From NCBI RefSeq assembly GCF_031157255.1, contig NZ_JAVIFX010000045.1, positions 1 to 47,296 of the forward strand: 47,296 nt of DNA, given 5' to 3'. The notes beneath the pieces are model-generated. The model was not told the origin of the DNA and ran no database searches. It saw nothing but the letters and a program-made list of their open reading frames with translations. Shown piece by piece: positions 1 to 47,296 of this stretch (position 1 is the first letter of the stretch; the number at the start of each line of letters is the position of its first letter). Both the position numbers and the translations under genes were made by a program. The stretch comes from Bradyrhizobium sp. LHD-71. GTDB taxonomy: Bacteria; Pseudomonadota; Alphaproteobacteria; Rhizobiales; Xanthobacteraceae.

Positions 1-99
1 AAACTCGCTCTCGTCGCCTGCGCCAGAAAGCTTCTCGTCTTCGCCAATACCATCCTCGCCCGAAGCACTCCTTGGATCAAATCCCCGGCCGCCGTTTAA
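1..99 (+). CDS. IS110-family transposase, C-terminal end (partial)
   Basis: The first 32 codons of the window read in frame 1 to a TAA at 97-99. The peptide contains LALVACARKLLVFANTIL followed by a TPW motif. This matches the conserved end of IS110/IS116/IS902 transposases (Transposase_20 domain), where a small-residue/ARKLL helix and a final PW are typical. Only the tail is inside the window, so whether the element is intact cannot be judged. Repeats begin right after the stop codon. Confidence 0.8.
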   Translation, partial: KLALVACARKLLVFANTILARSTPWIKSPAAV

Positions 100-401
100 T
101 GGTTGCTCGCAATGACGAGCTTCGCCTAGCCCCGGCGCAGCCCTCAGGGCGAAGCCGGATCGCAATGACGAGTTGTGTTGCTTCGCCCTGCCCGGCGTAG
201 ACGGAGACCTGTAGCCCGGATGAGCGGAGCGACATCCGGGGATGCTTGTCGCAGATTCAGCCCCGGGGTCGCTTCGCTCGCCCGGGCTACAGGTCTTCGG
301 CTCGCGGCACTTGGACGCTGCATTTTGCATTGACGGGGCGCGGCGGGCGGCGTCTCGTGGCTTCAAAAAAAGACACGATCACCAGAGGGAGACAACGACC
401 G
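100..401. repeat. Repeat-filled gap with a 'gtagcccgga' palindrome at 209-294
   Basis: No gene is visible between the transposase end and the first Bug receptor. Positions 209-294 form an imperfect palindrome: the left arm reads gtagcccggatgagcg and the right arm reads cgcccgggctac. Near 100-170 are degenerate pieces of the 'cgcaatgacgag' repeat. The Shine-Dalgarno sequence of the following gene (agaggga, about 385-391) closes the gap. Confidence 0.6.
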
Positions 402-1397
402 ATGAGGACGAGACTGGATCGCCGGACATTCCTTGCAGGCAGTGCTGCGGCGGCGACGCTGCCGGGACTTGGGGTGCGCGCGCGGGCGCAAGGGACGGCC
501 TACCCGAACAAGCCGATCAAGATCGTGGTCGGTTATCCGGCCGGCGGGCAGACCGACATCATCGGCCGCACCTATGGCGACTATGTCGGGCGGCAGCTCG
601 GCCAGCCGGTGGTGGTCGACATCAAGGCGGGCGCCGGCGGCATCATCGGCGCGGTGGAGGTGAAGCGCGCCGCACCCGACGGCTACACGCTGATGTGCAC
701 GATCTCGACGACGATGGTGCAGAACCGCGTGACGGTGAAGAACCTGCCCTATGACGCCGACAAGGATTTCGCGCTCATCTCGCTCCTGAGCCAGGTCGGG
801 CTCGTGATGGTGGCGAGCGAGAAGACGGGCGCGAAGACATTGCAGGAGTTCGTCGCCTACGCGAAGAAGGCCGACAAGGTGAGCATGGGCACCTATGCGG
901 CGGGCTCGACCGCGCACCTGATCATCGTCGAGCTCAACAAGCAGTATGGGCTCAACATCGAGGCGGTGCATTATCGCGGCGAGGCGCCGATGTGGACCGA
1001 CATCGCCGGCCAGACGCTGGATGCGGCGATCGGCAGCTACAACGCCGCGCTCGGCACGCTACAGAGCGGCCGCGGCAAGCCGATCGGCGCCACCGGCCTG
1101 CAGCGCCTGAGCGCACTGCCGGACACGCCGACGCTGGTGCAGCAAGGCGCGAAATCGAGGCTCTACGACCTGGTCGGCTTCACCTGCTTCGCCGCGCCTA
1201 CGGGCACGCCGATCGAGATCATCAAGAAGCTCTCCGACACCATCGTCGCCGGCGCATCCGACGCAAAGGTGCAGGAGACGCTGGCGACCTTCAACCTGAA
1301 CCCGCCGGTCCCTTATCAGCAGGCGCAGAAGCTCTTCGCCGAGCAGACACCACTGTGGGTCGAGTTCATGCAGGGCGTGGGGATGAAGCCGGAGTGA
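402..1397 (+). CDS. Bug-family (TctC-like) solute-binding protein, Tat signal
   Basis: This is a 331-residue periplasmic receptor of the tripartite tricarboxylate transporter (TTT/Bug) family. These proteins bind small carboxylates or related organic solutes in a Venus-flytrap fold. The chosen ATG at 402 follows an agagggag ribosome site and gives a twin-arginine signal (RRTFLAGS at residues 7-14) with likely cleavage after ARA near residue 29. The family signature YPNKPIKIVVGYPAGG follows directly, then APDGYTL and a GxxAHL-type region. An upstream in-frame GTG/ATG would add about 50 residues that look like repeat-derived noise. No TctA/TctB membrane genes lie nearby, so it is an orphan receptor. 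The ligand cannot be told from sequence. Confidence 0.93.
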   Translation: MRTRLDRRTFLAGSAAAATLPGLGVRARAQGTAYPNKPIKIVVGYPAGGQTDIIGRTYGDYVGRQLGQPVVVDIKAGAGGIIGAVEVKRAAPDGYTLMCTISTTMVQNRVTVKNLPYDADKDFALISLLSQVGLVMVASEKTGAKTLQEFVAYAKKADKVSMGTYAAGSTAHLIIVELNKQYGLNIEAVHYRGEAPMWTDIAGQTLDAAIGSYNAALGTLQSGRGKPIGATGLQRLSALPDTPTLVQQGAKSRLYDLVGFTCFAAPTGTPIEIIKKLSDTIVAGASDAKVQETLATFNLNPPVPYQQAQKLFAEQTPLWVEFMQGVGMKPE

Positions 1398-1420
1398 GGG
1401 ACCACGTTCCGCGCGAAAGG

Positions 1421-1536
1421 CGTCATTGCGAGGAGCGTCAGCGACGAAGCAATCCAGTCTGCACCGGATACGGACGCTGCGTTTTTTTTTGCGCGCTTCG
1501 CGCGGCTGGATTGCTTCGCTTCGCTCGCAATGACGG
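1421..1536. repeat. 'cattgcgag…caatccag' palindromic repeat, full copy
   Basis: A repeat of about 115 bp has inverted ends: gtcattgcgag…gaagcaatccag on the left and ctggattgcttcg…ctcgcaatgac on the right. Its core contains a T-run followed by gcgcgcttcgcgcggc. The same arrangement recurs at 4735-4844 and, with a different centre, at 31964-32089. Confidence 0.75.
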
Positions 1537-1564
1537 GGTGGCTTGCGCGGCGACGCCTCAGCCT

Positions 1565-1647
1565 CGTCATTGCGAGCCGCGGCGCGCCGCGGCAATCCAG
1601 GCTCCGCCGGTTACGGACGCTGCGTTTTTTGTTGCGGGCTTCGCGCG
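1565..1647. repeat. Truncated second copy of the 'cattgcgag…caatccag' repeat
   Basis: The left arm and core resemble the copy at 1421-1536: cattgcgag, then gcaatccag, then ggacgctgcgtttttt. The right arm is missing. With the preceding copy it fills most of the 442-bp gap between the Bug receptor and the L,D-transpeptidase. No gene is seen in the gap. Confidence 0.6.
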
Positions 1648-1839
1648 TGACCCCCGGGCCACAGCTCAAGGATTTCGGCGCCAGCTTCACCCGATCGTGA
1701 TGGGATTCCGGGAGCGGCATCCTGCAAAGGTCCGCTTCCATACCGATCGGTTATGCAGCTCATACCTCATCACCAGTGGACATGCGCGGCTCTTCAGCGA
1801 TACGTCAGATAGAGTGACTTGAGGGGAGAGATTCGTGCG

Positions 1840-2496
1840 ATGACCACGCGGCGTGCTTTGCTGATGATGATGGGTTCGGGCATGCTGGCCGGATGCACGT
1901 CACCGATGGCGGCGATCTCGGCATGGGATCCCGGCTATCGGCGGATGTATGCCGCGCTGGACGACGAGCCGTTTAGTGTGCCCGCTGTGGACCTCGACCG
2001 GGTCGACCCGAAATTCTGGCGGCGCGAGGTGTCCTTTCCCTCCTCACACCCGCGGGGCACCGTGATCGTCGACCCGGACGCGCGCTATGCCTATCTGGTG
2101 ACGGAGCGCGGCCGCGCCATCCGCTATGGCGTGGGTGTCGGCCGGGAGGAGGCCTTCAACTTTCGCGGCTCGGCCGTGATCGGCCACAAGGCGAAATGGC
2201 CGGGCTGGACGCCGACGGCGAACATGATCCGCCGCCAGCCCGAGCGCTATGCCAGATTTGCGGGCGGCCTGCCCGGCGGCCTCGAGAATCCGCTGGGCGC
2301 CCGCGCGCTCTATCTCTACCGCAACGGCCAGGACACGTATTACCGGCTGCACGGCACGGTGGAGCCCTGGACCATCGGCACCATGGTCTCCTCCGGCTGC
2401 GTCCGCTTCATGAACCAGGACATCATCGACCTGTATAACCGCGTTCCGAACGGGGCCAGGGTCGTGGTGATGCCCGCCTCGGACAGCGAGGCGTAG
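1840..2496 (+). CDS. L,D-transpeptidase (YkuD domain) lipoprotein
   Basis: This is a 218-residue exported enzyme that would form or remodel 3-3 peptidoglycan cross-links or attach proteins to peptidoglycan. A short signal peptide ends in the lipobox LAGC, with Cys19 as the lipidation site. The YkuD domain fills the rest: HGT (about residue 172) and the catalytic SSGCVRF with Cys187 and Arg189. The ATG at 1840 is chosen over an in-frame start at 1819 because gaggggagag lies at 1821-1830 and the signal peptide then starts MTTRR. It stands alone between repeat-filled gaps. A second, larger L,D-transpeptidase lies at 6337-7923. Confidence 0.93.
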   Translation: MTTRRALLMMMGSGMLAGCTSPMAAISAWDPGYRRMYAALDDEPFSVPAVDLDRVDPKFWRREVSFPSSHPRGTVIVDPDARYAYLVTERGRAIRYGVGVGREEAFNFRGSAVIGHKAKWPGWTPTANMIRRQPERYARFAGGLPGGLENPLGARALYLYRNGQDTYYRLHGTVEPWTIGTMVSSGCVRFMNQDIIDLYNRVPNGARVVVMPASDSEA

Positions 2497-2513
2497 GCGA
2501 CAGGCTCAGACCG

Positions 2514-2545
2514 TAGCCCGGATGAAGCGCAGCGAAATCCGGGGT
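2514..2545. repeat. Half copy of the 'gtagcccggatgagcg' repeat
   Basis: gtagcccggatgaagcgcag followed by cgaaatccgggg matches the left arm and turn of the repeat seen at 209-294. The right arm is absent. Confidence 0.6.
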
Positions 2546-2573
2546 CGGCGGCAGACAATTGCCAGTCCTAAGT

Positions 2574-2752
2574 CCCCTCTCCCCGCCGGGGAGAGGGTTA
2601 GGGTGAGGGGCCGTGGCACGCGCGGTCGTGGATGCGAGGGTGTCAGGTTCGAAATGACGGACTGACGCAGCTATGCGACACGATCCGTGTGACTGCCCCT
2701 CACCCCAACCCTCTCCCGCACGCGGGAGAGGGAGCGCGCCGAGTTCGGCGAA
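2574..2752. repeat. ~170-bp repeat with inverted ends, copy A
   Basis: The element starts with a hairpin, ccctctccccgccggggaga, followed by gggttagggtgagggg. A core of about 85 bp carries gtggcacgcg, gtcgtggatgcgag and ggactgacgcag. It ends with the inverse, cccctcaccccaaccctctc, and a second hairpin, then gcgcgccgagttcgg. Close copies lie at 20459-20636, 21816-21990 and 22332-22512. No open frame is conserved in the core. Confidence 0.8.
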
Positions 2753-2933
2753 ATCTTCGATCGCCCCATGTGCGATAGCCCCACCTTCGCGGCGACGACA
2801 CGAAAGTGTGGTTGCGACCAAGAAGCGCCTCGGCATGCACGATTGACGGTCCTAGTGACCGCCTTGATCACGCCGCGGTAATCGTGATCCTGACATGACC
2901 CGTCACAAGAACCTCAACCAAAGAGGCCAGGTC

Positions 2934-3911
2934 ATGATCAAGCGTCTTTTCTGCCTTCTCACGTGCGTTGTTATCGGCACGGCGAGCCCTGTCGCAGCGC
3001 AGTCTTATCCCGACAAGCCCATTCGATTCATCGTTCCGTTCACGCCGGGCGGCTCGACCGACGCGACGGCGCGCATTGTCGGTGAGGCGATGTCGGAGAT
3101 TCTCGGACAGCCGCTCGTCATCGAGAACCGGCCCGGTGCGGCGGCCACGCTCGGCATCGACATCGTCTCGAAATCCAAGCCGGATGGCTACACGCTCGGG
3201 GTCAGCGGCGTCGGCGCGACGGCGATCATTCCGATCATCGATCCGAAGCTCACCTATCATCCGTCGCGCGATCTCGACGTCATCGCCGGCCTCAACAGCG
3301 TCTACGGCGTCGTGGTCGCGGCACCTTCGCTCAAGCAGAACAGCATCAAGGAAGTGCTGGAGTTCGCGCGCGCCAACCCGGAGAAGGTCACCTATTCCAC
3401 GGCCGGCGTTGCCGGCCCGGCGCATCTGAATTTCGAGTATCTGCAGCAGCTCGCCGGCGTGAAGATGCTTCACGTCCCGTTTTCAGGAGACGTTCCGGCG
3501 ATCACCGCGGTGCTGACCGGCGACGTCAGCATGGCGGTCGTCGCGACCGCGTCCGCCACGCCGTTCATCGTCGATGGAAAACTGAAGGCGCTGGCCGCGA
3601 ACGGCCCGGGCACGGAGCGCATGAAGCTCCTGCCGGATCTTCTGTCGGTGCCGGAGCAGACCGGCTTCAAGGACTACGATCCGCACACCTGGAGCGTCCT
3701 GGTCTCTGCCAGAGGCACGCCGCCTGACGTCATCAAGATCCTGAACAAGGCCGTCAACGAAGCGCTCGCCAGGCCGGACGTGAGGGAGAAGCTGGAGAAG
3801 CTCGGCCTGCGGCCGTTGCCCGGCGATGTGCAGTGGGCGCAGGAGTTTGTGCAGAAGCAGATCGCGGAGAAGAAGCGGATCATCGATCAGATCGGCCTCA
3901 AGCGCGAGTAA
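2934..3911 (+). CDS. Bug-family (TctC-like) solute-binding protein
   Basis: This is a 325-residue periplasmic binding protein of the Bug/TTT family. A Sec-type signal peptide (MIKRLFCLLTCVVIG, cleavage near AAQ at about residue 22) precedes the signature SYPDKPIRFIVPFTPGGSTD. KPDGYTL and a PAHLNFEYL region follow in the usual order. The ATG at 2934 is preferred because aagaggccagg sits just upstream; an in-frame ATG at 2895 would add 13 polar residues before the signal. It lies 437 bp after the L,D-transpeptidase behind a repeat, and no transporter membrane subunits are adjacent. It has a Sec-type signal, unlike the receptor at 402. Confidence 0.92.
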   Translation: MIKRLFCLLTCVVIGTASPVAAQSYPDKPIRFIVPFTPGGSTDATARIVGEAMSEILGQPLVIENRPGAAATLGIDIVSKSKPDGYTLGVSGVGATAIIPIIDPKLTYHPSRDLDVIAGLNSVYGVVVAAPSLKQNSIKEVLEFARANPEKVTYSTAGVAGPAHLNFEYLQQLAGVKMLHVPFSGDVPAITAVLTGDVSMAVVATASATPFIVDGKLKALAANGPGTERMKLLPDLLSVPEQTGFKDYDPHTWSVLVSARGTPPDVIKILNKAVNEALARPDVREKLEKLGLRPLPGDVQWAQEFVQKQIAEKKRIIDQIGLKRE

Positions 3912-3955
3912 AGCCAATCAAACGATTACGCCCTTCGCGCACCCGCTGGACAAAT

Positions 3956-3982
3956 CGCTTCGCCTTGCGAGAAGGCGAAGCG
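3956..3982. terminator. Hairpin between convergent genes
   Basis: An 11-bp perfect stem (cgcttcgcctt / aaggcgaagcg, loop gcgag) lies between the stop of the Bug gene (3911) and the stop of the opposing gene (4002). It lacks a T-run, so it could be a repeat fragment rather than a true intrinsic terminator. Confidence 0.4.
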
Positions 3983-4001
3983 GATCGCAATGAAGCGCTC
4001 T

Positions 4002-4394
4002 TTAGTGCGAACTGTTTGCGAAGGCCATGCGGCTCGCGCCGTGCGGATTCACGATCGTGTAGCCGGCGATCGAGCGATGATGCAGTCGCGTCTGCCGGCC
4101 GCCGCTGTTGGCATCGTACACCAGCCACGTCGAGCCACTCACGGGCTGCTTGAGGACGAACACATGTCCGCGCCGCACGGCGACCATGTTGTGGGCCGGC
4201 GCAGTGCGCGGAAACCTGAACCAGTTCTTCGCGAGAAACAGCTCGCGCACGGGCCGGCCGAACAGATGGACCGAAGCTCCGCAGCCGCAGAACGCACGCC
4301 GTGGGCAGCCTTCAGGATGCCGGAGAATTTGCGCGTGGAGTTCGAGGGGCAAAAAAGTCAAGCAAAAGACTACGCAGAAAAATACGCGACGCAC
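4002..4394 (-). CDS. Conserved secreted hypothetical protein
   Basis: This 130-residue protein has a clear signal peptide (RRVFFCVVFCLTFLPLELHA). The body is compact, with GCPRRAFCGCGASV, LFLAKNWFRFPR, a YDANSGGRQTR segment and a C-terminal IVNPHGA. I recall similar small exported proteins of unknown function from Bradyrhizobium-like genomes, but no named domain. The three clustered cysteines suggest disulfides in the periplasm. The start is taken as the GTG at 4394, which follows aaaggaa at good spacing; a GTG at 4415 in the same frame is the alternative. It is convergent with the Bug receptor and has no partner gene. Confidence 0.7.
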   Translation of the reverse strand: MRRVFFCVVFCLTFLPLELHAQILRHPEGCPRRAFCGCGASVHLFGRPVRELFLAKNWFRFPRTAPAHNMVAVRRGHVFVLKQPVSGSTWLVYDANSGGRQTRLHHRSIAGYTIVNPHGASRMAFANSSH

Positions 4395-4634
4395 GGCACT
4401 TCCTTTACGCAACACACACTGAACACAAACTCACGAGATGCTTTGGGGCCCTGGAACTGGACGAAAATATGACGCCGGCGAGTGGGCAGCGGCGTGGGCC
4501 GCGCGATGCATGCGGCCATTCGTCAGCGTCAATGCTCGCTCAACGTACGATGCGCGTGCACGCGTCGATGGGCAGGTCTGCTAAATGAGTGATGAGAGAA
4601 GATCAGGTTCGTCGCAACCACACTTGCGTCGTCG
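4395..4634. other. Gap upstream of the secreted hypothetical protein
   Basis: No gene is recognised here. The stretch 4330-4480 is locally less GC-rich and should contain the promoter of the leftward gene at 4002-4394. Small open frames read poorly and have no ribosome sites. Confidence 0.4.
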
Positions 4635-4639
4635 TTCAG

Positions 4640-4727
4640 CCTGTAGCCCGGATGAGCGAAGCGACATCCGGGATGCTTCGCGGAGAGTCAGCCCCGGATA
4701 TCGCTTCGCTCATCCGGGCTACGGACT
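4640..4727. repeat. 'gtagcccggatgagcg' palindromic repeat, full copy
   Basis: The left arm gtagcccggatgagcgaagc is mirrored by the right arm gcttcgctcatccgggctac, separated by about 45 bp. It closely resembles the copy at 209-294. Confidence 0.75.
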
Positions 4728-4734
4728 TCGCTCC

Positions 4735-4844
4735 GTCATTGCGAGCGAAGCGAAGCAATCCAGTCTGAGCCGGACACGGATGCCGCGCTTTTCTTTGCGC
4801 GCTTCGCGCGGCTGGATTGCTTCGCTGTGCTCCTCGCAATGACG
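4735..4844. repeat. 'cattgcgag…caatccag' palindromic repeat
   Basis: It has the same ends and T-run/gcgcgcttcgcgcggc core as 1421-1536. It ends five bases before the stop codon of the leftward peptidase gene, so it may act as that gene's 3' structure. Confidence 0.75.
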
Positions 4845-4849
4845 ATCAT

Positions 4850-6001
4850 TCAACGCAAGCGCTCTGCACCAACGATGTTGATGTTGCGGTTGTTCGTTTT
4901 CGCCACGCTGCGATCGGGCTGCGCGGCCGGCTTCTTTGCATCCGCTTCCGCAGTTTGAGTCTTCGCTCCTCTGCGAGAGGCATATTCCTTGCCATCGATC
5001 GGCGCCACATGCGGCGGATCCTTGTGGAGATACGGTCGGCCTATTCCGAACTGCAACTCGTTGGCGTCGATCCACTCCCACAAGGCGACCGTGGAAAGCC
5101 ATCGCTGCCCTTTTGTCGCGCCTTTGACGCTCACGACATCCGCCGCAACGCCTTTGCCATAGCCGCCGCGCAAGCTGCCGCCGTGGAACGATCTGTTGGA
5201 CGCAGCCTTCATTCCGCTTGCGATCGACTGACGATAATCGTCGCGGAAGCCGCTGGTGATGCCGGGCGCCAGCCCCGCCTTCTCAGCGGCGCGAAGCACA
5301 TGAAACAGCTTCAGCTTGAAGCGGGGATCCATGCCGCCGATCACATAGTCCATCATCGGCATGCCGGCTTTTTCCGCCGCCTTCGGATCCTTCCAGGTGA
5401 AATCCTCCTCGACGAGCCTGGTGAAGCGTCTGGAGACCGTCACCGTCTTGCGCTTCTTCTTGACCTTCACCTTCCTCCACTCGAACTCCTTCCTGGTGTC
5501 GACCTTGGCCGTGCGCTGGTAGAGCGCCCACAGGTAATGATCGACACAGACGTCGAGCACGAAGCATTCGTCGAGAAGCTCGATCGCGCTCACAGCCTCA
5601 TCGCCACGCTCATCGTCATCTGGCACCGGATCAGGCGTGCTCGCCGGCGCCATCTCTACGGGCGGTGATTCAGGCGGCAGGATCTGCGACGTCTCGGGCA
5701 ATGCGGCGATGGCGATCGATCCCGGCTTGTCCGAGTCCGCCGTTGCGTCGATGGCCGGCGCCGTCACCAGCTCGGGCACCGCCGTTGCATCGGCGCTGGC
5801 AACCACGGTGCTGCCCATTGCGGGTGCCGGCGGTGTATCCACGCGCTCGGCGTCGGCGGCCACGGAGGCTGCGTGGCGCTCCTCGATCGGCTTTACAGTG
5901 GTGATGTCGGCAGAATTGAAACCGGCAAGTGACGCGGCAACCAGGCCCACGAGCACGCAAGACGTCGCTGCCGATGTCGGAAATCGCTGCGGGTTCATCA
6001 T
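4850..6001 (-). CDS. M15-like (DD-peptidase/hedgehog fold) exported protein
   Basis: This is a 383-residue protein with an N-terminal membrane/signal segment (CVLVGLVAASLAGF). A low-complexity Ala/Pro-rich linker runs to about residue 130. The C-terminal catalytic-like domain has SGFRDDYRQ, then SFHGGS…GGYGKGVAADVV and a final LHKDPPHVAP. The H-x(n)-D pair and the late His fit zinc ligands of the M15 peptidase superfamily, which cleaves peptidoglycan stem peptides. A basic Lys/Arg-rich stretch (KVKVKKKRKTVTV) lies before it. The start is ambiguous: tandem ATGs at 6001 and 5998, or an ATG at 6034 with no ribosome site. It is divergent from the L,D-transpeptidase at 6337, so a shared cell-wall role is plausible but inferred. 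Confidence 0.8.
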   Translation of the reverse strand: MMNPQRFPTSAATSCVLVGLVAASLAGFNSADITTVKPIEERHAASVAADAERVDTPPAPAMGSTVVASADATAVPELVTAPAIDATADSDKPGSIAIAALPETSQILPPESPPVEMAPASTPDPVPDDDERGDEAVSAIELLDECFVLDVCVDHYLWALYQRTAKVDTRKEFEWRKVKVKKKRKTVTVSRRFTRLVEEDFTWKDPKAAEKAGMPMMDYVIGGMDPRFKLKLFHVLRAAEKAGLAPGITSGFRDDYRQSIASGMKAASNRSFHGGSLRGGYGKGVAADVVSVKGATKGQRWLSTVALWEWIDANELQFGIGRPYLHKDPPHVAPIDGKEYASRRGAKTQTAEADAKKPAAQPDRSVAKTNNRNINIVGAERLR

Positions 6002-6336
6002 CCCGATCGCCCCCAACGGCTCCAGCTGAGCCATGATGCACGGTCAAGCGGGCTGATTCTTTTGGCCAAAATAGGAACAAACAATGAAGGAACGGCCTGT
6101 CATCGTTCTTTTGCAAAAAGTGTTGCCCGAATGTAACGCGCGCTAGGCCAAAGGCCGACGGCGGCGCCGGCGGCAAACACCGGTTGCACGAAGGTGCTCG
6201 TGCCGAAGGCGGAAATCTCGATGTTTCGCGTGCCCGGACCGGATGAGAAAGCGGTATGGTCGTGCCGGCGAACCCCAAAAAAAACGTGTTTCGACACTAC
6301 TCGACTTAAGGGCGGGTCTTTCAACCGGGGTGTGAG
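6002..6336. promoter_or_regulatory. Divergent intergenic region between two cell-wall genes
   Basis: This 335-bp gap separates the leftward M15-like gene and the rightward L,D-transpeptidase and must hold both promoters. It contains short A/T-rich stretches (around 6055-6125 and 6280-6310). I could not assign a convincing -35/-10 pair. Confidence 0.4.
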
Positions 6337-7923
6337 ATGGCAGATCGATTGACGCCGGCGCGGGCCACCGTGGCGATGCGGCGTCGTGGACTTTCCGTTG
6401 CAACCATGCTCGCGGCGACGGCCGCGTTGATGCCATCCGCCTTGATGCCATCTCCTGCCGGCGCCGCCCCGAAGCAGGCCGCCAGCGAGGCGACGGCGCC
6501 GCGCCATGCGGGCGAGCCGATCATGGCGATCGTGTCGATCAAGAGCCAGCAGGTGACGCTCTTCGACGCCGAGGGCTGGATCATGCGCGCGCCGGTGTCG
6601 ACCGGCACCAAGGGCCGCGAGACGCCGGCCGGCGTCTTCGCCCTGGTCGAGAAGAAAGAGGACCACCGCTCGAACATGTATGACGATGCCTGGATGCCGC
6701 ACATGCAGCGCATCACCTGGAACGGCATCGCGCTGCATGGCGGGCCGCTGCCGGGATATGCGGCGTCGCACGGCTGCGTGCGGATGCCCTTCGACTTTGC
6801 GGAACGGCTGTTCGACAAGACGCGGCTCGGGATGCGGGTGATCATCTCGCCGATCGACGCGGCACCGGTCGACTTTTCCCACCCGGCGCTGTTCGTGCCG
6901 AAGGCGGAAGCGCTCGCCGCCGTGCCGGCGCGTGCCGAGACGCTTTCGCGCGAAGCCGACGAGGCCGCGCGGGCCGCCGACGAGGCGAAGAAAGCCGCCG
7001 CGAAAGCGCCACGCGAGGCAGCAGCGCTGACCGCATCGCTGCGCAAGCTGGAGCGGCTGAAGGCCCGCGCCGACGCCGACCTCGCCGCAATCGACAAGGC
7101 GATCGCCGCCGCGAAGACGGACGAGGCCAGGGCGCAGGCCGAGGAGAAAAAGCAGAAGGCCGCCGCGAAGGCCGAGGAGCTGGCGACGCAGCTCGACGCC
7201 GCGAGGGGCGACACGAAGGCGAAGCTCGACGCCATCGCCGGCGCCAAGGAGGCCGCCAAAATGGCCGCGGCCAGGAAGACCGAGACGGCCAAGGCCGCGA
7301 CCGAGGCGAAGCTCGCGCTCGAGCCGGTGCAGGTCTACATCAGCCGCGCGACGCAGACGCTTTATGTGCGGCGCGCGACGCGCAAGCCGTGGCCGGACGG
7401 CGGTGAGGTGTTCGACGCGACGATCGAAGTGCCGGTGAAGATCCGCAATCCCGACCAGCCGATCGGCACGCATGTGTTCACGGCGATGGCGCAGCACGAC
7501 AAGGGCCTGCGCTGGAGCGCGGTGACGATCGACACCGGCGACAACGCCAAGAGCGCGCTCGACCGCATCACCATCCCGCAGGACCTGATCGACCGCATCG
7601 CGCCGACGGCCTTGCCGCGCTCCTCGATCATCGTCTCGGACGAGCCCTTGAGCACCGAGACCAACTATCGCACCGAGTTCGTCGCCGTGCTGAGCAACCA
7701 GCCCCAAGGCGGCTTCATCACGCGCAAGCCGACACCCGTTGCTCCCATGGAGAGCGACACCTGGGCCGACAACGGCTGGGGCAATGGCTGGGGCAACGGC
7801 GGCTGGGACAACCGAGGCTGGGGCAACGACAACGGCTTCTTCCAGCGCGACCCAGCCCCGAGACAACGACGCGGCGGCGCGGCGGGGCAGAACAGTTATC
7901 GGGGGGAACAGGGCTGGTGGTAG
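6337..7923 (+). CDS. L,D-transpeptidase (YkuD) with coiled coil and second degenerate domain
   Basis: This 528-residue exported protein has a signal peptide (to about residue 44) followed by a YkuD domain at about 60-180. The catalytic motif is HGG (His134) and SHGCVRM (Cys147, Arg149). From about 190 to 330 is a long Ala/Lys/Glu-rich coiled coil. Residues 330-460 resemble a second YkuD-like fold (VYISRATQTLYVRR…PIGTHVFTAM) without any catalytic cysteine. The tail is a Gly/Trp/Asn repeat (GWGNGWGNGGWDNRGWGN) ending in Trp-Trp. L,D-transpeptidases normally span 150-350 residues, so this one is enlarged, perhaps to reach across the periplasm or bind the wall. The start ATG follows ggggtgtgag. 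Confidence 0.9.
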   Translation: MADRLTPARATVAMRRRGLSVATMLAATAALMPSALMPSPAGAAPKQAASEATAPRHAGEPIMAIVSIKSQQVTLFDAEGWIMRAPVSTGTKGRETPAGVFALVEKKEDHRSNMYDDAWMPHMQRITWNGIALHGGPLPGYAASHGCVRMPFDFAERLFDKTRLGMRVIISPIDAAPVDFSHPALFVPKAEALAAVPARAETLSREADEAARAADEAKKAAAKAPREAAALTASLRKLERLKARADADLAAIDKAIAAAKTDEARAQAEEKKQKAAAKAEELATQLDAARGDTKAKLDAIAGAKEAAKMAAARKTETAKAATEAKLALEPVQVYISRATQTLYVRRATRKPWPDGGEVFDATIEVPVKIRNPDQPIGTHVFTAMAQHDKGLRWSAVTIDTGDNAKSALDRITIPQDLIDRIAPTALPRSSIIVSDEPLSTETNYRTEFVAVLSNQPQGGFITRKPTPVAPMESDTWADNGWGNGWGNGGWDNRGWGNDNGFFQRDPAPRQRRGGAAGQNSYRGEQGWW

Positions 7924-8163
7924 GGGCCGCGATATGCTGTGTGCTGATCGCGTGGCTGCGCAGAGGTATTTCCGAACCCCAATCACGAAACACGAAGTCC
8001 GCACTGCGACCGTGAGCGGACATTGACGGCATGTCAGCAACCTGAGATTCGACGTATGGAATTTCGGCAGCTTTGCGTAAACGGCAACGCCTCATCCTGC
8101 GCCGAGTAAACCTGAACTCGTTCAAAGCTGGCGTGACGCCGGTTAACGCGCACAAAGGAATTG

Positions 8164-8704
8164 CTAAAGAACCGGTCCGAGCGGCTCGATAACTCTCTTC
8201 GCAACGCCGATGCTCTTCGTGGACTGCAAATCGTCTGCGTGAAAGCGCTCCAACGCGCCTTTTTCGACGGCGATGTGAATCACCGTGCAGAGCGTCTCAA
8301 TCACGCCTCGCGCCATCGATCCATACTGACGGCGAAAATCTTGGCGCGCGAGTATAAGGCTCGCCACAAACGTAGACACCGCACTCGATAGAAGACCAGC
8401 AGTGGTCTCCCTATAGCTTGCGGCATCCAAGCTAACATTGCTGATCAGCAAGCCTGCGGCTTCTGCGATCAACACACTGACGTCCTGCATCACCGCTTTC
8501 GTTCAGTCTATCAAACGACCGAGCGACCTTCGGACCATCTCGATGCAACTGATTGAGCAAGAAGTCTTTGGTGACGACGATCCTGCGGTTGTTCTCAGCA
8601 TCAAGAAGGATCCCAGCAATGTTGTTCTTGGCTGGGACCTTGCCGTGGCGGTGCTTGAACTTCTTACCGCTACCGCAAGGACACGGTGCATTGCGCTGCG
8701 TCAT
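8164..8704 (-). pseudogene. SEC-C motif / DUF5677-like protein, frameshifted
   Basis: Reading leftward from ATG 8704, the protein opens with a SEC-C zinc motif (RNAPCPCGSGKKFKHRHG, a C-x-C-x(n)-[H/C] ligand set). It continues to FDRLNE near 8500, where the frame is lost. The adjacent frame resumes with MQDVSVLIAEAAGLL and an YGSMARGVIETLCTVIHI helix, as in SEC-C/DUF5677 proteins I recall, then stops at 8164. The joined product would be about 180 residues, shorter than remembered relatives, which continue past this point. A single-base change near 8500 explains the split; a sequencing error would do the same. It lies at the left edge of the accessory island. Confidence 0.6.
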
Positions 8705-8754
8705 CCCGCAATTCCAAAAGGTCATCCCAGCAAGGACTGCGCCGTTCAGGCAAA

Positions 8755-9249
8755 TCACGACCGACTCTTTTGCTTTACCCACTTGGCATTCAGTTTGTGC
8801 AGATCCGAGTAGGTGTACTTATTCTTCGGGCGGGTAGCCAGGAAATCGAGCACCGGTTGTGCATCGCTATAGTTATTGGTCAGCGTGTCGCCCCAGTATG
8901 AGAAGCAGACTTTCGGATCGAGCACGTTCCGATCAATGCCAACAGCCACTAGCTCATGCACGTTCAGGTACTTTCGCACGTTAAGGTACTGCTCGCGGGA
9001 CGACGGACTGGTGCAAAATGTCTGCACATCTGGGGCCGCACGCATGGCGGCGATCCCCTCGTGAAACCTGTCAAAAGCGGTGATCATTTTCTCGTCAGTC
9101 TCGGTCTTCAAGAACAAATCGAAGGCTGCTCGCCGCCGCGCCGTCGCCCGCTGTACTCCTATCGAAATTAGCGCCGCAATGAACGCGCAGAGCGCGATAG
9201 TTGCCGTTAGCCACTGCGGGACGCTTCCCCAGTCGATCGTCTCACCCAT
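8755..9249 (-). CDS. DUF4760-like membrane-anchored protein
   Basis: This 164-residue protein has one N-terminal membrane segment (WLTATIALCAFIAALISIGV) followed by a soluble helical domain. The layout matches the DUF4760 family I recall: a TM helix, then a FDLFLKTETDEKM-like helix, YLNVHELVAVGI and CFSYWGDTLTN. The function is unknown; such proteins are frequent in mobile and defence-rich regions. The ATG at 9249 follows gaggggg. It lies 50 bp upstream of the broken SEC-C gene on the same strand, so the two may have been one transcript. Base composition is lower in GC than in the flanking chromosome. Confidence 0.75.
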   Translation of the reverse strand: MGETIDWGSVPQWLTATIALCAFIAALISIGVQRATARRRAAFDLFLKTETDEKMITAFDRFHEGIAAMRAAPDVQTFCTSPSSREQYLNVRKYLNVHELVAVGIDRNVLDPKVCFSYWGDTLTNNYSDAQPVLDFLATRPKNKYTYSDLHKLNAKWVKQKSRS

Positions 9250-9557
9250 TTCGCCCCCTCAATCAATTGCTGAAAAACACTCTCAATTGGCTACTGTCTA
9301 GGGGTACGCGATGAATGCGCGGCCAGCAAAAACCCCTTGCAGCCTTCCAAGTACGATCCGAGCGATCCAGTTCGGTTCGCGTGACGGATCGAAGCAGCGA
9401 CAGGCGCACTATGAGATCTAGCACAAACCATCGATTAGTCCGCGCCCGTTAGACGCCAATGCCGTCGTTAGAGCTTCTTAACGGACTAGCTCGGCGCCTC
9501 TCGGCATTGGTTAATAGATCCGCGGAGAATTGCTGCCGTGTGTTCGACTAACTGCAC
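9250..9557. other. Gap inside the accessory island
   Basis: This 308-bp stretch between the DUF4760 gene start and the stop of the GmrSD gene holds no convincing ORF. It should contain the promoter for the leftward DUF4760 gene. I saw no repeat or hairpin of note. Confidence 0.4.
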
Positions 9558-11543
9558 TCACGCATCGCGACTCTTAATCGACCACACTCCGGATCCCTTA
9601 ATCTTTAGAGCGAATAGGTCCAAACCCGAAAATGCTTCGGAGTCGGATGAGTTCTCTTCCAAATTCTTCCTGACAAGCGACCTAAACGAAGCGGGCACTG
9701 ACCGGCCGCCCTTTTCTCTAAGCAAGTTCACAGCTCGATAGATTTCCTCAAGGTGAGCTTGGCCACCGAGTTGTACTAATGCCGTCCGCACATCTTCCCG
9801 CCAGGTTGCCTCCTCTGCAGCTGACGTGAAACCCGCAGAGCTCGCGTCAATCTGAACTCTGTCCGGGTCGTTGCCATCAAGCTCCCAGATATCGGCAAGC
9901 GTGGAAATAAGATAGGCCTGCCGAGTCTTCAAATACTCTGGGCTCCATGTCTCGGCCCGCAGCACCCCCTGCGTGACGACAAATGGAGACGTTCCGTCCT
10001 CCGTTGCGAAATAATTGATCTTCTTCTGCTCAAAATCCCAATTCGACGCCTTGGCATTTATTCGCCTAGTCAGGAGCACTAAGTTCGCGATCCGGTGCGT
10101 CCACAAAATGCGCTCCGCCTCGTCTGGGAACAAGTTCGCCCATTCCGACCCACTACTCACGGTCTGCGGGAGAACATGCTCTATCGACGCCTGCTCGTCA
10201 TAGCTCGCGCCCCCAGTTGAGAGCCGTTCGTCAAGCCGAAACAACACAGGTTTGCACACTCTCGTCTTTGTATACAGAGAGCCATCCAAGGCCTTGATGA
10301 ACTCAGTCTGCTCGACCCTAGAAAGCGCCAGCCCTACGGCAGAAATGGTTTGCCCGGCGGGCATGTCAATTTCGTTCATCACGCTGGCAAATCGTCGAAT
10401 TCGAGCGTTCACATCTGCCCTGGTCGTAAAAAGGAAATAGGCAACTCGCTCCAAATCGCAAAGCACCTTCGACACATGAGCAGCGTCATCACCCGCCTTC
10501 CACATCAACAACAGAGCAGGCGCTAGCCAGTCCTTGTTATCAATTCGCTCTAGCGAACGAAGAGCTGTCGCGGCCTTTACACCATACCTTTGCTTTACTG
10601 ATTGATTGCTGCTCAGCAATGCGATCGCGTCAGAAATTGGCTCCAGTATGTTTGAAATGAAGCGTTCGGCATCCTCGTTGAACGGCAGCACAAATTCCTT
10701 GAAGCCTTTTTCGAGAGAAATTCGAGGCTTGTCGCGCTCGAACATCATACGGATATGTCCGAATAGCTCGACCATCTTGTCTCGACCGATGCGCTGCTCA
10801 ACCGCTTCCCAGCGATCGGCTAAACTTATCTCTTGGGATGGCGCACCTCGCTCAAGAAGATCTGCCTTCAAAATGTCCGTCGGAGTGAGATCTAGACCGC
10901 GTGCGTTCAGGACAGTGAAGATTCTCCGCGCGGCCTCAGGTGTCGGGACAGCTACAGCAACAACAAAGCAATGCTGTATGATAAAGGCGATCAACGCGTT
11001 ACGCCGGTCTTCAGGGATAGTCGATAGCGTTGTGCGGAAATGACGAGCATTCTCTATGATGCGCGCATGGCTACCTGTCAGAGTGCTAGGGTCAGGAAGC
11101 TTATTGGTCGCATCCGGCAGTTGGATATGGTTCGAGAAGAACGGCTGGTCTTTGGGCCTCAATGTAAGCCGATAGCGTTCTTCGGTACCGTTGTCCGGAT
11201 TCGCCCTCTGAAAAACGTAGTTTCGCCGGCTGAGGCGTGCCTCATCGTTCTCTGTCAGATCTCGCAAGACGCTCAACAAGATAGTGAGCGTCGTCAATCT
11301 TTGCTGGCCGTCCACAACTTTCGAAAGAGGCGCCGAGGGCTGCTTGATTAGAACAATGCTCCCCAGAAAGCACATGCCCCCACTCGTCTTGGAGTTCTCC
11401 ATTGCGTAGATGAGATCAGTAAGAAGCTCATCCGCCTGCTCCTTTTCCCATGCATAGGGACGCTGATAAGAAGGTATCTCGAACGAAAATGAATCGCTAA
11501 AGAGCTGACCGATCGTCCGCTCGTGCGCCTCTATTGAGGTCAT
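9558..11543 (-). CDS. GmrSD-type (DUF262 + DUF1524) restriction-like protein
   Basis: This is a 661-residue single-chain protein of the GmrSD family, whose members cleave modified (for example glucosylated) phage DNA in a nucleotide-dependent way. The N-terminal DUF262 domain shows IPSYQRPYAWE (about 23-33) and the ParB-like nucleotide/catalytic motif DGQQRLTT (78-85). The DUF1524 HNH-like domain at about 450-515 shows SIEHVLPQT, HRIANLVLL and NWDFEQKK. The last ~75 residues look like a winged helix (LGGQAHLEEIYRAV … DLFALKIKGSGVWSI) as found fused to restriction enzymes. ATG 11543 is chosen because family members begin close to AHERTIGQLF; a TTG at 11555 is an alternative. It is divergent from the methyltransferase operon. 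Confidence 0.9.
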   Translation of the reverse strand: MTSIEAHERTIGQLFSDSFSFEIPSYQRPYAWEKEQADELLTDLIYAMENSKTSGGMCFLGSIVLIKQPSAPLSKVVDGQQRLTTLTILLSVLRDLTENDEARLSRRNYVFQRANPDNGTEERYRLTLRPKDQPFFSNHIQLPDATNKLPDPSTLTGSHARIIENARHFRTTLSTIPEDRRNALIAFIIQHCFVVAVAVPTPEAARRIFTVLNARGLDLTPTDILKADLLERGAPSQEISLADRWEAVEQRIGRDKMVELFGHIRMMFERDKPRISLEKGFKEFVLPFNEDAERFISNILEPISDAIALLSSNQSVKQRYGVKAATALRSLERIDNKDWLAPALLLMWKAGDDAAHVSKVLCDLERVAYFLFTTRADVNARIRRFASVMNEIDMPAGQTISAVGLALSRVEQTEFIKALDGSLYTKTRVCKPVLFRLDERLSTGGASYDEQASIEHVLPQTVSSGSEWANLFPDEAERILWTHRIANLVLLTRRINAKASNWDFEQKKINYFATEDGTSPFVVTQGVLRAETWSPEYLKTRQAYLISTLADIWELDGNDPDRVQIDASSAGFTSAAEEATWREDVRTALVQLGGQAHLEEIYRAVNLLREKGGRSVPASFRSLVRKNLEENSSDSEAFSGLDLFALKIKGSGVWSIKSRDA

Positions 11544-11735
11544 TACAGCGCTCAAGACGCCCCCCAGATACTATTTCTCAGTTTGAAGCGGTGAGAACGC
11601 CGTTCGCGCTAGCCTACCGGCTTCGTGAGGATAGTTGCAATATTTCGTTGCCTTTGAAGAACTCTCCGTATCTCTTACCTCCAATGCAAGTTCAACCGAT
11701 TCGAATTGCCGATCCGAGGTGTGTCAAGGGGCCAA
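11544..11735. promoter_or_regulatory. Divergent control region of the island
   Basis: About 190 bp separates the starts of the leftward GmrSD gene and the rightward four-gene operon, so both must be driven from here. The sequence is less GC-rich than the flanking chromosome. A Shine-Dalgarno aagggg (about 11727-11732) precedes the methyltransferase ATG. No clear operator palindrome was seen. Confidence 0.45.
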
Positions 11736-12596
11736 ATGCGTGACGATCTCCAATCAGTTTCGGACGCGGATAAAGGCTCAGCAACGATAAAGCCCATTTT
11801 GCGATGGGCGGGAAGTAAGCAGCGGTCCCTACCAAACATCGCACCATACCTTCCTACCGGTTGGGATCGATACATTGAGGCGTTTGCCGGATCCGCTTGC
11901 CTGTTCTTTCATCTCGATCCCGACCAAGCAATTTTGGTCGACAATAATGTTGATCTAATGCGATTCTACGGCATAGCGAAGGAAAGACCGAAAAGCGTTT
12001 TCCAGACCTTTCGCCGATTGCCGCGCGATTCGGATACATACTATCGTGTACGTTCGGCAATGAATGATGAAACCGATCCCGTTAAACGGGCAGCTTACTT
12101 CCTCTACCTGAATCGCAACTGCTTTAACGGAATTTATCGCACGAACAACAAGGGCGAGTTCAACGTTCCCTTCTCCGGCAGTCGTGTCGCGAAATATCAG
12201 TCTGAGGCGAACTTCATCGCCGCCATCAAGGTTCTCAATAAGGCAGTACTGCAGTGCAGGGACTTTGAGAACGTTTGCAGCAAGCAAGTCAGGCGAGGAG
12301 ACTTTATCTATTTGGACCCTCCTTACTACATGCCAAGAAAACGCATCTTTCGAGAGTACTCGTCTGAACCATTCTCTAAAGCTGATGTAGGACGACTAGA
12401 GCAAACTCTTCGACGAATTGATCGAGCTGGAGCAACATTCCTTCTCAGCTATCCCGACTGCGCGATCTCTAAACGTTTGGCGGCATCTTGGAACAAGAAG
12501 CGGATAAACGTTCGCCGAACAGTCGCTGGAAACGTCGCCGCGCGAGGCGCTACCAAAGAGCTTCTGATATTTAACTACGATCCTTGTTATGCCTAG
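11736..12596 (+). CDS. D12-class (Dam-like) adenine-N6 DNA methyltransferase
   Basis: This 286-residue enzyme would transfer methyl from SAM to N6 of adenine in a short DNA site. In order it shows PILRWAGSKQR (motif X, about 20-30), FAGSACLFF (motif I, SAM binding, about 50-58), the D12-class NRNCFNGIYRTNNKGEFNVPF-like region, and the catalytic DPPY (194-197). The length fits the Dam/DpnM group. The ATG at 11736 follows aagggg; a TTG at 11706 would add ten residues. It is the first gene of an operon whose next gene starts 8 bp before its stop. Inferred role: self-marking for the system encoded downstream. A stand-alone orphan Dam is the alternative. Confidence 0.92.
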   Translation: MRDDLQSVSDADKGSATIKPILRWAGSKQRSLPNIAPYLPTGWDRYIEAFAGSACLFFHLDPDQAILVDNNVDLMRFYGIAKERPKSVFQTFRRLPRDSDTYYRVRSAMNDETDPVKRAAYFLYLNRNCFNGIYRTNNKGEFNVPFSGSRVAKYQSEANFIAAIKVLNKAVLQCRDFENVCSKQVRRGDFIYLDPPYYMPRKRIFREYSSEPFSKADVGRLEQTLRRIDRAGATFLLSYPDCAISKRLAASWNKKRINVRRTVAGNVAARGATKELLIFNYDPCYA

Positions 12597-13806
12597 CTTT
12601 CGTATCTTGGTACTGGGCGATCCGCATATGCATCAGGGCAAACCGCTCGGATCCGCCCCTTCATACCTAAGCTCGCTTCCAAACTACAACGCCCCCAAGC
12701 TAAGTCCGATCCGTGACGCGGCCGACTTGATGATATCTCAGGGCGTTAAGATCGATTGGATCATATGCCCCGGAGACATCTCAAATCAGAACGACACCGT
12801 CTCAGCAGGGGTCGCTTGGAGCCAACTCGATGCGATGCGCAAACGACTTAGGGCACGAAAGCTGATTGGCAATGTCGGCAACCATGATCTGGATTCAAGA
12901 CGTAACGACGCCTCTTTTCGGCCCGACGAAGCGTTGAAATCTCTAGTGCCTTCGTTTCCTCTCTCTGACAAGAAGCTGGCTAGCCGATTTTGGGCACAGG
13001 ACTACGTCGTCGTCAAAGAGACATCTCATCAAGCCACGCTTGTTTTGGTCAATAGCTGCGCTCTTCACGGCACGGCTGTGAAGAGAGGAAAGGAGGCGTC
13101 TCATGAACACGGCCATGTTAGCACTACGGTCATTCAGAAACTAAGCGCAGAGCTATCGAGCAAACTGTCCTCTCTGAACGTGCTCGTAATGCATCATCAC
13201 ATTAGACAGCATCCGTGGCAGCCAGACGATCACAGTCACGCAGAAAATGGCCCGCTATTGTTAGAGGCGCTTGCAAATACGGGCGTCCGGTGGCTCGTCA
13301 TTCATGGCCATCAGCACTTACCCGACCTGAACTATGCGAACGCCGATAAAGCTGCTCCGATCATCCTGTCAGCAGGGAGTATCGCAGGGAACAGATTTGA
13401 AGTCCAAGGAAGGACGCCCAGAAACCAGATGCACCTAATCGAGTTTGATCAGATAGGTAATTTTCGCGCCCGCATTTACACGTGGAATTGGGCTCCGGCT
13501 ATCGGATGGACTGCTTCGTTCCCTGACTCAGGTCTTCCCAAGCTATGTGGCTTCGGTGACCAGCTCGGCACGCAATCGCTTCGTGACCAAATCAATGCCC
13601 GCATTTCGAGCCAAGCGACCAGACGACTGAAATGGGACGACTTGATTGAGATCATTCCCGACGTTCAGTTTCTTGTGCCGAGCGAGTTGAAACACCTGAT
13701 TGAGCTGCTCGAGAACTCCGGGACGATAGTCCACTACGATAAGTGGTTGTTGCCTAGCCTCTTTGATCGAGGAAACGAAATCGATGGCGCCGCAATCGCT
13801 GTTTGA
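12589..13806 (+). CDS. Calcineurin-like metallophosphoesterase
   Basis: This 405-residue protein carries the full two-metal set of the calcineurin-like phosphoesterase superfamily: D11-x-H13, GD (62-63), GNHD (97-100), an HHH block (202-204) and HGHQH (239-243). The superfamily includes nucleases (Mre11/SbcD), cyclic-nucleotide phosphodiesterases and protein phosphatases. The family alone does not give the substrate. About 110 residues after the catalytic core form an extension of unknown fold. Its ATG overlaps the methyltransferase end by 8 bp and its stop overlaps the ATPase start by 23 bp, so translation of all three is probably coupled. In this setting a nuclease or nucleotide-clearing role is inferred. 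Confidence 0.88.
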   Translation: MPSFRILVLGDPHMHQGKPLGSAPSYLSSLPNYNAPKLSPIRDAADLMISQGVKIDWIICPGDISNQNDTVSAGVAWSQLDAMRKRLRARKLIGNVGNHDLDSRRNDASFRPDEALKSLVPSFPLSDKKLASRFWAQDYVVVKETSHQATLVLVNSCALHGTAVKRGKEASHEHGHVSTTVIQKLSAELSSKLSSLNVLVMHHHIRQHPWQPDDHSHAENGPLLLEALANTGVRWLVIHGHQHLPDLNYANADKAAPIILSAGSIAGNRFEVQGRTPRNQMHLIEFDQIGNFRARIYTWNWAPAIGWTASFPDSGLPKLCGFGDQLGTQSLRDQINARISSQATRRLKWDDLIEIIPDVQFLVPSELKHLIELLENSGTIVHYDKWLLPSLFDRGNEIDGAAIAV

Positions 13807-15778
13807 ATCCTTCAATGCTCGCTCACTAGAGCCTGAGCAGGTAGGCCGCGGATTCATATTTTCGCCTGCTTTCGTCGACGTCGCAGCTCGGTCGAACTCA
13901 GTAGTACTTGGCCCTCGAGGGAGCGGAAAGACGACGCTTCTGAAGATGCTGACCTTACCGGCTCTTCGCAATTGGTGGCCACGCGACAAAAGCAGAGAAG
14001 TCCAGCGGTTGATGACCGATCTCGATTTCGTTTCAATCTATGTCCCGTCCGACTTCACGTGGTACCCAGACTTTAGGCGTCCGATAAAGACGCAGCCTCC
14101 GAAGGACACGGACGACTTATTGAGTTATTCGCTGTTTCGAAGTCATGTCCTCCTCGCGATTTGCGACACCATCTCCTATATGGAAGACCCTTCTCTTAAA
14201 GATGATCGGCATCTAGCGAGGTTTGTAATACCACGTGACGAAGTCCTTGGAGACAAGGCATCGAAGCTACTTGCGTCCGGATGGGGACTATCCCTACAAG
14301 TCGGTGGCTATTACGGCCTAAGAAGCGCGGTGACGAATAGGGTTCGCGCTATCCAGCATCTACTTACGGTGACGGCAATGAAGCCGCTAGATGCAGATAG
14401 GTTGATTGAAGATCATCCGCACCTTTCCGCGACGTTCTTCGACGATCTGAGGGAATTCGGGGATGTATTTGAACACATCTATGGTCGGCGCCAAAAATGG
14501 GCGGCCTGTTTTGATGAGCTCGAAATAGCTCCTGACCCCGTTAAAATTCCCATTTGGCAGAGCGGTCGATCGTTTGATCCACGTTTTCTGATTAAGATTT
14601 CCGCTAGTCCATATGATGGGAGCCTTACGGAGTTACTCCAGCCGCAGATGCCTATGGTAGCTCATGATTTCTTGGAGGTCGATCTATCATCGCAAGCTCG
14701 CCGCGAAGTCGATCGGTTTAGCCAACGGATGTTCACCAAGTTATGTAACGAGGTCGGGATTAGCCCAATCAAGGCGGAGCACCTACTTGGACCTTCATTC
14801 TATGATGATGGCTTTGATCCTGATGTCGATCGACCGTCGAACGTTACCAGCGCATCATTGCAGCGTTCAGTCCGCCGTGGACGGGGAGCCAGACTTGCAC
14901 CTGACGGATTCTACAATAGGAAATTCAGAGGACTTGCGCGCAAGGATTCGAGTTTCTTGCGCTATCTAGCGAAGCATAACATCAATCCGGAAGGGATGGC
15001 AGCGCTGCCCGAATTCCAAAAAGCGTCGCTGATACGAAAAATTATATCTACGGTTATTGTGCGAGATGAGTTTCTGTTTCAGCATCAGACGCAGAACAGC
15101 GAGGCTGGGCGTTCAAGGCGCTTCCGAGCGAAAAAATCAGTATCCCGTATCTATACCGGCGCATTCTCTTTGTTTACGCTTTGCGAAGGCAATCCTCGCT
15201 GGATCATTGGGCTTTTTCGCCCACTTATTGCTGACCTTGTCCAGATGCGAGATGTTTCAGCCGTCAAAGCAATTAGCAGAACTGAGCAAACGAAGCGTAT
15301 TGAACGAACAATCGCAACGTTCTTAACTTTGCTTTCGACATTAAGATCGAGCCATCGTGGTCAGTCCGCAAAATCCATAATTGAGCTGGTCGAGCAACTC
15401 GGTGACTTTTGCTTTGAACAGGTGCTTGGGCAAGATTTCAATCCGGAGCCAATACTATCTTTCACTATCGACAGAAATGTCGGGAAGGACGTTTATAGCG
15501 CTGTAGGCCGCGCGATCAATCAAGGCGCCTTAGTATTGGTTCCTCAGAAAGGGCTCCGGCGGGGCGATCCCGAAGCGGCGTCGTCAGCGCCTGGAAATAT
15601 TTGGGGCAAGAGAGTGCGGTTGTCATTCTTACTGGCTCCTCGGTACAGGCTTCCGCTTGTCCTTGGTCGTTCAGTCGATCTTTCGCCGGTGCTGAGATCA
15701 AATCCGCCTATTGCAACTCCATCCGAGCAATTGATACTCGGCGATCTATTCAGCACGGGCGAGAGAACCCTCATATGA
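13784..15778 (+). CDS. ORC/CDC6-like P-loop ATPase
   Basis: This 664-residue protein opens with NARSLEPEQVGRGFIFSPAF, then a Walker A (VLGPRGSGKTTLLK, about 41-54). An acidic Walker B-like segment (FDELEIAPDP) lies near 243-252. The N-terminal architecture resembles the 'ORC-CDC6 family AAA ATPase' proteins I recall from bacterial defence-type operons. It has no transmembrane segment. The C-terminal half is unrecognised. ATG 13784 follows gaggaaa and overlaps the phosphoesterase gene by 23 bp; its TGA overlaps the next ATG as ATGA. Likely role (inferred): nucleotide-driven sensor or DNA-loading motor of the operon. The catalytic glutamate is plausible but not proven by reading alone. Confidence 0.8.
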   Translation: MAPQSLFESFNARSLEPEQVGRGFIFSPAFVDVAARSNSVVLGPRGSGKTTLLKMLTLPALRNWWPRDKSREVQRLMTDLDFVSIYVPSDFTWYPDFRRPIKTQPPKDTDDLLSYSLFRSHVLLAICDTISYMEDPSLKDDRHLARFVIPRDEVLGDKASKLLASGWGLSLQVGGYYGLRSAVTNRVRAIQHLLTVTAMKPLDADRLIEDHPHLSATFFDDLREFGDVFEHIYGRRQKWAACFDELEIAPDPVKIPIWQSGRSFDPRFLIKISASPYDGSLTELLQPQMPMVAHDFLEVDLSSQARREVDRFSQRMFTKLCNEVGISPIKAEHLLGPSFYDDGFDPDVDRPSNVTSASLQRSVRRGRGARLAPDGFYNRKFRGLARKDSSFLRYLAKHNINPEGMAALPEFQKASLIRKIISTVIVRDEFLFQHQTQNSEAGRSRRFRAKKSVSRIYTGAFSLFTLCEGNPRWIIGLFRPLIADLVQMRDVSAVKAISRTEQTKRIERTIATFLTLLSTLRSSHRGQSAKSIIELVEQLGDFCFEQVLGQDFNPEPILSFTIDRNVGKDVYSAVGRAINQGALVLVPQKGLRRGDPEAASSAPGNIWGKRVRLSFLLAPRYRLPLVLGRSVDLSPVLRSNPPIATPSEQLILGDLFSTGERTLI

Positions 15779-16764
15779 TCTCGCACAGTAGCGTCTACAC
15801 ATTTGAGGACAACAAGACACATCGTTTTGATGTCTTCATCAATTCGATTGGATACGAAGAACGTGCAGCAGCTTTGGTAAGGGCCGGTCGAGTTTCTGCT
15901 GATTGCTTCATTAGCTTGTCGTTCGAAGAAAATGAGGTGCTTAGCTTCGCCGAGAATAAGAAGGTAATGGATCGCATGTCTGCGCTTATCGTGACAGATG
16001 TATCCGACTTCTTCCGTACAAAATTTCGGTCGTTGATCTTCGAAAAATACACGATCGCCAGCCGCTCCCTGTCAGTAGGGATCGATGTCTCGTCGATGAA
16101 TAGAACGATGTCCGCGCTTGCCCTCTCCACGATGTTTGCTTGCAAGGATTATATAGGCGAATTCGAAATACTGTACGTACCCGCAAAGTTTTCTGAGCCT
16201 ACTCTGACGTTTACTCCGATCGATCAAGTTGGAGCGGTTACTCCAGAACTCTCTGGCTTCGATTCGGAGCCAGCGCTGCCAGTGGCCTTGATATTAGGGC
16301 TAGGTTATGAGTACGGAACGGCGGTCGGTTTGATAAACCAGCTCGAGCCAAATTTCACCTTGTGCCTTCGAGCCACCGGTGGCGACGAAAAATATGCCGA
16401 AGCTGTTCGTGCGGCGAATCTTCAGTTCGATTTCAATCCCTACAATGTAGAGATCACAGAATACGAACTTTTCGATGTGAAGGCCGCATATGAACACATT
16501 GAGAATATAGTGTACTCGTTGGTGACGTCGTATCGCGTTGTTCTGGTCCCTATGGGTCCAAAGATACTTGCGGCGCTTCTTGTCCTAATTTCCCTGAAAT
16601 ACTTTGGAAGAGTTGCCGTGTGGCGAGTTGCGCGCCCGGGTCAGGCCGGACAAGTGATCCCGGAGAAGGCTTATATGGGCGCACATGTTAGAACTATCGA
16701 TGCAATTAGCGAAAAGAATACCCGTTTGCTTCGGGAAATGCTTGAAATGGGACAACTATCTTAG
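15775..16764 (+). CDS. Unrecognised protein with two Rossmann-like repeats
   Basis: I do not recognise this 329-residue protein as a named family. It starts in an ATGA overlap with the ATPase, so it is made with it. The two halves look alike: SIGYEERAAALV in the first and GLGYEYGTAVGLI in the second. Each is followed by an alternating strand/helix pattern and closes with IDVSSMNRTMSALALS or VPMGPKILAALLVLISL. This topology recalls CARF-like sensor domains, whose TGG-K/R-M turn precedes a helix, but the match is only by eye. There is no signal peptide or TM segment. A reading frame continues upstream to 15601, but only within the ATPase gene. Possible roles: ligand sensor or effector of the operon. 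Confidence 0.75.
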   Translation: MISHSSVYTFEDNKTHRFDVFINSIGYEERAAALVRAGRVSADCFISLSFEENEVLSFAENKKVMDRMSALIVTDVSDFFRTKFRSLIFEKYTIASRSLSVGIDVSSMNRTMSALALSTMFACKDYIGEFEILYVPAKFSEPTLTFTPIDQVGAVTPELSGFDSEPALPVALILGLGYEYGTAVGLINQLEPNFTLCLRATGGDEKYAEAVRAANLQFDFNPYNVEITEYELFDVKAAYEHIENIVYSLVTSYRVVLVPMGPKILAALLVLISLKYFGRVAVWRVARPGQAGQVIPEKAYMGAHVRTIDAISEKNTRLLREMLEMGQLS

Positions 16765-16920
16765 CGTTCGGTCTGTCTACTCTAAGCCTTCTCAGCCGCA
16801 CAGGCGAGATAGGTGGCGAGCGAACATGCTTCGCATATGCCCGTCATCGCTTCTCTGTCCAGTTTGCGAGCGCCTCGTCCCCAGTTCGAACATCTCCAGG
16901 CGCTCAGCCGCCCCTCGCCC

Positions 16921-17955
16921 TCACCCCACCGACACCCCTGCCTTTGCCCTGCTAATCCCCAACGCCAAAATCCGGTGCAGCAGCCCCGGGTAATCCAGCC
17001 CGTCATGCCTTGCCGCCGTCGCGAACTCCTGGCTCTTGGCGATCTCAGGATTGGGGTTGGCTTCGATGAAATAGGGGGTGCCGTCGGCGGCGAGGCGGAA
17101 GTCGATGCGGGCGTAGCCGTCGAGGCCGAGGGTGCGGTAGATGCGCTTCGCGGTGCGCTGGATGCGGGCGTAGATTTCCGGGTTGAGGTTCTTGGCCGGC
17201 CCGTCGGCAATGCCGACGCGCTCCTGGTAGTCGGGGTCGTGCTTCACCTTCTCGGTGGCGATCTGCCGCGCGCCCTGGTCGCCCATGGAGCCGAACTTCA
17301 ATTCCCACACCGGCAGCACCTGCAGCCGCGTGTTGCCGAGCACGCCGACATAGAGCTCACGCCCCTCGATAAACTGCTCGGCGATGGCGGCGGTGCCGAT
17401 CCGCTCATGGATGAAAGCGACGCGCTCGGCGAGCTTCTCGTCGGTCTCGACCACGGAGGCCTGCGAGATGCCGCGCGAGCCATCCTCGTTCAGGCTCTTG
17501 ACGATCAGCGGCAGCGCGAGCCGCGCCGGCCGCTTGACCTTGCGCCGCATCGGAAACACGGCAAAGGCCGGCACCGCAATCCGGCGATGGTGCACCAAGG
17601 TCTTCGACAGGTCCTTGCCGCGCGCCAGGATCAGGCCGCGCGGGTTGCAGCCCGTATACGGGACCTTCACCAGCTCGAGATAGCTCGCGACATGCTGGTC
17701 ATACACGGGCTCATAGTGAAACTGCTCGAGCAGCGTGAACACCACATGCGGCTTGAAGCCCTCGATCGCCTCGCGCAGCGGCTTGATCTCCTCCTGCACG
17801 CCGAGCGGGCGAACCTCATGGCCGGCCTCGCGCAAGGTGCTGACGACGTCATACTCGGTCTTCCACTCGTTGATCTGCCGCGCGGTGTAGCCCTCCGTCG
17901 ACTCCGGGGGCACCAGGTCCGGCCGCATCAACACCAATATGCGCTGCCGTCTCAT
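16921..17955 (-). CDS. D-alanine–D-alanine ligase-like ATP-grasp protein
   Basis: This 344-residue protein has an ATP-grasp fold, which joins a carboxylate to an amine through an acyl-phosphate. The N-terminal region (RILVLMRPDLVPPE…VVFTLLEQF) and a Ddl-like core (PYTGCNPRGLILARGKDLSK, IVKSLNEDGSRGISQ, EQFIEGRELYVGVLG, YARIDFRLAADG, FIEANPNPEI) carry the usual Mg/ATP ligands (Asp, Glu, Asn). It is diverged from housekeeping Ddl, so the substrate is uncertain. The ATG at 17955 overlaps the TGA of the metallopeptidase gene as ATGA, indicating coupling; a start at 17967 is possible. It ends about 160 bp from the accessory operon, which is convergent with it. Confidence 0.85.
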   Translation of the reverse strand: MRRQRILVLMRPDLVPPESTEGYTARQINEWKTEYDVVSTLREAGHEVRPLGVQEEIKPLREAIEGFKPHVVFTLLEQFHYEPVYDQHVASYLELVKVPYTGCNPRGLILARGKDLSKTLVHHRRIAVPAFAVFPMRRKVKRPARLALPLIVKSLNEDGSRGISQASVVETDEKLAERVAFIHERIGTAAIAEQFIEGRELYVGVLGNTRLQVLPVWELKFGSMGDQGARQIATEKVKHDPDYQERVGIADGPAKNLNPEIYARIQRTAKRIYRTLGLDGYARIDFRLAADGTPYFIEANPNPEIAKSQEFATAARHDGLDYPGLLHRILALGISRAKAGVSVG

Positions 17956-18986
17956 AGCGCGATCCACTTGCGGCGCGAGGGACCGAACAGCGCGTGCATG
18001 GTCTTAGCGGTCAACAGGATGGTGAAATCCATCACAAGCCTCCGTTCAGAGCCGACGGCACGCAGGTTGTGCTCGCGGCAGCGGGAGATCATCTCGTCAA
18101 GCACGGCATCAAGCGTCAGCTGGTTCTCGCCGGTCCACCGCGCGACCAGCCGGCGGATCTGCGCGCGGTGGCGGCGGATGAAGACCGACGCCGGCAGCGC
18201 GCGGCGATGGCGCGGCTCGGCGGAAAACAGCCGGAAGAGATCGCGGTCGTAAGTCTTCGGCGGCTTGAAGGCGTAGAACGCCTGCTTCTTCTGGTAGTGC
18301 TCGCCCAGCGTCTGGCCGAGCTCATGCAGCGGATCGACGCGCTCGCGCGTCGTCACCAGTGGCCGCTTGCCGGCGAGCTCGTCCATCAGCTCGTCGACAT
18401 ATTCGAGCTTCTTCAGCGCCGGCCAGCCGGCATAACGCGTCCGCCAGTTCGACCGCGGCCGCAGCCACACCGCAAACGTCTCGGCGAAATCCTCGTCCGG
18501 ATGGCTCTGCGCGTACCAGAGCCGAAGATGCTGGACATAGCTCCGGCTGGCCGGATTGGGCCGGTAGTAGCGCGGGTAGCGTCGCGAGGACGGGCCGAAC
18601 AGCTGCTGCCAGCGGCGGCGGCGATGCAGCCGATACGCATGCTGCATGGCATGGCCGGCCTCATGCCGGAGTATAGCCATGCACTCGGACCAGCTGCCGC
18701 CCTCGACATCGAGCATCATCTTTTTCTCGAGCTTCATCAGGCGCGGATGAGTGAGATAGAACGGAATGGCGATGCCGGCTGTATCCGCCGGGCTGAACCA
18801 TTCGCTCGAGATCCAGGCGTGCGGCCGCAGCCGGAGGCCCCGCTCTTCCATCTCTCCGTAAAGCGCGCCGAGACAATCCTCGAGCCAGGTGCCATCGAGG
18901 CCAACCCTCAGGCTGCTGAGGCGCTTGTTGAGCAGCTGCTCATCGGTGAGCTTCTCCCAGGCATATTTCGGACGGGGCATAGGCAT
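17952..18986 (-). CDS. Putative zinc metallopeptidase
   Basis: This 344-residue soluble protein shows a zincin motif, ILRHEAGHAMQHA (HExxH), with a downstream HPDEDFAETFAVWL that could supply the third ligand. I recall such proteins as 'putative zinc-binding metallopeptidase' in Hyphomicrobiales. The N-terminal ~100 residues and the basic C-terminus (RRHRAQIRRLVARW) are unassigned. It is the first gene of a two-gene operon with the ATP-grasp ligase. Together they look like a peptide-tailoring pair, but the substrate is unknown. ATG 18986 is used; the TTG just before it and an ATG at 18980 are alternatives. Confidence 0.8.
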   Translation of the reverse strand: MPMPRPKYAWEKLTDEQLLNKRLSSLRVGLDGTWLEDCLGALYGEMEERGLRLRPHAWISSEWFSPADTAGIAIPFYLTHPRLMKLEKKMMLDVEGGSWSECMAILRHEAGHAMQHAYRLHRRRRWQQLFGPSSRRYPRYYRPNPASRSYVQHLRLWYAQSHPDEDFAETFAVWLRPRSNWRTRYAGWPALKKLEYVDELMDELAGKRPLVTTRERVDPLHELGQTLGEHYQKKQAFYAFKPPKTYDRDLFRLFSAEPRHRRALPASVFIRRHRAQIRRLVARWTGENQLTLDAVLDEMISRCREHNLRAVGSERRLVMDFTILLTAKTMHALFGPSRRKWIAL

Positions 18987-19106
18987 CAAAAGATCATAGC
19001 AATTATGGACTTAGATGGTGTCACAGGATGCGCCGCGCAACAACTGCCGCGGGCGGGTGGGGCGTGCCTGCACAGGCAGGGCTACCTCCGGAAGGCAACG
19101 CGCGTC

Positions 19107-19355
19107 CACCCTCCTCCCGCTCGCGAAGCGTTAGCGCAGCGAGTGGTGGGGAGGGTCGCATAGGCGAGCGAAGCGACGCCGTTCTTCGAACGGCTATGTG
19201 GAGCGAAGTGGAGGCCGGGGTGGGGGGCCTGCCGAGTCTCCTCATTAGCTGGATTCAATGAGGAAGCTCAGCGCCCCCCACCCCGGCCAGCTGCGCTCTT
19301 CGAGCACAGCCGGCCGACCCTCCCCACCACGCGCTGCGCGCGCGGGAGGAGGGTG
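19107..19355. repeat. ~250-bp complex inverted repeat
   Basis: Left arm pieces caccctcctcccgc, tggtggggagggtcg and ccggggtggggggc are mirrored in reverse order by gccccccaccccgg, cgaccctccccacca and gcgggaggagggtg. The centre is a short AT-richer loop near 19237-19262. It fills the gap between the metallopeptidase promoter and the HXXEE gene. A 40-bp insert at 19159-19198 recurs elsewhere. Confidence 0.75.
19159..19198. repeat. 40-bp repeat module (copy 1)
   Basis: The module starts cataggcgagcgaagcgacg and ends cgttcttcgaacggctatg. It is identical over 40 bases to the reverse complement of 31977-32016. The two copies sit inside unrelated host repeats. Confidence 0.75.
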
Positions 19356-19423
19356 AAGCGCGCCGCTGGCCCGTTCGTGCCCTCCCTCTTCCATCTCGGT
19401 CCGCTGCGCAAACCTCTCTTCGG

Positions 19424-19888
19424 TCATGTCTGCCTGAAGAATGGCTTTGATTTCGCGTTCAGCATCACGACCGGATACGCCATGATGACAGCGGCCACCG
19501 CGAAGGCCGCGACGAGCGTTCCCCAGCCGACCGCAGGAAGCGCGGTGTAGATCACCGCGATGCCGAGGGGGATGAACAGAACGACGGCGGTGATGAGCCC
19601 CGGCGAGAACCGTCCCCTGGCCCGAATGAACGGCAGGATGTGAAACACCACGGCGTTGATGAGCATGAGCATGGCGAAGCTCAGCGGCGCCAGTGGAAGC
19701 GCGGCGGCCAACTCGGCCTGGACGATGCCCAGCACAATCACCACGGCGTTCGTGACGTAGAAGTCGGTCCACTCCACCGGCAACCCCATGACGCCTCTGG
19801 CCCAATTGCGCCAATCAAACGTGTGCTCCTCGAGGATGTGGGCGGCATATGCCGCCAACCCCAACCAAGCGAGTGTCGTAAGCATCAT
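19424..19888 (-). CDS. HXXEE-type integral membrane protein
   Basis: This 154-residue protein has four or five hydrophobic helices. Near the N-terminus is HILEEHTFDW, the H-x-x-E-E signature of the HXXEE family. The function of the family is unknown; the conserved polar residues inside a membrane helix suggest an enzyme or metal site. Tandem ATGs at 19888 and 19885 follow gaggaagagg. The longer open frame upstream overlaps the next gene and is not needed. Its neighbour at 19914 lies upstream on the same strand, so they could be co-transcribed. Confidence 0.8.
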   Translation of the reverse strand: MMLTTLAWLGLAAYAAHILEEHTFDWRNWARGVMGLPVEWTDFYVTNAVVIVLGIVQAELAAALPLAPLSFAMLMLINAVVFHILPFIRARGRFSPGLITAVVLFIPLGIAVIYTALPAVGWGTLVAAFAVAAVIMAYPVVMLNAKSKPFFRQT

Positions 19889-19913
19889 GCTGACCTCTTC
19901 CTCATTCCTCAGC

Positions 19914-20381
19914 TCAGTCTGAATTCTGTTGTCCGGCCCAGCTCCCTCGCCGCGCCGCCCGCGCCTCCTCCTGCGCCTGTCCGTATCTGCCGTCCGCAGA
20001 AGGCCGCGCTCGCGCAAGTCCGTTCCGCACCAGCCACAGCCCCACATCGACCGGCCCCACCGAACACACCGCGACGAGGCGGCCGGCGTCATCCTTCTCC
20101 CGCGTCAGGCAACTGACCACCGCCTCCTCCAGCATCTCGCCGAGCGCGTTCATGGCGCGTGGGCCGCAGCGCCAGCGGAGATCATCGGTGCGCTCGCAGG
20201 CGTGATCGTCGGCCGGCACGTCGATGCCGTAGAGACGGATGCGGGTGCCGCGGATTTCCAGCGTCTCGCCGTCGATGACGGTGGCGCGACCGGAGATGGT
20301 TTGCGCATGCGCAGGCGTGAGCGCGCAGGCGACGAGGAGCGCGAAGGTCTGGGCGAGCTGGCATATGCGCGGCGCGAGCAT
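19914..20381 (-). CDS. Exported staphylococcal nuclease-like protein
   Basis: This 155-residue protein has a signal peptide (LAQTFALLVACALTPAHA) and a small SNase/TNase-like OB fold: ATVIDGETLEIRGTRIRLYGIDVPA, then CGPRAMNALGEML and VDVGLWLVRNGLAR. Active thermonucleases use an Asp/Glu/Arg set. Here IDGETL and LYGIDVPA keep some of those positions, but the second half is short and activity is uncertain. Cysteines (ERTDDLRWRCG, SCLTRE, AVCSVG) suggest disulfides, as in other alphaproteobacterial exported versions. ATG 20381 is chosen; a TTG at 20387 is the alternative. It lies 25 bp before the HXXEE gene. Confidence 0.82.
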   Translation of the reverse strand: MLAPRICQLAQTFALLVACALTPAHAQTISGRATVIDGETLEIRGTRIRLYGIDVPADDHACERTDDLRWRCGPRAMNALGEMLEEAVVSCLTREKDDAGRLVAVCSVGPVDVGLWLVRNGLARARPSADGRYGQAQEEARAARRGSWAGQQNSD

Positions 20382-20458
20382 GTGCAAGGAGAGCGCCGAC
20401 GGGGCGGGAAGTAAAGTGCTGCTTTGATCTCAAGAGCCGTCCCGCGATCCGGCGGTAT

Positions 20459-20636
20459 CCCCTCTCCCGCTTGCGGGAGAGGGTTAGGGTGAGGGCCCGT
20501 GGCACGCGCTGTCGTGGACGCGAGTGCTTAGTTGCGACACGACATGGCGGACTGACGCAGATATGCGAGATGAGCGGTGTTACTGCCCCTCACCCCGACC
20601 CTCTCCCGCAAGCGGGAGAGGGGGCGCGCCGAGTTC
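20459..20636. repeat. ~170-bp repeat with inverted ends, copy B
   Basis: It has terminal hairpins cctctcccgcttgcgggaga and ctctcccgcaagcgggagag, with gttagggtgagg/cctcaccccgac inside them and the same core words as copy A. It lies just upstream of the O-methyltransferase gene, in a 370-bp gap with no other gene. Confidence 0.8.
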
Positions 20637-20751
20637 TGCGCGAGCCCGAGAGGATCGACGGGTGCAATGAAATGCACGCCAAGGCATCCCATGGCGTTTG
20701 CGGCGGGGGTGAGGTAGCCTTGCGGTCCTTGGCGTCGAGAACGGGGTGGCC

Positions 20752-21768
20752 ATGCGTGATCCCGAGGACGACCGGCAGGCGCTCGATCTGCTGATCCGCG
20801 GCTTTCAGGTGTCGCGAACGATCCGTCTCGTTGCCGATCTCGGCATCGCCGATCGCATTGCGCCGGACGGCGCGGCGCCGGTCGCAGCGCTCGCGAATGT
20901 CTGCAACGTGCGGCCCCAGCAGCTCATGCGGGTCATGCGCGTTCTCGCCAGCTTCGACGTCTTTCTGATCGATGCCGACGGTACGATCGCGCACACGCCA
21001 CGGTCACTGCTGCTGCGAAGCGACGCGCCGGGCAGCCTGCACCACGCCGCACGTTTCTGGACCAGGCCCGGCAGCTGGCGCGCCTGGGAGGCGCTCGACG
21101 CCGCCCTGCACGGCGCCAACCCGCACCAGGTGGCGTGGGGCACCAGCCGCTTCGCGTATCTGCGCGACCATCCGCAGGAAGCGCGCATCTTCGATGCGTT
21201 CATGGCCGCCTTCCCGGACGACCGCCACGCCGCTGTCGCTGCCTGCTATGACTTCTCGTCGGCGCGCATGATCGTCGACGTCGGCGGCGGCAACGGCGAG
21301 ACGCTGCGGCGCATCCTCGCGCGCTATCCGCAGGCGCAAGGCATCGTGTTCGACCGCGAGGACGTGGTCGCGGCGATCACCGACGACGCGCGCGCCGAGG
21401 GCCGCATCACTACCCACGGCGGCAGCTTCCTCGATACGGTGCCCGGCGGCGGCGACCTCTACATCCTCTGTCGCGTGCTGCACGACTGGCCGGACGACCA
21501 GGCGGTGAACATCCTCAGCGCCTGTCGCGCCGCCATGGACATGAACGCGCGGCTGCTGGTGGTGGAAGGCCTGCTCGATCCCGATCCGTCGCGCGGCGAG
21601 CAGCTGGAATACCTGCTCGACATGCAGATGATGGCGATGTTCGGCACCGCGCGCGAGCGCACCTTCGTCGAGTTCAACGAGCTGCTCGGCGCAGCCGGGT
21701 TCGCGCCAGCGACCGTGATCGCGACGCCGTCGTCGGTGTCGATCCTGGAGGCGACGCCGCGGGCGTGA
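20752..21768 (+). CDS. SAM-dependent O-methyltransferase (plant COMT / acetylserotonin type)
   Basis: This 338-residue protein has an N-terminal winged-helix dimerisation domain (ALDLLIRGFQVSRTIRLVADLGIADRI, about 10-90). The C-terminal Rossmann methyltransferase domain has IVDVGGGNGETLRRIL (SAM binding) and CRVLHDWPDDQAVNIL, whose His is the general base of the family. Such enzymes methylate small hydroxylated molecules. ATG 20752 is chosen over the GTG at 20746. The gene is flanked on both sides by copies of the 170-bp repeat (B and C), an arrangement that would favour recombination. The substrate is unknown; it may work with the ATP-grasp and SDR genes downstream. Confidence 0.9.
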   Translation: MRDPEDDRQALDLLIRGFQVSRTIRLVADLGIADRIAPDGAAPVAALANVCNVRPQQLMRVMRVLASFDVFLIDADGTIAHTPRSLLLRSDAPGSLHHAARFWTRPGSWRAWEALDAALHGANPHQVAWGTSRFAYLRDHPQEARIFDAFMAAFPDDRHAAVAACYDFSSARMIVDVGGGNGETLRRILARYPQAQGIVFDREDVVAAITDDARAEGRITTHGGSFLDTVPGGGDLYILCRVLHDWPDDQAVNILSACRAAMDMNARLLVVEGLLDPDPSRGEQLEYLLDMQMMAMFGTARERTFVEFNELLGAAGFAPATVIATPSSVSILEATPRA

Positions 21769-21815
21769 GTGCGTCGTGGTGTATGAGCAAGAGGCAGCCA
21801 CGCGCTTTGCCTGTT

Positions 21816-21990
21816 CCCTCTCCCCGTTGGGGAGAGGGTTAGGGTGAGGGGCCGTGGCACGGGCTGTCGCGGATGCAAGTGCGTAGTTCGACACGAAATG
21901 GCGGACTCACGCAGCTATGCGAGATAAGCGGTCTCACTGCCCGTCACCCCAGCCCTCTCCCCGATGGGGAGAGGGAGCGCGCCGAGTTCG
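21816..21990. repeat. ~170-bp repeat with inverted ends, copy C
   Basis: It starts ccctctccccgttggggaga and ends with the ccagccctctccccgatggg hairpin followed by gcgcgccgagttcgg. The core again carries gtggcacg, gtcgcggatgcaag and cggactcacgcagctatgcg. Confidence 0.8.
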
Positions 21991-22051
21991 GCTGCGGCCT
22001 CCGATCCCATTATGGATAGCGCTGCGCGCGGGAGGAGGGTGAAGAAAGAAG

Positions 22052-22234
22052 TCAGCTCTGGTGGGGGCCGCGCATCTGCTTCAGGGCGTCCTTGATGTTG
22101 CGCCAGGTTTTTGCCTGCTCGAGGTCGCCCTGGGTTTCGAGATCGGCGGCCTTCTGCGCAGCCTCGGCGATGGCTTTCGGGCCATAGAGTTCCATGAGCT
22201 TGCGCGCATAATCATGGATCTGGACCTGTTGCAT
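22052..22234 (-). CDS. Small conserved hypothetical protein (60 aa)
   Basis: This 60-residue, charged, probably all-helical protein (YARKLMELYGPKAIAEAAQK … EQAKTWRNIKDALKQMRG) has no signal or TM segment. I recall near-identical small proteins in Bradyrhizobium-type genomes without a known function. An aaggag site 9 bp before the ATG and good codon usage support it as a real gene. It is monocistronic, between repeat copies C and D. Confidence 0.75.
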   Translation of the reverse strand: MQQVQIHDYARKLMELYGPKAIAEAAQKAADLETQGDLEQAKTWRNIKDALKQMRGPHQS

Positions 22235-22331
22235 GACGTCATGCTCCTTCGGCTGGAAGGGTATAATTCGTGGAGCACAGTGGGTGTTCCTCCCTGCCTC
22301 CCGGCTTCGTCCGGTGGGCTACGGCGGTGTT

Positions 22332-22512
22332 CCCTCTCCCGCTTTGCGGGAGAGGGTTAGGGTGAGGGCCGTGGCACGCGCTGTCGTGGATGCGAGGGTG
22401 TCAGGTTCGAAATGGCGGGATTGACGCAGCTGTGCGAGATGCGCCGTGTTACTTCCCCTCACCCCGACCCTCTCCCGCAAGCGGGAGAGGGGTGCGCTGA
22501 GTTCGGGGCGGC
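22332..22512. repeat. ~170-bp repeat with inverted ends, copy D
   Basis: It has the same structure as copies A-C, starting ccctctcccgctttgcggga and ending ctctcccgcaagcgggagag plus gtgcgctgagttcgg. It lies immediately before the ATP-grasp gene and fills most of a 304-bp gap. Confidence 0.8.
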
Positions 22513-22538
22513 CTCCGATATGCGATAACCATGCACGC

Positions 22539-23801
22539 ATGACACCGAACGACGTTTCCGCTTCAAGCCGGCGCCTGCGCGTCCTTCTGTCGGAAGGATC
22601 GAGCACGTCGGCGCGCGAGGCAATCACGGTGCTGGGCCTGAGCGGCCATCATGTGGAGGTGTGCGATCCGCAGGTCCACTGTCTCGGGCGGTTCTCGCGT
22701 TTCGTCGCGGGCTTTCATCGCTGCCCGCCGCTGTCGACCGATCCGAAAGGCTACGTGACCTTCATCCGCGATCTCGTATCGCAGCGCCGGTTCGACGTGC
22801 TGCTGCCGATCCACGAGCAGGGACTTGCGCTGGCGAAAGCGAGCGACGTGCTCGCGCCGCACGTCGCCTTCGCGCTGCCGTCCTTCGCGGCGTACCGACA
22901 GGCGCTGGATAAAGCCGCGTTCAGCAAACTGCTCACCGCGCTCGAGCTGCCGCAGCCGCGCACACAGCTGCTGCACACGCGCGAAGAACTGCTCGCGCTC
23001 GACGATTTTCCTTATGCGGTGAAAGCCGCGGTCGGCACCGCGAGCCGGGCCGTCTGGCATGTGACGGACCGTGACAGCCTGACGCTGGCCGCCGACGAGC
23101 TCGCGCGCGGCGGCGCGTTCACCGACGTCGTCCTCGCCCAGGACTGGCTCGATGCGCCGATCGAGCATGCGCAGGCGGTGTTCGATCGCGGACAGCTGCG
23201 CGGCCTGCACGCCTATCGGCAGATCGCCCGCGGCGCCGGCGGCGGCGACGCGGTGAAGGACAGCGTCGATCGGCCGGCGGTGCGCGATCACCTGGCGCGC
23301 ATCGGCGCGCATCTCGGCTGGCACGGGGCGCTGTCGGTGGACTACCTGGCGCGGGGCGCGGGCGATGACGTCGCCTACATCGACTGCAACCCGCGGCTGG
23401 TGGAGCCGATGAGCGCCCAGCTTGCCGGCTGCGACCTCCTGGGCCTGCTGCTGCAGGTCTCGGTGGCCGCCTCGCCGGCGGAACTGCCGCCCGGGCAGCC
23501 CGGCGTGCGCTCGCACCTCGCCCTGCAGGCGCTGCTCGGCTGCGCGCTGCGGACCGGATCCCGCCTGGAACTTGCGCGGGAGTGTGGCCGGCTGGCCATG
23601 AAACGGGGGATCTACCAGGGAAGCCGGGAGGAACTGACGCCGCTGCGCGCCGACTGGCTGAGCGTCGTTCCGACCTTGTTTGCCGCCGCCTGGCTGCTGA
23701 TCCGGCCCGAGGCCGCTTCGACCATGGCCCGGGCGGGCTGGGGGGAACACCTTCTCAATCCGGAAACCATCCGCCAGATTGAGGGTTGGAACGGACCATA
23801 A
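22539..23801 (+). CDS. ATP-grasp domain protein
   Basis: This 420-residue protein is built like carbamoyl-phosphate-synthase/biotin-carboxylase-type ATP-grasp ligases. The N-terminal Rossmann part (RLRVLLSEGSSTSAREAITVLG) is followed by LLPIHEQGLALA, an ATP-binding region (FPYAVKAAVGTASRAVWHV, VVLAQDWLDAPIEHAQAVF) and the Mg-binding end, YIDCNPRLVEPM. A C-terminal ~100 residues is mostly helical. ATG 22539 is used because everything upstream in frame comes from the 170-bp repeat. It lies 57 bp before the SDR gene in the same direction. The substrate is unknown; the pair could build an amide-containing metabolite. Confidence 0.82.
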   Translation: MTPNDVSASSRRLRVLLSEGSSTSAREAITVLGLSGHHVEVCDPQVHCLGRFSRFVAGFHRCPPLSTDPKGYVTFIRDLVSQRRFDVLLPIHEQGLALAKASDVLAPHVAFALPSFAAYRQALDKAAFSKLLTALELPQPRTQLLHTREELLALDDFPYAVKAAVGTASRAVWHVTDRDSLTLAADELARGGAFTDVVLAQDWLDAPIEHAQAVFDRGQLRGLHAYRQIARGAGGGDAVKDSVDRPAVRDHLARIGAHLGWHGALSVDYLARGAGDDVAYIDCNPRLVEPMSAQLAGCDLLGLLLQVSVAASPAELPPGQPGVRSHLALQALLGCALRTGSRLELARECGRLAMKRGIYQGSREELTPLRADWLSVVPTLFAAAWLLIRPEAASTMARAGWGEHLLNPETIRQIEGWNGP

Positions 23802-23858
23802 ACGCTATATCTTTACAGCTGCCGGGGGTGACTCGCCTTATTCCAAGGAGCGGACGAT

Positions 23859-24932
23859 TTGGACACGATCGCCCTGCAGCCCGCCAAAGCCGGCGCCGCG
23901 ACCCGTCGCGTGCTGGTGACCGGCGGCAGCGGATTCATCGGCCAGCATCTCGTCGAAGCGCTTCGCCATCGTCACCACGTGCGGGTGCTCGACTTGCAGC
24001 CGCCTGAGGACTTGCAGCAACCCCAGCAATCCCCATCGGAATTCATAGAAGGAACTGTGCTGGAGCCGCGCGACCTGCGCCGTGCGCTTGCCGGCGTCGA
24101 CACGGTCTATCACCTCGCCGCCATTCCGCATTTCTGGACGCCTGATGTCGAGGACTTTGCGCGGGTGAACCATCACGGCACCGAGCTGCTGCTCGACGCC
24201 GCGCGCGAGGCGCGCGTCGGCACCGTGGTGCACTGCTCCACCGAGGCGATCCTGTTTCCGCCGACAGGAGCGAACAGCGAGATCCCCGACCGGGTCGAAG
24301 ACATGCCGGGTCCCTACACCCGCTCAAAATTCATGGCCGAGCAGGCCGCACTTGCCGCGGCGCGCGACGGAATGCGCGTCGTCATCGCCAGCCCGACGAT
24401 CCCGATCGGGCCCGGTGATCGCAATATCACCGAGCCGACGGCGATGCTGTCGATGTTCGTGCGCCGGCCGCCGCCATTGGTGCTCGACGCGTCGCTGAAC
24501 CTCGTCGACGTACGGGATGCCGCGCGCGGTCTCATCCTGGCCGGCGAGTTCGGCCGCAGCGGCGAGCGCTATATCCTCGGCGGCGAGAACGTCAGCGTGC
24601 GCGAATTGGTGCGATGGGTCGGCGCGCTGTGCGGCCGCAAGACCACTGCGCATGCACTGCCCGGCCCGGCAGCGCTCGCCATCGGCGTCGCCGCCGAATG
24701 GTTCGCCAACAGCGTCATCAAGCGGCGGCCGCAGGTCTCCGCCGAAGCCGTGCGCGTCGCCATGCGCTCGATCCCGCTCGACATCAGCAAGGCCGAGATC
24801 GAGCTCGGCTATGCGCCGCGGCCGATCGACAACGCGCTGGCAGAGGTGGTCGCGTTGCTGAAGCGCGGCGAGGCGATGCACGGCGCGGTGACGAGTCGTA
24901 GCCTGCATGAGCGAAGCGACATGCAGGTCTGA
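23859..24932 (+). CDS. NAD-dependent epimerase/dehydratase (extended SDR)
   Basis: This 357-residue protein has an N-terminal NAD(P)-binding VLVTGGSGFIGQH (about 18-30) and the catalytic YxxxK as Tyr153-Lys157 in PGPYTRSKFMAEQ. Later come a GDRNITEPTAML substrate loop and LVDVRDAARGLILAGE, as in 3-beta-HSD, DFR or hopanoid-associated sugar epimerase types. The TTG at 23859 is the likely start because aaggag lies 8 bp before it; no closer ATG exists. It follows the ATP-grasp gene. The 3' end runs into a 'gtagcctgcatgagcgaagc' repeat, so the last residues (about RSLHERSDMQV) are repeat-encoded. Confidence 0.87.
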   Translation: MDTIALQPAKAGAATRRVLVTGGSGFIGQHLVEALRHRHHVRVLDLQPPEDLQQPQQSPSEFIEGTVLEPRDLRRALAGVDTVYHLAAIPHFWTPDVEDFARVNHHGTELLLDAAREARVGTVVHCSTEAILFPPTGANSEIPDRVEDMPGPYTRSKFMAEQAALAAARDGMRVVIASPTIPIGPGDRNITEPTAMLSMFVRRPPPLVLDASLNLVDVRDAARGLILAGEFGRSGERYILGGENVSVRELVRWVGALCGRKTTAHALPGPAALAIGVAAEWFANSVIKRRPQVSAEAVRVAMRSIPLDISKAEIELGYAPRPIDNALAEVVALLKRGEAMHGAVTSRSLHERSDMQV

Positions 24933-24978
24933 GCTTTCAGGGAAAAATTCCCGGATGTCGCTGGCGCTCATCCGGCTG
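24894..24978. repeat. 'gtagcc…gagcgaagcgacat' repeat overlapping a gene end
   Basis: A diverged copy of the repeat at 209-294 (cgtagcctgcatgagcgaag, later gatgtcgctggcgctcatccgg) overlaps the last ~40 bp of the SDR gene and fills the gap to the autotransporter stop. Confidence 0.6.
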
Positions 24979-25013
24979 CAAACCAGCTCGGAAGCATCAG
25001 CGGCGTGCCCTCA

Positions 25014-27557
25014 TCACCATGTGACGCGCAGGCCGAGATTGCCGCCAACGCTGCGCTCCTTGTTGCCGCTGATGTTGGTGGTGTAGGCGGCCGTCGCGTA
25101 CACATCGACCGCAGCGGTGAGCTTGCCGACAATGCCACCGCCGACTTCCAGCGCGGTCGAGCGGAAGTCGGTCAGGATCGGATGGATGCCGGCGAAGGTG
25201 AGCGTGTCGGAGCCGGAGAAGCGGTGCCAGACATTGGCGTTCAGGTAGGGCCGCCACAGCGCCGCGCCGATCGCGAAGCGGCCCTGCAGCCGCGCCCCGA
25301 TACGCCCGGTGACGGCATCGCTGTCGGCAAAATCCACGGTCGAGAAGACATCACGCCCGCCGTCGAGCGACTGGTGCTGCCAGACGATCTGCGCCTGCGG
25401 CTCGAGGGTCAGGTTGGCGAATAGCGGCACCGGATAACCGGCTTCCAGTGAGCCGGTGAAGGCGGCGCCATCCGCGCTGAGCCCGAAGCCACGATGCGAG
25501 CGCGCGCTGGTGTCGTACAGCGTGCCCATGGCGACCGCGTCGAGATACCAGCCGGTGGGACCGATGTGGGTCCAGTAGCCGCCGAAGCTGGTGCTGTCGA
25601 TGCCGAGCCTGCCGGCGGCGAAGTTGGGCTGGCCGAGCGCGAAGCCGCTGACGTCGCCGCTGGCGCGGGTGTAGCCGGCGAACAGGCCGAAGTGATCGCG
25701 ATGGCCGCCGGCGCTTTCGAAGGCGTAGAGATCCTGTCCCGCCTGCAGGCCGACGATCGAACCGTCGAACTCGGGGCTGGCGCTGCCGCCAAAACCCTGC
25801 TTGCTGTGCTGGCCGAAGGTGCGTCCCCAGCCCGCCGGGAAACCGCCGGCGCCGCTGCCGCGCAGCAGCTCCTGTTCGCCCTGCCGCTCATGGAAGGTGC
25901 CGAGCATCGTCAGCGCGGCCTGGCGCATCACCCCGGGCATCGCCGCATAGACCGCGACCTCCGGCCGGAGCAGCGGCACCGGAGGCGGTGAAGGTGGCGG
26001 CGGCGTTGGCGTTGGCGGCGTGGGTGGCTCCGGCGTCGGCCTGAGATGGCTGCGCAGGAACCAGTCGTTCTCACTGCCGGCGGTCGCACCGCCGCGGAAC
26101 AGCAGGTATTCGAACGGCCCTGCGGCGACGACGTTACCGAGCGCGAACGCGCCGGGCACGGTGGTGCCGCCGTTCGCCGTCACCACCACCGGAATGCCGT
26201 CGCCGGTCGTCAACGCGCCGGGGCCGCCGGCATTGGCGACGCGGATCGACGAGTTGCCTGTCGCGCTCCCGCCATTGATGATGAGGCGATCCGTCGGCGA
26301 AGCGTCCGCGCCGAGGAAGGTGTTGAAGCCGAGCAACCCGCCCGCGCCGATGTAGTTGTCCACCGTCAGCGTCTTGAAGCCGCCGGCGCCGGGCGGTGCG
26401 AACAGGATCGAGCTGGCGTTGTTGGTCAGGCTGGTGACGTTGGAATCGCCGGTCAGATTCCAGGTGCTGCCGTTCGTCAGCGTCACGTTCGAGATGCCGC
26501 CGGCTTCCGTGAGCGCCGAACCGTTGAGCGTCGAGGCGCCGGCGGTCAGGTTGAGCGTGCCGCCGGCGAGCACTTCCAGCACCGCCGGGCCGCCGGTGAT
26601 GGACGAGCCCGTCACGGTCGCGTTCAAGGTCGTCGCACCGAACACGCCGCTGACGTTGATGCCGGCATCCTGGGCAGACGTCAGGGTGCTGTTTGTGATC
26701 ACCGCGGTGTTGATCCCGGTGAAGCCGGCGAAGAGCGCGCTGGCGTCCGTGCCGAGCGCCGTGACCGTGCTGTCCGTGAGGGTCAGGCCACCACCCAGCG
26801 TGACCGCGCCGTGCGCACCGGCGCCCGTCGTCGCGACCGAAGTGCCGGCGGCTGCGAGCGTTGAGCCGCCCCTTACAAACAGCCCGAGGGCGTTAGCGCC
26901 GGCGGTGGTGATGCTACTGTTTATGAGCGTTACGGCGCCGGCATCCGAGGCCAGGGCGCCATGCGAACCGACGCCGGATGTGGTGATGACAGTCCCGTCG
27001 GCTGTGATCATCGAGCCGGCAGTATTCAGCGCCAGGAGCCCGACGCCGTTGTCACCCGTGGTCGTCACGGAGCCGCCCGTGAGCATCAGCACGCCACCAA
27101 GCGAGACGAGGGCGCCGTGCGAATCGTTGCCGGATGTGGTGATGGCCGTGCCATCGGCCGTGATCGTCGAGCCGGCGTTGGAGGATTGCAGGCCGGCCGC
27201 ATTGGTCCCGGATGTCGCGATCGAGGACCCGCTGGCGATGTTGATCTGTCCGCCGGACAATGCCTGGGCGCCGGTGGCGTTGGCGCCACCGCTGATCAGC
27301 GTCACGGGGCCGATGCCCTGGATCGTGCCGCCGTTCAGCGCGCGCAAGGGCATGCCTGGAATCCCGCCGGTCGTGCCGGTGTCGATCGTTCCGCTTGCCG
27401 TCAGGGTGATCCCGTCGGCAACGACCTGCTGTGCAATGACGGGCGCCGGTGCGAGAAGCGCGATCGGCGTCATCGTCGAGGCCGCAACGACCGCCGTGGC
27501 AACGCGGCCGGGAAGACGAACCTCAGGCCGACGTCGTCGCGTGGTGTTGTTGCGCAT
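25014..27557 (-). CDS. Autotransporter (type Va) with repeat passenger
   Basis: This 847-residue surface protein has a signal peptide (ATAVVAASTMTPIALLAPAPVIA). The passenger of about 480 residues has imperfect ~40-residue repeats (TADGTAITTSGNDSHGAL, TADGTVITTSGVGSHGAL, TSVATTGAGAHGAVTL), as expected for a beta-helix. A Pro/Thr-rich linker (PTPEPPTPPTPTPPPPSPPP) follows. The C-terminal ~280-residue beta-barrel ends LGLRVTW with the terminal aromatic residue needed for BAM insertion. ATG 27557 follows gcggag. A likely adhesin or surface protein; the ligand is unknown. The repeats may let the passenger change length. Confidence 0.92.
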   Translation of the reverse strand: MRNNTTRRRRPEVRLPGRVATAVVAASTMTPIALLAPAPVIAQQVVADGITLTASGTIDTGTTGGIPGMPLRALNGGTIQGIGPVTLISGGANATGAQALSGGQINIASGSSIATSGTNAAGLQSSNAGSTITADGTAITTSGNDSHGALVSLGGVLMLTGGSVTTTGDNGVGLLALNTAGSMITADGTVITTSGVGSHGALASDAGAVTLINSSITTAGANALGLFVRGGSTLAAAGTSVATTGAGAHGAVTLGGGLTLTDSTVTALGTDASALFAGFTGINTAVITNSTLTSAQDAGINVSGVFGATTLNATVTGSSITGGPAVLEVLAGGTLNLTAGASTLNGSALTEAGGISNVTLTNGSTWNLTGDSNVTSLTNNASSILFAPPGAGGFKTLTVDNYIGAGGLLGFNTFLGADASPTDRLIINGGSATGNSSIRVANAGGPGALTTGDGIPVVVTANGGTTVPGAFALGNVVAAGPFEYLLFRGGATAGSENDWFLRSHLRPTPEPPTPPTPTPPPPSPPPVPLLRPEVAVYAAMPGVMRQAALTMLGTFHERQGEQELLRGSGAGGFPAGWGRTFGQHSKQGFGGSASPEFDGSIVGLQAGQDLYAFESAGGHRDHFGLFAGYTRASGDVSGFALGQPNFAAGRLGIDSTSFGGYWTHIGPTGWYLDAVAMGTLYDTSARSHRGFGLSADGAAFTGSLEAGYPVPLFANLTLEPQAQIVWQHQSLDGGRDVFSTVDFADSDAVTGRIGARLQGRFAIGAALWRPYLNANVWHRFSGSDTLTFAGIHPILTDFRSTALEVGGGIVGKLTAAVDVYATAAYTTNISGNKERSVGGNLGLRVTW

Positions 27558-27942
27558 CGCTTACTCCGCACCTCTTGGCGACGTTCTCGGAAGGATCAGC
27601 CTTGGAAGGATCAGCGGCCTGCCCTCACCATGCGACGTGCGCACTCAGCGTGACGGCGTCGTCCTGGACGCTCATGGCTGGCGCGAATGCAGACTCAAGT
27701 GCTTACACGCTAAGGTCGCGGCCTGATGATAGTCAACCGAAGGCGCGGGATCGGCGTATTTTCGAAAGCCTGATGTTGTCTGGATGTTGTAGAGACGCAA
27801 CGAATGGAACTTGAGGCGCGCATCGCCCGAGCCGCGCTCGGCAATCAGCCGGCACGCGTGTGAAACGAGAATGCGCGCCGCCGCGCGCGACCGCAGCGGC
27901 GAGCGCGACATCCTCCGCGATGAGAACGTCCGCGTAACGCGA
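27558..27942. other. Gap upstream of the autotransporter with a relic end
   Basis: No intact gene lies in this 385-bp stretch, which should carry the autotransporter promoter. Positions 27625-27675 leftward encode SVQDDAVTLSAHVAW and a stop. The bases after that stop resemble those after the autotransporter stop at 25014, so this could be the relic end of a second barrel. Confidence 0.4.
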
Positions 27943-28440
27943 TCAGGCGAGCTTCAATGCGCTCGAGATTTCGCCGAGCGTCGCCTTCTCGGCGTCGCTG
28001 ACCGTCACCCCGCCCATGCCAAGGAAGCCGCCTTCGCTCGCGGCCTCGGCGACTTTCTGGCTCAGCTGGTGCAGCCAGGTCTTGAACGCCGGCGCATCGG
28101 CGGGCGCCTTTGCCGCGAGAATGCTGTCGGCCTTGCCGAGGATCGCCAGGCTGGCGGTCTTGATGTCCGCAGGCGACTTGCCGGTCATTTGCGCCCGCAA
28201 TCCGTCGCTCGCCAGGTTCCGGCCCTCGCTGGTGGCGAGATCGTCGACGACCGCCTTGACCAGCGGGTTGGAGGCTGAGTCGAGCTTCGCTTCCGCAAGC
28301 ATCCGCCCGCTGGCGAAGCTCTCCTTGAGCATGCCGAGGAGGCCGCTCGGCTCCGCCGCGGTGACGGCAAGGCTCGCCGCCATCACGCTTTCCAGCAGCA
28401 CTTTCCATTCGTCAGGGGTGAATGTCGACTTGTCAGCCAT
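27943..28440 (-). CDS. Conserved hypothetical protein, helical
   Basis: This 165-residue soluble protein is Ala-rich and mostly helical, starting MADKSTFTPDEWKVLLESVM and ending GGVTVSDAEKATLGEISSAL. There is no signal, TM segment or known motif. The FTPDEW…LL opening and the GFLGMGGVTVSDAE region remind me of a Hyphomicrobiales family of unknown function. ATG 28440 is chosen because gaggatcg precedes it and upstream codons look non-coding. It stands alone between the autotransporter and the PNPOx-like gene. Confidence 0.72.
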   Translation of the reverse strand: MADKSTFTPDEWKVLLESVMAASLAVTAAEPSGLLGMLKESFASGRMLAEAKLDSASNPLVKAVVDDLATSEGRNLASDGLRAQMTGKSPADIKTASLAILGKADSILAAKAPADAPAFKTWLHQLSQKVAEAASEGGFLGMGGVTVSDAEKATLGEISSALKLA

Positions 28441-28655
28441 GTGCGCGATCCTCGTTGATGGACAACCGGAGAAATCCGTGACCCATCTGCGTATGTCCAC
28501 GCCCAGTATTTTTCTATTGGGGTTTCCGGCAGGATCGCGCCGGGGAATCCCCTCGGACCGCCCGCCTTCGCCCCGCGGCCACGCCCGGGGGCCGAGACCA
28601 CACACTTACGACGGCGGATGGCGCGGGCAATCGATCGCCGCAGGGACTTTTTCGA

Positions 28656-29402
28656 TCACTCCTGCCGGGAGTAGTGCCGCTGCGCCCCGGTCAGCGCGTC
28701 TTCGAGCAGACGCCCCTCGCTGTAGCCCTGCAAGGATGCCGGGCGCGCAACGCCGTTGCGTAGCCGCGGACAGGCTTCCGGCGCGCCCAGCACGGTGCGA
28801 ACCGGGATGCGCTCGGCGTAGATCGGCAGTTCGTAATCCTCCTCGTCGTCGGCGACGCCCTTGGCACGAATCTTGGCGGAGGCCTGCTCGATCTCCATGG
28901 CGATCACCGAGGTCGCCTTGATCTCCTGCGCGGTGCTGGCGCGCAGGCCCGCGGTGCGATCCGGGAAGAACCGGTCCACCATCGCGACCAGAGCGCGCTC
29001 CTTCTGCTGGCCGTCGGTCACGAGGCGGGCGGTGCCGAAGGCCATGACGGCGCGGTAGTCCGCCGAATGATTAAACCCGCACCGTGCGAGCACCAGGCTG
29101 TCGAGATGGGCGACGGTGAGACACACCTTCAGCCCCGCCGCCTGGCTCTCCAGCATGCGGCTCGCGCTGCTACCGTGCCAGTAGAGCGTCGTCCCCTCGC
29201 GCCAGAAGAACGTCGGCGTGCAATAGGGCTGTCCGTCGACGACATACGCGACATGGCAGAGCATCGACGCGTCCAGCACGGCGTGGACGGTGGCCTGGTC
29301 GTAAAAGCCACGATCATGCCGGCGCTTGACCCGGTTCCGCGCCGACAGGGGATAGCTGGTCGCGGCGCCTTCGCTCACGTGTGCCTCCGAAAGTTCGCGC
29401 AT
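28656..29402 (-). CDS. Pyridoxamine 5'-phosphate oxidase-like flavoprotein
   Basis: This 248-residue protein has the split-barrel FMN-binding fold: a YDQATVHAVLDASMLCHVAYVVDGQPYCTPTFFWREG opening, LYWHGSSASRML, KVCLTVAHLDSLVLAR and the SADYRAVMAFGTARLV region. This subgroup (FMN-binding split barrel, 'PPOX family') is broader than PdxH, and heme or other flavin cofactors are possible. It is divergent from a MocR regulator with about 50 bp between starts, a common arrangement in which the MocR controls its neighbour and itself. ATG 29402 lacks a good ribosome site; an ATG at 29429 would add nine residues. Confidence 0.85.
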   Translation of the reverse strand: MRELSEAHVSEGAATSYPLSARNRVKRRHDRGFYDQATVHAVLDASMLCHVAYVVDGQPYCTPTFFWREGTTLYWHGSSASRMLESQAAGLKVCLTVAHLDSLVLARCGFNHSADYRAVMAFGTARLVTDGQQKERALVAMVDRFFPDRTAGLRASTAQEIKATSVIAMEIEQASAKIRAKGVADDEEDYELPIYAERIPVRTVLGAPEACPRLRNGVARPASLQGYSEGRLLEDALTGAQRHYSRQE

Positions 29403-29452
29403 GGACGAGGTCAGTTGTAGCGAAAGCATTGGTCTGCGATAGTGCCAATTCC
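29403..29452. promoter_or_regulatory. Divergent MocR / flavoprotein control region
   Basis: The 50-bp gap must hold both promoters. On the plus strand ttgtag (29415-29420) and atagtg (29439-29444), 18 bp apart, form a candidate sigma-70-like pair that would start transcription at or near the MocR ATG. This could make the MocR mRNA leaderless, consistent with the absence of a ribosome site. Confidence 0.4.
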
Positions 29453-30904
29453 ATGCAAAAAATTCCGACCAATTCAACCGCGGGACAGCGGACAAGCGAT
29501 CTGCCGCTCGATCTTTCGGAAGCCCACGTCACGCCGGGCGCCTCGGCGCAGGACCGGCTCTATCAGGCGCTGCGCGAGACAATCGCGAAAGGACTTGCGA
29601 AACCCGGAGAGGCACTACCGCCGTCGCGCACGCTGGCGCGCCAGACCGGCTTTCGCCGCAACGCCGTCATCAACGCCTACGAGCGGCTGATCGCCGACGG
29701 CTTCGTCATTGCGCGGGTCGGCTCAGGCACGTTCGTCGCTCCACGCATTCCTCAGCCGGCAGCAGCTGCGCGCAAGACGAAGTTCGCCGTCGAACGCCTG
29801 CAAACGGGTGCGTTGGCGCTCGGATGCACACACATCGACAGCCGCGCGTTGCGGCGGTTTCGCTCGTTCGTCGGCAGGCGGATGCGGGCATTCGGAGCGG
29901 AGCACCTGCACTATGGCGACCCGCGCGGCAGCGGCGAATTGCGCGCTGCGATCGCCGATCATCTGCTGACTGCGCGCGGTCTGCGCTGCGATCCCGAGCA
30001 GATCATGTTGACGACGGGAACGCAGCACGGTTTGCGGATCGTGCTGAGCGCCATTCTGAGGGCGGGAGATCGGGTGTGGTGCGAGGATCCGGGCTATCCC
30101 GCCGCCCACAATGCCATCACCCATTGCGGAGCCCGACCTGTCTCGGTGCCGGTCGACAAGTCCGGTATCGTTGTCACAAGGGGCCGTGCGACCGCGCCGG
30201 ACGCCCGCGCCGCCTACGTGATGCCGTCGCATCAGTTTCCACTCGGCATGCAGATGTCGATGCCGCGCCGGCTCGAGCTGCTCGACTGGGCAAAGGATGC
30301 CAACGCGTGGATCGTGGAGGACGACTATGACAGCGAGTTCAGATACGACGGCGCGCCGCTCCTGTCGCTCGCAGGCATCGACCACCTGCGGCGCGTGATC
30401 TACATGGGCACCTTCGCCAAGACGCTGTTTCCAGGCCTTCGCATCGGTTACTGCGCGCTGCCGGAGGCATTGATCGCTCCCGTCACAAAGGCCCGCACAG
30501 CGATCGACCGTTTCCCGTCCACGCTGATGGAGGGGGCGATCGCCGACATGCTGAACTCCGGCGCATTCTCGGCCAATGTTCGCAAAGTCCGCGGCATCTA
30601 CCGAGAGGCGCGTGATGCACTAGCGCGAACGTTGTCGGAAGCCTCGGAAGGCCGGCTGCAGGTGCCGGTGCCGTCGCAGGGGCTGCATCTCGTTGCGCGA
30701 TTTGGCCCGGCAGTCGATGCCGCTGTGGCTGCGCGCGCCAAGGCGCGCGCAGGCGTCGATGGCTGGCTGTTGGCGGACACCTGTTTCCGCATCCGGCCGA
30801 TGGCCGGTTATGTTCTTGGCTTTGCCGGCCATCCGCTCGACCAGATGGTCGACGCAGCGGACAAGCTGGCGAAGGCCTCGCTGGCGGCACTGCGGAAGCG
30901 TTGA
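29453..30904 (+). CDS. MocR-family (GntR + aminotransferase-like) regulator
   Basis: This 483-residue protein has an N-terminal GntR winged helix (LYQALRETIAKGLAKPGEALPPSRTLARQTG, about 40-105). It is joined to a fold-type I aminotransferase-like domain, where PLP would bind Lys323 in GTFAKTLFPGLRIGY. These regulators sense PLP or an amino-acid derivative. The divergent PNPOx-like gene suggests a pyridoxal or flavin-linked role; PdxR-like action is an inference. ATG 29453 is used; an upstream in-frame GTG at 29381 would overlap the divergent gene. The acetyltransferase gene follows. Confidence 0.9.
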   Translation: MQKIPTNSTAGQRTSDLPLDLSEAHVTPGASAQDRLYQALRETIAKGLAKPGEALPPSRTLARQTGFRRNAVINAYERLIADGFVIARVGSGTFVAPRIPQPAAAARKTKFAVERLQTGALALGCTHIDSRALRRFRSFVGRRMRAFGAEHLHYGDPRGSGELRAAIADHLLTARGLRCDPEQIMLTTGTQHGLRIVLSAILRAGDRVWCEDPGYPAAHNAITHCGARPVSVPVDKSGIVVTRGRATAPDARAAYVMPSHQFPLGMQMSMPRRLELLDWAKDANAWIVEDDYDSEFRYDGAPLLSLAGIDHLRRVIYMGTFAKTLFPGLRIGYCALPEALIAPVTKARTAIDRFPSTLMEGAIADMLNSGAFSANVRKVRGIYREARDALARTLSEASEGRLQVPVPSQGLHLVARFGPAVDAAVAARAKARAGVDGWLLADTCFRIRPMAGYVLGFAGHPLDQMVDAADKLAKASLAALRKR

Positions 30905-30966
30905 TGTGTTCCGGTCAGCAGATGCACGGCCAAGCACCATGCAGCAAAACAACAAGGATATTTGCA

Positions 30967-31599
30967 ATGAAGTATCTCGTCATGGTCGGAGGCGGGCCGG
31001 GCTCCCTTCCGCGCAACTATATCGAGGCTATCGAAGCGCAGGGCCGCGCGCTAACGGGCTATATCGACATCGCGGATGAATCCGCGCCGCTGATGCATCC
31101 GCGGCCACGGCTGGGCGACGACCGGTTGCTCGACGATCCTGCATTCATCGCGGCCCATGACTTTGTGATCGCCGTGCGCGGTCCGCGAAGGCTCGCCACA
31201 TGCGAAAAGCTGCTGAAACGAGACGCCAGCCTTCCGGTGATCGTTCACCCTGCGGCGGCTGTATCCGTCACAGCGACGATCGGTGTCGGCACGATCGTCT
31301 CGGCCGGGGCAATCATACAGCAGGACGCGCGCGTCGGCCGCTTCTGCATCCTGAACACGTCGTGCTCGATCGACCATGACAGCGTGATCGGCGATCACGT
31401 TTCCGTTTCGCCGGGCGCCCGCACCGCCGGCAACGTGACCATCGAAGACAACGTGTTCGTCGGTCTCGGTGCGTTGATCATTGGGGGCGTGACTGTCGGC
31501 GCGGGCGCAACTCTGGGCGCGGGCGCGGTCGTGCTGCGCAATGTCGCCGGAGGCTCGACCGTCGTTGGAAATCCGGCAAAGCCATTGGTGCGCGTTTAG
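30967..31599 (+). CDS. NeuD-type (left-handed beta-helix) acyltransferase
   Basis: This 210-residue protein has a PglD/NeuD layout: an N-terminal small Rossmann-like domain (YLVMVGGGPGSLPRNYIEAIEAQG, with FVIAVRGPRRLATCEKLL) and hexapeptide repeats (VGVGTIVSAGAIIQQ, CSIDHDSVIGDHVSVSPGA, FVGLGALIIGGVTVGAGATLGAGAVV). Such enzymes add acetyl or another acyl from CoA to a sugar or amino sugar. ATG 30967 follows aaggat. It lies 62 bp after the MocR stop, so transcription may be shared. There are no glycan genes around it, so the acceptor is unknown. Confidence 0.85.
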   Translation: MKYLVMVGGGPGSLPRNYIEAIEAQGRALTGYIDIADESAPLMHPRPRLGDDRLLDDPAFIAAHDFVIAVRGPRRLATCEKLLKRDASLPVIVHPAAAVSVTATIGVGTIVSAGAIIQQDARVGRFCILNTSCSIDHDSVIGDHVSVSPGARTAGNVTIEDNVFVGLGALIIGGVTVGAGATLGAGAVVLRNVAGGSTVVGNPAKPLVRV

Positions 31600-31639
31600 T
31601 CAAACCTCGTTTCCGAGTCCGGGCATAGAGCTTCGGGGA

Positions 31640-31705
31640 GACCTCCCCGGATGTCGCTACGCGGCCGGACAAGTCCAGCCTCTTCGCTCATCCGGGCTAC
31701 GGCCG
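31640..31705. repeat. Partial 'gtagcccggatgagcg' repeat
   Basis: The right arm ctcatccgggctac and a diverged left part (ccccggatgtcgctacgc) are visible just before tRNA-Phe. Confidence 0.5.
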
Positions 31706-31741
31706 CCGGTGGCTGCGCCACGCGCAGCCGAAGGCGAAGCG

Positions 31742-31817
31742 TGGTGCCCAGGGGCGGAATCGAACCACCGACACTGCGATTTTCAGTCGCATGCTCTACC
31801 AACTGAGCTACCTGGGC
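31742..31817 (-). tRNA. tRNA-Phe (GAA)
   Basis: The minus strand folds as a 76-nt tRNA ending in an encoded CCA. The acceptor arm is GCCCAGG/CCTGGGC, with a D arm, the anticodon loop CTGAAAA (anticodon GAA) and a TTCGATT T loop. In related genomes tRNA-Phe follows yacG directly; here two Bug genes lie between them. Confidence 0.95.
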
Positions 31818-31963
31818 ATCCCCCGCCCCGGCGCGAGGCGCCGGGTCAGAGCGCGCGTTTATAGGGGGCGGCGGCGGCGGTGGCAAGCGGCGCACCGGGC
31901 CTGTCCAAGGGATTGGGGGATAAGGGAAAATGGGGGTACCCTGGCTCGAGCGAGGCGTATCTG

Positions 31964-32089
31964 CGTCATTGCGAGGCATAGCCGTTCGAAGAACGGCGTC
32001 GCTTCGCTCGCCTATGGCGACGAAGCAATCCAGCGCGGCGCCCGTGGCAGGCTCAGACTGGATTGCTTCGCTTCGTTCGCAATGACGGG
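31964..32089. repeat. 'cattgcgag…caatccag' repeat with nested 40-bp module
   Basis: The ends gcgtcattgcgag and ctggattgcttcg…cgcaatgacg match the family seen at 1421-1536. Positions 31977-32016 in the left arm are an inserted 40-bp module identical, in reverse complement, to 19159-19198. It ends about ten bases before the leftward Bug gene stop. Confidence 0.75.
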
Positions 32090-32098
32090 GGTGGCGGC

Positions 32099-33082
32099 TC
32101 AGTTGTCGAGCTTGATCCGCGCTTCGGCGATCACCGGGCCCCATTTGTCCATCTCGGACTTCAGGTGTTTTGCGAGGTCGTCGGCGGTCGAGCCGACGGG
32201 CTCGGCGCCGAGCTCGAGCAGGCGCGGGCGGACGCTGTCGTGCTTCAGCGCGGCGACGGTGTCGGCGTTGATGCGGGCGGCGACGTCCTTCGGCGTCTTC
32301 ACCGGCACGAAGAACGCGAACCACGAAAACACGTTGAAGCCCTTCACGCCCGATTCATCGATGGTCGGCAGCTCCGGCGCGATGGCGATGCGCTTCAGCG
32401 TGGTGACGCCGAGCGCGCGCACCGCGCCGCCCTTCACATGCGAGGAGATCGACGGCGCGTTGTCGAACACCACATCGACGCGGCCGGGGATGAGATCGTT
32501 CATCAAAGGGCCGGAACCACGATAGGGAATGTGCTGCATCTCGACGCCGGCGAGCTTCTTGAACAGCTCGGCCGACAGATGCAGCGTGGTGCCGTTGCCG
32601 GACGACGCGTAGGTGACCTTGCCGGGGTTCGCCTTGCAGTGGGCGATGAACTCCTGAACCGATTTGGCCGGCGAATTGTTCGGCACGCACATCATGTTCG
32701 GCTGCGTGAGCAGCAGCGTCACTGGCTGGAAGTCGGCGACCGGATCGTAGGTCAGCGACGGATAGAGAAACTTGTTGGTCGCCTGGCCCGGGCCGACGAT
32801 GAAGATGGTGTAGCCGTCCGGCTCGCTCTTGGCGACGAGGTCGGCGGCGACATTGCCGCCGGCGCCGGGCTTGTTCTCCACCACCACCGGCTGGCCCCAC
32901 ACCTCGCTCAGACGATTGGCGAGCAGCCGCGCGGTGATGTCGGTGGAGCCCGCCGGCGCGAACGGGACGACGATGCGCACGGCACGGTTCGGCCAGTCCT
33001 GGCCGAAAGCCTGCGAGGTGCCGACCGCGGGTGCTGCGAGCGCAGCCGCGGTGGCTCCGATGAATTGACGCCGATTGAGCAT
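32099..33082 (-). CDS. Bug-family solute-binding protein, Tat signal (paralogue 1)
   Basis: This 327-residue periplasmic receptor has a twin-arginine signal (LNRRQFIGATAAALAAPAVG) followed by the Bug signature DWPNRAVRIVVPFAPAGSTDITA. EPDGYTIFIVGPGQATNKF and TLHLSAELFKKLAG follow. ATG 33082 follows aagaggaaac; a longer start at 33163 adds residues encoded partly by a repeat. It is a close paralogue of the next gene upstream (33253-34236): both share VGPGQATNKF and GTTLHL. Presumably a duplicated pair with different ligands; no TctA/B genes are present. Confidence 0.92.
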   Translation of the reverse strand: MLNRRQFIGATAAALAAPAVGTSQAFGQDWPNRAVRIVVPFAPAGSTDITARLLANRLSEVWGQPVVVENKPGAGGNVAADLVAKSEPDGYTIFIVGPGQATNKFLYPSLTYDPVADFQPVTLLLTQPNMMCVPNNSPAKSVQEFIAHCKANPGKVTYASSGNGTTLHLSAELFKKLAGVEMQHIPYRGSGPLMNDLIPGRVDVVFDNAPSISSHVKGGAVRALGVTTLKRIAIAPELPTIDESGVKGFNVFSWFAFFVPVKTPKDVAARINADTVAALKHDSVRPRLLELGAEPVGSTADDLAKHLKSEMDKWGPVIAEARIKLDN

Positions 33083-33151
33083 GAACGTTTCCTCTTGGGT
33101 TGATGAGTTCAGCCCGATTGATCGGGTCTTCTGGATTTGCGTCAGTGGCCC

Positions 33152-33235
33152 GGTAGCCCGCATGAGCGAAGCGATATGCGGGGAGACTTGCCGCAGCGTC
33201 GGCCCCGGGTGTCGCTTCGCTCACCCGGGCTACAG
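33152..33235. repeat. 'gtagccc' palindromic repeat between paralogous Bug genes
   Basis: The left arm ggtagcccgcatgagcgaag and right arm gcttcgctcacccgggctac form an imperfect palindrome. It fills the gap between the stop of one Bug gene and the start of the other. Confidence 0.7.
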
Positions 33236-33252
33236 CTCATTCGCTACAGAAC

Positions 33253-34236
33253 TTAGTTCGCCAGCTTGATCCCCGCCTCCTTGATGACCGGGGCCCAGCG
33301 CTCCATCTCGGACTTCAGATGCACGGCGAGCTCTGCCGGCGTGGAGCCGATGATCTCGCAGCCGAGCTGCATCAGCTTCGGTTTCACTGAATCATGGGCG
33401 AGCGCTGCGACCGCATCCTTGTTGATACGGGCGACGACGGCCGACGGCGTCTTCGCCGGCGCGAACATGGCAAACCACGACGACACGTCGAAATCCGGCA
33501 CACCGGCCTGGATCAGCGTCGGCAGCTCCGGCGCGGCCGGAACACGCTTTGTGGTGGTGACGGCGAGCCCGCGCGCGCCGCCGGCCATCACATGCGGCAG
33601 GATCGAGGTCACGTTGTCGAAGATCACGTCGACACGGCCAGGCAGGAATTCCTGCAGCGCCGGCGCCGACCCGCGGAACGGCACATGCCGCATCTCGACG
33701 CCGGCGAGACGCTGGAACAGCTCGCCGCACAGATGCAGCGTGGTGCCGACGCCGGACGAGGCGTAGGTGACGCCGCCGGGATTGGCCTTGCAGAGGGCGA
33801 TGAACTCCTTCACCGAGGTCGCGCGCGACGTCACCGGCACCGCCATCACGTTCGGCTGCTGCACCAGCAGGGTGACCGGTGCGAAATCCTTGACCGGGTC
33901 GTAGCCGAGATCGGCATACATGAACTTGTTGGTCGCCTGGCCCGGGCCGACAATGAACAGGGTGTTGCCGTCCGGCTCCGACTTGGCGACCGCTTCGGCC
34001 GCGAGGTTGCCGCCGGCGCCCGGCATGTTCTCGACCGTCACCTTCTGGCCCCACATCTCGCTCAGCCGCTGCGCCATGACGCGGCTGATCACGTCGGTGG
34101 CGCCGCCCGGCTCGAAGCCGACCACGAGCCGCACCGCCCTGGTCGGCCCGCTTTCCGCCCACGCCGGCAACGGCTTGAGGCCAGGCGCCGCGAGCGAGGC
34201 CGCGGCCAGCGAGAGGAATGTCCGGCGATCGAGCAT
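33253..34236 (-). CDS. Bug-family solute-binding protein, Tat signal (paralogue 2)
   Basis: This 327-residue receptor has a Tat signal LDRRTFLSLAAASLAAPGLK, Bug signature PTRAVRLVVGFEPGGATDVIS and the shared block EPDGNTLFIVGPGQATNKF. It begins at 34236 after ccttgaagg and stops at 33253. Compared with paralogue 1 the fold is clearly the same, with substitutions in the ligand-binding stretches. It lies about 200 bp downstream of yacG on the same strand and may be read through from there. Ligand unknown. Confidence 0.92.
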   Translation of the reverse strand: MLDRRTFLSLAAASLAAPGLKPLPAWAESGPTRAVRLVVGFEPGGATDVISRVMAQRLSEMWGQKVTVENMPGAGGNLAAEAVAKSEPDGNTLFIVGPGQATNKFMYADLGYDPVKDFAPVTLLVQQPNVMAVPVTSRATSVKEFIALCKANPGGVTYASSGVGTTLHLCGELFQRLAGVEMRHVPFRGSAPALQEFLPGRVDVIFDNVTSILPHVMAGGARGLAVTTTKRVPAAPELPTLIQAGVPDFDVSSWFAMFAPAKTPSAVVARINKDAVAALAHDSVKPKLMQLGCEIIGSTPAELAVHLKSEMERWAPVIKEAGIKLAN

Positions 34237-34443
34237 GGGTCTCCTTCAAGGGGCCGTGTACAAGGGCCGTGAGCCCTTCGTTCAGGGTAAGGCGTGTGAT
34301 TTCCACGCCCTTGGACCAAGGGCGCTCAGGTCGCGTTTCCTCCACTGCACCTGTCTTGCAAGCAGGTCACAGGCTTCATTCCGGGGCCAAATCTGCAGAG
34401 ACGGCGCGGAAAAATCAATGCTTTCGCGAAAGGGAAGCGCCCG

Positions 34444-34644
34444 TCAGTCCTCGGGCGGCTTGGACCTGCTGTCCGGCTGGCCATCCTCGTCGTCGTCCTC
34501 GGACACGGGGATGACATAGCCGCCGGTCAGCCAGCGGTGCAGGTCGAGACTCTTGCAACGTTCCGAGCAGAACGGCCGGAAGGCCTCGACTTCGAGCTTG
34601 CCGCAGATCGGGCACTTTCTCCGGCGCGGTTTCGCAGTGGCCAT
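34444..34644 (-). CDS. yacG: DNA gyrase inhibitor YacG (zinc ribbon)
   Basis: This 66-residue zinc protein has a CPIC … CSERC four-cysteine ligand set (KCPICGK and FCSERCKSLDL), LHRWLTGGYVIPV and an acidic tail. This is typical of YacG, which binds GyrB and lowers gyrase activity in the cytoplasm. The start lies 7 bp after the stop of maf, so the two are probably translated from one mRNA, as is usual in this order. Confidence 0.94.
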   Translation of the reverse strand: MATAKPRRRKCPICGKLEVEAFRPFCSERCKSLDLHRWLTGGYVIPVSEDDDEDGQPDSRSKPPED

Positions 34645-34651
34645 AGGCCCA

Positions 34652-35284
34652 TCATAGCGCGCCGGCCGTCGAGAGCCAGCCGAAGCGGGTCGGAAAGCCC
34701 TCGCCGCCGAGCAGCGTCACGCTTTCGTAGAGCGGCAGGCCGACCACGTTCGAATACGAGCCGACCATCTTCACCACGAACGTGCCGGCGATGCCCTGCA
34801 CGCCGTAGCCGCCGGCCTTGCCGCGCCACTCGCCGGAACCGACGTAGCCTTGGATGTCCTCGTCGCTCAGCCGCTTGAAGCGCACCCGCGTCTCCACCAG
34901 CCGCTGGCGAAAACCTTCTTTCGGCGTGACGATGCAGATGGCGGTGTAGACGCGATGGTTGCGGCCGGACAACAGCCGCAGGCACTGCTCCGCCTCGTTG
35001 ACCAGCTCGGCCTTCGGCAGGATGCGGCGGCCGACGGCGACCACCGTATCGGCGGCAAGGATGAAGGCGCCGCGCAGCTCCTCATCGAGGCGCACGCTGC
35101 GCAGGGCCGCCTCCGCTTTGGTGCGCGCAAGGCGCGTGGCGCAGGCGCGCGGCAGCTCCCCCCGCTTCGGCGTCTCGTCGACGTCGGCCGGACGCAGCGC
35201 ATCGGGCTCGATGCCGGCCTGGTTGAGCAGGGCCAGGCGACGCGGCGAGCCGGAGGCGAGAACGAGTTTGGGGCGGCCGAGCAT
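34652..35284 (-). CDS. maf: Maf-like nucleoside triphosphate pyrophosphatase
   Basis: This 210-residue protein of the Maf/YhdE/YceF family hydrolyses non-canonical or excess NTPs (dTTP/UTP or modified) to NMP and PPi. It shows [14 protein letters not shown] at the N-terminus, the [12 protein letters not shown] region, [11 protein letters not shown] and [11 protein letters not shown], then [10 protein letters not shown] with [13 protein letters not shown]. The Ser-Pro-Arg-Arg loop and the AADT acidic residue fit catalytic positions. It precedes yacG. In related genomes infA is usually the gene before maf; it is not here. Confidence 0.93.
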
Positions 35285-35432
35285 TGAAGGGAATCGTCAA
35301 GGAACCAGCGGGGAAGGATATCGCGATGCGATACACGGAAAGTGACGGATAATGAAGGGGCTTGACGGAATTGAAGGCGCCCTCCCCGTCAATGCGGTCA
35401 ATCGAAGAAGCGTTGCATCGCTCGCCATAATG

Positions 35433-36479
35433 TCAGCGCGTCAGCGCGACATCGCGGAACGCCGTCACCAGGGCCTTCTCCAGCTTCGGTCCCGCCATCT
35501 CCTGCAGGATCGAGTAGGCTTTCTCACGCGCCATCGGCGGGCGATAGGCGCGCACCTCGATCAGCGCGGCGAAAATGTCGGCGATGGTCAGAACGCGCAC
35601 GAGATCGGAGATGTCAGGCGCCGTGAGCCGGTCGGGATAGCCGGTGCCGTCGAGAAATTCGTGATGATGGCGCACGGCGTCGAGCACCTCGTCGGGTACG
35701 CCGCCAACGCCGCGCAGCGCATCATAGCCAAGCCTCGCGTGACCCTGCATGATCGCCATCTCGCCATGCGCGAGCGCGCCCGGCTTGTCGAGAATCTCCA
35801 GCGGGATTGCCGCCTTGCCGACGTCGTGCAAGGTCGCGGCAACGCCGAGCCGCTTCACGTCGCCGGCGTGAAAGCCGAGGCTGAGCGCGAAATCGACCGC
35901 GACACCGGTCACCAGCAGGCAGTGCTGGAAGGTGCCTTCATGATAGCGGCGCACATTGTCGAGCCAGGTGGTCAGTCCGTTGGACGCGACGGCGTCGATG
36001 ACCTCGGATGTCGCGATCTGCGCTTCGGCGAAGTCGAGCTGCCTGCCGTTCAGCACCGCATCGAACATCGAAGCCAGCGCCGCGGCCGCGTTCGACACCA
36101 CCGTCGGCGGCCCGGCGTCTTCGGTGTCGTTGGCGATCGTGGGATAGAGCATGGCGAGCTTCTGCTGCAGGCTGCGTGCATCGAGCGGCGTCGGGATGAC
36201 GCTGGAGGCGCCGAGCGAATAGGCCTGCACCACCGCAGCGCGCGCCCGCCGGTCGACGATGAACAGCCGCTGGCCGACACCTCGCACCTTCGGCAGCGCC
36301 AGCCGGATCGAGGCGATGGTCTCGACATTGCGCAGGTCGGCGTCGACCAGCAGCGAGGCCGCGGTCACGCCCTTCGGCGCGTCATCGATCAGCGAGGCGC
36401 TGACCGTATGCCGGGGTTCCAGCATCTCGCGGATCTTGCTGATCTTGGCCGGCTCGTCGGCGATGACGTGAATGAGCAT
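35433..36479 (-). CDS. HD-GYP domain protein with receiver-like N-terminus
   Basis: This 348-residue protein has an N-terminal domain of about 120 residues resembling a diverged response-regulator receiver (MLIHVIADEPAKISKIREML … LFIVDRRARAAVVQAYSLGASSVIPTPL). The C-terminal HD-GYP phosphodiesterase domain has VAATLHDVGKAAIP (HD), a helix with HGEMAIMQGHARLGYDALRG, then RHHHEFLDGTGYP (HHE and GYP). It would cut cyclic di-GMP. The canonical phospho-accepting Asp is not obvious in the receiver part. It lies between rpoH and maf, 148 bp before maf. Confidence 0.87.
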   Translation of the reverse strand: MLIHVIADEPAKISKIREMLEPRHTVSASLIDDAPKGVTAASLLVDADLRNVETIASIRLALPKVRGVGQRLFIVDRRARAAVVQAYSLGASSVIPTPLDARSLQQKLAMLYPTIANDTEDAGPPTVVSNAAAALASMFDAVLNGRQLDFAEAQIATSEVIDAVASNGLTTWLDNVRRYHEGTFQHCLLVTGVAVDFALSLGFHAGDVKRLGVAATLHDVGKAAIPLEILDKPGALAHGEMAIMQGHARLGYDALRGVGGVPDEVLDAVRHHHEFLDGTGYPDRLTAPDISDLVRVLTIADIFAALIEVRAYRPPMAREKAYSILQEMAGPKLEKALVTAFRDVALTR

Positions 36480-36670
36480 GAGGGCAGCGGCGGCTCAAGG
36501 TGATGACGTTGTCGGCCCGCCGGCGCGCATGCGAAGCTGACGTCTTTGCTGGGTGCGCCAGCCGCTACTGCTACGGGAACTTTCTTAAACCGCGCCTAAC
36601 GGCCTTGCCGAAAACCGTCAGAGTCCCGCGCCATACGTGCGAGCGAGGTGCGACAAAGGCGCCCGAAAAC

Positions 36671-36697
36671 AAAAAAGCCGGCCCGAAGGCCGGCTTT
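36671..36697 (-). terminator. Intrinsic terminator of rpoH
   Basis: Leftward, an 8-bp stem AGCCGGCC/GGCCGGCT (loop from cgaa) is followed by a T-run (complement of the six A at 36671-36676). It sits about 25 bp after the rpoH stop. Confidence 0.85.
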
Positions 36698-36721
36698 CGC
36701 TCAGGTTGTCTTTTGCGATTC

Positions 36722-37639
36722 TTAGCGCGCGGCGGCGTGGGCCGCGGCCGTCTTGGCGGTGGCGGCAGCCTGTGCTGCCACCTGCGCCTTCGCGGCCGCC
36801 TGCACCTTCTCGAACGCGCGCACCTCGATCTGGCGCACCCGCTCACGCGAGACGCCGAACTCGGCCGCGAGGTCTTCCAGCGTCATCGGCTCTTCAGCCA
36901 GACGCCGTGCCTCGAAGATGCGGCGCTCGCGCGCATTCAGCACCTTCATGGCCGAGACCAGCGCATCGTGACGGTGATCGAACTCCTCGCTCTCCGCCAG
37001 CATCGCTTCGGCGTTCGGCGAGTTGTCGACCAGCCAATCCTGCCATTCGCCCGGATCGCCGTCGTCGCGGATCGGCGCGTTGAGCGACGCGTCACCGCCG
37101 AGACGGCGATTCATGTCGATCACGTCCTGCTCGGTCACGCCGAGACGCTTGGCGATCACCTGCACCTGATCGGGACGAAGGTCACCCTCGTCCAGAGCCG
37201 AGATCTTGCTCTTGGCCTTGCGCAGGTTGAAGAACAGCTTCTTCTGGTTCGCGGTGGTGCCCATCTTCACGAGCGACCACGAACGCAGGATGTACTCTTG
37301 AATTGAGGCCTTGATCCACCACATGGCGTAAGTGGCGAGGCGGAACCCCTTCTCGGGTTCGAAGCGCTTCACCGCCTGCATGAGACCAACATTGCCTTCG
37401 GAGACCACCTCGGCGATCGGCAAGCCGTAGCCGCGGTAGCCCATGGCGATCTTGGCCACGAGACGCAGATGGCTGGTGACCAGCCGATGCGCCGCGTCGC
37501 GATCCTCGTGCTCGCGAAAGCGTTGCGCGAGCATGTACTCTTCCTGCGGTTCCAGCATTGGGAACTTGCGGATTTCGGCGAGGTAACGAGCAAGGCCGGA
37601 TTCGTTGGAAAGGACCGGCAGAGCAACAGCACGGGCCAT
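36722..37639 (-). CDS. rpoH: Heat-shock sigma factor RpoH (sigma-32)
   Basis: This 305-residue group 3/4-like sigma-70 factor carries region 2 (LVAKIAMGYRGYGLPIAEVVSEGNVGLMQAVKRFEPEKGFRLATYAMWWIKASIQEYIL). The diagnostic RpoH box QKKLFFNLR follows, then region 4 with a helix-turn-helix (LEDLAAEFGVSRERVRQIEVRAFEKV). The C-terminus is an unusually long Ala/Lys-rich tail (AAAKAQVAAQAAATAKTAAAH), typical of this order. It directs RNA polymerase to chaperone and protease genes. ATG 37639 follows ttggaggg. A strong intrinsic terminator follows it. Confidence 0.96.
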   Translation of the reverse strand: MARAVALPVLSNESGLARYLAEIRKFPMLEPQEEYMLAQRFREHEDRDAAHRLVTSHLRLVAKIAMGYRGYGLPIAEVVSEGNVGLMQAVKRFEPEKGFRLATYAMWWIKASIQEYILRSWSLVKMGTTANQKKLFFNLRKAKSKISALDEGDLRPDQVQVIAKRLGVTEQDVIDMNRRLGGDASLNAPIRDDGDPGEWQDWLVDNSPNAEAMLAESEEFDHRHDALVSAMKVLNARERRIFEARRLAEEPMTLEDLAAEFGVSRERVRQIEVRAFEKVQAAAKAQVAAQAAATAKTAAAHAAAR

Positions 37640-38052
37640 AGTTTGAGCCCTCCAAATTGTTCAGGCTCCCGATAGCGGCGAGCCAGGCAGACCCTCGCTT
37701 GATTAAGAGCCGAAGGCGCTGCGATGTTCCGCGCCGAACATTTTCCTTCGACGCAGATGCAGCATACACGAGAACGCCCCCAAAAGGGAAGGTTCGAGGT
37801 GCGTCACGTTGCCGTTACGTCTGGTTAAATTGTTGTAATCTTGGTTGTTTTCCCGAAATCGTGATCCACGAGTGATTCATGCAATAGCATGAAAATTTCC
37901 GTCCGCGGTCCTGCAGTGCAGTTAAGTTGCGTGAACGCCTGAGGTCCCGCCCAGGCATCCTTCAGCGCCGTATCGGGCGGCGACGCCGGCCCGGATGCAG
38001 ACTTGTAGCCCATGGCGAGAGGGTAACTCCTGACCCGCCGGCCTTCGCCGCA
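37640..38052. promoter_or_regulatory. Upstream region of rpoH
   Basis: A 413-bp gap lies between the rluD-like gene stop (38053) and rpoH. It has an AT-richer stretch at about 37800-37910, consistent with promoters for rpoH; I could not assign -35/-10 boxes with confidence. A 62-codon leftward frame (37825-38013) exists here but is not well supported. Confidence 0.4.
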
Positions 38053-39048
38053 TCACCACCGCAGCGCCTGGGCAAGCTTCGCCATATCCTCCGGCCAGTC
38101 CGCATCGAACGACATCTCCTCGCCGGTGAGCGGATGGGCGATGGTGAGATGGGCCGCGTGCAGCGCCTGGCGGCCGAGTCCTTCGAGCAGCGCGCGCGCT
38201 TTGGCGTCCAGCCGCACGGCCTTGGTCTTGAAACCGGAACCATAGACGTCGTCACCAAGCAGCGGATGGCCCGCATGCGCCAGATGGACACGGATCTGGT
38301 GCGTGCGCCCGGTCTCGAGCTCGCAAAGGAGCGCTGAGGCGACAGGCGTCCCGTCCTTGTCAGTGAACCGCTCGATCACCTGCCAGTGGGTGATCGCCTC
38401 GCGTCCCCCCGTCCGCACGGCCATCTTTTCGCGCGCGGTGCGATGGCGGTCGATCGGCAGGTCGATGGTGCCGGACGGCAGCTTTGGCGCACCCCACACC
38501 AGCGCGACATAGGCCCGGCGCAGCACGCCCGTACGGCCGTGATCGGCGAACTGGTCCGTCAGCGACTTGTGCGCGCGATCGGTCTTCGCGGCGATCAGGA
38601 CGCCGGTGGTGTCCTTGTCGAGCCGGTGCACGATGCCCGGCCGCTTGACGCCGCCGATGCCTGAAAGGCTGGCGCCGCAATGGGCGATCAGCGCGTTCAC
38701 CAATGTGCCGCTGGCATGTCCTGCCGCCGGATGCACGACGAGGCCGGCCGGCTTGTTGATGACGATGATTGCCTCGTCCTCGTGGATCACCTCGAGCGGG
38801 ATATCTTCCGCCGCCGGCTCGGCCGGCTCGGCCGGCGGCACGTCGACGACGATGACCTCGCTCGATTTCACATGCTGCGCGGGATCGTGGACCGGCCGGC
38901 CACCAATGCTCACCCTGCCCGCAACGATCAGGGCCTTCAGCCGCGAGCGCGAGAGCTCGCTCAGGCGCACGGCCAGCACGCGATCGAGGCGGCCGCCGGC
39001 CTCCTCCTCGCTCACGACAATCTCTTCAACATGCCCGTCGGTGATCAT
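38053..39048 (-). CDS. RluA/RluD-family pseudouridine synthase
   Basis: This 331-residue protein would isomerise uridines in 23S rRNA. An S4 RNA-binding domain (about 14-60, RLDRVLAVRLSELSRSRLKALIVAGRVSIGG) is followed by the catalytic domain, with the signature PGIVHRLDKDTTGVLIAAK (catalytic Asp), the RRAYVALVWG strand and ETGRTHQIRVHLAHAGHPLLGD. This layout fits RluD (U1911/1915/1917) or RluC. The ATG at 39048 follows ggaacgag; an ATG at 39081 adds 11 residues. It reads leftward toward rpoH. Confidence 0.92.
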   Translation of the reverse strand: MITDGHVEEIVVSEEEAGGRLDRVLAVRLSELSRSRLKALIVAGRVSIGGRPVHDPAQHVKSSEVIVVDVPPAEPAEPAAEDIPLEVIHEDEAIIVINKPAGLVVHPAAGHASGTLVNALIAHCGASLSGIGGVKRPGIVHRLDKDTTGVLIAAKTDRAHKSLTDQFADHGRTGVLRRAYVALVWGAPKLPSGTIDLPIDRHRTAREKMAVRTGGREAITHWQVIERFTDKDGTPVASALLCELETGRTHQIRVHLAHAGHPLLGDDVYGSGFKTKAVRLDAKARALLEGLGRQALHAAHLTIAHPLTGEEMSFDADWPEDMAKLAQALRW

Positions 39049-39213
39049 GATCTCGTTCCACAGCGGCCATGCGAGTAGCAAACATCCCCCTCACTGTCAT
39101 GGCGGGATCATTGGCGGACTTGACCCGGCCATGGCGATCATGCTGGCAGTGCATCCTTTGAGCGGGATGTCCGGACATGGCGGCCCTGCTTTTCAGTGGA
39201 GTTCACGCACAAG

Positions 39214-39549
39214 ATGGCCGAACCTCTGGCGACCGAGCCGACACCGGAACAGACCGATGCGCTGATGGCGCGGGTCCGGCGCATGATGCTGATTGCAGGG
39301 CTCACCACGGGGCTCGGCGTTGCCGCGATCCTGATCGTCATCGGCTATCGCATCTATCGCGGCGAAACCACATCGGCGCCAACCGACCTGATCGAGATGC
39401 TGCCGAAGGGCGCACGGATCGTTTCGACCTCGGTCGCCGGCGACCGGCTGGTGGTGACGCTGGAAGCAGCGGGCGTGCTGGAGATCCGCACCTTCGACGC
39501 ACGCACCCTGAAGCCTGCGGGACGGTTGAAGTTTGCGAATGAGCAGTGA
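39214..39549 (+). CDS. DUF6476-like single-pass membrane protein
   Basis: This 111-residue protein has one TM helix (MMLIAGLTTGLGVAAILIVIGYRIYR, about 25-50). It then has a small beta-rich domain (PKGARIVSTSVAGDRLVVTLEAAGVLEIRTFD). It matches the DUF6476 family I recall from Hyphomicrobiales, often beside rluD. It is divergent from the rluD-like gene; the start is taken as ATG 39214 (GTG 39196 is possible). Function unknown. Confidence 0.78.
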   Translation: MAEPLATEPTPEQTDALMARVRRMMLIAGLTTGLGVAAILIVIGYRIYRGETTSAPTDLIEMLPKGARIVSTSVAGDRLVVTLEAAGVLEIRTFDARTLKPAGRLKFANEQ

Positions 39550-39550
39550 G

Positions 39551-39637
39551 GCGGTAGCCGGATGAGCGCAGCGATATCCGGGGCTCACTCGACAGCTTAA
39601 GAATCCCGGATGTCGCTTCGCTCATCCGGGGCTACGA
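39551..39637. repeat. 'gtagccggatgagcg' palindromic repeat
   Basis: The left arm ggtagccggatgagcgcagc and right arm gcttcgctcatccggggctac lie right after the DUF6476 gene stop and abut the convergent gene at 39642. It may act as their shared 3' structure. Confidence 0.7.
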
Positions 39638-39641
39638 TCCC

Positions 39642-39995
39642 TCACATCATCGCGCCGGGCATGAAGCAGCGGATGTGGATCGTGTCGGGATACTTGATCG
39701 GCCAGATCATAGTGCGGCCGACGCGGTTCGGCTCGGTCACCACCGCGTCTTCCGGCACGTCATACCATTTGCCTTCGAGCCGGACGCGATAACGGCCGTC
39801 CTTGCTCTCCCAGTCGACATCCGACAGCGCAAAGCCGTCCGCATCGGAGCAGCACGGGCCGCGCTTGCTCGAGAGCTTGTCGAACCACTTCTTCAATTCG
39901 GGATCGGTGTTGGCGTAGCGGCCGTCGTCACGCGCCATTGCCGCGCCCACGCAAAGCAAGGACGCGAGAACGAAGCATCCGGCTCTGAGCATCAT
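39642..39995 (-). CDS. Conserved secreted hypothetical protein
   Basis: This 118-residue protein has a signal peptide (MMLRAGCFVLASLLCVGAAMA). The mature part has KKWFDKLSSKRGPCCSDADG, WESKDGRYRVRLEGKWYDV and EPNRVGRTMIWPI, ending IRCFMPGAMM. Three cysteines suggest a disulfide-stabilised periplasmic protein. I recall it as conserved, with unknown function, in Bradyrhizobium-like genomes. It has a gcggagg ribosome site; ATG 39995 or 39992 is the start. It is convergent with the DUF6476 gene across a repeat. Confidence 0.8.
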   Translation of the reverse strand: MMLRAGCFVLASLLCVGAAMARDDGRYANTDPELKKWFDKLSSKRGPCCSDADGFALSDVDWESKDGRYRVRLEGKWYDVPEDAVVTEPNRVGRTMIWPIKYPDTIHIRCFMPGAMM

Positions 39996-40309
39996 CCACC
40001 TCCGCAAGCATGTTCGCTAAAAACCGCACGACGCTGTGCATGATGACCCAAGGGTCTGCCCATCCATCGCGCGGCCGACGCGGCGAACATCCGGCGAACG
40101 ACATTCTGCATCACGCAGTGCATCGCATTTGCATCAATCGTGTCTGCATCTGTCGCGCCAGTCGCTCGGACCCGTCCCGACCGCTTGCGGCGCACGGCTC
40201 ATCACCGGGCAATGGGAAATGACACGAGACCGGATTTTGTTCCCCGCGGAATGACCAAATTCAATGCAGCATGCCAAAAATGGAAACGCGTGAATTCCGT
40301 CGAAAACAC
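39996..40309. other. Gap upstream of the secreted hypothetical protein
   Basis: About 315 bp without a convincing ORF. It should hold the promoter of the gene at 39642-39995. A/T-richer stretches lie at about 40215-40310. No repeat other than the one at 40310-40347 was noticed. Confidence 0.4.
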
Positions 40310-40347
40310 TTAACCTTCTGCGAGCCAGCTAACCGTCTGCGAGCCAG
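40310..40347. repeat. 19-bp tandem duplication across a stop codon
   Basis: ttaaccttctgcgagccag (40310-40328) and ctaaccgtctgcgagccag (40329-40347) are adjacent copies that differ at two positions. The second copy encodes the last residues and stop of the leftward gene. Confidence 0.75.
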
Positions 40348-40670
40348 AGCATGGTGGTGCGGAACGCGATCGAACGCTTGCCGACGAAACCAGTGTTGAG
40401 CGTGTCTGCAGCATTATCGGTATAGGTGCCGGAAAATCCGATGCTCACCATCCGATGTTCGAATACCAATGTCGGATCAGAGACGAGTGCGTAAGGTTCG
40501 GTGATCAGCTCGCCCTTCCACTTGCCGCGGCCGTCGAACGTGTAAGTACCGGCGAGCCACACGAGACCGTTGCCGCCCAGCATCTTGCCATCGTGCAGGA
40601 CGAACACGCCCGATCCCTTGCCGGGTCCGTCGAGCAGCGTCACATGCAGCGAATAGAGGCCATTGCGCAT
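40329..40670 (-). CDS. GrlR-like regulatory protein
   Basis: This 113-residue protein opens RNGLYSLHVTLLDGPGKGSGVFVLHDGKMLGGN and continues with AGTYTFDGRGKWKGEL, ISFSGTYTDN-type strands and RSIAFRTTMLWL. The pattern matches the small beta-barrel GrlR family, first known as a negative regulator of the LEE type III secretion genes in enterobacteria. In alphaproteobacteria its partner is unknown; lipocalin-like ligand binding is plausible. The start ATG 40670 has a weak ribosome site. It follows the phosphatase gene by 65 bp on the same strand, where infA would usually be expected. Confidence 0.72.
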   Translation of the reverse strand: MRNGLYSLHVTLLDGPGKGSGVFVLHDGKMLGGNGLVWLAGTYTFDGRGKWKGELITEPYALVSDPTLVFEHRMVSIGFSGTYTDNAADTLNTGFVGKRSIAFRTTMLWLADG

Positions 40671-40735
40671 GGACGCGATTATGGCGCGGCGGCGGCGCGA
40701 GGCAATGGCAAAACCGGGCTGAAGCAGCCGCGCTG

Positions 40736-41197
40736 CTACACCGCGCCCCTGGTGGCGCCGCCGAACCGCATTCGGATGCGCTCCATCAAGCCGTCGCGCA
40801 CGGCGCGATAGGCTTCGAGCTGCTGCTCGCGCGAACCTTCGAGACCGACCGGATCAGGCGTCGGCCAGTACTCGACATCGGCGGCGAGCGTGCGCGTCAG
40901 CTCCAGCGCCTTGTGATGCGCCTCCGGCGACAGCGTGACGATCAGATCGAAATTCAGCCCTTCCCAGTCGTCGAGCTCTTCGAACGTCATCGGCCGGTGG
41001 CGGGTGATATCGTGGCCGATCTCGCTCATCGCCGTCACCGCGAACGGGTCGAGCTCGCCTTTGCGCACACCGGCGGACGCAGCGTAGATCTTCGGAAACA
41101 TCGCCTGCATCAGCGACACCGCCATCGGCGAGCGGACGCTGTTCAGGCCGCATGCGAACAGCACCGCCTGTGGGGCTTTGGCGCGCGCCGCCTCCAA
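40736..41197 (-). CDS. Low-molecular-weight protein-tyrosine-phosphatase-like protein
   Basis: This 153-residue protein has the P-loop CGLNSVRS (C-x5-R-S) near the N-terminus and a late general acid in TPDPVG, as in LMW-PTP/arsenate reductase folds. It would hydrolyse phosphotyrosine or reduce arsenate; the substrate is unknown. A TTG at 41197 is the start, supported by ggaaagg at 7-bp spacing, and lies just after the UPF0262 stop. It belongs to the hisD–UPF0262–phosphatase operon typical of this order. Confidence 0.88.
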   Translation of the reverse strand: MEAARAKAPQAVLFACGLNSVRSPMAVSLMQAMFPKIYAASAGVRKGELDPFAVTAMSEIGHDITRHRPMTFEELDDWEGLNFDLIVTLSPEAHHKALELTRTLAADVEYWPTPDPVGLEGSREQQLEAYRAVRDGLMERIRMRFGGATRGAV

Positions 41198-41200
41198 TGC

Positions 41201-41695
41201 TCAGCCTTTCCAGTGCAAGACGGAGATCAGCGTAAACAGCCGCCGCGCGGTGTCGAAGTCAATGCGCACCTTGCCGTCGAGACGCTCCATCAACGTGCGC
41301 GAGCCTTCGTCGTGGATGCCACGGCGCCCCATATCGAGCGCCTCAATGCGATCGGGCGTCGCGGTGCGGATCGCCTGGTAGTAGCTGTCGCAGATCATGA
41401 AGTAGTCCTTGACGATGCGCCGGAACGGCGTGAGCGACATCAAATGCGCGATCACCGGCTGACCGTCCTGCCGGCGGATATCGAACATCAGCCGGTTGCC
41501 GGTGATGCCGATGTGCAGCGTGAACGGTCCGGTGTGGCCGCCCTCCGGCGCGAACAGGTTCTTCTCGATCAGGTCGTAGATCGCAATCGCCCGCTCATGC
41601 TCGATATCCGGCCCTGAACGGCCGATCGACTCTTCGTCGAGCGTCACCGCGACGATGCGGTTGTCGGCATCAGGGTTGGCGGGGCGCTTGCTCAT
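41201..41695 (-). CDS. UPF0262 family protein
   Basis: This 164-residue soluble protein has [41 protein letters not shown] and [43 protein letters not shown], diagnostic of UPF0262. The function is unknown. Its ATG forms an ATGA overlap with the hisD stop, so it is translationally coupled to histidine synthesis. A longer upstream frame exists only inside hisD. Confidence 0.92.
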
Positions 41696-42987
41696 CGCAT
41701 GTTGAGACGCAGCGCCACCGAGCGCGCATGCGCATCCAGCCCTTCCGCATGGCCGAGCGTGATCGCCGCGGGCCCGAGCGCGCGCAGCTGGTCCGCGCCG
41801 CATTTGAGGATGGAGGTGCGCTTCATGAAGTCGAGCACGCCAAGTCCGGACGAGAAGCGCGCCGAGCGCGCGGTCGGCAGCACGTGGTTGGTGCCGCCGA
41901 CATAGTCGCCGATCGCCTCCGGCGTGTGAAGCCCTAAGAAGATCGCGCCGGCATTGCGAATCTTGGCGGCAAGCTTTTCCGGCGCACGCGTCATGATCTC
42001 CAGATGCTCGGCGGCGATGCGGTCGGCAAGCGTGGCAGCCTCATCGAGGCTGCTGACACGGATGATCGCGCCAAAACCGTCCCATGACGCTGCGGCGATG
42101 TCCTGGCGCGGCAACGTCTTCAACTGGCCGTCCACCGCGCGCGCAACCGCTTCGGCAAGCTCGTCGGAATCGGTGATCAGGATCGACTGCGCGGCGACGT
42201 CGTGCTCGGCCTGCGCCAGGAGATCGGCGGCGATCCATTCGGCGTTGGCGCTCTTGTCGGCGATCACCAGCACTTCGGAGGGGCCGGCGATCATGTCGAT
42301 GCCGACCTTGCCGAACACGATCCGCTTGGCTGCGGCGACGTAGGCGTTGCCGGGGCCGACGATCTTTGCCACCGCAACTATGCTCGCCGTGCCATAGGCG
42401 AGCGCGGCTACCGCCTGCGCGCCGCCGACGCGGTAGATCTCGGTGACGCCGCCGAGCCTGGCTGCAGCCAGCACCAGCGGATTGAGCTTGCCGTCCGGCG
42501 CCGGCACGACCATCACCACGCGCGGGACGCCGGCGACCTTCGCCGGCACCGCGTTCATCAGCACCGACGACGGGTAGGCCGCCGTGCCGCCCGGCACGTA
42601 CAGGCCGACTGCCTCGATGGCAGTCCAGCGATGCCCAAGCTCGACGCCGAGGGAGTCGGTGTGGCGCTCGTCCTTCGGCAGTTGCTTGCGGTGGAAGTCC
42701 TGGATGCGGTCGCGCGCCAGCGTCAGAGCGTCCAATGTCTCGCGATCGCACGCCTTGACGGCGGCGACGATCTCGGAGCTGGAGACGCGAACGGTCTCGG
42801 CGGTCAGCTCGAGCCGGTCGAATGTCTTTGTTGCGGCGAACAGCGCGTCGTCGCCGCGCGAACGCACATCGGCGACGATGGCGCGCGCGGCCGCATCCAC
42901 GTCTTCCGACACCTCACGCTTGGCGTCGAGGAACTGGTCGAAGCGGCTGGCAAAGTCCGCGGCGCGGGTGTCGAGGCGGATCGGCAT
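41692..42987 (-). CDS. hisD: Histidinol dehydrogenase
   Basis: This 431-residue enzyme oxidises L-histidinol to L-histidine in two NAD-dependent steps in the cytoplasm. Diagnostic stretches are [64 protein letters not shown] and [27 protein letters not shown]. The zinc-binding Asp/His set falls in the GGTNHVLPT and [21 protein letters not shown] regions. The length is normal. It heads the operon with UPF0262 and the phosphatase. Confidence 0.97.
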
Positions 42988-43060
42988 TCAACTCTATCCG
43001 GAGACGGGCAAAATCGGCTCCCGCTCAATGGCGCGAGAGGAGAATCCCGTCAACCCTGCA

Positions 43061-43140
43061 CCAGTGTCGTGGTTCAGAAATTCGCTCCATCGCTTGCTGC
43101 AACTCCGAGGAGCGAATTTCTGAACCATAAACGACACTGG
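43061..43140. repeat. Palindromic element 1 (80 bp)
   Basis: The ends ccagtgtcgt and acgacactgg are inverted, and ggttcagaaattcgctcc mirrors ggagcgaatttctgaacc. The two arms differ by a four-base ataa insertion. It lies in the 375-bp gap between hisD and the next gene. Confidence 0.8.
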
Positions 43141-43153
43141 AATCATGACTTTG

Positions 43154-43229
43154 CTAGTGTCCTTATCGAATCCGAAGTTCGCTCTGAGGGTGCCGCGAAG
43201 TATTGCGAACTTCGGATTTGGGACACTAG
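43154..43229. repeat. Palindromic element 2 (76 bp)
   Basis: The ends ctagtgtcc and ggacactag are inverted, and aatccgaagttcgc mirrors gcgaacttcggatt. It lies 13 bp after element 1. The outer words (agtgtc / gacact) are alike in both elements, so they may be related mobile palindromes. Confidence 0.8.
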
Positions 43230-43362
43230 TGGCTGGCGGCGCGTTCAGCCCCGGTTCACCGTCCTGCGGGCCGAATACGCCGCAGGCTGGGACGGGAACG
43301 CGAACGAGCCGATCATCGTTTGTCACAGGGCAACCCCTTCGGGTCTGCCCGCGGAGGGACCG

Positions 43363-44091
43363 ATGCCGAAGGGGATGGTGGCCGCGATCATCGCGGCGCT
43401 GCTGACATCGCCAGCCGCGGCGCAGGTGCCACCGACGGACGACACCCCACAACTCGCCCAGCGCGGCGGTGCGCGGCCGCCTCGCGAGGCGGTCCGTGCA
43501 GCGTCGGCCCTCTCCGAAGCCGCCATGACCTATATCGAAATCATCGAACTGACGCTGGCCGACAGGGCCAGCGCGGTGCGGCTCCGCCTCAATTCGGCGC
43601 GCGGGGAGCTTAACCGGCTGCGCCCGATGGTGAGCGCGGAAACCTTCAGCGCGCTCGAGGGACGGCTGGCGGACGCAGAAGTGGCGGAGAACAAGGGCGA
43701 CCTCACCGGCGCAGCGCTCGCCGCGGCCGAAGCCTTCAAGGTCATCGTCACCACGATGCCGGCGCAGCTACGACGCACGCCGCTGCCGGTATCGCTGCAC
43801 ACCTATTCGGCGTTCAAACTCGTCCTGCTCGCCTCGGCTGCCGAAATCGACTGGCCGGCGGTCGGCCAGGCGGCCAGAGAATCGGAGAAGTCATGGATCC
43901 AGCTGCGGCGGCTGGTGCGCGACACCAACCTGCGGGTGCTGCTGTCGGAAATCCAGAACGGCCTGCGCGAGGCGGTCACGCGCAAAGACGCCGCCGGCGT
44001 CAGGTTCGGGGCGCAGCTGCAGATAGCCTCGACGGCCGTGCTGCGGGATTTCTTCGCGCGCTTTGCGCGCGCGATGGGACGCGGACGGTGA
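43363..44091 (+). CDS. Conserved exported hypothetical protein
   Basis: This 242-residue protein has a short signal peptide (KGMVAAIIAALLTSPAAA). The mature part is largely helical (LTLADRASAVRLRLNSARGELNRL … LEGRLADAEVAENKGDLTGAALAAAEAFKVIV). There is no motif that I recognise; the helical heptad-like pattern suggests a bundle. ATG 43363 follows gcggaggg. It is convergent with murA, only 3 bp from its stop, and no terminator is visible in the gap. Confidence 0.75.
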   Translation: MPKGMVAAIIAALLTSPAAAQVPPTDDTPQLAQRGGARPPREAVRAASALSEAAMTYIEIIELTLADRASAVRLRLNSARGELNRLRPMVSAETFSALEGRLADAEVAENKGDLTGAALAAAEAFKVIVTTMPAQLRRTPLPVSLHTYSAFKLVLLASAAEIDWPAVGQAARESEKSWIQLRRLVRDTNLRVLLSEIQNGLREAVTRKDAAGVRFGAQLQIASTAVLRDFFARFARAMGRGR

Positions 44092-44094
44092 AAG

Positions 44095-45384
44095 TCAGCC
44101 GCTGATCCGCTCGATGTCGGCGCCGCACGCGGAGAGCTTCTCCTCCAGCCGCTCAAACCCGCGGTCGAGGTGATAGATGCGGTTGACCATGGTCTCGCCT
44201 TCGGCGGCAAGTCCTGCGATCACCAGCGAGACCGACGCGCGCAGGTCTGTCGCCATCACAGGCGCACCGCGCAGACGGTCGGTGCCTTCGATGGTCGCCG
44301 TCTCACCATCGAGCGAGATGCGCGCGCCGAAGCGGGCGAGCTCCTGCACATGCATGAAGCGGTTCTCGAAGATCGTCTCGGTGATGAGCGACGATCCCTT
44401 CGCGCGCGTCATCAACGCCATCAGCTGCGCCTGCAGATCGGTCGGGAAGCCGGGGAACGGCGCCGTGGACACCTTCACCGCACTGAGGCCGGCGCCGTTG
44501 CGCGCGACGCGGACGCCTTCGTTGTTCGGCGTGATCACCGCACCGGCCTGGACCAGCACGTCCAGCGCCGACTGCAGCAGCTCCGGCCGCGCGCCGGCGA
44601 GTTGCACGTCGCCGCCGGTCATGGCCACCGCCATCGCATAGGTGCCGGTCTCGATCCGGTCCGGCAGCACGGTGTGGCGCGTGCCGTTCAGCCGGTTTAC
44701 GCCTTCAACGACGATGCGCGGCGTACCCGCGCCGGAAATCTTTGCGCCCATCTTGAGCAGGCAATCGGCGACGTCGACCACTTCCGGCTCGCGCGCGGCG
44801 TTCTCGATGACCGTCGTGCCCTTCGCCAGCGTCGCCGCCATCAGCGCCACGTGCGTGCCGCTGACCGTCACTTTCGGGAAATCGATCGTGGCTCCCTTCA
44901 GGCCCTTCGGGGCCTTGCAGACCACATAGCCGCCGTCGATCTGGATCGCCGCACCGAGCTTCTCCAGCGCCATGATCAGGAGATCGACCGGGCGCGTGCC
45001 GATGGCGCAGCCACCCGGCAGCGAAACCTTCGCCTCGCCCATGCGCGCGATCAGCGGCGCGATGACCCAGAAGCTCGCGCGCATCTTCGAGACGAGCTCG
45101 TACGGTGCGGTGGTGTCGATGATGGTCTTGGCCGAAATGTGCAGCGTCTGGCCCTGATACTCGCTGTCGCCCGGCCGCTTGCCGGACGTCATGATGTCGA
45201 CGCCGTGGTTGCCGAGGATGCGCTGCAACTGGGCGACATCGGCGAGCCGCGGCACGTTGTCGAGGATCAGGGTGTCATCGGTGAGCAGCGCCGCGGTCAT
45301 CAGCGGCAACGCAGCGTTCTTGGCGCCAGAAATCGAGATCGTGCCGTTGAGCTCGTTGCCGCCAGTGATGCGAATGCGATCCAT
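44095..45384 (-). CDS. murA: UDP-N-acetylglucosamine 1-carboxyvinyltransferase
   Basis: This 429-residue enzyme transfers enolpyruvyl from PEP to UDP-GlcNAc, the first committed step of peptidoglycan synthesis. It shows [20 protein letters not shown] at the N-terminus, the catalytic cysteine loop [28 protein letters not shown] and the [12 protein letters not shown]-type end. The fosfomycin-target Cys is kept. The length matches family norms. ATG 45384 follows cggggg. It is convergent with the preceding gene. Confidence 0.97.
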
Positions 45385-45523
45385 TGTGCCCCCGAAATCG
45401 TCCGAGCGGACGAGGCTTACGTCTAAGCTGCGGATGTTGCAAAAGCCTTGAGATAATCAATTTGATTGCTCAAGAACCCTGCCAAGCCAATACGGCGAAA
45501 GTCGGGACCGGAAGGCCCGCCTT

Positions 45524-45781
45524 TCAAGCCGACGATTTGGCCTCATCCTCCTCCTGCCCGGCGTGCTCCTGGTCCCCCTCTGTCGTAGGAGGAGCAGGCT
45601 CGTCGACCAAGCCGCCGGCCCTGCCCTTCGCCTGCTGCTTCCGCCGCTTCAGGTTCTCGCGCAGTGCAGCGCGGAGGCGGTTCTGGCGGTCGGTGCTGCG
45701 AACGTCGGGCATGGATGCGAGATGCGCGCGAATGGCGGGAAAATCAAGCTCACCGTCGTGCCCGCGCCGGAGGAGCGGCAT
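45524..45781 (-). CDS. Small conserved hypothetical protein (85 aa)
   Basis: This 85-residue basic-acidic protein has a PAIRAHLASMPDVRSTDRQNRLRAALRENLKRRKQQAKGR core and an acidic, low-complexity C-terminal tail ending EEDEAKSSA. I recall very similar proteins in Bradyrhizobium-type genomes with no assigned function. No TM or signal segment. It runs toward murA on the same strand and is divergent from the NTF2-like gene by about 60 bp. ATG 45781 is chosen because the longer frame upstream is antisense to that gene. Confidence 0.65.
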   Translation of the reverse strand: MPLLRRGHDGELDFPAIRAHLASMPDVRSTDRQNRLRAALRENLKRRKQQAKGRAGGLVDEPAPPTTEGDQEHAGQEEDEAKSSA

Positions 45782-45844
45782 TCCCGCACCGCCTGTTCCG
45801 GGATCGTGGTAAGATCGCCCGCAGCCAGCCGATGGAACGTTCCC

Positions 45845-46330
45845 ATGACCGAATTCACGAACATGCTTCAACATTTTGCAGCCGCGGTCGCCGCCAATGA
45901 CGGAAAGGGCCTTGCCGCACTGTTTACGACAGACGGTGTCTATGACGACGGCTTCTACGGCGAATATGCGGGCCGCGAGGCGATCGCCAGGATGCTGCAG
46001 CATTTTCACGACACCGGCAGGAACTTCCGTTGGGATTTCTTCGACGCCTTGACCGACGGCGGCACGGGCTATGCACGCTATCGCTTCAGCTACGCGTCGA
46101 AGATGCCGGGTTCGGAAGGAAAGCCGGTGGTGTTCGAAGGCGTCGCGCACTTCACGTTTCGCGAGGGGCTGATCGAGCGCTACTCTGAAACCTTCGACCG
46201 CGGCATGGCACTGGCGCAGCAGGATTTCGCGCCGGAGCGCATCAAGCGCGTGCTGATGAAACTCGCGGACAAGCAGAACGCCGGCGCCGCGGCGAAGGAA
46301 CATCTGGCAAGTCTGAAGCAGGCGGGCTGA
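45845..46330 (+). CDS. NTF2-like (SnoaL-type) protein
   Basis: This 161-residue protein has the cone-shaped NTF2/SnoaL fold: TEFTNMLQHFAAAVAANDGKGLAALFTTDGVYDDGFYGEYAGREAIARML, then ARYRFSYASK … FEGVAHFTFREGLIERYSETFDRG. Members can be isomerases, cyclases or ligand binders; the fold alone gives no substrate. ATG 45845 follows a ggaacg site. The C-terminal ~35 residues (QDFAPERIKRVLMKLADKQN) are helical and additional to the core. It stands alone, upstream of tRNA-Thr. Confidence 0.83.
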   Translation: MTEFTNMLQHFAAAVAANDGKGLAALFTTDGVYDDGFYGEYAGREAIARMLQHFHDTGRNFRWDFFDALTDGGTGYARYRFSYASKMPGSEGKPVVFEGVAHFTFREGLIERYSETFDRGMALAQQDFAPERIKRVLMKLADKQNAGAAAKEHLASLKQAG

Positions 46331-46483
46331 CAACGCCGCATCGTTCCTGCTTTCGCAGGGTGGCCCCGAGCATTTTGGCGGGCCGTCAGCCCCCACTCCT
46401 GCTTGCGCGGAACGCCCCCTTGTGGCAAGGAACGCCCCATCCGGCGGGCCTTTGCCGTGATTCCCGAGATCTTCTTAGGTTTC

Positions 46484-46558
46484 GCTGCCGTAGCTCAGTG
46501 GTAGAGCACTTCATTGGTAATGAAGAGGTCGACAGTTCAATCCTGTCCGGCAGCACCA
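46484..46558 (+). tRNA. tRNA-Thr (GGT)
   Basis: The 75-nt fold has acceptor arms GCTGCCG/CGGCAGC, a D arm, anticodon loop TTGGTAA (anticodon GGT), a TTCAATC T loop and an encoded CCA. The sequence downstream is less GC-rich and contains a broken gene. Confidence 0.95.
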
Positions 46559-46735
46559 CTTAAGGCCCGAAAAGCAACAGTTTTTTTGAAATCGCTATTC
46601 CGAACAGTGCTGCGAATAAATGCAGAACGATGCAGCTGAATGCATCGATAGTGGCACGTTTTTGACACGCGGAATCTGCTTTCGTTCACGCCTCGCTGTT
46701 CTGCCTCATCTCTCCGCGCGTCATTCCTGCTGTTG

Positions 46736-46985
46736 TCAGGCGAGTGTCGCGCCACGGGCGGCATCATCTTCCTTCTCGCCGCTCGCGACGATCTTCAGCG
46801 CTCCATCTGGCAACGGCTTCTGCAGCTTGGATGCCCTTTCCCAATCAGCCGTCATCCAGAGATCGAATCGCTCTTCAGTCGTGAGGATTACTGGCATCGC
46901 CTTCGAATGAACCTTCGCGACTTCGGCGTTTGTCGCGGACGTTAGGAAGCCAAGAACGTCAGCGGTGATCTCGCCTTCCTTGGCC
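46736..46985 (-). pseudogene. SRAP (YedK/HMCES) C-terminal fragment
   Basis: The last ~80 codons of a leftward frame resemble the C-terminus of SOS-response-associated peptidases: KVHSKAMPVILTTEERFDLWMTADWERA, LQKPLPDGALKIVASGEKED. The N-terminal half of the family, with the essential Cys2 that cross-links abasic DNA, is absent, and the frame upstream reads as unrelated residues. It is thus a dead remnant. It lies about 180 bp after tRNA-Thr. Confidence 0.7.
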
Positions 46986-47166
46986 GCTGTCGGCCGACGT
47001 CGGTAAACACTTCGATCCGCTGTACGTGAGGTCCCGCCGATATCATCCGAATGGTGGATGTATCGCGATGACCTGCGACAGATGCTGACCCTGCGGCGCA
47101 CCCGTGCCGGCCCGCTCCGGACGGGAAGCGAATGTTGACCCAGCGCCGACTAACCCAGGAGAATGC

Positions 47167-47296
47167 ATGATGAAGACGATAGGAAAATTCGTAAAATACG
47201 TGGAGGATCCGACAAAATTGGTCACAAAAGTGGCCCAACGATTAGACCCTTCGGATTATGCGAAGGTGCCCGTTGAATTATTTGGCGACTTCCCAG
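47167..47296 (+). CDS. Unrecognised partial ORF, runs off the window
   Basis: The frame opens with tandem ATGs at 47167 and 47170, preceded by ccaggag, and stays open to the window end (43 codons: MMKTIGKFVKYVEDPTKLVT … VPVELFGDFP). No family is recognised. The A/T-rich codon use differs from the core genes to the left, suggesting acquired DNA. Confidence 0.5.
   Translation, partial: MMKTIGKFVKYVEDPTKLVTKVAQRLDPSDYAKVPVELFGDFP

What the first reader, a model, noticed from the sequence alone, without database searches (positions are those of the whole stretch)
11736..16764. Four-gene overlapping operon: adenine methyltransferase, phosphoesterase, ORC/CDC6-like ATPase and an unknown protein
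The four genes overlap by 8 bp, 23 bp and an ATGA, so they are almost certainly one translational unit. A D12 methyltransferase (DPPY), a complete calcineurin-like metal site, a P-loop ATPase of ORC/CDC6 type and an unrecognised two-fold protein together do not match any R-M, BREX, DISARM or Zorya/Druantia type I can name. The gene content suggests a modification-based defence: the methyltransferase marks self, the ATPase senses or loads, the phosphoesterase cuts DNA or clears a nucleotide, and the fourth protein senses or executes. Placement beside a GmrSD restriction gene in a lower-GC island supports defence. The mechanism is inference.
Basis: partly seen in the sequence, partly recalled or inferred. 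Interest (0 to 1): 0.9.

Follow-up and report, generated by a model that had tools for sequence, protein, structure and literature searches.

The report
DNA-mark-gated bacterial defence operon
Four overlapping genes encode what looks like an anti-virus system that spares DNA carrying a methyl mark and otherwise fires a degrading enzyme; relatives that lack the marking gene were found almost only in bacteria that already mark their own DNA in the same way.

Summary
11736-16764 holds four overlapping genes: Dam-family methyltransferase, calcineurin-like phosphoesterase with a wHTH tail, ORC/CDC6-like ATPase, and a fourth protein that is CARF/SAVED-like rather than unknown. The phosphoesterase-ATPase-CARF trio is complete and in order in 65 of 70 genome loci found through the ATPase (four of the other five are cut by contig ends), in eight phylum-level groups. 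New result: of 16 trios with no methyltransferase beside them and a scanned genome, 15 lie in genomes with a GATC-type Dam elsewhere (14 E. coli-type, one DpnM-like); the exception is a 1.3-Mb metagenome bin. Of 48 genomes whose operon carries a full Dam, none has another that strong. Six loci found after the rule was noticed all fit. So adenine methylation, probably at GATC, looks like the required self mark, and housekeeping Dam can replace the operon's enzyme. Sister loci put PRTase-CE or HD-CE in the effector slot, which favours nucleotide destruction over DNA cutting. The CARF ligand is unexplained: 0 of 49 host genomes have Csm1, 6 a SMODS cyclase. The parts are named in Pfam/PADLOC, so this is a variant of a catalogued, untested class. 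There are no phage data.

The parts
11736..12596 (+). gene 1: Dam-family D12 N6-adenine DNA methyltransferase, probably GATC-specific
   Evidence: PF02086 6.9e-44, TIGR00571 218 bits over its 114.85 cut-off, nearest solved proteins DpnM 5.6e-44 and E. coli Dam 2.8e-30
12589..13806 (+). gene 2: calcineurin-like phosphoesterase with C-terminal wHTH (predicted effector)
   Evidence: PF00149 2.1e-9, PF24408 1.5e-10; metal site invariant in 69 of 69
13546..13716 (+). wHTH-Calcineurin_assc domain of gene 2 (residues 320-376)
   Evidence: PF24408; 54 of 69 relatives match it
13784..15778 (+). gene 3: ORC/CDC6-like P-loop ATPase
   Evidence: PF24389 2.1e-92, 69 of 69 relatives; model nearest to BrxC, RdrA, ORC/Cdc6 at low TM-score
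15775..16764 (+). gene 4: two Rossmann-like halves, CARF/SAVED-like predicted nucleotide sensor
   Evidence: PADLOC CARF6 1.1e-41, 69 of 69 relatives; AlphaFold2 model pLDDT 88.1; Foldseek hits to Csm6, Cap5, Cam1, Csa3 among unrelated ones

Best explanation
A modification-gated immune operon. The Dam-family enzyme methylates the cell's own DNA, probably at GATC. The ORC/CDC6-like ATPase together with the CARF/SAVED-like protein reads DNA and stays silent while the mark is present. DNA without the mark (incoming phage DNA, or phage DNA replicating faster than Dam can follow) switches the complex on, directly or through a nucleotide bound by the CARF protein, and the phosphoesterase then acts, more likely on nucleotides than on DNA, and stops the infection. 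The marking enzyme is exchangeable: a housekeeping Dam or a DpnM-like methyltransferase elsewhere can supply the mark, and the operon copy is then missing. Shown by computation: the conserved trio, the invariant active sites, the complementarity with genomic Dam, the exchangeable effector slot. Inferred: the GATC target, trigger, ligand, substrate, and defence itself.
For: Trio in order in 65 of 70 genome loci. Of 16 trios with no methyltransferase beside them and a scanned genome, 15 have a Dam above 180 bits elsewhere; 0 of 48 with a full in-operon Dam do. Six loci found after the rule was noticed fit it, 6 of 6. Independent pairs on the trio tree: 5 of 5, 6 of 6 with L094. In three of four host genomes looked at, the host Dam stands in a cluster that reads by eye as aroK-aroB-damX-dam-rpe. 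Gene 1 is nearest to DpnM and E. coli Dam. Sister loci keep ATPase and CARF but carry PRTase-CE or HD-CE, with C5 or N6/N4 methylases. DS-8 and DS-9 show metallophosphatases essential in phage defence (PMC13092281, section 7).
Against: No phage or biochemical data. L070 has no Dam end in its 382 readable upstream bases and no Dam in its genome bin, which is only 1.3 Mb. Counting L070, a mean of 4.8 of 5 pairs agree; without L094 no version reaches p 0.05. The 180-bit line was set after seeing scores. Most Dam-lacking trios are in Vibrio/Alteromonas-type hosts, nearly all of which may have Dam anyway. Seven genomes with in-operon Dam have weaker further Dam-family hits (42-145 bits). The phosphoesterase profile also matches Mre11/SbcD. 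The CARF ligand has no known source.
Confidence: 0.55

Rival explanations
1. A restriction-modification system with an unusual nuclease: the ATPase loads the phosphoesterase (Mre11/SbcD-like, with its wHTH) on DNA lacking the mark, and it cuts that DNA; the CARF protein is a regulator.
For: The methyltransferase association; PDB profile hits to Mre11/SbcD at 2.8e-4; wHTH domain in 54 of 69.
Against: LMO2642 (3e-17), Rv0805 and other cyclic-nucleotide-type enzymes score better; the same slot holds PRTase-CE or HD-CE in sister loci, neither of them a known nuclease family by name; a CARF protein is not expected in plain restriction.
Confidence: 0.22
2. The link with host Dam is a taxonomic coincidence: trio lineages that settled in Vibrio/Alteromonas-type hosts happened to lose a methyltransferase with another role, and those hosts all have Dam.
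For: Most Dam-lacking trios are in such hosts; tree-corrected support is thin (p 0.0625; 0.031 only with L094).
Against: At least 5 separate changes on the tree; gammaproteobacterial trios in genomes without another strong Dam keep theirs (L055, L056, L078, L089, L091, L097, L110, L133); L053 (Acidobacteriota) and L094 (Bacteroidota) lack it and have DpnM-like enzymes instead.
Confidence: 0.13
3. A selfish addiction or maintenance module, or a replication-control module: the trio harms cells that lose the methyltransferase or whose GATC sites are under-methylated, and phage defence is not its main role.
For: 5 plasmid records carry it, two of them beside repC; ORC/CDC6-like fold; a methylation-dependent executioner would behave like an addictive restriction-modification unit (established for R-M, recalled).
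Against: Most loci come from chromosome-sized contigs; rare and scattered: 6 of 394, 3 of 295, 2 of 293 and 1 of 369 genomes in overlapping samples, centre genomes included; exchangeable effectors; flanking genes include restriction and other defence families.
Confidence: 0.1

Closest known systems
CE-effector conflict systems (Calcineurin-CE, HD-CE, PRTase-CE), as I recall from Nicastro et al. 2023, NAR gkad879; paper not held, seen only as a cited reference
   Same: Pfam ORC-CDC6-like, wHTH-Calcineurin_assc, PRTase-CE and HD-CE families occur in these loci
   Different: Whether that paper lists this quartet, or its exchange with host Dam, could not be read
Type II restriction-modification (DpnII type)
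   Same: Dam-family methyltransferase as likely self mark; nearest solved relative is DpnM
   Different: No restriction endonuclease gene in the operon; ATPase, CARF and phosphoesterase instead
BREX
   Same: Methyltransferase plus an ATPase whose model is nearest to BrxC
   Different: No PglZ or BrxX among the four proteins
DS-8 and DS-9 (DefensePredictor, PMC13092281)
   Same: Metallophosphatase needed for defence; DS-8 couples it to a P-loop NTPase
   Different: Gene 2 scores 45.4 bits against the DS-9 cut-off of 420; no methyltransferase or CARF is described for them in the section read
CARF/SAVED sensors of type III CRISPR and CBASS
   Same: Fold of gene 4
   Different: No cyclase in the operon; Csm1 in 0 of 49 and SMODS in 6 of 49 host genomes; no effector domain fused to it

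Membership tests
CE-effector conflict systems (calcineurin / ORC-CDC6-like branch) | phosphoesterase with the calcineurin-associated wHTH | tested here: met
   PF00149 and PF24408 over cut-off; 63 and 54 of 69 relatives match
CE-effector conflict systems (calcineurin / ORC-CDC6-like branch) | ORC-CDC6-like ATPase in the same operon | tested here: met
   PF24389 2.1e-92; order conserved
CE-effector conflict systems (calcineurin / ORC-CDC6-like branch) | effector destroys nucleotides | not testable with these tools
   needs biochemistry; the family's definition itself is recalled
CARF superfamily | CARF sequence profile | tested here: met
   PADLOC CARF6 in 69 of 69 members
CARF superfamily | CARF fold | tested here: met
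   Foldseek: Csm6, Cap5, Cam1, Csa3 with probability near 1, but low TM-scores and unrelated hits between them, a KCC transporter at rank 1
CARF superfamily | binds a cyclic oligonucleotide | not testable with these tools
   no cyclase in the operon; make CRISPR or CBASS supply unlikely as a general rule (Cmr2-type Cas10 was not scanned)
Type II restriction-modification | cognate restriction endonuclease beside the methyltransferase | tested here: not met
   no endonuclease family among the four proteins
Type II restriction-modification | executioner lives only with a matching methyltransferase in the genome | tested here: inconclusive
   15 of 16 and 48 of 48, but thin after correction for kinship
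BREX | PglZ and a BrxX/PglX methyltransferase | tested here: not met
   not found in the four proteins by Pfam or PADLOC
DS-9 anti-phage system | metallophosphatase over the NF053862 cut-off plus HAD phosphatase | tested here: not met
   45.4 bits against 420; no HAD gene in the operon
Dam-family GATC methyltransferase (gene 1) | Dam subfamily profile and conserved hairpin residues | tested here: met
   TIGR00571 218 bits; N131, G132, R135, N143 in 50 of 50 in-operon enzymes; that these read GATC is recalled
Dam-family GATC methyltransferase (gene 1) | methylates GATC | not testable with these tools
   needs a methylome

The most novel reading that the evidence does not exclude
The trio is an immune sensor that reads adenine methylation as self without needing its own methyltransferase: it can use a bacterium's housekeeping Dam mark or a DpnM-type mark, and answers unmethylated or under-methylated replicating DNA by destroying nucleotides, gated by a CARF/SAVED protein whose ligand comes from no known cyclase. 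That would be a modular class (exchangeable mark enzyme, fixed ATPase-CARF reader, exchangeable nucleotide-destroying effector) lying between restriction-modification and abortive infection.
Probability: 0.4. Interest if true: 0.85.

Novelty: new variant of a known kind. Interest (0 to 1): 0.65.

Why it matters
If true, a housekeeping epigenetic mark (Dam) serves as the self tag of a mobile immune system. It predicts that dam becomes essential in trio carriers and that phages may be caught by how fast their DNA is methylated rather than by sequence. It gives a simple test (put the trio in dam+ and dam- laboratory strains), separates the mark from the executioner, and poses a clean question: what does a CARF/SAVED protein sense when no known cyclase is around?

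Tried and rejected
Plain nuclease R-M, taxonomic coincidence and an addiction or replication role were weighed and kept as lower rivals. Supply of the CARF protein by type III CRISPR or CBASS was rejected as a general explanation. A first Cas10 scan with PF22335 was uninformative: 25 of 49 genomes matched and 12 were over the cut-off by short partial matches, and the E. coli control rang too, probably GGDEF cross-hits. Phage collection: no relative of gene 3. Viral contigs: one weak hit, not used. E. coli genomes: no blastn match to a Vibrio trio. A scan of 369 gammaproteobacteria found only the centre genome again. PDB search with the gene 4 profile: only a designed protein at E 0.049; with gene 3: mostly P-loop matches. 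Flanking genes: 124 of 128 listed were scanned; the answers give counts for the first 25 of 175 (PADLOC) and of 147 (Pfam) families only, so the share of flanks with a defence hit is unknown, and no random-locus control was run. Of the 14 other genomes in the window's order with PF24389 over its cut-off, regions of 9 were read.

Rows set aside before the Dam count: L031, L032, L034 (plasmid records, host genomes not scanned); L087, L101, L111 (Dam just outside the operon); L046, L047, L050 (another D12 methyltransferase in the operon); L094 (counted only); L052 (first filed as lacking Dam; one search showed the end of a Dam gene, 2.3e-17, cut by the contig end); L088, L106, L112-L114 (incomplete); L033 (same record as L071); L035 (near copy of L032); L039 (distant). 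L070 was at first set aside as cut upstream and is now counted as the one exception, because L073, with similarly short upstream sequence, was counted. L112 has a Dam fragment before a partial ATPase and no phosphoesterase: degraded, or an assembly fault.

Literature: searches listed no paper that I could see describing this quartet. The papers most likely to do so are not held, so absence from print is not claimed. Seen: PMC13092281 passages and section 7; PMC12839542 passages; PMC7159879 passages; PMC7824862 passages; PMC12265719 passages; all others as search listings only.
Full report
1. What is there. Four + strand genes overlap at 11736-12596, 12589-13806, 13784-15778 and 15775-16764 (overlaps 8, 23 and 4 bp) in a lower-GC stretch at 8-17 kb. 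Gene 1 is a Dam-family methyltransferase (PF02086 6.9e-44; TIGR00571 218 bits), nearest among solved proteins to DpnM and E. coli Dam. Gene 2 is a calcineurin-like phosphoesterase with a C-terminal wHTH (PF00149, PF24408). Gene 3 is an ORC-CDC6-like ATPase (PF24389 2.1e-92). Gene 4 has no Pfam match over cut-off but matches PADLOC CARF6 models at 1.1e-41. A GmrSD gene (9558-11555, -) and a DUF4760 gene (8755-9249, -) lie beside them.

2. A conserved unit. In the plasmid collection genes 3 and 4 each hit the same 5 records; all 5 have phosphoesterase-ATPase-CARF in order, and 4 have Dam directly upstream, while the Pseudoalteromonas one has there a 614-aa protein without a Pfam match. A pattern-limited scan of one genome for each of 84,980 species with the gene 3 alignment gave 70 loci; by record titles they span Pseudomonadota, Bacteroidota, Actinomycetota, Acidobacteriota, Planctomycetota, Verrucomicrobiota, Gemmatimonadota and SAR324. 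With profiles of the four genes, 65 of 70 hold the whole trio in order on one strand; L088, L106, L113 and L114 are cut by contig ends and L112 is degraded or misassembled. In the 71 trio loci (window, 4 plasmid loci, L039 and the 65) neighbours overlap or lie within 20 bp in 49 of 50 (Dam to phosphoesterase), 70 of 71 and 69 of 71 cases. Starts were chosen to lie near the preceding stop, so these gaps are somewhat optimistic.

3. Active sites and folds. In 69 aligned members the phosphoesterase metal ligands and the main Walker A and B residues are invariant. In gene 4, D104, Y134, G177, G261 and K263 are invariant; in its model (pLDDT 88.1) they lie at or near strand ends of two Rossmann-like halves. 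Foldseek hits to the PDB include Csm6, CBASS Cap5 (SAVED), Cam1 and Csa3 with probability near 1, but at low TM-scores and mixed with unrelated hits, a KCC transporter ranking first. The gene 3 model (pLDDT 87.8) is nearest to BrxC, RADAR RdrA and ORC/Cdc6, again at low TM.

4. The methyltransferase is missing where the genome has another. On the tree of 75 trios a full Dam is directly upstream in 50 and the end of one, cut by the contig, in L052; another D12 methyltransferase is in the operon in 3 (L046, L047, L050; PF02086 7.4e-12 for L046; the other two form one clade with it); Dam or a DpnM-like gene stands nearby but outside the operon in 4 (L087, L094, L101, L111); none is seen in 17. 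One of the 17, L034, is a plasmid whose host was not scanned. The other 16 genomes were scanned with the E. coli Dam model NF008152. Fifteen have a Dam elsewhere: L049 333, L073 400, L090 436, L092 397, L093 408, L098 379, L099 399, L102 447, L104 433 bits; G518, G593, G607, G774, G830 383-419 bits; L053 191 bits. The sixteenth, L070, has no Dam end in its 382 upstream bases and none in its genome, a 1.3-Mb metagenome bin; its trio is almost the same as that of L073, whose genome has Dam. L073 and L104 also have short upstream sequence (495 and 641 bases) without a Dam end. Of 48 scanned genomes with a full in-operon Dam (46, the window's and G1144), none has another Dam-family gene above 180 bits; six of the 46, and L052's genome, have weaker further hits (42-145 bits), G356 being the least clear (145 and 125 bits).

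5. How strong is that. Fisher's test on 15 of 16 against 0 of 48 gives 1e-13 but ignores kinship. On the trio tree the Dam-less state needs at least 5 changes. Independent pairs: 5 of 5 the same way (p 0.0625, L070 left out); 6 of 6 with L094, added after the first result (p 0.031); with L070 as a miss a mean of 4.8 of 5 (p 0.0625-0.125). The 180-bit line was set after seeing the scores. In favour: six loci found after the rule was noticed all fit, five Dam+ hosts with Dam-less trios and one host without another Dam whose operon has it. In three of four host genomes looked at, Dam stands in what reads by eye as the aroK-aroB-damX-dam-rpe cluster. L053's and L094's genomes have DpnM-like enzymes (290 and 255 bits to M.DpnII), each beside a gene that looks like the same family by eye.

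6. What it means. With L070 as the only miss, every trio whose genome was scanned was found together with a Dam-family or other D12 methyltransferase. That is what self-protection by methylation predicts, and it argues against a trio that attacks methylated sites. The stretch N131, G132, R135, N143 of Dam is invariant in 50 of 50 in-operon enzymes and shared with the three host-type Dams that aligned there (the fourth was read only in part). That it is the GATC-reading hairpin is recalled.

7. The effector. The phosphoesterase profile is closest to LMO2642 and Rv0805, then SMPDL3A and Mre11/SbcD. In PF24389 loci of the window's own order ATPase and CARF are kept while the third slot holds PRTase-CE (L036, L037, L040) or HD-CE (L038), with C5 methylases (L038, L040) or an N6/N4 methylase (L036) beside them; L043 has DruA and L042's partner has no match. 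The CE names come, as I recall, from Nicastro et al. 2023, who proposed nucleotide-degrading effectors; I could not open it and saw it cited, with one sentence on phosphoesterases depleting NTP pools (PMC12839542 passages; PMC12265719 passages). DefensePredictor (PMC13092281, section 7) reports DS-8 (metallophosphatase-NACHT) and DS-9 (metallophosphatase plus HAD) as anti-phage, with catalytic residues needed. So I favour nucleotide destruction over DNA cutting, without proof. A further hint, purely inference: phages of Dam+ hosts arrive already methylated, so a reader of this mark would be useful there mainly when phage replication outruns Dam.

8. The open part. CARF and SAVED proteins read cyclic oligonucleotides where studied (recalled). 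Here no cyclase is in the operon; Csm1 is in 0 of 49 host genomes and a SMODS cyclase in 6 of 49 (49 of the host genomes were scanned, and Cmr2 was not). The ligand, if any, must come from elsewhere, perhaps from the trio or the nucleotide pool.

9. Novelty. The parts are catalogued and the neighbourhood may be listed by Nicastro et al.; among the papers I could search I saw no tested system of this make-up. The exchange of the mark enzyme with housekeeping Dam appeared in none of the listings or passages I saw. I rate it a new variant of a known kind.

Noticed in passing
window 9558-11555 (-) and 8755-9249 (-): GmrSD-type gene (PF03235 + PF07510; best PADLOC label Orf5, then HEC-06) and a DUF4760 gene in the same low-GC stretch.
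   Followed up: partly
window 7001-8000: Strong AT skew (0.335) at high GC (0.684), just before the low-GC stretch; not explained.
   Followed up: no
L034 4898-6742: 614-aa protein directly upstream of the trio on a Pseudoalteromonas plasmid, in the place of Dam, with no Pfam or NCBIfam match.
   Followed up: partly
L094 2644-3930 (-) and L134 6547-7929 (+): Genes that look alike by eye, each beside a DpnM-like methyltransferase: perhaps a restriction enzyme family; the L094 one has no useful PDB match and no NCBIfam match.
   Followed up: partly
L043 6142-11156 (-): ATPase and CARF genes of this kind beside a DruA (Druantia) gene.
   Followed up: no
L031 11475-14947 (-): CHAT-domain gene beside another metallophosphoesterase, next to the trio on a Methylobacterium plasmid.
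   Followed up: no
L086 11783-12655 (+): A second phosphoesterase-like ORF (6e-36) directly after the trio in Pedobacter.
   Followed up: no
L111 11875-14163 (-): DGQHR/DpdB-like gene between the trio and its nearby Dam.
   Followed up: no
L129-L132: A deep, divergent branch of the trio in Dam+ gammaproteobacteria (204-227 bits to the gene 3 profile).
   Followed up: partly
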